In this document: in pieces, positions 1 to 33,096 of the stretch | Layout of the letters: each line of letters opens with the position of its first letter | How positions within the stretch are numbered: the stretch's first letter is position 1 | Source: Balneolales bacterium | GTDB taxonomy: Bacteria > Bacteroidota > Rhodothermia > Balneolales > Cyclonatronaceae | Assembly: GCA_020832405.1 (NCBI GenBank) | Contig: JAFIET010000044.1 | Coordinates: 1-33,096 of the forward strand | Reading direction: 5' to 3' | DNA: 33,096 bases | The notes under the pieces: generated by a model | What the model was told of the DNA's origin: nothing | The model's input: the letters and a program-made list of their open reading frames with translations, nothing else | Databases searched by the model: none | Program-made: the position numbers and the translations under genes

Positions 1-291
1 AAGTTTTGGAGGAAGTGCGTCTGAGTTGTTCAGAAAACGGGAACTTCTTCCTTTAAAATAGTTTCTTTGAGCAGCGGTTTAACCAATATAAAAAGGTCTG
101 AGGTGAGGTGTCGTATCGGAAGGAACACCTGCCGCTCAGCTCCCATTCAATCCGCCACAGCGCCCGTCCGGTACCGGAAAGCCCTTCCCGGTTTGCCGCT
201 TGTGTAACCAAAGTATTCTACTTTTCAGTTATATATGCATATATTGGAATCAAAATAAAAACATTCAATTTCAAAACGAAAATCACCGAAT
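1..291. other. Left-edge region upstream of trxB
   Basis: No gene can be supported here. One frame is open from the left edge to a TAG at 59-61 and could be the last 19 codons of a gene outside the window, but another frame is open about as far, so I do not call it. An ORF starting near 108 runs into trxB out of frame and looks spurious. The last 80 bases before trxB are AT-rich and probably hold its promoter. TACTTTTC at about 218-225 is a poor match to the Bacteroidota -7 box TAnnTTTG. Confidence 0.4.
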
Positions 292-1266
292 ATGGAAGAC
301 ATTGCAGGAAAAACATTCAAAGTTGTGATCGTGGGCAGCGGCCCTGCAGGCCTCACCGCCGCCCTTTATGCCGCCCGCGCTGACCTTGCACCGCTGGTGC
401 TGGAAGGTCCCGAGCCCGGCGGACAGCTCACCACCACCACCGATGTGGAGAACTTCCCCGGCTACCCGGCCGGCGTTACCGGCCCCAAAATGATGGACGA
501 GTTCAAAGAGCAGGCGGCCCGCTTCGGCGCGGATATCCGCTACGGCACGGTTGATCACATCGACTTTGAGCAGCGCCCTTTTAAACTCCGCGTGGATGAA
601 GAGCACGAGCTTTTCGCGGAGAGCATCATCGTTTCGACCGGTGCTTCGGCCAAATGGCTGGGCATCGAGAGCGAGCAGCGCATGCGCGGCCGCGGCGTTA
701 CTGCCTGTGCCACCTGCGACGGCGCCTTTTTCCGCAATCAGCACGTGATCGTAATCGGCGGCGGCGATACCGCTATGGAGGAAGCCACCTTCCTGACCCG
801 CTACGCGAGCAAGGTGACCATCGTGCACCGCCGCGATGAGTTCCGCGCATCGAAGCACATGCAGAAGCGCGCCCTCAACCATCCCAAAATCGAAGTGATG
901 TGGAACTCCGAGCTCGAAGAAGTGCTCGGCGAGCAGGTCGTTGACGGCGTACGCATCAAAAACCGCCTGACCGGCGAAAGCACTACCCTCGAAGACGTAA
1001 CCGGTGTGTTCCTCGCCATCGGCCACAAGCCGAACACAGACCTCTTCAAAGGTGTGCTCGAGATGGATGAAACCGGCTACATCATTACCGAAGGCAAGAG
1101 CACCAAAACCACGGTCGAAGGCATCTTCGCCTGCGGCGACGCGCAGGACTCCATCTACCGGCAGGCCATCACCGCGGCCGGCACCGGCTGCATGGCCGCC
1201 ATGGACGCCGAGCGCTGGCTCGAAAATCAGGCCGAAGCCAAAGAAGAAGCAAAGGCACAGGCCTGA
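292..1266 (+). CDS. trxB: Thioredoxin-disulfide reductase
   Basis: This cytoplasmic flavoenzyme transfers electrons from NADPH through FAD and a redox-active disulfide to thioredoxin. The 324 residues match the family's usual length. An FAD-binding GSGPAG sits at residues 15-20. The redox pair is Cys139 and Cys142 in CATCDG. The NADPH-domain GGGDTA is at 156-161, followed by HRRDEFR at 179-185, the pattern that recognises the 2'-phosphate of NADPH. The C-terminal FAD motif GIFACGD precedes the usual QAITAAGTGCMAA helix. The ATG at 292 directly precedes the FAD-binding strand, so the start is sound. No Shine-Dalgarno site is visible, which is common in this group. A clear terminator follows, and the next gene is convergent, so trxB appears to be transcribed alone. 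It is intact, with no unusual residues. Confidence 0.97.
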   Translation: MEDIAGKTFKVVIVGSGPAGLTAALYAARADLAPLVLEGPEPGGQLTTTTDVENFPGYPAGVTGPKMMDEFKEQAARFGADIRYGTVDHIDFEQRPFKLRVDEEHELFAESIIVSTGASAKWLGIESEQRMRGRGVTACATCDGAFFRNQHVIVIGGGDTAMEEATFLTRYASKVTIVHRRDEFRASKHMQKRALNHPKIEVMWNSELEEVLGEQVVDGVRIKNRLTGESTTLEDVTGVFLAIGHKPNTDLFKGVLEMDETGYIITEGKSTKTTVEGIFACGDAQDSIYRQAITAAGTGCMAAMDAERWLENQAEAKEEAKAQA

Positions 1267-1318
1267 CCTGACAAATCCATGCCCGGCCTTGCCCGCGGCC
1301 ATCAAATCTGTTTCAGAA

Positions 1319-1356
1319 AAAAAGGAAACTCCGGATGCGGGGTTTCCTTTTTTGTT
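1319..1356 (+). terminator. Rho-independent terminator of trxB
   Basis: AAAGGAAAC at 1321-1329 pairs with GTTTCCTTT at 1342-1350, and two or three more pairs close towards a short loop. A run of T follows on the plus strand. It lies about 55 bases after the trxB stop. Confidence 0.85.
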
Positions 1357-1394
1357 TGGAGGGGGGATATTATGCTCTTTGCGCCCCTTCGTGA

Positions 1395-1542
1395 CATCCT
1401 TCGCGGCCTTCGCGGTAAATCCCGCTTTCCCTTTTAAACACAAAGTACGCTAAGGCTCACGCAAAGCACGCGAAGCGGTGAAGACGCAGCCCGAGAAAAA
1501 TCCGCGCTAATCCCGCCCGATCCGTGTCATCCGTGTGCCATC
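1395..1542. repeat. Decayed intergenic element, copy A (inverted relative to copy B)
   Basis: Read on the minus strand, this segment begins with GGCACACGGATGACACGGAT. It continues with alternating CTTTGCGTGAGCC/TTCGCG-type words and ends in CCGCGAAGGCCGCGAAGG. The same order of words occurs on the plus strand at 4918-5081 (copy B), with roughly three quarters of the bases matching in the second half by eye. It resembles the low-complexity 'ttcgcgg/ctttgcg' and 'atccgtgtcatccgtgt' intergenic sequences seen in many genomes. It has no coding potential I trust; short ORFs through it look spurious. Confidence 0.7.
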
Positions 1543-1562
1543 ACAGCGTGATCAAATCGCTA

Positions 1563-3923
1563 TTACCGGATAATTACCGCTTTGCCTACGCCGCGCTCGT
1601 TGCCGCTTACGTCGTTGGCGATGATGAGGTACACGCCGCTGCTCACTTCGTTGCCGTTGAAATCGCGCACGTTCCATTCGGCGCGGCCGCTGCGCGCATT
1701 CAGGCGGCTGATCAGGCGGCCGTCAACGGTGAGCACCGAAATCGTGGTTTCGTCGGTGAGGCCCTCAATAATAATGTTGCCGGTGTTCTGATTGTAGCGG
1801 TAGGGGTTGGGATAAATAAAGAGGTCATCCATCTGCCGGCCTGCGGTACGCGGGGTATCAACGAAGGTGAGCAGGCCTTCTTCGGTTGCGATGTACACCA
1901 TGCCGGTGCGTTCATCTACCATTAAATCGGTGATGGTGTCTGAAAACAGCGGGCTGTTGGCCGTTGTGAAATGCCGGAGGATGCGGCGGCCCTGTTCATC
2001 CACCTGATACAGGCCGTCGCCCTGTGTGCCAATCCATTTTTGATTGGCGGCATCAACGGCGATGCTCGTTGCGTTCACGTCGCGCAGCAGAAAGGGCGAA
2101 TCGGCGTCGGGGTCGGCGTTGATGAGGAAGCTCGCCTGACGATCCTGCGCCGTGCCGTCAATCACGCGGTCGGGGAACAGGTAGCGGGCCACGCCCCGGG
2201 CCGTGCCGACCCAGATTTCGCCGCGCTTATCCTGCACGACGGCCTGCACCAGATCGTTGGGGAGGTTGCCCTGATTTTGCGCCGTTGTGAGGCGGACGCC
2301 CGTCTGCGTGCCGTCGGCTTCGATGCGGTTCACGAAAACGCCGCCCCCGCCGCCTGTGCCGGTTTGCAGCGGCAGCCACTTCTGACCCGCGCGGTCGATG
2401 TAAATATCAAGGTAGCGGTCGGCGCCGGCGTTAGGCGGTACCGGGAAGGAAAGCCACTCTTCGGTGGCCGGATCGAGGCGAAAAAGTTTATCGCCGTCGC
2501 CGCGGACCATCGCGATCCACACGTAGCCCTGCGCATCGCGGTCGAGGCCGCCGATTACGGTGAAAGGATCCGTGGGAGTGAGGCCCGGCAGCGGACTGTT
2601 GGTCGCGTTGAAAATGCGGATTTCGTCGGTTTGCTTGTCGTGCACGGCTATGCCGCGGCCCCAGGTGCCGAAAATGTAGTAGTCATCAGCAATCAGCGCG
2701 CGGTACACGCTGTTGAAGTTGGCGCTGTCGAGCACGGGGTTGGTCCGCCGGTTGAAGCTCACCCATTCGCCGTTTCTGAAAATGTAGTAGCCGGCATTGT
2801 TGAGCGGCACCCCGCGCTGACCCGGTGCAGAGGTCGAAGCCGATACCATTTCATCGCCGCGCATGCGCATGCGGATGAAGAAATTGAGGTCGGGGCCCGC
2901 AGGCCTCACAAAATCAAAATCGCCGCTGAGGCCGGTGCGCACGGCAAGGCCGCTTTCGCGGGTGCCCAACAGCAGCCTTGAGGGGGAGGCTTCATCGTCA
3001 AAAAAACCGCTCAGGTGCACTTCGCGGGGCACGGTGTGGGTGCTGCGGCTGCCGTTGGCATCAATCACGCTAACGGTGCTTTCGGCGATGGCGAGCAGGG
3101 CGCCGGAGGCTGACTGCCGGAAGCGCTGCACATTGCCTGAAAATAAATTCGTGCTGCTCCACGCACCTCCGCTGAGCTGCCGGGCGAAGTTTCCGCTGCC
3201 AGTGCCGGCAAACAGCTGCCCGTTGTGTACGGCAACGGCGCGGACTTCCTGCGTGAGGCTTCCGAGACCGCCCTGTCCGTCGGAGTTGTCCCAGTTTTGG
3301 GGCACCGCGAGGGCTTCGCTTAGTCTGCCGGCTGCGAGCCCGGCTGCGGTTGCCGCATAAAGGATGCCATCTGCTACCTGAAACCCGCTCACAGCCGTGC
3401 CCCGGCTGAAGCGGCCCAGGTTCACGAAGCTGTCGCGCACCAGGCCTGAGCGCGTGTCAAAAACGACGATGCCGAACTGTGCGGCCACAAAAAGCTCATC
3501 TCCGATTACCCGCAGCTGATTGATGCGCTTGTTGCTGAAACTCTGGTTCCGGGTGATGTCGCTGAGGGTGCGGAACTGAAACCGCTGCAGATCCAGGCTT
3601 TGGATGGTGCCGTCGTTGAAGCCGAGCCACAGCAGGTGCCGGCTTTCATCGTAGGTGATGGCGGTTGCACTGAGGCGGTACAGGCCGTCGAGCGAGGTGA
3701 GCGTTTCGATAGAGCCTCCGCTGCTGGGTTGCCAGCGGTAGATGCCGCCGTCGGTTGCGACCCAAAAAGCGCCGTCACGATCCTGAACCACATCAGTTGT
3801 GCGGGTGAAGGATGTTTCCGGGGTCCAGTCGCCGATTTGCTGTGCCGGAGCTTCGGCGCGGGTAAAAAGCAGCAGAAAAACGGCAAGCAGGGCAGAGCAG
3901 AGAAAAACAGGGGAAACGCGCAT
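1563..3923 (-). CDS. PorZ-like double beta-propeller protein with T9SS C-terminal sorting domain
   Basis: This is a secreted or cell-surface protein of 786 residues from the preferred start. PorZ is a surface-exposed T9SS component built of two propellers plus a sorting domain, involved in delivering anionic LPS to the attachment complex. Here the signal peptide MRVSPVFLCSALLAVFLLL ends near APAQQ. The mature N-terminus (IGDWTPETSFTRTTDVV, then WVATDGGIYRW) has the PorZ N-propeller style. Two-component-regulator-propeller blades follow, such as GYVWIAMVRGDGDKLFRLD, GEIWVGTARGVARY and NQKWIGTQGDGLYQ. The end (DDLFIYPNPYR, then SVLTVDGRLISRL, then GNEVSSGVYLIIA) is a type A sorting domain. The frame is open to 3989, but the ATG at 3921-3923 places the signal peptide at the N-terminus. 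PorZ identity is an inference from architecture; another propeller T9SS cargo is the alternative. Confidence 0.75.
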   Translation of the reverse strand: MRVSPVFLCSALLAVFLLLFTRAEAPAQQIGDWTPETSFTRTTDVVQDRDGAFWVATDGGIYRWQPSSGGSIETLTSLDGLYRLSATAITYDESRHLLWLGFNDGTIQSLDLQRFQFRTLSDITRNQSFSNKRINQLRVIGDELFVAAQFGIVVFDTRSGLVRDSFVNLGRFSRGTAVSGFQVADGILYAATAAGLAAGRLSEALAVPQNWDNSDGQGGLGSLTQEVRAVAVHNGQLFAGTGSGNFARQLSGGAWSSTNLFSGNVQRFRQSASGALLAIAESTVSVIDANGSRSTHTVPREVHLSGFFDDEASPSRLLLGTRESGLAVRTGLSGDFDFVRPAGPDLNFFIRMRMRGDEMVSASTSAPGQRGVPLNNAGYYIFRNGEWVSFNRRTNPVLDSANFNSVYRALIADDYYIFGTWGRGIAVHDKQTDEIRIFNATNSPLPGLTPTDPFTVIGGLDRDAQGYVWIAMVRGDGDKLFRLDPATEEWLSFPVPPNAGADRYLDIYIDRAGQKWLPLQTGTGGGGGVFVNRIEADGTQTGVRLTTAQNQGNLPNDLVQAVVQDKRGEIWVGTARGVARYLFPDRVIDGTAQDRQASFLINADPDADSPFLLRDVNATSIAVDAANQKWIGTQGDGLYQVDEQGRRILRHFTTANSPLFSDTITDLMVDERTGMVYIATEEGLLTFVDTPRTAGRQMDDLFIYPNPYRYNQNTGNIIIEGLTDETTISVLTVDGRLISRLNARSGRAEWNVRDFNGNEVSSGVYLIIANDVSGNERGVGKAVIIR

Positions 3924-3984
3924 GGTGTTGAATCGGAGGCTAAAAAAAGAAATTCTGTTACCGCTTAAAATAACACTAAGCAGC

Positions 3985-4021
3985 GGCATTTATAAATGCC
4001 CGTTTAACCCCGTAAAACGGG
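3985..4021. promoter_or_regulatory. Perfect palindrome plus adjacent hairpin in a divergent intergenic region
   Basis: GGCATTTATAAATGCC at 3985-4000 is a perfect 16-base palindrome. It abuts a second inverted repeat, CCCGTTT at 3999-4005 with AAACGGG at 4015-4021. Both lie between the divergent starts of the PorZ-like gene (3923) and hemD (4168). They could be an operator or a structured leader. Neither is followed by a convincing T-run, so a terminator is less likely. Confidence 0.45.
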
Positions 4022-4167
4022 CTTCGTTCCGGAAGCAGGTCGCCGCTGCCTGTTTTTCATTTCGGGCGGTTTCGCCTTAACTTCCCCATCTTTGATTCAC
4101 GACTGACCTGAAGCCGGATTCCGGCCTGCGCGGTCAGCTCCCCCTAACCTCCAGTGTTTTTTTATTG

Positions 4168-4932
4168 ATGGATGCTTCCCAAACTGTTCTGCTTACCGGA
4201 AACCTTACCTACATCGCACCCTTCGCCAAAGCGGTGTATGAGGCAGGCCTGAACCCCGTTGAGCTGCCGGTGATGCAGCTGACCAAAACCGCGGAGCCGG
4301 CTGACCTCACCGGGGCGCTAAAAAATTACGGCATAGAAAATATGGTGTACAGCCGGGCCGGGAATGCGGAAAAATTCCTGGAACTGATGGATGAGGAAAA
4401 CACGCCCCTCCTGAAATCTCAGATTGTGCATTTTGTGATGGATGTGCAGAGTTTTAAGCTGCTGAATGATGCCGGCCTGCCGGTGCTGCAGTCGCCGGGG
4501 GACCGGAGTATTGATATGGTGGAATTTTTCCTGCGCCTGAACCGCACGGGGCCCGTGCTGACCCCCTGCGTTGACCCGGAGTCGGAGGAAATCCCGGAAT
4601 TTCTCTCTGAGCTGAAGTACGAATCGCGCTACCTGCGCATGTACGAGCTTTCGCCCTACCCGAAGGAGGCGCTTGAGGAAATGCGTGCGCGGTTTTACGG
4701 CGGGGCGTTTCCGGCTGATTATGTGCTGCTGCATGAGCCGGGCGCGCTCACGCAGTTTCTGGTGGCCTTCCCCGATGCGCAGCTCAGCCGGTACACCTTC
4801 ATCCCCTTGCACAACAAAACCGAGGCTCGGCTCAGGCACCTCGGCCTCCGGTCAACCGGTGTGCTGCCCTGGCACGCGGATAAACCCGGGAACCTTACCT
4901 CTGCGCTCCGCGAGCTTATGGCACGCGGATGA
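4168..4932 (+). CDS. hemD: Uroporphyrinogen-III synthase-like protein
   Basis: HemD cyclises hydroxymethylbilane to uroporphyrinogen III in tetrapyrrole synthesis. The 254-residue protein has the family's layout of two similar alpha/beta domains. It opens with VLLTGNLTYIAPFAKAVYEAGLNPVELPVM, equivalent to the usual 'vLlTRp...la..Le..G..v...P'. The second half ends in LHEPGALTQFLVAFP, then FIPLHNKTEARLRHLGLRS, then a last strand and helix GNLTSALREL, matching the 'vvFTSpsav..fl / iG..Ta.al...G' pattern. HemD is poorly conserved, so the assignment rests on pattern and length. An upstream in-frame TTG at 4165 is possible, but the ATG at 4168 is preferred. No other haem genes are nearby. The stop codon lies inside repeat copy B, so the last residues may have been altered by that element. 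Confidence 0.72.
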   Translation: MDASQTVLLTGNLTYIAPFAKAVYEAGLNPVELPVMQLTKTAEPADLTGALKNYGIENMVYSRAGNAEKFLELMDEENTPLLKSQIVHFVMDVQSFKLLNDAGLPVLQSPGDRSIDMVEFFLRLNRTGPVLTPCVDPESEEIPEFLSELKYESRYLRMYELSPYPKEALEEMRARFYGGAFPADYVLLHEPGALTQFLVAFPDAQLSRYTFIPLHNKTEARLRHLGLRSTGVLPWHADKPGNLTSALRELMARG

Positions 4933-5081
4933 CGCGGATTTTTTATTTCTCGCAAAACCGCAAAGGAGCAAAAGGACAAAGGTTTTGTTTTTTGAAGTGT
5001 CTTATGTTCTTCGCGGTCTTTGCGTAAACCTTCGCGCACTTCGTGTTTAAAACGGAAACCGGAATTTGCCACGAAGGCCGC
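4918..5081. repeat. Decayed intergenic element, copy B
   Basis: The segment begins ATGGCACGCGGATGACGCGG inside the last codons of hemD. It continues with TTCGCGGTCTTTGCGTAAACC and CTTCGTGTTTAAAACGGAAACC and ends CACGAAGGCCGC. Read this way it matches the reverse complement of 1395-1542 word for word in order. The TGA at 4930-4932 that ends hemD is part of the repeat's 'CGGATGACGCGG' word. Confidence 0.72.
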
Positions 5082-5120
5082 TTTTTTACCGACGGGCGGA
5101 AAAAAACCACGGGATATTCC

Positions 5121-5240
5121 GTGGGTTTGGCAGAGATGTACCGGCACGAAAGACCGTGATGTGCACGGCGTTTCCCCCCCAAAAAAAATAAAAAAACAGG
5201 CACCACCCGGATTGCCGGATGGTGCCTGTGTGGTGAGCTG
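5121..5240. repeat. Dispersed intergenic element, copy C1
   Basis: The core CACGAAAGACCGTGATGTGC and the following ACGGCGTTT recur at 15001-15030 with only a few changes. The flanking GGGTTTGG and the later GCCTGTGTGGTGAGCTG are also matched in copy C2 (14981-15075). This copy contains an intact terminator hairpin that is mostly missing from C2. Confidence 0.65.
5179..5230 (-). terminator. Rho-independent terminator of htrA
   Basis: CAGGCACCACCCGG at 5197-5210 pairs with CCGGATGGTGCCTG at 5215-5228, with one mismatch and a four-base loop. On the minus strand the hairpin is followed by a long T-run (complement of the A-rich 5181-5196). It lies about 40 bases past the htrA stop. Transcripts from hemD would also meet it. 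Confidence 0.88.
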
Positions 5241-5270
5241 TCTCTCTTTGATAAAACCTGGGGGCAGCGC

Positions 5271-6755
5271 TTATACGTCGATGCTGATGAAGAACTGCTG
5301 GTTCTGGCGTACGACGTTCATCAGCAGGGTGCTGCCGGGCTGCACGTTTTGGACGAGGTTGCTGAACTCCTGCGGGTTGGTTACGCGGCGGCGGTTTACG
5401 GCGGTGATGAGGTCGCCTTCGCGCAGGCCGCGGCGGTGGGCAACGCTGCCTTCCTGTACGGCGGTTACGATAACGCCGCTGAGGTCGGCGCGGAGGTTGT
5501 GGCGCTCGGCCTGACTTTCAGAGAAGGTATCGATCGAGAAGCCGAAGCGCTCGAACATGCTCTCAACTTCTTCTTCGGTGAGGTCCTCATCGGGGCGCTC
5601 GCCCAGGGTTACGGTCATGTTGATGGTTTCGCCCTCGCGGTTTACAACGAGCCGGATCTGCGCACCGGGGGCGCGGGAGGCCACGTAGCTTTGGAAGGTG
5701 CGCCAGTTGGTGAGGGTGCGGCCGTCGTACTCAACAATGATGTCTTCGACGCGCAGACCTGCCTGCTCGGCCGGGCTTCCTTCGCTCACATCGGTGATTA
5801 CGGCGCCTTTGGTGCGGTCGAGGCCGAAGGCGCGGGCGAGGGAGTCGTCGAGCTCCTGACCGGTGATGCCGATGAAGCCGCGCACTACCCGGCCGGTTTC
5901 GAGGATGGAATCCATCACGGCACGTGCCATGTTGATGGGCACCGCGAAGCCGATGCCCTGGAAGCCGCCGGAGCGGGAAGCGATGGCGGTGTTGATGCCG
6001 ATGAGTTCGCCGTCCATATTCATGAGGGGGCCGCCGGAGTTGCCGGGGTTGATGGCGGCGTCGGTTTGGATGAAGTCTTCAAAATCGACCAGGTTTACGT
6101 TGGAGCGGCCTTTGGCGCTCACGATGCCCTGTGTTACGGTTTGGGCGAGGTTCTGGCTGAGCGGGCTGCCGATGGCCATGACCCACTCGCCCACGCGGAG
6201 GGCGTCGCTGTCGCCCATGGGCATGAAGGGCAGGTTGCGGGCATCTACGCGGAGGATGGCGATATCGGTGCTGGGATCGGTGCCGATGATGGTGGCCCCG
6301 ATGTTATCGTTGTTGCTCAGCCGCACGATGATGGTATCAGCGTTGGCGATCACGTGGTGGTTGGTCATGATGATGCCATCGGCGGAGACTATTACCCCGG
6401 AGCCCTGACCGCGCTGCTGAAAGGAGCGCTCGCGGGGCTGCTGACGCGGACGGCCGAAAAATTCATCGAACATATCGAAAGGCGACATCTGCCGCTGCCG
6501 TACGGTGCGCTCGGTATTGACCGTAACAACGGCTGGCGCGGCGTTTTCGGCAAGGCTCACAAAGGCGTCGTTGAGGTCGCGCAGCGAGCGGATGGGCCGG
6601 TCGGTTGCGTGCTGCTGTACCTGTGCGGAGGCTTCCTCCGAATACACGTAGGTGTTGTTAGCCGGCTCGGCAGGGCGGTTCGAAAAATAGCTGACAAACA
6701 GCACAAGCAGCGCAAAAGTGAAGGCAGCGGCGAATTTTGGTGTGATGGTATGCAT
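5271..6755 (-). CDS. htrA: Do/DegP-family periplasmic serine protease with two PDZ domains
   Basis: This is an envelope quality-control protease and chaperone of 494 residues. The N-terminal hydrophobic stretch (about 8-24, FAAAFTFALLVLFVSYF) is a signal peptide or membrane anchor. The chymotrypsin-fold domain has all three catalytic residues: His134 in TNHHVI, Asp164 in TDIAIL and Ser240 in GNSGGPL. A Q/R-rich segment near 95-117 corresponds to the LA-loop region. PDZ1 (about 285-380) includes GFIGITGQELDDSLARAFGL. PDZ2 (about 410-490) includes GSVAHRRGLREGDLITAVNR. The length is typical for DegP/DegQ. It is transcribed away from an ECF sigma/anti-sigma operon across a 331-base gap, which suggests envelope-stress control. 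No key residue is missing. Confidence 0.95.
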   Translation of the reverse strand: MHTITPKFAAAFTFALLVLFVSYFSNRPAEPANNTYVYSEEASAQVQQHATDRPIRSLRDLNDAFVSLAENAAPAVVTVNTERTVRQRQMSPFDMFDEFFGRPRQQPRERSFQQRGQGSGVIVSADGIIMTNHHVIANADTIIVRLSNNDNIGATIIGTDPSTDIAILRVDARNLPFMPMGDSDALRVGEWVMAIGSPLSQNLAQTVTQGIVSAKGRSNVNLVDFEDFIQTDAAINPGNSGGPLMNMDGELIGINTAIASRSGGFQGIGFAVPINMARAVMDSILETGRVVRGFIGITGQELDDSLARAFGLDRTKGAVITDVSEGSPAEQAGLRVEDIIVEYDGRTLTNWRTFQSYVASRAPGAQIRLVVNREGETINMTVTLGERPDEDLTEEEVESMFERFGFSIDTFSESQAERHNLRADLSGVIVTAVQEGSVAHRRGLREGDLITAVNRRRVTNPQEFSNLVQNVQPGSTLLMNVVRQNQQFFISIDV

Positions 6756-7086
6756 AAAAAGCGTAGTCTTTTTTTGGGATGTCGGTTCAGAAGCGGGAAG
6801 CCTGTGTTGCGGAAAGAATACCCCTCAGGCCTGGGTTTTATGTTGTTCCGGTGGTAAACTGCCGGTTTTGTTACGGCTTACAAGACGTTTCAGCGGCGGA
6901 TTTATTTTAAAATCCGCCGGCCTGATTTCAACAAAAATCATGCCTTTGATTTGCCTGGTATCCGGGATGCAGCTTTGGCAGCATCACCCTTCAAAAATAA
7001 ACCGAAAATTTGCGGGGGGATTTAAAACTTTCCGGGCGGAGCGGGCGTCATAGCTGCACTTAAATTGACTACACCTTTCGCAAACG
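6756..7086. other. Divergent promoter region between htrA and the ECF sigma operon, with hairpin
   Basis: No gene is supported in these 331 bases. The notable structure is a 10-bp inverted repeat, CGGCGGATTT at 6894-6903 with AAATCCGCCG at 6910-6919, separated by a short AT loop. It lies about 140 bases upstream of htrA and 170 upstream of the sigma gene. It could be an operator or the end of a leader transcript. I cannot identify an ECF-type promoter with confidence. Confidence 0.5.
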
Positions 7087-7752
7087 ATGCAAACAGCAGT
7101 CGCAGATTCACAACGAATGAGCCCCGAAGCAGGGTCTGGGTCCGGTTCCGGATACGGTACGGCAGAGCAGCCCGGGGTTGATGTGCGCCTTGTTGGGGCG
7201 GCGGCTACGGGCGATGAGCAGGCTTTTGCCGCGCTGATGCGCCAATGGCGGGTGCCGCTGTTCCGGTTCCTGCTGCGGCTTACCGGCGGGCAGGAGGAGG
7301 CGCATGAGCTGGTGCAGCGGAGCTTCATTAAAATGCATCAGCGGCTTTCGACTCTCGGCGATGCGGCGCGGTTCAGGCCGTGGCTGTATCAGATTGCGCT
7401 GAATCAGTTTCGGGACTGGTACCGCAGCCGTAAGCGGGAGCAGCTTCAGCGGGAGGCTTTAGCGGGTGAAGCGCAACCGGCTTCGGATTTGCCCCACCGC
7501 GATGCCCCGCCCCTGGCCGAGCTGGAAGAGCAGGATCGCAACCGGCTGCTGCAGCTGGCCATTGGCCGGCTTTCGCCTGAACAGCGGGAAGTGCTGGTGC
7601 TCAAAACCTGGCAGGGCCTGAGCTTTCCGGAAATTGCGCAGGCGCTGGGCATACCCGAAAACACCGCGAAATCGCGCCTGTACAGCAGCTACCGCGCCCT
7701 CGCGGCAATTTTTGACGACATGAATCTCACCTTTAATGATCTTTGGCCCTGA
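7087..7752 (+). CDS. ECF-family RNA polymerase sigma factor (sigma-70 family)
   Basis: This 221-residue sigma factor has regions 2 and 4 only. Region 2 runs from about residue 38: DEQAFAALMRQWRVPLFRFL, then EEAHELVQRSFIKMHQRL (the core-binding and -10 recognition helices), then FRPWLYQIALNQFRDWYRSR. Region 4 is near 155-215: LSPEQREVLVLKTWQGLSFP, then the helix-turn-helix EIAQALGIPENTAKSRLYSS. A linker rich in Glu and Pro joins them. The first ~35 residues are Gly/Ser-rich and unlike the family, so the true start may be the in-frame ATG for Met11. The gene ends 3 bases before the anti-sigma gene, as expected for a coupled sigma/anti-sigma pair. It is divergent from htrA, a plausible target. 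Confidence 0.92.
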   Translation: MQTAVADSQRMSPEAGSGSGSGYGTAEQPGVDVRLVGAAATGDEQAFAALMRQWRVPLFRFLLRLTGGQEEAHELVQRSFIKMHQRLSTLGDAARFRPWLYQIALNQFRDWYRSRKREQLQREALAGEAQPASDLPHRDAPPLAELEEQDRNRLLQLAIGRLSPEQREVLVLKTWQGLSFPEIAQALGIPENTAKSRLYSSYRALAAIFDDMNLTFNDLWP

Positions 7753-7755
7753 GCT

Positions 7756-8604
7756 ATGAAAGAACAAGCTAAACACAACCCCAGGCTTACCGAAGCGCAG
7801 CAGCTCGAGCTGACGGATTTCCTGCACGGGGAAATGAATGCAGCTGAGCAGCAGGCTTTTCTGAAAACCTGCGACGCATCGCCCGAACTGGCCGCGGAGC
7901 TGCGGCGGATGCAGCGGCTTACCGCGCTTCTTGCCGTTGCAGATCCTGCGGATGCCGTCGCGAAAGAAAATCAGGCGGCCGCTGCCATGCCGGAGGCGGA
8001 TCAGGCCCGTGAGCCCATCACCCGAAATCCTTCCCCGCGTGACCTGCCTGCACAGGAAAACTGGTGGAAACACTGGCTTGCGGCTGCGGCCCTGCTGCTG
8101 TTCTTTTTTGCCGGCGGGGCGCTCAGCGGATTTCAGCTGGGCTGGGCAGAGGGCCGGTTTTATGCGGGTTTCGGCACGGCTGATGTGCCCCCGGCCGTGA
8201 ACCCGGCAGCCGTGGAAGCGGCCGAAATTCGGGAGGAGTCCGCCGCCATGCCCGAACCCGAACCCGCATCCGAACCTGAACCGGCACCGGAATCCGGCCA
8301 GGGGCAGCAGACCGGCCCGGGCTATCTGGACCGGGAGACCTTTCAGCAGCTTCAGCGCGAGCAGCTGGAGTTTTTTGCGGGGCTGTTGCTTCAGGAGCGC
8401 GAACAGCAGCTCAGCGATATGCAGCTGCTGCTCGAAGCCTACGCGCAGGATATCGAAACCCGGCGGCTGATCGACCTTCAGCTGATTGGGGCTGAGCTGG
8501 AAGAAACCCGCATGGCTCTGCACCGCCGCAATCTGGAACAGGAGCTGGTGCTATCCGAAATCATTGAGTTTATTCAATATCAACAGTATTTAAACCGACC
8601 TTAA
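7756..8604 (+). CDS. Membrane anti-sigma factor
   Basis: This is probably the regulator that holds the preceding sigma factor at the inner membrane. The 282 residues begin with a short cytoplasmic domain, LTDFLHGEMNAAEQQAFLKT then CDASPELAAELRRM, the helical layout of anti-sigma N-termini. Only single His and Cys residues remain, so a full zinc-binding HxxxCxxC site is absent. One membrane segment lies at about 107-126 (WLAAAALLLFFFAGGALSGF). The periplasmic part has a Pro/Glu-rich spacer (about 170-185) and a Gln/Glu/Leu-rich coiled coil to the end. It starts 3 bases after the sigma gene and ends 6 bases before the lipoprotein gene, so the three form one operon. Function is inferred from context plus topology, as sequence similarity in this family is low. 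Confidence 0.8.
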   Translation: MKEQAKHNPRLTEAQQLELTDFLHGEMNAAEQQAFLKTCDASPELAAELRRMQRLTALLAVADPADAVAKENQAAAAMPEADQAREPITRNPSPRDLPAQENWWKHWLAAAALLLFFFAGGALSGFQLGWAEGRFYAGFGTADVPPAVNPAAVEAAEIREESAAMPEPEPASEPEPAPESGQGQQTGPGYLDRETFQQLQREQLEFFAGLLLQEREQQLSDMQLLLEAYAQDIETRRLIDLQLIGAELEETRMALHRRNLEQELVLSEIIEFIQYQQYLNRP

Positions 8605-8610
8605 GCAGCT

Positions 8611-10347
8611 ATGAACCGTTTTTCCTTTTGTATTACCCTCAGCCTGATGCTGGCGTTGCTCCCCTTCAACACTGCGTGCAGCAGTACCGCGCAGCCGCTT
8701 GAGGGTACCGGAACTGCCGCACCGCGGGCGAGCGAAACCGAAACTACGCCCGCACCCGCACCCGCTTCGCAGCCGGCTGCCGATGCGGAACAAAGCCCCG
8801 AACTGCACCGCGATCTCGATATCAGCCGGGAGCTGCTCGCCGGTTTGCTGCGGGAGCAGCGCGGCAGCAGCGCGCGCACGGGCGCCATCGAGGCCATGCT
8901 GCTCTCCCCGGAGCGCATGCTGTTTATGGAAGTGACCCCGAATGCGCGGGCAGCGCAGCCCGTGATTCGGCGGGATATCCGCACCGAAGGTCGCGTAATT
9001 ATAATGCGCGATCAGGAAGCAGGCGTTGATGAGGCTGAGGGTGCCGGTGCAGCTGCGGCAGCCGTCTTCAGCAGTGCGACCCGTGAGGCCGGGCTTTCCT
9101 TCCTTGCAGATTACGTGTCCGGCCTCGGTGAGCTGAGCCCCGGGGGCGAAGTCGTGCTGCTGCTCCGCGATGCCGGTACGGATGCGATGGTGCAGCTCTC
9201 GGCAACGCGCACGCAGATCGAACAGCTTCGCAGCGGGCGGATTACGGCACAGCAATTCGAAACCCGGGCAGTTGTGCGCGACACCGCCCCGGCTGACCGG
9301 GCACTGCTGCGTTTTGCGGAGGTGATGGCGACCGGGTTCAGCGCGCATCCTGAAAATCCGCAGCGGGTTGCGTTTGAAGCGCCGGTGTATGCGCAGGGCC
9401 TTGGGCTTATGCTGCGGGGCAGCCTCCGGCCTGATGCTGCTCCCCGCATGAGTCCGAGGGTATCGGTCAGCGACAGTGGCCGGCGCATTCTGGAGGATTT
9501 ACCCGCTGAAAACATTCAGAGCATTGAAATTCTGAACCTGCCCGAAGGCGGACAGGAAATTCGTATCCATCAGAAGGAGTCAGACCCGGAAGCAGAAGCC
9601 GAAGCCGGGGCTTCGTTTGAAGTGCTTACCCGGCCCGGTGGCGCACGGGAGGTACGGGTGATTCAGGCAGACGCGGTAGCCGTTTCGGGTTTGGACTACG
9701 ACCTTATGGAGCAGCTTGCACAAAGTGACTCTCTGTTTATGTATAATATTGCCCGCAGTGATTCGCTGTTCATCCGTACGATGGCAGAGCAGGATTCGTT
9801 GTTCGATAAACGATTTGGGGTACAAATGCAAGGTTTGGGCGAGATGCTGAGCCATCTGAGCGGCTCACTTCAGGTGCTGCGGGGAAGCCTCGTGGCCTCG
9901 ATGGATTCCCTGCGGGCACACGGCGCCTTCCATGCCGATTCCCTGCGCGGGCAGGTGCTTGATTTTGATTTCGATTTCGACGCTTCAGGTCTCGCGGGGC
10001 GTGTACGCGACGAAGCGGTGTCGAATTTCACGGTTATTCGCCGCGGGGCAGCAACCGGCGGGGCAAGCTTCTGGCCGGGCCGCGAAGTGGTATGGCAGAA
10101 TGAGCGTCAGCGCCGGCAGGCAGAAGCGGTGCAGGCCGAAACCCTGCGCCTGCTCACCGAATATGCGCACCTGCTGCGCAGTTTGGGCGATGAAGAGCAC
10201 CTGCTTATCGCCCTCGACCTTCAGGGGCAGAGCCGGCTCTGGGATACGGTGCCGCTGCGGCTTAAAATCCGGATGGCGGATCTCCGCGCCCATGCCCGCG
10301 GCAGCCTCAGCGAAGCGGAATTTGAACGCAGGGTAGTAAAGCTCTGA
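8611..10347 (+). CDS. Large lipoprotein, third gene of the sigma/anti-sigma operon
   Basis: I do not recognise the family. The 578 residues begin with a signal peptide (MNRFSFCITLSLMLALLPFNTAC) whose Cys23, followed by SS, is a plausible lipid-attachment site, although Asn at -3 is unusual. An Ala/Pro/Thr-rich spacer follows to about residue 65. The rest is mostly acidic and helical. Residues 370-402 are three tandem 11-residue units (AQSDSLFMYNI, ARSDSLFIRTM, AEQDSLFDKRF), and DSLR words recur after them. The operon position, 6 bases behind a membrane anti-sigma gene, suggests an envelope sensor or modulator of that system. A terminator follows directly, closing the operon. Confidence 0.82.
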   Translation: MNRFSFCITLSLMLALLPFNTACSSTAQPLEGTGTAAPRASETETTPAPAPASQPAADAEQSPELHRDLDISRELLAGLLREQRGSSARTGAIEAMLLSPERMLFMEVTPNARAAQPVIRRDIRTEGRVIIMRDQEAGVDEAEGAGAAAAAVFSSATREAGLSFLADYVSGLGELSPGGEVVLLLRDAGTDAMVQLSATRTQIEQLRSGRITAQQFETRAVVRDTAPADRALLRFAEVMATGFSAHPENPQRVAFEAPVYAQGLGLMLRGSLRPDAAPRMSPRVSVSDSGRRILEDLPAENIQSIEILNLPEGGQEIRIHQKESDPEAEAEAGASFEVLTRPGGAREVRVIQADAVAVSGLDYDLMEQLAQSDSLFMYNIARSDSLFIRTMAEQDSLFDKRFGVQMQGLGEMLSHLSGSLQVLRGSLVASMDSLRAHGAFHADSLRGQVLDFDFDFDASGLAGRVRDEAVSNFTVIRRGAATGGASFWPGREVVWQNERQRRQAEAVQAETLRLLTEYAHLLRSLGDEEHLLIALDLQGQSRLWDTVPLRLKIRMADLRAHARGSLSEAEFERRVVKL

Positions 10348-10355
10348 GTGAACAA

Positions 10356-10396
10356 AGAAAAAGCGCCCGGCAGCTTGTTGCCGGGCGCTTTAAACT
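10356..10396 (+). terminator. Strong terminator closing the sigma operon, possibly bidirectional
   Basis: AAAGCGCCCGGCA at 10360-10372 pairs perfectly with TGCCGGGCGCTTT at 10379-10391 around a six-base loop. The stem is flanked by A-rich sequence on the left and T-rich on the right, so it could also stop transcripts from the convergent PAS gene, whose stop is 35 bases away. Confidence 0.88.
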
Positions 10397-10430
10397 TTCA
10401 GGCTTAAAAGGGCCGGGTTAAGCAAGGGTA

Positions 10431-12410
10431 TCATTTTTTTTTCTTGCGGTCAGGTGTTTTGCGCAGGCTTACACCGGATGCTTCTTCAAAAATATTGATG
10501 TTGCGGTTCAGCCGGGTTATCACATCATCGAGTTCCTTTGCGGTAGGCAGCAGGCAGTTGCGCAGGGTTTCGGTATCCGGATCGCCGGGGGCCATTTCGC
10601 TGAGGGCCTCGGTTACGGCTATCAGGCGTGCAAGCGGGGCGCGGACTTCGTGGGATTGCGACCAGGCGAGTTTGCGCAGGAAAGCGTTCTGCTCTTCAAT
10701 TTTCTTGATGTATTCCATCTGGTCGGTTACATCGCGCAGGGTGCCGATGAGGGTAGGTTCAAAATTCGTTTTATAGAGGTTCTCCCGGTTGATGTAATCG
10801 GCATTTACCTCAATCCAGCGCCGTGCTTTATCTGCCGGCCGGATAATTTGGTAGGTCATACGAAAGGATGAACCCGATTGAACCGCCTCCGAAAACTTTT
10901 GCGGTACACTTTGCTGAAACTCAGGGGTTAGCAGCGACACCCAATTATCAACGGTTCTGACAAATTTGTCGTCGATGCCAAGGATATCGTCAATTATTGA
11001 TGAGCCTTCCCAAAAACCTCTGTCGAGGTAGATCACATAGTGGCCAACTCCGGAAACCAGCTGTGACCGTTCCAGGAAAAACTGCTGCTCGCGTTGTTCC
11101 ATCTGCCGTTTTTTCTCGTCGTCAAAATTGTGCAGCAGAAGCGTAAATACGGGTTCAGTGCCGGCACCCTGCTTAATGTTAACGTAAGCTTTAAACCAGT
11201 TTCGCTTGCCTTTGCTGGCATACTGAAGCAGGAAATCACCAAGCCAGATACGCTGGCCGAAAGTAATATTCATGTCTGCGCACAGCTGTAAAACATGAGG
11301 TATGAAAAGCACCTGCTTCCCGTCGATAATGGCTTTAAGTTTGCGCTTTATGTGTATAGCCGAGTTTTGTATTTCGGGAATGTCAAACAATACAGGCAAA
11401 TAACCGCAACTCCCGATATAGGATAAATCAGGGGTGAATTCCAGAAAACCGACGTTAAGGGTTTGGCTGCTCAGGTAAAGCTGTTTTTGGGCATCAGTCA
11501 GCTTTTTTTCAAGCCGCAGTTGCTGGTCTGATGATGTGTTGAATATTTCAAATGTGCCAATAATCCGCATCCTCCCGGGGGATTCGGCACTCACACATTT
11601 AAAGGAAACAAGTGCCGGAACCCTGGAACCGTTTCTGGCATACAACACAACTTCGAGCGAGGAAATCATACCCGGGTTTTCAACCGAACTGCTGATGGTA
11701 TTTGACAGGCGGATCTGATCTTCCTTCGAATAAAAATCAAGGCAGTTATCAAGAGTGAGATCAAAATCGTAGCTTACCCCGTGTATCAGGTACATTTGAG
11801 ACGACCAGAATACGGTTCCGTCATCTACCCGGAGCTCCCAATACCCGGCCTCGGGTGATTTAAATCCATTCTGAACGAGCTCATTTTCCAGAGTCTTGGT
11901 TTTTTGGATGATGATATCGCTCGTGATGTCGTGGTGGAAACCCAGAATGCGGATGGCTTTCCCCTTTTCATTATAGATAGCCCGGCCCACACAGCGCATC
12001 CAGACGGACCTGCCTGACTTATGGCTGAACCGGATCAACTGATTGAACTGGAAATCCGGCTTGCCCAGGTTCTCGTCGAGGAAGCGCGATGTTGCTTCCA
12101 GGTCATCAGGGTCGGCAAGTTTCATCCATGCGGAGGGCCGCTGCTCAACTTCGGCGCTTTTATAGCCGAGGGCCTCCCAAAACCGGTCGCTGAACCACTC
12201 ATTGTCAGGGTTTTCAAGATCCCAATACCAGATGCCATCGGCGAAACCGGAATCAAAAAACCAAAGCAGCTCTTCAGGGCTGTGTGAGAGTTCTTTCAAT
12301 TCCCGGAGCAGGTAGTTGAGTTGGCTTTCATAAATATTCGGTGAAGGCGCTAAGTAGTAGCGTATGAATAAACCGGTAGGAAAAAGATGAGGTGGACTTG
12401 TTCGGGGCAA
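10431..12410 (-). CDS. Multi-PAS sensor protein with phospho-acceptor helix but no histidine-kinase ATPase domain
   Basis: This 659-residue protein has no membrane segment. PAS domains are visible at about 50-165 (DGIWYWDLENPDNEWFSDRF, ending ILGFHHDIT), 185-305 (AGYWELRVDDGTVFW), a weaker one near 325-430, and 470-575 (ending TLIGTLRDVTDQ). A coiled coil (EYIKKIEEQNAFLRKLAW) leads into QSHEVRAPLARL, an H-box with His587. Only the second helix of the dimerisation domain (TAKELDDVITRLNRNI) remains before a Lys-rich end, so no HATPase region exists. Proteins with this 'QSHxVRAPLAR' end and no kinase domain recur in Bacteroidota, so it is probably not a broken gene. The start is uncertain: the frame opens with TTG at 12410 and has no ATG before about residue 98. 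It lies opposite its neighbours and appears transcribed alone. Confidence 0.82.
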   Translation of the reverse strand: MPRTSPPHLFPTGLFIRYYLAPSPNIYESQLNYLLRELKELSHSPEELLWFFDSGFADGIWYWDLENPDNEWFSDRFWEALGYKSAEVEQRPSAWMKLADPDDLEATSRFLDENLGKPDFQFNQLIRFSHKSGRSVWMRCVGRAIYNEKGKAIRILGFHHDITSDIIIQKTKTLENELVQNGFKSPEAGYWELRVDDGTVFWSSQMYLIHGVSYDFDLTLDNCLDFYSKEDQIRLSNTISSSVENPGMISSLEVVLYARNGSRVPALVSFKCVSAESPGRMRIIGTFEIFNTSSDQQLRLEKKLTDAQKQLYLSSQTLNVGFLEFTPDLSYIGSCGYLPVLFDIPEIQNSAIHIKRKLKAIIDGKQVLFIPHVLQLCADMNITFGQRIWLGDFLLQYASKGKRNWFKAYVNIKQGAGTEPVFTLLLHNFDDEKKRQMEQREQQFFLERSQLVSGVGHYVIYLDRGFWEGSSIIDDILGIDDKFVRTVDNWVSLLTPEFQQSVPQKFSEAVQSGSSFRMTYQIIRPADKARRWIEVNADYINRENLYKTNFEPTLIGTLRDVTDQMEYIKKIEEQNAFLRKLAWSQSHEVRAPLARLIAVTEALSEMAPGDPDTETLRNCLLPTAKELDDVITRLNRNINIFEEASGVSLRKTPDRKKKK

Positions 12411-12690
12411 TAAATTATTAAACTGATACCTGGTGCTTTTGGGAATATAAAAATCCGCAACCCCTCCTCAAAGTTTTTGGAAAATGGTTCTGAGGAAAAA
12501 GTTTTGCCAAAAAAAATGACCTGTTTAAAACGTAATATCATGGAATAAGAAAGGCCTTTTGGGTGCTGGTGTCATCCTAATGTAAAACATGATGAAGAAG
12601 CTGAGAGCATTAGGGGCTTTCAGGCAGAGGGTTAGGCACAGCTTGAACTTGAGAGGTCGGGGGAAAGTAATAGCGCTTAAACATTAAGCT
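12411..12690. other. Intergenic region between the PAS gene and the HipA-like operon
   Basis: About 280 bases with no supported gene. A 32-codon ATG frame at about 12590-12688 reads Arg/Lys-rich and does not resemble the missing HipA N-lobe. The segment is AT-rich near 12411-12540, consistent with the PAS gene's promoter, but I see no convincing boxes. Confidence 0.4.
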
Positions 12691-13227
12691 TTGATAAGAA
12701 CTGAATATTACAGGCGAGTGCAAAATAGCCTTGGCTTTAATTTCGGCAGTGCAAACCTTGAGAATATGTTGCAGCCAAATGAAAGCTCAGAACTTAAGCG
12801 ATCGCACATCACGGAAATGCAGCGTATCTTACTATTCGACCTGATGACGCTGAATCCGGACCGAACGCCTTCAAAAGTGAACCTGCTCTCTGATAATGAC
12901 CATATTTATGCAATTGATCACGAATTAGCTTTTTCTGCCATACCTTTTCTTTTCCCGGCACGCAGAAACCCATGGGAGTTGAATCAGGGAGATATTCAAC
13001 AGATCAAGGGCGGCATTATCAGCAAACTGATAATGGGCAGGCAATTTATTCAGGACCCTTTTGTTTCCGATATCCGTTCGATTACACCTGCTTTTTGGGA
13101 TAAAGCACTCTCTCATCTCCCTGATGAGTGGCAATGGGAACACTGGCATACCGTGAGGTCGTTTATAAATGATATTGTAGCCCATGCTGACGAATTTGTC
13201 TATAATGTAAAACGGACACTCCTATGA
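12691..13227 (+). CDS. N-terminally truncated HipA-like kinase domain protein
   Basis: This matches the C-terminal lobe of the HipA-like kinase family often paired with DUF3037 proteins. Visible are GFNFGSANLENM, then LFDLMTLNPDRTPSKVNLL (catalytic loop with NPDR Asp and the following Asn), then YAIDHELAFS (metal-binding Asp of the DFG-equivalent). Family members are usually about 260 residues, with an N-lobe carrying the ATP-binding Gly-rich loop and Lys. Here the frame has a stop (TAA) at 12685-12687 and starts at TTG 12691 (or GTG 12718, or a later ATG), giving at most 178 residues. The N-lobe is not found upstream in any frame. The gene overlaps the DUF3037 gene by ATGA, so co-translation is preserved. 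It is either a decayed kinase or a minimal C-lobe protein. Confidence 0.7.
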   Translation: MIRTEYYRRVQNSLGFNFGSANLENMLQPNESSELKRSHITEMQRILLFDLMTLNPDRTPSKVNLLSDNDHIYAIDHELAFSAIPFLFPARRNPWELNQGDIQQIKGGIISKLIMGRQFIQDPFVSDIRSITPAFWDKALSHLPDEWQWEHWHTVRSFINDIVAHADEFVYNVKRTLL

Positions 13228-14081
13228 AACCCTACGAATACCAAATCCTTCGCTACGTACCTGATCAGGTCTCAGGTGAATTTTTAAATGTGGGTGTCAT
13301 CCTGTACGGAAACGCAGAACAAGAGCTTTACGCTGAATTTGCCAGCAGCCGGCAGCGGATGTCTGCTTTTTTTCAGGGCATTGAGTCCGCTCATATTCTG
13401 AAGCGTCTCAGAAATATGCAGGCGAAAGCAGCAGGTTTTCAAAAGCAGTTAAAGCAAGAGCTTGTTTTTCCGTCAAACCGTAGCGTGACTTTCTTTGCTG
13501 AACAACTAATTCCTAAAGATGATAGTGCCCTTCAATTCTCTGAGGTAAAAAAAGGAATTGCTCTTAGCGCAGCCGCAGCCTTCGAAGATCTCAAATACAG
13601 GCTTTTATTTAAATGGACCATGATTAAGGGTGTTGATTATCGTTCCGACACGGACGTGTGGAAGGAACGCTATAAAATTTTTTTTGAAAACGCAGGGATA
13701 GCTGAAAAACTGGTAGCGAGAACAGTTACAACTAAATCTGATTCCATCGCTTTTGAACAAGCCTACAAAAACGGGATTTGGAATTATTTTCAGCCGCTTA
13801 ACCTCAATTTGAAGAAAGATGAGAGTATCCGAAATAAGGTTTATAAATGGAGAGGCATTCTGTCTGAAATAGGCACCGCTGATGAAGCGCTTAAAGTAAT
13901 ATTTCTTACTGAAATGCCGTCAGCCGATCACGGTCTTGACAGCTTTATACAGGAGCACCTCAATCTTCAAATCGCTCCAAATATAGAAGCCGAGTGCATT
14001 ACCCCGGAAGAAATCCCCGCACTCCTTTCGCGCTTCACCCCAACACCATGCCCTCATGAAACTTACCGCAAGGATCAATAA
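13224..14081 (+). CDS. DUF3037 domain protein
   Basis: The first ~115 residues carry the DUF3037 signature: YEYQILRYVPDQVSGEFLNV, then GVILYG, then ELYAEFASSRQRMSAFF. The remaining ~170 residues are an additional helical region seen in longer members, without a motif I recognise. The biochemical role is not established. Family members sit beside HipA-like kinase genes, as here, with a 4-base ATGA overlap to the gene before. The 3' end overlaps the next gene by 26 bases, making a three-gene operon. Base composition is clearly AT-richer than that of trxB or htrA, which hints at transfer of the pair. Confidence 0.82.
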   Translation: MKPYEYQILRYVPDQVSGEFLNVGVILYGNAEQELYAEFASSRQRMSAFFQGIESAHILKRLRNMQAKAAGFQKQLKQELVFPSNRSVTFFAEQLIPKDDSALQFSEVKKGIALSAAAAFEDLKYRLLFKWTMIKGVDYRSDTDVWKERYKIFFENAGIAEKLVARTVTTKSDSIAFEQAYKNGIWNYFQPLNLNLKKDESIRNKVYKWRGILSEIGTADEALKVIFLTEMPSADHGLDSFIQEHLNLQIAPNIEAECITPEEIPALLSRFTPTPCPHETYRKDQ

Positions 14082-14622
14082 GCAGGAATTGAAGAAGGCG
14101 ATCCGGCAGGTTCGGTTCAGCCTCGATAAGTACACTAAGGGGGATGTTTTCTTCCGGCTTGAGCTTGATATTCATCCTGAAATGATGACACTCCGGGCAC
14201 CGGGGGCATCGGTGCCGATCGAGGCGCACGCTACGGGCTTTGGCCGGTATCTTTTCCCGATCTACCTGCTGAAACAACTCACCAAACCCAGACCTGAAGA
14301 GCCGCTCGTGTTCACGATCGCAGACCGCTACCTGAAAGTCGAACAGGGTCCGGAGATCATCCGGTTCTCCTTAATCGAATACCTTAGCGGACGTGCATCG
14401 GCCCTGCCCGAGCTACCCATGAACTACACCGACCGGCACGTACTTGCCCTGCGAGCCCGCTATACTGATCATACCCTGCGCGACATGGGCGTTGGGTCGC
14501 AGCTTCAAAAGGCCCTCCTCACATTTGATGACAAGCTGTATGCTGCTTTCGAAGAGCTCAAGCTCTACGGTGTAACCATCGAGGAGCTTAAGACCCTCGC
14601 CGAGCGTAAAATCCGTGAGTAG
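14056..14622 (+). CDS. Unknown protein resembling one domain of a DNA sliding clamp
   Basis: No family is recognised with certainty. The first ~110 residues follow the layout of a beta-clamp (DnaN) domain: MKLTARINKQELKKAIRQV (first strand and helix), LDIHPEMMTLRAPGASVPIE, an ATGFGRYLFPIYLLKQL segment like the clamp's 'G.G....v....L..l', then LVFTIADRYLKVEQGPEIIR as the paired last strands. A true clamp has three such domains in about 370 residues; this protein has one in 188, followed by a helical tail (LQKALLTFDDKLYAAFEELK). The ATG at 14056 lies within the DUF3037 gene, so translation is probably coupled. GC content is higher than in the two preceding genes. The clamp resemblance is my inference from pattern only. 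Confidence 0.6.
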   Translation: MKLTARINKQELKKAIRQVRFSLDKYTKGDVFFRLELDIHPEMMTLRAPGASVPIEAHATGFGRYLFPIYLLKQLTKPRPEEPLVFTIADRYLKVEQGPEIIRFSLIEYLSGRASALPELPMNYTDRHVLALRARYTDHTLRDMGVGSQLQKALLTFDDKLYAAFEELKLYGVTIEELKTLAERKIRE

Positions 14623-15169
14623 GGCACAGCAGAGGGGGTCAATATGCAGGGCGCCTGCGATGATGGTTCGCGATGGGTGCCGTTTTGGCAGTTGTACGGG
14701 ATTAGAACTGTTAGGAAATTAAGCAGCCATATCTGCGGAATTCTGATGCATGGAGATGGATTTGTTGGGTATTGGCAGGTTTTCAGGATACTGCTTTGGG
14801 AAAAGGCGCGCACGTTGATTGCGCAAATAAGTTCGTGCCGGGGTCAGCATCCGCCGGAATGACAGGCTGAAATTTACGATGAAAAGGCACCGCTGGTGGG
14901 GTAAGTGTGCTTCGGAATATTCGGGCTGTGAAGATCAGTGTAAGGTAGTACCAGGTATCCCAAAGCAAGGGGCAGGCCGCCGGTTTGGGATTTTCTACAA
15001 GTACGAAAGACAGTGATGTGCACGGGGTTTACCCTAAAATACAAGACGCAGGTGTGCCTGTGTAGTTGGGTTCAGGGCTGAACCGCCGGGCGGCCTGACC
15101 AACCGTAGGCCGGTAACACGAATAAAGGGAGGCGCAGGATGTACTTGGCCGGAACAGACTTTTACCCCC
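14623..15169. other. Long intergenic region with repeat relics
   Basis: These 547 bases hold no supported gene. The short ORF at 14644-14862 has no recognisable content. The word GTGCCGGGGTCAGCATCCGC followed by CGGAATGACAG (about 14836-14864) resembles the GTCATTCCGGC-type dispersed repeats of many genomes. Copy C2 of the element at 5121-5240 occupies 14981-15075. No terminator for corA or the preceding operon is convincing. Confidence 0.5.
14981..15075. repeat. Dispersed intergenic element, copy C2 (terminator arm lost)
   Basis: TACGAAAGACAGTGATGTGC and the following ACGGGGTTT match copy C1 at 5145-5175. Flanking CGGTTTGGG and AAAATACAAGACGCAGG, then GCCTGTGTAGTTGGG, continue the similarity to C1. 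The left arm of the C1 terminator hairpin is mostly absent here. Like C1, it lies downstream of a minus-strand gene (corA). Confidence 0.62.
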
Positions 15170-16303
15170 CTACACCCAGCCCCGCCGTCTGAAATAGTAC
15201 AGCATGCCCAGTGAAATGAGCAGCATGAAGCCCATCACAACGGGGTAGCCGAAGTACATGCCGAGTTCGGGCATGTTCCAGGGGCTGGCTTCGGGGTCGA
15301 AATTCATCCCGTAGATGCCTGCCACAAAAGTGAGCGGTATGAAAATGGTGGCGATGATGGTGAGCACTTTCATCACCTCGTTCATGCGGTTGCTCATGCC
15401 CGACATGTACATGTCGTAGAGCGAGAAAACCATTTCCCGGCTCGTTTCGATGGAGTCGATTACCTGAACAATGTGGTCGTACACATCCCTCAAAAAAACC
15501 TTGGTATCCGCAGAAATGAGGGGGAGGTCGTCGCGGATGAGGGTGTTGATACCGTCGCGCAGCGACCAGATCGATTTCCGCATGATGATCAGGTCGCGCC
15601 GGAGCGTGTGGATGCGGGCAAGCTCAGCCGGATCGGGCTGTGCGGTTATGGCTTCTTCTGTGCGTTCGATGAGCTCGCCGAGCAGGTCGAGCGCTACAAA
15701 ATAGTGATCCACCACGGTGTCGGTGAGGGCGTAGGTGAGGTAGTCGGGGCCGAGCCTGCGCAGCCGGGTTCCGGCCGTGCCGATGCGCCGGATGACCGGC
15801 TCAAAAACGGGCTCATCACTTTCCTGAAAGGAGAGTACGTAGTTTTTGCCCAGCACCAGGCTGATTTGCTCGGATTGCAGCTGCCGGGTTTCCTCGTTCA
15901 GGGTAACGGAGCGGAGCACCACGAAGATGACATCCTCATATACTTCCACCTTAGGCCGTTGTGAGGTGCTCACGATGTCTTCTTGTATGAGCGGGTGCAG
16001 GCCGAAATAGTCCCAGATGCTTTGCAGCCGCTCAAGGTCGTGAAGCCCCTGCACCTGAATCCAGGTGCGCGATTTGTTTTCGAGGTATGCTGCCGATTTC
16101 TCAATCCGGCTGATGACCGCGCTGTGGTAGTGCGTTTCGTCGAAATCATGCAGGGTGATGCGGATCTCCTCCATGCGCCGCGCCCCGGTGTGTACCGGCG
16201 TTCCGGGAATCTGCCCGGGCTGCTTCCGCCGGACTTTGGGATGCGCTTTGATGCCGAACAATCCGGCGGTGTGAAGGGCAATGCCTTTGAGGTGGTTTTT
16301 CAT
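15170..16303 (-). CDS. corA: CorA-family magnesium/cobalt transporter
   Basis: CorA is a pentameric inner-membrane channel for Mg2+ (and Co2+ or Ni2+). The 377 residues fit the family. A large cytoplasmic alpha/beta domain (WIQVQGLHDLERLQSIWDYF, then LHPLIQEDIV) leads through a long stalk helix to two C-terminal membrane segments. The first ends in the signature YGMNF with the selectivity GMN. It is followed by the loop with MPEL, then FGYPVVMGFMLLISLGMLYY and a basic tail. The frame extends to 16357, but the ATG at 16301-16303 (MKNHLKGIALHTAGLFG) is the more likely start; the extra 18 residues are not family-like. The gene stands apart from its neighbours, and I see no Mg2+ riboswitch upstream. 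Confidence 0.94.
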   Translation of the reverse strand: MKNHLKGIALHTAGLFGIKAHPKVRRKQPGQIPGTPVHTGARRMEEIRITLHDFDETHYHSAVISRIEKSAAYLENKSRTWIQVQGLHDLERLQSIWDYFGLHPLIQEDIVSTSQRPKVEVYEDVIFVVLRSVTLNEETRQLQSEQISLVLGKNYVLSFQESDEPVFEPVIRRIGTAGTRLRRLGPDYLTYALTDTVVDHYFVALDLLGELIERTEEAITAQPDPAELARIHTLRRDLIIMRKSIWSLRDGINTLIRDDLPLISADTKVFLRDVYDHIVQVIDSIETSREMVFSLYDMYMSGMSNRMNEVMKVLTIIATIFIPLTFVAGIYGMNFDPEASPWNMPELGMYFGYPVVMGFMLLISLGMLYYFRRRGWV

Positions 16304-16437
16304 GCAGGGGGATGTGATTTTGCCGTTTAGAAATTCCGGGTCAGCAGCCGGCCACAAGCATAGTAACCAAATACAGGGATGCGGGCAAACCGGCTGAGGC
16401 TTTTCGCTTCATCATAGTCATTTTTGCAGGCAGCTGC

Positions 16438-17628
16438 TTATTCATCAAGGCGAAGCCTTATCAGCATGTCTGTGTTAAACGGCACGTCGTGCTGATCGAG
16501 ATTGCTCGTGATGATGTAGATATCCCCGTTTTCGTGCTGCTCAACAGCTCTTATCCGGCCGAAAACACCCTGAAGATGGCGGCTGAGCTCACCTGCCGCG
16601 ACACTTCCCTCAGGCGACTGATTTATGGTGAGGCGCCACAGGCTCTGACTGCGGAGTCCCGCAAACAAAAAGGAACCGTACCAGGGGCCGCTGTGCAGAA
16701 AAGCTGCTCCGGATGGTGCCCAGGTGTAGTCGTCGCGGGGTTCACCCACGCCGCTGTGTATGAGGGGCGCCTCCATGCCTTCGGCCGTTTCATCGCCTCG
16801 GATGATGGGCCAGCCATAATTTTTGCCGGCTTCGATGTGGTTTACTTCATCGTGGCAGCAGCCCTGCGGCCCAGAAGGGCCGTGATCGGTGCCGAGCATT
16901 ACCGCTGTTTCGGGGTGCCAGTCGAACCCCTGCGTGTTTCTGAGCCCGTAGGCAAAAATATTGGACCCGGGTATGGGGTTGTCTGCGGGTATTTCGGCAT
17001 CGCGGGTCATGCGGAGCAGGCTGCCGCCGGGGTCATCTAAATCCTGCGCGACTTCCGGCACATGCCGCTCGCTCACTGACCAGTACAACATGCCGTCGGG
17101 GCCGAACCGGATCTGCGCGGTGTTGTGCATGCTCAGCCCTTTGATGCCTTCAAGCAGCACCCGGTCGAAAACCGGTGTTTGGGTTTGCGGGTCGTCGGTA
17201 TAGCGCACGAGGCGGTTAAGGTCGAATTCGCTGTCCGGATCGTCGTAGCTGTAGCCGATATACACGTAGCGGTTGGTTCCGAAATCGGGATCGAGGGTTA
17301 TGCCCGTCACCCCGCTGTTGGTTACCGGTACCCCGGCGGCAGTGCTCACCGAATCGCGCAAATCCAGCCAGGGTTCACTGCGGAGCTGATCATTTTGAAC
17401 GATGCGGATGAGGCCGTTTCGTTCACTGATGAAAATCCGCCCGTCGGGTGCAAAGGCCATCTGCCAGGGTATTTCAAGTGCATCTGTAACGATGGTATAG
17501 GAAAAAGGATGATGCGGGGAGGGGGCGTCATCAGAGCCGGCGGGGTTTCCGCAGCTAACCAGAAATACAGCCGCGAGCCAGGAAAGTGCGGCTCTGAAAG
17601 AAACAGAAGGGAGGTGAGAGGGGGCCAA
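16438..17628 (-). CDS. Lipoprotein PQQ-dependent sugar dehydrogenase (GSDH family)
   Basis: This family oxidises aldose sugars using PQQ in a six-bladed propeller, usually in the periplasm. The 396 residues begin with a lipoprotein signal: WLAAVFLVSC with Cys26 followed by GN. Family motifs appear in order: LEIPWQMAFAPDGRIFISER, GVTGITLDPDFGTNRYVYIGY, SMHNTAQIRFGPDGMLYWSV (its His matches the catalytic base), FAYGLRNTQGFDWHP, then DEVNHIEAGKNYGWPIIRG. Length and order are typical of the YliI/aldose dehydrogenase branch. Neighbours are unrelated. PQQ biosynthesis is not in this window, so the physiological substrate remains open. Confidence 0.9.
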   Translation of the reverse strand: MAPSHLPSVSFRAALSWLAAVFLVSCGNPAGSDDAPSPHHPFSYTIVTDALEIPWQMAFAPDGRIFISERNGLIRIVQNDQLRSEPWLDLRDSVSTAAGVPVTNSGVTGITLDPDFGTNRYVYIGYSYDDPDSEFDLNRLVRYTDDPQTQTPVFDRVLLEGIKGLSMHNTAQIRFGPDGMLYWSVSERHVPEVAQDLDDPGGSLLRMTRDAEIPADNPIPGSNIFAYGLRNTQGFDWHPETAVMLGTDHGPSGPQGCCHDEVNHIEAGKNYGWPIIRGDETAEGMEAPLIHSGVGEPRDDYTWAPSGAAFLHSGPWYGSFLFAGLRSQSLWRLTINQSPEGSVAAGELSRHLQGVFGRIRAVEQHENGDIYIITSNLDQHDVPFNTDMLIRLRLDE

Positions 17629-17761
17629 AATGCCGGTAAATTACATGAGTATTGCAAGTATTCCTGGCAATATGTTGAAAGATAAGTGCATATCAAAAAC
17701 AGATTTGGACGGCCATATTAGCTGAAGAGGTGGATTAATACTCAAGTCGGTTCAATTGTGC

Positions 17762-17806
17762 TTAAAAAAAAGCCCCTGCATACCGGGGGCTGCAGGGGCT
17801 TTCATC
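17762..17806 (-). terminator. Rho-independent terminator of the LruC-domain gene
   Basis: AAAGCCCCTGCA ending at 17780 pairs perfectly with TGCAGGGGCTTT at 17791-17802 across a 10-base loop. On the minus strand the hairpin is followed by a T-run. It lies 20 bases past the stop at 17826. Confidence 0.9.
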
Positions 17807-17825
17807 ACAAACAAAAGCATTTCAA

Positions 17826-19910
17826 TTAGTCAGGATTGTAGATTTTTTCCTGATTTCGGAAATCCAGCCCCGTATTGCTGAACCAATCCTGAAATAAGTT
17901 GCCGCCGCTCTGCGCCCAGTTCGTAAAACGAGGGTAGGCCTGCATGATATCAGCGCGTTCTATCGGGTAATCGAAGCTGTGAATCAGGTTGATTGCCCAA
18001 GGCAGGTTGTTTTTACTTACATACCAGCGGTTCCGTGAGGGGCTCGAACGGTCGTCGCTTGAACCGAAAAGATCCATATTGGCAAGGTCTGTTGGCGGGT
18101 AGCCCGGCAGATGGATTTCGCGGCCGCGATCGCGATTTACGATAAGGAAGGGGTTAAAAGCTGAGATATCCACATCGCTGTAGGTATAACTGCCGCCCAC
18201 AAATTCGATGCTAATCATAAATACAGCAGGCTGCACGAAGGGTGCATTCGGCTCAGTATTGACCCCTGTGCCAACGCCCGGGTGCTGCATCTGAGTGTAG
18301 GTGTTGTCGAATACGATGATGGTAGGCTTGCTTTGGCCCGCTTCGGTGCCGTTCGGGTTGAGGCTGATAAAATCTTCGGTGAGGCTGAAGCCGCTTACCA
18401 CAATATCTTCATTCTGAATGTTTTCGGAGAGCTGAAAGCCGAAGCCGTTCCGGAAAGCCGCGCCAAAGGCACGCAGCACAATGATGGCATCAATACGCTC
18501 AACGATATTCTGATTGTTGGAGGATATCTGAAACTGATAATCTACCACCATATCGTTGAAGTCGAAGTCGCCCTGAGCGGGCCAGAGGTCTTCAAAAGCA
18601 AGGGTTCCCGGGCCGGCAGCAGGGAAGAAATTGACAATGCCCATGAGGGTTGGCTCCACGGAGATACTCACAGTTGCTGTATCGCAAAGGTAGTCGAGCG
18701 GTGCAGGCAGGCATAAGGTGTAAACAAAGGTATCAGAACCCTCGAAGAAGGGATCAGGCGTGTAGGAAAAGGAGCCGTTCAGACTGAAGGTAAGGTTTCC
18801 TGATGCGGGTTCGGTTGTGAGTTCAAAGGATGAACCGGCGGGGAAGATGTCATTACCGGCTACACTGCCTTCAAGGGTGGTTTGAACACCTATGGAGAAA
18901 AAGTCGTCTTCGGCCACAATAACCGGGTTTGCAGAGAAGTAAGCGCCGCCAGCGGCGATATCAAGCCCACCGTCGGTTGCATTGGTATCGGTCGGGAAGG
19001 TGCTTACATCTAACCATTCGGCACTGTTAGCCGGTGCGTCGCCTGCGGTAAGGGCGTATCCGTAAATGATTTGGCCGGGGGAAAGGCCGAGCGCCTCGAA
19101 GGTGAAGAGAATCCCTGCCATAGCCTGAGCGTTGAGGTTTGCGCTCATTTCAGCGGGAACGTTCGGGTTGGGGCGCCGCATGACCTGCGTGCTTAGGCTG
19201 AAACCGGCCGGACCCCAGTCTGAGGCTTCGGCAAGCACAGCCGGTGCAAAACCCGCGGCATTGCCGTTTGCATCGAGTGAGGTGATTGCGGCAATCCTGA
19301 AGCGGTCGTTGCCTCCTCTTTCTTTAATGATAAACCCTTCTTCTGCGATCAGAGCCGGAACTTCAAGACCGTCATCAAAAATAAAATCAAGGCGCATCAC
19401 ATTGTTCACATTGCTGCTGTTATCGCCGGTTTGCTGAAATATATTATCTACCCCCCGGTTCATAATAGGGTTAAGCAGTGCCTGCCGCATATCGCTGATG
19501 TAACCCGGCCTCAGGTTAATGTTGCTGCCCGAAACGGAGCCTTCGTAATAGAAAATTTCCCGCTCATCGGGTATGGTCGGAATCGAAACCCGCTGCATTT
19601 CAATCCGGTTGGCGAACAGGGCCGGTGTAAACGTTCTGCCCGCGGCCTGCACATTGAGCAGCAGTAAGTCATTTTGATTACCGGAATTAAACCGGTAGTT
19701 GAATCGGCCGGCAGTATAGTCGTTGCTTGAATCATCTACGGAGGTATAAACAGTGGTTACGCCGCTTATCGGTATCTGCGCCATGGCAGCAGCAGTAAAC
19801 CCAAAAGTGAAAAAAAGGATTGTAACGGCAATCATAACTGAATACCTGTTGAGAAGCACCACTTTGGCAGCATAGGGATGTACAAGGGCAGCTGCTGTGT
19901 ATTTGTTCAT
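17826..19910 (-). CDS. Secreted LruC-domain protein
   Basis: This 694-residue exported protein has an N-terminal hydrophobic segment (MIAVTILFFTFGFTAAAMAQ) preceded by 25 residues. The in-frame ATG at 19833-19835 would give a more ordinary signal peptide. The middle (about 350-420) has a cadherin/Ig-like tandem domain: SVAGNDIFPAGSSFELTTEP, then SFSYTPDPFFEGSDTFVYTL. The LruC domain begins near 435 with GPGTLAFEDLWPAQGDFDFN, then DMVVDYQF, and VERIDAIIVLRAFGAAFRNG. It runs to the PPTDLANMDLFGSSDD and WAINL elements near the end. LruC proteins are surface proteins first noted in Leptospira and common in Bacteroidota; their function is unknown. A small lipoprotein gene lies 127 bases upstream on the same strand. 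Confidence 0.85.
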   Translation of the reverse strand: MNKYTAAALVHPYAAKVVLLNRYSVMIAVTILFFTFGFTAAAMAQIPISGVTTVYTSVDDSSNDYTAGRFNYRFNSGNQNDLLLLNVQAAGRTFTPALFANRIEMQRVSIPTIPDEREIFYYEGSVSGSNINLRPGYISDMRQALLNPIMNRGVDNIFQQTGDNSSNVNNVMRLDFIFDDGLEVPALIAEEGFIIKERGGNDRFRIAAITSLDANGNAAGFAPAVLAEASDWGPAGFSLSTQVMRRPNPNVPAEMSANLNAQAMAGILFTFEALGLSPGQIIYGYALTAGDAPANSAEWLDVSTFPTDTNATDGGLDIAAGGAYFSANPVIVAEDDFFSIGVQTTLEGSVAGNDIFPAGSSFELTTEPASGNLTFSLNGSFSYTPDPFFEGSDTFVYTLCLPAPLDYLCDTATVSISVEPTLMGIVNFFPAAGPGTLAFEDLWPAQGDFDFNDMVVDYQFQISSNNQNIVERIDAIIVLRAFGAAFRNGFGFQLSENIQNEDIVVSGFSLTEDFISLNPNGTEAGQSKPTIIVFDNTYTQMQHPGVGTGVNTEPNAPFVQPAVFMISIEFVGGSYTYSDVDISAFNPFLIVNRDRGREIHLPGYPPTDLANMDLFGSSDDRSSPSRNRWYVSKNNLPWAINLIHSFDYPIERADIMQAYPRFTNWAQSGGNLFQDWFSNTGLDFRNQEKIYNPD

Positions 19911-20037
19911 GGCAGATGTGCGTTTGCTGTGTTGGGATATGGAAGAAAAGGGGAAATCAGCGCAGAAGCGCCGGTTGGTACAGCCGTTGTCGGGCCGGTG
20001 AAATTGGGTGGGGTGATAACTTTTTCCGTACAGAGGT

Positions 20038-20415
20038 TTAGCGCCGGAAAGTGTGCGTTATTTCAGGTCGGTCGAGCCGCATTTTCTGTTCATGGCCGTT
20101 GTAGAAAACGGTGATTTCGGTCATATAGGCCGGTACAGTAAGTCTGAACGTGTACGGCTGTGTATCAATCAGATTGGCCTGATGATAGACGGTGCCGTCC
20201 TCAGCTATAAACCGCATGAGACCGGTTTCGTAGCCGGTTAGGGTGAAGCTGATATCCCGCTGCGTTCGCCAGTCGAACGAGTCGGGAACCCGGAGGTCTT
20301 GCGTGCGTTCGACCGGCAGGGTGGTGTCAGGACCCGAAGACGGAGCGTTGCACCCGAAAATAAACCAGGTGGAAAACAGAAATCCGATAAGTAAGAGTAA
20401 AGGTGTTGGCCGCAT
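20038..20415 (-). CDS. Small lipoprotein upstream of the LruC gene
   Basis: This 125-residue protein starts with a lipoprotein signal, LLLLIGFLFSTWFIFGC, with Cys22 followed by NAP. The mature part reads VPDSFDWRTQRDISFTLTGY, then a small beta-sandwich-like run ending TEITVFYNGHEQKMRLDRP. 'FDW+T...v.l.l' is the way the N-terminal segment of many LruC-domain proteins opens. This protein may therefore be a separated N-terminal module of the LruC protein encoded next. That is inference; no family is recognised from the sequence alone. Same strand and 127-base spacing make co-transcription plausible. Confidence 0.72.
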   Translation of the reverse strand: MRPTPLLLLIGFLFSTWFIFGCNAPSSGPDTTLPVERTQDLRVPDSFDWRTQRDISFTLTGYETGLMRFIAEDGTVYHQANLIDTQPYTFRLTVPAYMTEITVFYNGHEQKMRLDRPEITHTFRR

Positions 20416-20660
20416 AGCGAGTACAGGCTTTTTAAATTAGAATCATCATATTCTGGGTATAATTACGCAGGAATATACCAGTTCCAATTTAAAGTCAGCT
20501 TATAATTCGACCAACTCTGCCTGGCATTCGATGAAAGTGAGTACGGCTGGACGGCCTCCGGCTTAAACTTGCTGATCAGGCAATTCACTACACCTTACAC
20601 CCGGTACCCTGGCCACCCGGCAAAAAAGCTTGCACGGATACGTACTAAGGAGATAGGCGG
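20416..20660. other. Gap between the lipoprotein gene and the tRNA-like array
   Basis: About 245 bases in which I see no gene, no strong hairpin and no further tRNA-like unit. It probably contains the lipoprotein promoter near 20416-20500, which is AT-rich. Confidence 0.4.
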
Positions 20661-20683
20661 TCCCCAGCCCCAAAACCTCTCCA

Positions 20684-20721
20684 AAACAAAAAAGCCCAAC
20701 CACTCGTAAGTGATTGGGCTT
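20684..20721 (-). terminator. Terminator of tRNA-like copy 1
   Basis: Same hairpin and T-run; only the loop differs (ACG for ACA). It closes the whole array. Confidence 0.82.
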
Positions 20722-20727
20722 CAGTGC

Positions 20728-20824
20728 GATCCGGAAAGCCTGCTCCGACCCATCGGAGGGACTCGGACCCTCGACCTTCCCGAAGTATCGGGACAGGCAT
20801 TCTGACCAGCTGAACTACGGAAAC
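20728..20824 (-). pseudogene. Degenerate tRNA-Asp-like element, copy 1 (distal)
   Basis: Read on the minus strand: GTTTCCG, then TAGTTCAGCTGGTCAGAATG (D-arm like), then TCCCGATACTTCGGGA in place of an anticodon arm. Next is GAGGGTCCGAGTCCCTC, where the invariant TTC of the T-loop has become TCC. A ~20-base insertion carrying CCGATGGGTCGG precedes CCGGATC. The 5' GTTTCCG cannot pair with CCGGATC. It is the most damaged of the three at the T-loop. Confidence 0.75.
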
Positions 20825-20861
20825 GCGTCCCCAGGGGGTCCCCAGCCCCAAAACCTCTCTA

Positions 20862-20899
20862 AAACAAAAAAGCCCAACCACTTGTAAGTAATTGGGCTT
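20862..20899 (-). terminator. Terminator of tRNA-like copy 2
   Basis: Same hairpin and T-run; one stem base differs (GCCCAATTACTT), leaving the stem largely intact. Confidence 0.8.
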
Positions 20900-20905
20900 C
20901 AGTGC

Positions 20906-21002
20906 GATCCGGAAAGCCTGCTCCGACCCATCGGAGGGACTCGAACCCTCGACCTTCCCGAAGTATCGGGACAGACATTCTGACCAGCTGAACTACGGAA
21001 AC
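20906..21002 (-). pseudogene. Degenerate tRNA-Asp-like element, copy 2
   Basis: Same structure as the neighbouring copies: D-arm TAGTTCAGCTGGTCAGAATG, palindrome TCCCGATACTTCGGGA instead of an anticodon arm, intact T-loop TTCGAGT, and an inserted hairpin between the T-arm and the acceptor 3' half. It differs from copy 3 by a few bases, including TCTGTC for CCTGTC before the palindrome. Confidence 0.75.
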
Positions 21003-21039
21003 GCGTCCCCAGGGGTCCGCAGCCCGAAAACCTCTCCAA

Positions 21040-21076
21040 AACAAAAAAGCCCAACCACTTGTAAGTGATTGGGCTT
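21040..21076 (-). terminator. Terminator of tRNA-like copy 3
   Basis: Same GCCCAATCACTT / AGTGGTTGGGC hairpin with a following T-run as after tRNA-Asp. Confidence 0.82.
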
Positions 21077-21082
21077 CAGCGT

Positions 21083-21179
21083 GATCCGGAAAGCCTGCTC
21101 CGACCCATCGGAGGGACTCGAACCCCCGACCTTCCCGAAGTATCGGGACAGGCGCTCTGACCAGCTGAACTACGGAAAC
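21083..21179 (-). pseudogene. Degenerate tRNA-Asp-like element, copy 3 (proximal)
   Basis: The least altered copy in the D- and T-arms: TAGTTCAGCTGGTCAGAGCG and GGGGGTTCGAGTCCCTC. It has the same palindrome in place of the anticodon arm and the same ~20-base insertion before CCGGATC. The perfect stem TCCCGA/TCGGGA closes a four-base loop, so no 7-base anticodon loop can form. Confidence 0.75.
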
Positions 21180-21216
21180 GCGTCCCCAGGGGGTCCCCAG
21201 CCCCAAAACATCCTCA

Positions 21217-21255
21217 AAACAAAAAAGCCCAACCACTTGTAAGTGATTGGGCTTC
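21217..21255 (-). terminator. Terminator after tRNA-Asp
   Basis: On the minus strand GCCCAATCACTT pairs with AGTGGTTGGGC across a three-base loop, with one G-U pair, and TTTTTTG follows. It begins about 8 bases after the tRNA 3' end. Confidence 0.88.
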
Positions 21256-21259
21256 AATG

Positions 21260-21333
21260 CGATCCGGAAGGGACTCGAACCCTCGACCTCCTGCGTGACA
21301 GGCAGGCGTTCTAACCAACTGAACTACCGGACC
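21260..21333 (-). tRNA. tRNA-Asp (anticodon GTC)
   Basis: Read on the minus strand, the acceptor GGTCCGG pairs with CCGGATC with one G-U pair. The D-arm is TAGTTCAGTTGGTTAGAACG. The anticodon arm CCTGC-CTGTCAC-GCAGG places GTC at 34-36. The T-arm is GAGGG-TTCGAGT-CCCTT. The discriminator base is G, as expected for Asp. The length is 74 without CCA, and CCA is not encoded. Confidence 0.95.
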
Positions 21334-21351
21334 TTTTGTTGATAGGCTTTA

Positions 21352-21381
21352 AATATAAGTATATATCAGGGTTCGTGTCAA
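21352..21381 (-). promoter_or_regulatory. Sigma70-type promoter of the tRNA-Asp array
   Basis: On the minus strand TTGACA (21376-21381) is followed after 18 bases by TATATT (21352-21357); TTATAT one base earlier gives an 18-to-17 spacing. The -10 ends 18 bases before the tRNA 5' end at 21333. This is an unusually canonical match for this group, as expected for a stable-RNA promoter. Confidence 0.7.
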
Positions 21382-21455
21382 CCTGTTTTTGCCGAAAACG
21401 AGGCTAAGTCAATAATCAGGTCTCTTAAAATCCTGATATCGCAGATTTATGCCCT

Positions 21456-21605
21456 TCAGTGCGCGAATCTTTTTTTGTCTTTGGTGCCCGTGAGGGTTCT
21501 CACAAGTGCAAGGATACCTTTGCTGATGCCCATAACAGTCTTGGCAAAAACAGTCATGGTTGCGTTGAAAAAGCGGATTCCGAAATTGCTGTGCTGCTTT
21601 TTCAT
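21456..21605 (-). CDS. 49-residue basic peptide with strong ribosome-binding site
   Basis: An ATG at 21603-21605 opens a 49-codon frame ending in TGA at 21456-21458. It begins MKKQHSNFGIRFFNATMTVF and ends TGTKDKKRFAH. The central part (FFNATMTVFAKTVMGISKGI, then LALVRTL) is hydrophobic or amphipathic with basic ends, suggesting membrane association. GGAGG lies seven bases before the ATG, a perfect Shine-Dalgarno site, whereas almost no other gene in this window has one. TATCTTTG, a match to the Bacteroidota -7 box, lies at 21672-21679, about 65 bases upstream. I recognise no family. It reads towards the tRNA-Asp promoter, with about 75 bases between. Its size is below most gene-calling limits. 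Confidence 0.62.
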   Translation of the reverse strand: MKKQHSNFGIRFFNATMTVFAKTVMGISKGILALVRTLTGTKDKKRFAH

Positions 21606-21671
21606 GGCGTGCCTCCGATTAGATTAAGGTGAGGAAGAAACAGGCTTAAAGTGAAGCCCCGTATTCTAATT

Positions 21672-21679
21672 CAAAGATA
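21672..21679 (-). promoter_or_regulatory. Possible -7 box for the 49-residue ORF
   Basis: TATCTTTG on the minus strand fits TAnnTTTG. A TTTG at the ideal distance further upstream is not present; the nearest lies about 12 bases away, so this is a partial match. The context is AT-rich. Confidence 0.35.
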
Positions 21680-21890
21680 AGATTATTTGCGCAAAACTTC
21701 ACCTTATTAAACAAAAAAGCGCTTTTTATTAGCACAATTTTCTTTTTCAGCAGCAGGCAAAGCCTGATGTGGCTGGCTGGCTCTTTGTCAGCTTTTTGGC
21801 CAAAAGCCGGGAACAACTTGCATTGCATTTAGCGCCAAACAGCTTCATTTTAGGCGGGTATCTGCCTGCCATCAATCCTGCATCCATTCC

Positions 21891-23477
21891 ATGCGCTTTC
21901 TCCCGGTTCTGATTTTTATTCTGTTGCTGCCTGCCGCTGATAATGCAGCAGCGCAGCAGCTGCCGGGGCAACCGGCTTTTGCGGCCTCGCTCTCACAAAT
22001 TGCGGCGTTCCACGATGCAGCCGGTATGGCCGTGATCGGGAGCTGCGGAAGCGGGCAGGCCGAAGTGTACCTGGGTAAGCGGGATATTGCCCGAAACCTG
22101 CCTGTAACCGCTGATACGCACTTCCGCATCGCTTCGGTGAGCAAGCTTGTCACCGCGCTTGCGGTACTGCACCTGCATGATGAAGGCGCACTCGACCTGC
22201 ATCAGTCCGCGGGTAGTCTGCTGGGCTTTCCGCTTCAGAACCCGGCATGGCCGCTGCACAGCATCCGGGTCATCGATCTGCTCACCCACCAAAGCAGTAT
22301 TCAGGATGGCAGCACCTATGCTGCATTCCTGTCTGAGAGCTATTCCGCCACAGCGCCCCCGCCGATATCGGCCCTGCTTGTGCCCGGCTCGGCCTGGTTC
22401 GCTGCCAACAACTGGCGAACCGAAGCCCCCGGCTCCTTTTTCATGTACAGCAATCTTAATTACGGCCTGCTTGGCAGTATCATCGAAGCCGTTACCGGTC
22501 AGCGGTTTGACCGCTACATGCGGGATGCGTTTCTGCCCATGCTTGGCATCGAAGGCAGTTTTAACCCTGCTGACCTTGCCGACATCAATCAGCTCGCCGC
22601 CCTCTACCGCAAACCCGGCGGAACGTGGACCCCTCAGTTTGACCATTTCCAGGGCGTTGCCCCGCCTGACCGTGAGCTGCCCGGCTATGTTCCGGGTCAT
22701 AACGGCCTCATCTTTGCCCCACAAGGCGGCCTGCGCACAACCGCCCGATCGCTGCTGCAGCTTGCCCGTTTCCTGCAGCAGGGCGGCATGGCTGGCGGTA
22801 CGCAGCTCATAAGCGAAGAAACCATGGCTTACCTGCTGGAACCGCAGTGGACCTATTCCGGCGGTAACGGCGACCCCTACTTTGGCCTCTACTACGCGTT
22901 TGGCGCCGGCGCCCATCACACCACCAACCGGCCGGGCGAAGACGTGGTCGTTCCCGGTCATCTGTTTGCCGGACATCCCGGAGCGGCTTACGGCCTGGCC
23001 TCCAACCTCTATATTCGCCTTGGTTCTGAAGCCGGCACCGCTATCCTATTTATTACAAACGGCGTGGGTGCCGGCTTTGGGTTCGACCAGCGCTCCGCTT
23101 TCTACACCATCGAAACCGATGTTTTTGAAACCTATGCCACGCATATTCTCGCACACTGCCTGCCGTCAACTCATATCAATGATCCCGAATCCGGATTGCA
23201 GGAAGGGCCTGCTGATTTTCGGGTGATGCCGCCCTTCCCCAATCCCTTTAACAGCCGAACCCTGCTCCATTGGGAAATGGCCGTTCCCGCTCAGATGCAC
23301 ATTACCCTGCACGACCTGAACGGCCGGCTGATCCGAACCCTCGCAAACCAGGCTTTTTCTGCCGGCCGGCATACGCTGCCTTTGGAGGCTGCTGATCTTT
23401 CAAGCGGAATATACTTGCTGCGTTTCCGTAACAGCTCTGGCCAATCGGCAACCATCCGCCTAACCCATCTAAAATAA
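21891..23477 (+). CDS. Secreted serine hydrolase (class C beta-lactamase fold) with T9SS sorting domain
   Basis: This exported penicillin-binding-protein-like esterase or peptidase has 528 residues. The signal peptide MRFLPVLIFILLLPAADNAA is cleaved near AAAQQ. The serine-lysine pair lies in HFRIASVSKLVTALAVLHLH (SxxK = SVSK). The second motif YxN is in MYSNLNYGLLGSIIEAV. The third-motif region reads LFAGHPGAAYGLASNLYI, with HPG in place of KTG, as in several esterases of the fold. The last ~85 residues are a type A sorting domain: PPFPNPFNSRTLLHWEM, then ITLHDLNGRLIRTL, then LSSGIYLLRF. It is therefore exported and then moved to the surface by T9SS. The substrate cannot be told from sequence. 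Confidence 0.92.
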   Translation: MRFLPVLIFILLLPAADNAAAQQLPGQPAFAASLSQIAAFHDAAGMAVIGSCGSGQAEVYLGKRDIARNLPVTADTHFRIASVSKLVTALAVLHLHDEGALDLHQSAGSLLGFPLQNPAWPLHSIRVIDLLTHQSSIQDGSTYAAFLSESYSATAPPPISALLVPGSAWFAANNWRTEAPGSFFMYSNLNYGLLGSIIEAVTGQRFDRYMRDAFLPMLGIEGSFNPADLADINQLAALYRKPGGTWTPQFDHFQGVAPPDRELPGYVPGHNGLIFAPQGGLRTTARSLLQLARFLQQGGMAGGTQLISEETMAYLLEPQWTYSGGNGDPYFGLYYAFGAGAHHTTNRPGEDVVVPGHLFAGHPGAAYGLASNLYIRLGSEAGTAILFITNGVGAGFGFDQRSAFYTIETDVFETYATHILAHCLPSTHINDPESGLQEGPADFRVMPPFPNPFNSRTLLHWEMAVPAQMHITLHDLNGRLIRTLANQAFSAGRHTLPLEAADLSSGIYLLRFRNSSGQSATIRLTHLK

Positions 23478-23825
23478 GCCCGGGCCCGGCCTGCCGCCAT
23501 GCTTTTCAAACAGCTTTTGGGGTAACCCGGATGTAATGGCAGGATGTATTATGAACTTTTGCTTGTAACCCAAACGATACCATCTTGCTAAAGTAGTTCT
23601 GTGGTCATGTTTTCTCCTCCCAATTGTGAACCCGGCATTGTTGGTGTATCTGATTGTTTTTAAGTGTTTTGTGGAAAAATGAAGCTGGGATGGAAAAAGC
23701 GGTCATTATTTTTGCAATTCCGCTCTTAAATCAGGTTTTTAAAAGCCAATCAATGAGTCATTTGGGGAAGCGGTACAACATCACCTTGCCGGTTCCCTTC
23801 ATCCCCGCAAAACCGTCCTTAACCA
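23478..23825. other. Intergenic region with repeat D1
   Basis: The first ~110 bases hold repeat copy D1. The rest (23591-23825) shows no supported gene; a short ORF at 23654-23836 has no recognisable content. The T-rich stretch near 23650-23720 may contain the promoter of the following gene. Confidence 0.45.
23490..23590. repeat. Dispersed repeat D, copy 1 (3' of serine hydrolase)
   Basis: CCTGCCGCCATGCT, then GGTAACCCGGAT, then GCAGGATGTATTATGAACTT and AAACGATACCATCTTGCT. The same words in the same order and spacing occur at 26533-26634, about 85% identical by eye. The ends GCAGGATG and CATCTTGC are nearly inverted. Confidence 0.8.
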
Positions 23826-26465
23826 ATGCATGTTAACAAGCAGCGAGTTGAAAAACTGAATCCAATACAATCACATCTGATACTAAGATTAAAAGCTAAA
23901 GAAACAATCGGTACCCTGTTCATATTGATGGTGCTCCTTGCCTTTGGGACCGAACTTCTCGCACAGAACAGCGCCCCTGAGCGTTCAGTCCGTGATTTTT
24001 TAGACGAGCACGGCAATTTTCATATCCCGGAAGGGTATCAGGGAAGCCTGGATGTGGCCGGTTTTGACTTCGCCAAAGGGGATGACGGCGCGCCGGTTTT
24101 CAGGCCGGCGGGCACCGGTCATCCCGATAATCAGTTCTGGACCCAACCGGAAAGCTACCTTTGGGGGGCGAACGGGAACGTTTTTTCGATGCTCATTCAT
24201 GGTGATAACCTCTACATTGGTGGTCGGTTTGACCAAATCGGTGATTTGGTTGCCAACAGCATCGTGAGGTATAATCTTACGGATGACAGCTGGCATGCCC
24301 TGGGGGATGGGGTCTTTGGAGAAGTTTGGACGCTTGCAGTGAGCGGAGACGATCTGTATGTAGCGGGTGTTTTTGAAGAAGCCGGTGGCGTATCTGCAAA
24401 GAATATTGCCCGTTACAACCTCATCGACGGCAGCTGGCACCCCCTCGGAAACGGGGTAAACGATAGGGTTTGGACGCTTGCAGTAAGCGGAGATAATCTT
24501 TATGTGGGAGGCAACTTTACAGAGGCTGGTGGCGCACCTGCGAGCCGCATCGCACGGTATGAGCTGTCTGATGGCAGCTGGCATGCGCTTGGTGAGGTAG
24601 CCGGCATTTTGGTATTTGCACTTGCGGTTAGCGGGGATGATCTGCTTGTGGGAGGCGTGTTTACCGGGGCCGGTGGCACGCCCGCAAATAACATCGCGCG
24701 ATACAGGATGACCGATGACAGCTGGCATGCCCTGGGCGAAGGGGTCAGTGATCTGGTTCGGGCACTTGCGGTAAACGGGGATGATCTGTATGTGGGGGGA
24801 CAGTTTACAGAGGCCGGTGGTGCGCCCGCCAGCCGCATTGCCCGGTATAACCTGACCGATAGCAGCTGGCATGCCCTGGGCGGTGGGGTCAACGGTACGG
24901 TACTCGCTCTTGAAATTAGCGGAGATGATTTGTATGCGGGAGGTATGTTCACACAGGCTGATGGCGCACCCGCCAGCCGCATCGCCCGCTTTGAGCCTGC
25001 CGAAGGCAGCTGGCATGCCCTGGGTGACGGGGTGAATAATTCAGTTTGGATCCTTAGGGAAAGCGGGAATGATCTGTTTATGGGAGGGCAATTTAACATG
25101 GCTGGCCACATACCTGCTTTGCGAATGGCAAGGGCTAATATTGAGTCAGCGGTTGTTGAGCCACTGTTTGTTGGCTCTGATAAAGCCTTGAATGCAAACA
25201 TTCTGGCTGCTGCGGTAAGCGGAGATGATCTTTATTTAGGTGGAACATTTACCTATATCGGAGATATGCCCGTAAACAGAATTATTCGCTACAACATCCC
25301 CAATAGCAGCTGGCATACCCTGGGCGACGGGGTCAATCTGGGGATCAGGGCACTTGCAGTAAGCGGGGATGATCTGTACGTGGGGGGCTTTTTTACCGAG
25401 GCCGGGGGCGCGCCCGTAAATAGTATCGCGCGCTACAACCTGACCGAAGGCAGCTGGCATGCCCTGGGTAATGGCGTAAACGGTAATATAAATGCCCTTC
25501 TGATAAGCGGGGACGACCTGTATGTGGGCGGCAGTTTTACCGAAGCCGGCGGCATACCCGCCCGCCGGGTTGCCCGGTATAACCTGACCGATGGCACATG
25601 GCATGCAGTAGGCGACGGGGTCAATAATGTGGTATTCACTCTCGAAAAAAGCGGAGACGAACTGTATGCAGGAGGTTTGTTTACCGAAGCCGGTGGCGTA
25701 CCTGCCGGCCATGTTGCACGGTACAACTTCACCGAAGGCAGCTGGCATGCCCTGGGGGATGGGGTAAACGATGTTGTTGATGCGCTGCTGCTAAGCGGAA
25801 ATGATTTGTATGTAGGGGGATGGTTTACCGAAGCCGGTGGCGCACCCGCCAGCCGTATCGCCCGGTACAGCCTCACCGACGGCACATGGCATACCCTGGG
25901 TGCCGGGGTCAATAATGATGTTTTTGAGCTTAAGGTAAGCGGAGATGATCTGTATGTGGGGGGCAGTTTTACCGAGGCCGGTGACGCGCCCGCGAACCAT
26001 ATCGCGCGCTACAATATGACTGATGGCACATGGCATGCCCTGGGTGACGGGCTCAGCGATTTCGCTTATACGTTTGCGGTAAGCGGGGATGATTTGTATG
26101 TCGGAGGCGGTTTTTTACAGGCAGGGGGAAGGCCCGCTGCTTATTTCGCCCGTTGGAGCGGGCCGGAATTTACCAGCATCGCAGAAGGCGCACAGCTGCC
26201 GCGCAGTATGCACCTCTCCCAAAACTACCCCAACCCCTTCAACCCGACAACCCTCATTGAGTACGCCCTGCCGGAAGCGGCGGAGGTTAGGCTGGAGGTA
26301 TTCAACCTCACGGGTCAGCGGGTGGCGGTGCTGGTGAGCGGTCAGCAGGCAGCGGGCCGCCACAGCGTGAGCTTCGATGCAGGCCGCCTGTCAAGCGGCA
26401 TGTACATCTACCGCCTGCAGGCCGGCAGCTTCGTGCAGACAAGGAAGATGATGCTGGTGAAATAG
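23826..26465 (+). CDS. Secreted 14-repeat beta-propeller protein with T9SS sorting domain
   Basis: This is an exported 879-residue protein of unknown binding function. A signal segment ([18 protein letters not shown]) ends near residue 46 after a ~28-residue basic lead. From residue 119 there are fourteen units of about 48 residues with consensus [19 protein letters not shown] followed by [19 protein letters not shown]. Unit 7 is the most divergent ([18 protein letters not shown] in place of the SWHALG end), which splits the series into 7 + 7. The last ~85 residues are a textbook sorting domain: [20 protein letters not shown], then [14 protein letters not shown], then [10 protein letters not shown] and the MMLVK end. 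The ATG at 23826 is kept as start. No enzyme motif is visible; a scaffold or adhesin role is an inference. Confidence 0.9.
24180..26162 (+). repeat. Fourteen tandem 144-bp coding repeats
   Basis: The 48-residue units correspond to a 144-base period. Recurring words include GATGATCTGTATGTGGG and AGCTGGCATGCCCTGGG. Near-identical stretches between distant units suggest recent duplication or gene conversion within the gene. Confidence 0.88.
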
Positions 26466-26532
26466 GACAGGGCAGGACAGGGCAACAGCACTGTTTTGGA
26501 TAGAAACCATTAATCCATTAGCTGTGGGAAGC

Positions 26533-26634
26533 CCTGCCGCCATGCTGTTTTTAAACAGCTGCTGTGGTAACCCGGATTTAATCGCAGGATGTATTATGAA
26601 CTTTTCTTAGTAACAAAAACGATAACATCCTGTT
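26533..26634. repeat. Dispersed repeat D, copy 2 (3' of the propeller gene)
   Basis: Matches 23490-23590 across its length. Here the inverted ends are better kept: GCAGGATGT near 26584 and ACATCCTG near 26625 can pair. It begins 68 bases after the stop of the propeller gene, as copy 1 begins 13 bases after the hydrolase stop. Confidence 0.8.
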
Positions 26635-26642
26635 TTAAAACA

Positions 26643-26677
26643 AAAAGTCTTGTAGGTTGAGAACTTACAAGACTTTT
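26643..26677 (-). terminator. Terminator overlapping the 3' end of the sce7726-like gene
   Basis: AAAAGTCTTGTA (26643-26654) pairs with TACAAGACTTTT (26666-26677), extended by further pairs towards the loop. On the minus strand the hairpin starts inside the last four codons of the gene and is followed by TGTTTTAAAACAGG. The stem's own U-rich end may serve as the tail. It could act on both strands. Confidence 0.7.
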
Positions 26678-27555
26678 AGTTTTTCTTGTGGAGTTATAGG
26701 TCTTAGTAAGCCGGAGATTAAGGCCTTCCTGTCAAGTTTACTGAGGTTCATGGATAAACTGATCTGGTTGAGTTCCGGATAATAGCGTTTCGAAAAAGCA
26801 TTGTGCTGCTTACGGTTCTTTAAGGCTTTAATAAACAGCTGATTCAGGTGTTCTGCGGGGATAGTTTTCATTTTTGTTTTGCAGCACTCAAACTGAGTAA
26901 AGCTGTTCATTTGCGGTAGTGCACCGAAATACTGCTTGATTATTTGTTTGTATTCATGGGTATGAAGAGTTTCCATGATGATGTCTGAATCAACCTGCCT
27001 GTTATCCTGTGACTTCCGTAAGACGCTGAATTTTTTGTCTGATCCGTTGTTGTAGGTGATGATGCCAACTCTACTGTCAAGATTTTCATACACATCACTT
27101 CTGCTTGCGGGCACAATCAGATAAATTTCATTAAAGGCTTTTTGATAGGAAGCCAGCTGATGAGTTAAACGGTTGTCAGAATCCAGTTCGGTTTTAATTT
27201 CAAATGCTTTGGATGTACCGTTAAAGAGTACAAGATCTGCTACAGCTTTCCCGACTCTGAACTCGCTGTACACTTTTGACTCAGCTTTGCCCAGTTCCTG
27301 TATGATCCATGCCGTCAAAAAGTCATTTTTATAAATATACTCGTTAGGGTACGCATCACGAATAATACTGTAGGCCGTACGCAGATAATCAAAATAGCTC
27401 TTATCGCTACGGTTCAGCCACTCCGGGAAGTAACGCACAATTTTAGCATGAAGACCGCTGAAGTCGCCCTTTTGCCACGCCTGCACCTGATTTCTGGAAA
27501 AAACGGATGCAATATCCCGCAGCTGAGTAATACTATAGATTTGGCTGTGTACCAT
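26665..27555 (-). CDS. sce7726-family protein (predicted PD-(D/E)XK nuclease-like)
   Basis: This 296-residue protein matches the sce7726 family, whose members carry a restriction-endonuclease-like core. Visible are NEYIYKNDFLTAWIIQELG, then SEFRVGKAVADLVLFNGTSK, then AFEIKTELDSDNRLTHQLAS and YQKAFNEIYLIVPASR. The Asp of ADLVLFN and the EIK correspond to the D...ExK metal-binding pattern. Family function is not established; a defence or mobile-element role is suspected. The usual sce7725 partner is not adjacent. The gene is AT-rich compared with its neighbours, suggesting transfer. The start at 27555 abuts a perfect inverted repeat, and a terminator overlaps its end, so it is probably a single-gene unit next to the restriction operon. 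Confidence 0.85.
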   Translation of the reverse strand: MVHSQIYSITQLRDIASVFSRNQVQAWQKGDFSGLHAKIVRYFPEWLNRSDKSYFDYLRTAYSIIRDAYPNEYIYKNDFLTAWIIQELGKAESKVYSEFRVGKAVADLVLFNGTSKAFEIKTELDSDNRLTHQLASYQKAFNEIYLIVPASRSDVYENLDSRVGIITYNNGSDKKFSVLRKSQDNRQVDSDIIMETLHTHEYKQIIKQYFGALPQMNSFTQFECCKTKMKTIPAEHLNQLFIKALKNRKQHNAFSKRYYPELNQISLSMNLSKLDRKALISGLLRPITPQEKLKVL

Positions 27556-27588
27556 GCCTAAAAAGTACGCAATAAGCCCTTTTTAGGC
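27556..27588. promoter_or_regulatory. Perfect 10-bp inverted repeat abutting the sce7726-like start codon
   Basis: GCCTAAAAAG (27556-27565) and CTTTTTAGGC (27579-27588) are exact reverse complements across 13 bases. On the minus strand the second arm ends at the base before the ATG at 27553-27555. It could be the terminator of the ygjP/hsdR operon, an operator, or a hairpin limiting translation of the sce7726-like gene. Confidence 0.6.
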
Positions 27589-27625
27589 TAATTTTTTAAT
27601 TCCGTTTAACCCCCCAGCCCCCCCC

Positions 27626-28591
27626 TCACCGGTTCAGTTCCGCTCTCACTTCGCGCCAGTTGGGGTAGTGGGTGTCCATGAGCTGCCGGAAGCGGGTGTT
27701 GTGGTGGCGTTCGAGCAGGTGCATCATTTCGTGCACGATAATGTACTCGAGGCAGCGCTCGGGCTTTTTGGCGAGTTCGAGGTTGAGGGTGATCCGGGCG
27801 GTTTCGGTGTTGCAGCTGCCCCACTTCGTTTTCATTTGCCGCACCTGCCAGTGGCTGACCTTCACCCCGAGTTTCTGCTCCCATTTTTCGAGCAGGGCCG
27901 GGATTCTCTTTTTGAGCTCGCTGCGGTACCATTCATGGAGGATCCGGCGCTTGTAGGCCGTGCTGATACCATCCGGGAACCCGCGCCCTGATTCCGCGGC
28001 CGGGTTCCGGGCCCCGCCCTTAGCCTCAGCTGAGCCCTGGGTCTCGCCCCCTCCCTCACCCCCGCTTTCGCTTGTGCCGGCGTTCACATTAAGGTATAAA
28101 TCTAAGTAGGTCTTGGCTTTGAGGTCTGCATAGCCGGCGCCTTCCGTGGGTTTGAGGCGCAGCAGGTAGCGGCGGCCCATAAAGTAGTGGCTTTCGCGCT
28201 CTTTGAATTCGCGCGGGGTTTCCCGCTCGTGTTTGAGGAAATTCCGCTGATGACGCCTGATCCAACCGAGCTTCGAAATCACAAACAGGCGCAGGCGGTC
28301 TTCTTTTACGTGCAGGGGCGCAGCTATCCGCACCCGGCCCGTGGGCGGGTACACCGCAAGGTGCATGTTTTTGATATCCTTCAGGATTACATCAATACAA
28401 ATTCCGCTTACCGTGAGCGTCCGCGCGGCGGGACCGCTCAGCAGATCCGTGTCGGCTTCGGTATCTTTTTCGCTGTCCGTTTCAACAGGCCCGTAAGCCC
28501 CGGTTTCGGGTTCTAAGTCTAAGTCCAAGTCCAAGTCCAAATCCAAATCTGAGTGCGTGTTCATTTCTGCGTCCGTGTGCGGCTTTGACAT
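27626..28591 (-). CDS. YgjP-like (DUF45) zinc metallopeptidase, partner of the type I restriction system
   Basis: This 321-residue protein has the YgjP fold of zinc metallopeptidases. Motifs: KTKWGSCNTETARITLNLEL, then YIIVHEMMHLLERHHNTRF, where HEMMH (287-291) supplies two zinc ligands and the catalytic Glu, and a His in ERHH is the likely third. The N-terminus is odd: residues ~16-27 are a pure Leu-Asp repeat encoded by a hexanucleotide repeat. An extra Gly/Glu/Ala-rich stretch (about 172-210, SGGEGGGETQGSAEAKGG) interrupts the middle. Its ATG shares a base with the hsdR stop (TGATG), so translation is coupled. Such genes commonly follow hsdR; the role in restriction is not established. Met10 is an alternative start. 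Confidence 0.9.
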   Translation of the reverse strand: MSKPHTDAEMNTHSDLDLDLDLDLDLEPETGAYGPVETDSEKDTEADTDLLSGPAARTLTVSGICIDVILKDIKNMHLAVYPPTGRVRIAAPLHVKEDRLRLFVISKLGWIRRHQRNFLKHERETPREFKERESHYFMGRRYLLRLKPTEGAGYADLKAKTYLDLYLNVNAGTSESGGEGGGETQGSAEAKGGARNPAAESGRGFPDGISTAYKRRILHEWYRSELKKRIPALLEKWEQKLGVKVSHWQVRQMKTKWGSCNTETARITLNLELAKKPERCLEYIIVHEMMHLLERHHNTRFRQLMDTHYPNWREVRAELNR

Positions 28592-31500
28592 CAGTAGTCC
28601 GGCTGATCTACAATAATCTGGAAAATCGCATCAACTTTTTCTTTGTCGGTGATGCCTTTTTGCCTGAGCACTTCTTCCACTTCAAGCCTCACCCGTTTCG
28701 TTTTAAATTTGTTGTTGCGCCAGGCATCCTGCTTGGTGTACATCACCGCATCATTAAGGGCAAGGGCGAGTTCCTCATCCTGCGCTAAGTTGTCGTAGAG
28801 GGCGCGCTGCGGGGCAGTGCTGATCACCTCCGGATAGCTGCTGCCGGCCTCCGTTTTTCTTACTTTCCGGGCGAGTGCGATAATCTGATCGAGGTAGGCT
28901 TCGTATTCCAGGCTTTGCTCTTTGCGCAGGCGGATGAGCTCGTCGAGCAGGGTGCTCATTTTTTCGAAGTAGGCCGGGTTGGTAAGCTGCTCTTCGATAA
29001 TGACCTTGCGGATGTTGTTTTCCAAGGTTTCGGCCATGGCTTCTTCGTTTTTGCGCGTTTTTTCGGGCACCTGTTCAAGGGCGGCTTTCCCTTCGGAGGC
29101 GAGCAGCTCCACAAGGGAGGTATCCTCGAGTTTGGAAAGTTTGCGGGCCGGGTCAGCATCGAGGTAAAAATCAATCAGCTGCCGCATGCCGGGTTCATAG
29201 CTTTTGAGGTCAACTTTTTCGTTGGCCGCAAGCATGATCTCATCTTTGGTGTGCTGGAAGTGCGTAACCTCGGCTTTTATGCGCAGGCGGTCCCGCTCGT
29301 GGTAGCCGGCAATTTCCATCTCGTCGGCGATGTTGGCGTAGGCGCGCACGAGCCGGCTCACGGCTTTGTAGAGCGCATGCCGCCGCTCCTCGCTTTCTTT
29401 GAGGTCGTCGGGGTTTTCGGGGTCGCCCACAAAGTAGCGCTGATACTGAAGCTGCTCCTTGGGCGGGGCTACCGGTTCGCACATGGCTTTTACGGCTTCC
29501 AGCATTTCTTCGAGCCGGTCTTTGGCGGTTTCGAGCCGGTCTTTGAGCAGGCCCTGTACGTCTTCTTTTTCGTAGGCGTCGAAGGCGCCGGAGGTGTAGT
29601 CGCCGATGGATTGCTCCAGGCTTTTGAACAAATCTTTGTAGTCGATGATGTAGCCGTATTCTTTGCTCTCCCCGTCGAGGCGGTTTACCCGGCAGATGGC
29701 CTGGAACAGCCCGTGATCTTTCATGCTTTTGTCGATATACAGGTAGGTGGCCGGGGGCGCGTCGAAACCGGTGAGCAGCTTATCTACCACAATCAGCAGC
29801 TTCATTTGGCCGGGTTCGTTCACAAACTGCTTCTTTACGTCGAGCTCGAAATCATCTACCCGGGTGTGGGCCTTGTCGGGCTCTATGCGGTAGTAGTCGG
29901 CTATCATCTGCCGGTAAATCCGGTATTTGATGAGCTCTTCGCTTTCCCCGCTGCCGGCATCCTGCAGTTTCACGGAGTTGTGGTCGGGCTTGTAGGAGGT
30001 TACGATGGCGCATTTGTCGAGGCCGAACTGCCGGAACAGATCGTAGTAGCGGCAGGCATTGTACACGCTGTCGGATACCAGCATGGCGTTGCCCTGACCC
30101 GTGCTCAGCCGCTCGGCTTTCTCCATATCCATGATGATGTCGGCTACTATTTTTTCGAGCCGCGATTTGGCGCTGAATACTTTCCGGAGGGTGCCCCAGC
30201 GCGATTTCAGCTCGGCTTTGGCGTAGTCGCTCAGGCCCCGGGTTTTGGTTTCGAACCACTGATCGATGGCATCGTGCGAGCTGATGCGCTGCTCAATATC
30301 ACGGGCTTCGTAGCGAAGGTCGAGCACTACGCCGTCGGCTACGGCTTCGTCGAATTTGTAGGTATGGATGTATTTCCCGAAAACCTCGAGGCTCGTTTGC
30401 TTGTCTTTTTTGAGCAGGGGGGTGCCGGTGAAACCGATAAAGAGCGCCTCCGGCAGCAGCGATTTCATGCCCTCGTGCAGCTTGCCGCTTTGGGTGCGGT
30501 GGCACTCATCTACAAACACATAAATCTCGCCCTTAGCCCGGAAATCGCGGGGCAGGCTGCGCTTGAGCTCGCTGAGGTAGTCGTCCACATCTTTGTCGCT
30601 TGCGTCTTCTTTGCCGCCGAATTTGTGCACCAGCGAGCAGATGAGCCAGGGGGAGTTGCTGTGCAGGGTCGCTATGAGGTCGGCGCCGCTTTTGGTGCGG
30701 TAAATGTTCTCGTTTACGCCGTGATAGACTTTTTCGATCTGCTCGTCGAGCTCTTTGCGGTCGGTGATGATGAGTACCCGCGCCTCTGGGCTGTAGCTGC
30801 GCAGCCATTTGGTGAGCCACACCATGGTGAGGCTTTTGCCGCTGCCCTGCGTGTGCCAGATAATGCCGCCCTCACGCCGGCGGATGTGATCCTGCGCGGC
30901 TTTTACGCCGAAGTACTGATTGGGCCGGCAGAGTTTTTTTACGCCGCCATCAAACACTACAAAGTCGTGAATGAGCTCGAGGAGGCGGGTTTTGTTGAGC
31001 AGCTGACAGATGTGCTTGTCGAGCAGGCTGTCTTCTTCCTTCACGAGGCGGCGCAGCGGGGCGGTAATGCGCAGCAGGTCGGGGTCGTTGGGGTTGCGGG
31101 CAGGGTGCACTTCCTTCCACTGCAGGTAGTATTTGGCCGGGGTGCCGGTTGTGCCGTAGCGCAGGCCCTGCGTGTCGTTGCCGGCCAGCACCAGCTGCAT
31201 GGTGCTGAAAAAAGATTCGGCAAACATCTTTTTCTGACTGTCCCAGTTCTGCCGGATGGCCTCATCTATCAGTACGGTGCTGCGCTTGAGCTCGATGATG
31301 CCGAGGGCGATGCCGTTTACGTATAGCACCAGGTCGGGGCGCTTGGTGTGCTGCCCGCGTATGCTCACCTCCTCGGCTATGCCGAAGTCGTTGGCCTCGG
31401 GGTTCTGCCAGTCGATGAGCTGTACCGTTTCCTTCTGCTGACCCACATCGGGCAGTACGTTCACGCCGTAGCGCAGCAGGGTATAGGTTTCTTTGTTTAC

Positions 31501-31737
31501 GTGATAGGGCTGCTGACTCTGATCTCCGGCGGTTTTGCTGAGCTCGTACAGCGCCCGGGTAATCAGGTTTTTGCTGTAGCCCTGCCGGTGCAGCCAGCGC
31601 TTCAGGTAGTGCTCCTCAATATTGCTGTTGCCCTCCCGCTCGGCCCAATGACCCAGATAGGTGTAGCCCAGCCGGTGAACAAACAGCTTGATGACCCTTT
31701 TTTGGGTGATGCGCTCGGGTTGGCCAACAGTGCTCAT
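28591..31737 (-). CDS. hsdR: Type I restriction enzyme, R (restriction/translocation) subunit
   Basis: HsdR cuts DNA after ATP-driven translocation. From the preferred ATG the protein has 1048 residues, typical of the family. The N-terminal nuclease domain has RPDLVLYVNGIALGIIELKR (the D...ExK core, about 135-155). The SF2 motor has Walker A HTQGSGKSLTMVWLTKW (about 295-312), Walker B as DECH in VFVDECHRTQSGKLH (near 408), motif III FIGFTGTPLL and motif VI QAICRVNRLDG. A helical C-terminal region for binding the methylase core follows. The frame opens at 31863, but the ATG at 31735-31737 starts MSTVGQPERITQKRVIKLF, a usual N-terminus. It overlaps the stop of the preceding 71-residue ORF as ATGA. 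No motif is broken. Confidence 0.95.
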   Translation of the reverse strand: MSTVGQPERITQKRVIKLFVHRLGYTYLGHWAEREGNSNIEEHYLKRWLHRQGYSKNLITRALYELSKTAGDQSQQPYHVNKETYTLLRYGVNVLPDVGQQKETVQLIDWQNPEANDFGIAEEVSIRGQHTKRPDLVLYVNGIALGIIELKRSTVLIDEAIRQNWDSQKKMFAESFFSTMQLVLAGNDTQGLRYGTTGTPAKYYLQWKEVHPARNPNDPDLLRITAPLRRLVKEEDSLLDKHICQLLNKTRLLELIHDFVVFDGGVKKLCRPNQYFGVKAAQDHIRRREGGIIWHTQGSGKSLTMVWLTKWLRSYSPEARVLIITDRKELDEQIEKVYHGVNENIYRTKSGADLIATLHSNSPWLICSLVHKFGGKEDASDKDVDDYLSELKRSLPRDFRAKGEIYVFVDECHRTQSGKLHEGMKSLLPEALFIGFTGTPLLKKDKQTSLEVFGKYIHTYKFDEAVADGVVLDLRYEARDIEQRISSHDAIDQWFETKTRGLSDYAKAELKSRWGTLRKVFSAKSRLEKIVADIIMDMEKAERLSTGQGNAMLVSDSVYNACRYYDLFRQFGLDKCAIVTSYKPDHNSVKLQDAGSGESEELIKYRIYRQMIADYYRIEPDKAHTRVDDFELDVKKQFVNEPGQMKLLIVVDKLLTGFDAPPATYLYIDKSMKDHGLFQAICRVNRLDGESKEYGYIIDYKDLFKSLEQSIGDYTSGAFDAYEKEDVQGLLKDRLETAKDRLEEMLEAVKAMCEPVAPPKEQLQYQRYFVGDPENPDDLKESEERRHALYKAVSRLVRAYANIADEMEIAGYHERDRLRIKAEVTHFQHTKDEIMLAANEKVDLKSYEPGMRQLIDFYLDADPARKLSKLEDTSLVELLASEGKAALEQVPEKTRKNEEAMAETLENNIRKVIIEEQLTNPAYFEKMSTLLDELIRLRKEQSLEYEAYLDQIIALARKVRKTEAGSSYPEVISTAPQRALYDNLAQDEELALALNDAVMYTKQDAWRNNKFKTKRVRLEVEEVLRQKGITDKEKVDAIFQIIVDQPDY

Positions 31738-31949
31738 GGGGTTTCCGGGTTGGGGTGAGCGGAGCTTGTGAGATGCGTGTAGGTGCTGAATCCGGCCTTC
31801 ATTTCTGCGACCCGGCGCTGCATGAAATACGCCAGCTTGCCGGCTGCTGAAAGGCTGCTCCACTCCCCCTTACGTTCAAAGGCGAAGAGGGCATAGAGCA
31901 GGGATGCGCTTGCTGCGGTGAGCCGGACTTCTTTTGAGGGATGTTTCAT
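31734..31949 (-). CDS. 71-residue protein coupled to hsdR
   Basis: This small ORF between hsdS and hsdR ends in an ATGA overlap with the hsdR start, so it is very likely translated. It reads MKHPSKEVRLTAASASLLYA, then LFAFERKGEWSSLSAAGKLA, then YFMQRRVAEMKAGFSTYTHL. I recognise no family. The KLAYFMQR word is loosely like the winged-helix C-terminal region of DarG-type antitoxins ('KL.YFLQ'), but the match is too short to rely on. It starts 69 bases after the hsdS stop. Roles as a restriction modulator or as a translational leader for hsdR are both possible. Confidence 0.6.
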   Translation of the reverse strand: MKHPSKEVRLTAASASLLYALFAFERKGEWSSLSAAGKLAYFMQRRVAEMKAGFSTYTHLTSSAHPNPETP

Positions 31950-32018
31950 AGGGGGATGTTTTTGCCTGAATGCGGGAAGCAGGAAAATGGAGGGGTTTCT
32001 TTTTGGGGAGTTCTGAAA

Positions 32019-33096
32019 TTACACCAGTCGTTTCCTGCCGGTGAGCAGCTCCTGCATCATGCCGGTTTTGAGCTTGCGGTACTTATCAAGCTCCGCTTCA
32101 AGCTGCTCAATCTCAGCATCCATGTCTGAGAGGATTTGGGAGATGCGGATTTGTTCTTCTTGATTTGATGGCAAATGAATTGACATATCAGTTAAGGTAC
32201 CCATACGGATGTAAGGGGTATTTCCTGCATTAACCTCAACATCGATTCTTTCAGAGAGAAATCTGTCAAGATAAGTTTTTATATAAAATATGTCCTCTTC
32301 AAAACCAGTAAGCACATATGTGCGCTGATATGCATTAAACTTTCCTTTGTAATAATGAACATACCCAACATTTTCTCCATTTCCAGATATTAATAATGCT
32401 TCATCGTCAAATGCAAATCTATCTATTTTATAATATTTCTTAGCACAAGTATAAAATCGGTATTGACCATTAGAACTCATTGCATTTGCGTCAAGTTTTC
32501 CGGTTGTTATTTTTGAGCATATTTCCCCCAATCGCTTCACCTTCCAGCCTTCTTTGGGTTTGAGGAGTTCCTGCATCGCGCCTTGTTTTACGGCGCGTTT
32601 TTTGGTGATGAGCTGCTCCTGCGCCTCAATCAGGGCATCCATATCGGACAGGGCAGCGGAAATGGCGGTCTGCTCAGCAAGTGTAGGGGGGAGGGGGATG
32701 GGAAGTATTTTAATTTTTTGAACTGATATTCCGGGCTGAGCAGAAGATTCCGAGTATTGGTTTAAATTCATTCTGCCCAATACATAGTACAACAATAAAA
32801 TATTGGTAAAATTAGTAGGTGTAACAACTACTGCATGCTCTGATGCAAAAAAAGAGCCGGTGACGAATTGTAAGTTCCCGCAGAGTGCTCCTTGTCTGCC
32901 AATTAGAGCGAAGTCTCCCTCATGCGTAAAATTATCTGTATATCCCCTGAGACCATTACCTCCATAACACGGGTAAGAACCACTGTTTTTTATCTTTTTT
33001 GAGGTTATTGAACTGCCACTTTTCATATTACAAACATCCTCTAGCAGAGCAACCTCCCAATCCTCCGGAATCACCCCGACTTCGTTTTGTTTGTAG
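32019..33096 (-). CDS. hsdS: Type I restriction enzyme specificity subunit, 5' end beyond the right edge
   Basis: HsdS carries the two target-recognition domains that set the methylation and cutting site. The frame continues without a stop to the window edge (YKQNEVGVIPEDWEVALLED, a standard near-N-terminal sequence). So the GTG at 33072-33074 is internal and only a few residues are missing. TRD1 runs to PIPLPPTLAEQTAISAALSD, followed by the first conserved helix (SDMDALIEAQEQLITKKRAV, KQGAMQELL). TRD2 begins at WKVKRLGEICSKITTGKLDA and is followed by the second conserved helix (SDMDAEIEQLEAELDKYRKL, KTGMMQELLTGRKRL). The TRD-coding parts are visibly AT-richer than the conserved parts. hsdM is presumably just outside the window. 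Confidence 0.93.
   Translation of the reverse strand, partial: YKQNEVGVIPEDWEVALLEDVCNMKSGSSITSKKIKNSGSYPCYGGNGLRGYTDNFTHEGDFALIGRQGALCGNLQFVTGSFFASEHAVVVTPTNFTNILLLYYVLGRMNLNQYSESSAQPGISVQKIKILPIPLPPTLAEQTAISAALSDMDALIEAQEQLITKKRAVKQGAMQELLKPKEGWKVKRLGEICSKITTGKLDANAMSSNGQYRFYTCAKKYYKIDRFAFDDEALLISGNGENVGYVHYYKGKFNAYQRTYVLTGFEEDIFYIKTYLDRFLSERIDVEVNAGNTPYIRMGTLTDMSIHLPSNQEEQIRISQILSDMDAEIEQLEAELDKYRKLKTGMMQELLTGRKRLV

Follow-up and report, generated by a model that had tools for sequence, protein, structure and literature searches.

The closest described counterpart of the locus analysed here is SegB of the T-even phages. SegB is a free-standing homing endonuclease of the GIY-YIG family that is located among tRNA genes (PMC2988022), and it cleaves within tRNA genes and, in phage T6, causes a tRNA segment to be amplified in tandem (PMC13096335). 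The cutting motif reported for SegB-type enzymes is RAWTSGAAC (PMC2988022, PMC13096335); in our own reading, its other strand, GTTCSAWTY, would resemble a tRNA T-loop. The units described below differ from SegB in several respects. They are found in bacterial chromosomes, they include a complete tRNA, and in their tRNA halves the anticodon arm or T-loop is replaced by a hairpin. In addition, their enzyme is a single-domain protein of about 90 aa that is nearly all PF01541; a protein of SegB type proper would also have a DNA-binding region outside the GIY-YIG domain.

Three other groups share particular features with these units. By sequence and length, the small GIY-YIG proteins are alike in fold family to the UPF0213/PF01541 proteins with solved structures 1zg2 and 1ywl, although the matches are weak (2.6e-07 and 3.1e-04) and both are hypothetical proteins without known tRNA linkage. 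The tyrT repeats of E. coli, with their rtT RNA (RF00391), are likewise 178-bp tandem repeats placed directly after a tRNA gene and holding tRNA 3' sequence. However, the tRNA part of a tyrT repeat is limited to the final ~19 bp, and there is no hairpin in an anticodon arm. In the window, by which we mean the whole stretch of 33,096 nucleotides that was analysed, Rfam gave no RF00391 hit at its gathering cut-off, relaxing the threshold to E = 5 within 20500-21500 gave none either, and the equal unit length of 178 bp looks like a coincidence. Finally, REP/RAYT and Rickettsia-type palindromic elements are short palindromes spread through genomes. For REP/RAYT there is a dedicated enzyme, which belongs to the HUH/Y1 class and not to the GIY-YIG family. 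In contrast to both, the units considered here copy tRNA halves and terminators along with the palindrome.

The window holds exactly one bona fide tRNA-Asp(GTC). Read on the minus strand, a promoter-like site is followed by this tRNA, its terminator and three tandem units, the last of which ends at 20659 (Table 1). The initial annotation had described a tandem array of nearly identical, degenerate tRNA-Asp-like units behind a normal tRNA-Asp, each with its own terminator, and this description is confirmed by ARAGORN, Rfam, TRF and alignment. TRF reports a 178-bp tandem array at 20655-21269 with 94% matches, and the units, of 178, 177 and 178 bp, are 94.4-97.2% identical to one another and 78-80% identical to the tRNA-Asp unit. 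Terminators are predicted for the tRNA-Asp and for all three units (4/4), and the terminator hairpin is much more stable than its shuffled versions (z -6.45). In every unit, the anticodon arm has been swapped for TCCCGATACTTCGGGA, a hairpin that reads CCTG-TCCCGA-TACT-TCGGGA-AGG in its context. A second insertion of 20 nt, CCGATGGGTCGGAGCAGGCT, also a hairpin, lies between the T-arm and the 3' acceptor strand in 3/3 units and closely resembles the first in inverted form (GCCTGTCCCGA versus TCGGAGCAGGC). Both the palindrome and the insertion of ~20 bases splitting the acceptor end had been noticed earlier, and alignment recovers them throughout. The accompanying claim that D- and T-arm sequence is kept stands in that both are present in all units, but the T-arm is not untouched, the T-loop of unit 1 having changed to GGTCCGA.

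A functional tRNA forms a cloverleaf with an anticodon loop, but the copies present a hairpin with a 4-nt loop as anticodon arm and an interrupted acceptor side. ARAGORN called only the tRNA-Asp in the window and accepted none of the three units. Their Rfam tRNA scores are 29.1, 23.0 and 22.2 bits against a cut-off of 29 bits, so that only copy 2 barely reaches the threshold. Other known RNA families were considered and rejected, as only tRNA attains its Rfam cut-off. A search of the genome to which the window belongs found neither a second tRNA-Asp nor further copies of the unit; the array is unique there and does not belong to a dispersed family. A 132-aa open frame at 20859-21257 (-), beginning VVQLVRAPVPILREGRGFESLRW, runs across units 2 and 3; it consists of translated tRNA copies, which annotation pipelines could mistake for a protein.

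Table 1. Features of the tRNA-Asp array, in minus-strand order, with the methods that located them.
Feature	Position	Strand	Basis
Promoter-like site of tRNA-Asp, TTGACA-18-TATATT	21352..21381	-	Consensus scan, 11/12 matches; regex scan
Intact tRNA-Asp(GTC), sole tRNA-Asp found in genome	21259..21333	-	ARAGORN; Rfam, 70.7 bits; own-genome search
tRNA-Asp terminator, copied into every unit	21224..21255	-	Terminator scan
Unit 3: tRNA-Asp copy with hairpin for anticodon arm, plus copied terminator and spacer	21014..21191	-	Repeat finder; alignment
Unit 3 hairpin TCCCGATACTTCGGGA at anticodon-arm position	21133..21148	-	Pattern match; alignment
Unit 3 second insertion CCGATGGGTCGGAGCAGGCT	21092..21111	-	Alignment
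Unit 3 terminator	21046..21077	-	Terminator scan; fold z -6.45
Unit 2	20837..21013	-	Repeat finder; alignment; Rfam tRNA, 29.1 bits at 20932-20997
Unit 2 hairpin at anticodon-arm position	20956..20971	-	Alignment; pattern match
Unit 2 second insertion	20915..20934	-	Alignment
Unit 2 terminator	20869..20900	-	Terminator scan
Unit 1	20659..20836	-	Repeat finder; alignment
Unit 1 hairpin at anticodon-arm position	20778..20793	-	Alignment; pattern match
Unit 1 second insertion	20737..20756	-	Alignment
Unit 1 terminator	20691..20722	-	Terminator scan

Retained D- and T-arm sequence, together with near-identity of the copies including their terminators, would fit units that are expressed as small structured RNAs, for example as decoys for tRNA-processing or tRNA-modification enzymes, and kept by selection. 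This use had been suggested in the initial annotation, but the promoter, terminator and folding evidence makes it very improbable. Within 20500-21500, the only promoter-like site for the array strand is that of the tRNA-Asp (21381-21352); the copies have none, and a strong terminator precedes every one of them. Fold z values of the copies range from -0.2 to -0.4, no better than shuffles, compared with -2.05 for the tRNA-Asp, and the best predicted fold differs from copy to copy, whereas the tRNA and the terminator fold as expected. The decoy reading was dropped on these three grounds; the changed T-loop of copy 1 also speaks against it, as do the many relatives that retain only 5' or 3' halves, which are unable to fold as a tRNA.

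To judge from sequence comparison, the hairpin is not a private decay of the window array. A search pattern describing a hairpin in place of the anticodon arm and then a T-arm matched 116 stretches in 84,980 species genomes, from Bacteroidota, Balneolota, Verrucomicrobiota, Dehalococcoidia, Patescibacteria, Nitrospirae and other groups as well as one viral contig, while a backwards control pattern had zero matches in 60 relatives. The same hairpin signature thus recurs in many phyla. The earlier view that the array goes beyond simple decay and involves amplification is upheld, and the insertion-related explanation raised with it deserved a test. In a sister species (G004) there is one unit; it contains both insertions, but its loop differs. 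In two genomes from another family of the same order (G058 and G044), tRNA-Asp fragments surround a small ORF and have the same hairpin stem with other loops; the ORF of G058 matches the GIY-YIG nuclease family (PF01541). Loops are all identical in 21 of 27 multi-copy loci, and 87 distinct loops occur over 117 loci. The 3' fragments have a mean identity of 79% (median 91%) to the adjoining tRNA and of 62% to tRNAs of other isotypes elsewhere; for 5' fragments, the corresponding values are 73% and 51%. The predicted viral contig (L146, IMGVR_UViG_3300031707_006572) shows the same arrangement for tRNA-Pro, with an intact gene and a GIY-YIG ORF surrounded by copies that bear the hairpin, and is a possible vehicle for transfer.

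The piece missing from the initial annotation is the GIY-YIG endonuclease gene, which accompanies such copies elsewhere. Among the 88 matches with at least 400 bp on both sides, a GIY-YIG ORF lies upstream in 47 and downstream in 29 (a match may count in both groups); all of these ORFs share the strand of the match, and none lies on the opposite strand (0/88). An intact tRNA is found nearby on the same strand in 63/88 and on the opposite strand in 0/88, and a control with random positions in the same loci gave 11 and 62 of 3560. The general layout is (tRNA 5' half with hairpin)n - intact tRNA - terminator - (GIY-YIG - tRNA 3' half with hairpin - terminator)m, in which either side may be reduced or multiplied. 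Enzyme-less arrays are among the layouts, and arrays like that of the window recur (L040, L062, L094, L144). About half of the hairpin loci have no GIY-YIG ORF, some of them because the contig ends. The typical companion ORF has ~90 aa; in G060 and G058, the match to PF01541 spans nearly the whole protein, with no further specific domain.

A check independent of the search pattern started from GIY-YIG genes found by Pfam in relatives. Of the 53 small loci, 13 have a same-strand tRNA (Gly, Asn, Ser, Val, Met or Leu) within 300 bp upstream, and in several of these a piece of the tRNA, its anticodon or T loop holding a hairpin, comes after the GIY-YIG gene. The stems vary in their letters yet remain complementary, as in TCCGCC/GGCGGA (Met), TCCCGC/GCGGGA (Gly) and CCCCGACAG/CTGTCGGGG (Asn), which indicates that the palindrome, and not its letters, is what recurs; the stem had looked fixed in the first search because of the pattern employed. 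The remaining GIY-YIG loci of this census belong mostly to a more distant subfamily and lie away from tRNAs. Rfam found no group I or group II intron family in the window or in the GIY-YIG loci scanned, which are a minority of the cassettes.

The array closest to that of the window, and nearly identical to it, is in G060 (contig C65 of PBR18_bin56, labelled Opitutales), where two units are followed by a GIY-YIG ORF and then by a third unit. The ORF encodes 89 aa, matches PF01541 at 1.8e-17, and ends at a TAG stop codon that belongs to the following tRNA copy. The window array has the same loop, second insertion and terminator. Unit A of G060 is 96.0% identical to unit 1 of the window and has D-arm changes in common with it, while units B and C keep a tRNA-like D-arm; the subtypes therefore predate the split of the two arrays or have moved between lineages. 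The 2-kb DNA flank of the enzyme-bearing array had no match in 11 genomes. A neighbouring protein has two strong matches, only in G005 and G001, which are genus-mates of the window genome, and this one protein weakly suggests that the contig belongs in the genus of the window and that its Opitutales label is doubtful. In the window's own assembly, no small GIY-YIG gene was found: the only two PF01541 matches are long frames of 638 and 295 codons, and the array itself holds no recognisable GIY-YIG fragment.

These comparisons bear on two points that the initial annotation had named as counting against its own reading, namely a lack of conservation in related strains and a copy number explained by a single recent tandem duplication. 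The unit is in fact present in relatives, and a single recent duplication is unlikely because the copy-1 subtype occurs in the G060 array too. Another possibility is a plain pseudogene array, in which one decayed tRNA-Asp copy gained two hairpins by chance and unequal crossing-over then multiplied it, without any mobile element taking part. The tandem units with equal spacing and the syntenic locus in G005, which has no unit, agree with such a history, and its multiplication step is also part of the explanation preferred below. We nevertheless consider it quite unlikely, given that the same hairpin swap is found at the same place in many phyla and tRNA isotypes beside same-strand GIY-YIG genes, and that the sister array of G060 bears a GIY-YIG gene.

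Another explanation makes the hairpin itself the mobile part: a GIY-YIG nuclease that recognises palindromes would spread a short palindrome into the loops of structured RNAs, and the tRNA copies would be by-products. Such hairpins do occur in other parts of tRNAs, in D-loops (L114, L115, L040) and T-loops (L051, L154). In a search restricted to shorter perfect stems, since a broader hairpin search gave mostly terminators, a short palindrome was found within 130 bp upstream of 10/37 and downstream of 9/37 GIY-YIG loci not linked to tRNAs, against 11/206 control windows. One GIY-YIG ORF even lies inside rnpB between inverted repeats. Against this explanation, tRNA halves and terminators are copied together with the hairpin, which is unexpected of a bare palindrome, and only one of the four hairpin matches in the window's own genome lies outside the array. 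On balance it appears unlikely as an account of the array, but it overlaps with the preferred explanation, from which it is inseparable by sequence alone, and the palindrome may be what the nuclease recognises or spreads.

The rnpB case (L193; G025:C16:190000-192500, minus strand) consists of a small GIY-YIG ORF near the 5' end of the RNase P RNA gene. The inverted repeat CCCCGCACATAACATTTA / TAAATGTTATGTGCGGGG encloses the ORF and thereby puts it in the loop of a long hairpin; L206 is a second rnpB case. At four loci in genomes of the same order (L201, L202, L203 and L205, from G025 and G030), GIY-YIG genes unlinked to tRNAs have 21-nt palindromes of the ATCCYGAACTTGTTTCRGGAT type on both sides, often in opposite orientation, an arrangement that recalls REP/RAYT.

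The array could also be taken for attachment-site scars left by tRNA-integrating islands with tyrosine recombinases, as integration at a tRNA site usually leaves 3' tRNA fragments behind an intact tRNA. Such scars copy the tRNA 3' end faithfully, whereas here the anticodon arm is replaced and both D-arm and terminator are copied; moreover, the recurrent neighbour is a GIY-YIG gene. This origin is scarcely credible.

No integrase was recognised among the window ORFs on inspection by eye. In the same inspection, ORFs on the minus strand at 28591-33074 were seen to resemble the restriction (28591-31863) and specificity (32019-33074) subunits of a type I restriction-modification system, adjoined by an ORF of SprT/WLM-like metallopeptidase type (27626-28591). 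A large ORF at 23826-26465 contains diverged 144-bp (48-codon) tandem repeats at 24477-26114 and ends in a YPNPFNPTT-type motif; it perhaps encodes a repeat-rich surface or secreted protein.

Since the same type of broken copy sits beside an enzyme gene in many bacteria, the three units of the window are probably remnants, without the endonuclease, of a chromosomal GIY-YIG unit that resembles SegB and is parasitic on tRNA genes; recombination would have multiplied them. In its anatomy the element is like those of SegB type, while cleavage, movement by homing and a role for the hairpin are inferred. The full unit, as found in other genomes, comprises a tRNA 5' half with hairpin, the intact tRNA and its terminator, an ORF for a GIY-YIG protein of ~90 aa, and a tRNA 3' half with hairpin followed by the copied terminator. 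The free-standing enzyme would cut the DNA of an uninvaded tRNA gene, and repair from an invaded copy, with the flanking tRNA halves as homology arms, would import the endonuclease gene together with a complete tRNA, whose retention would let the host survive. The hairpin might spoil the cutting site in the tRNA halves or block their function as tRNAs. Recombination among the repeated tRNA and terminator pieces would then delete the enzyme gene or multiply units, giving rise to orphan arrays. Some observations count against the remnant reading: the window array lacks a recognisable GIY-YIG fragment, about half of the hairpin loci lack a GIY-YIG ORF, and the intact tRNA next to the element still has its anticodon arm, which makes its escape from cutting the main gap.

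More tentatively, at somewhat less than even confidence, these loci can be seen as a class of minimal mobile elements that is widespread and apparently undescribed. A GIY-YIG nuclease of ~90 aa would act at hairpin loops in the genes of essential structured RNAs (tRNAs, RNase P RNA); at tRNA genes, it would keep or carry a complete copy of its target, and tRNA halves disarmed by the hairpin would stay behind as scars and homology arms. Among the open-access papers searched, none dealt with GIY-YIG genes accompanied by hairpin-bearing tRNA copies, which is weak evidence of novelty. The disarmed halves form a readable footprint, which opens the idea to strain comparison and a cleavage assay. If it is true, many 'tRNA-like' repeats and small GIY-YIG genes of Bacteroidota, Balneolota and other phyla would be parts of one selfish system living on indispensable RNA genes, and tRNA-linked homing and amplification of the SegB type would extend from phages to bacterial chromosomes.
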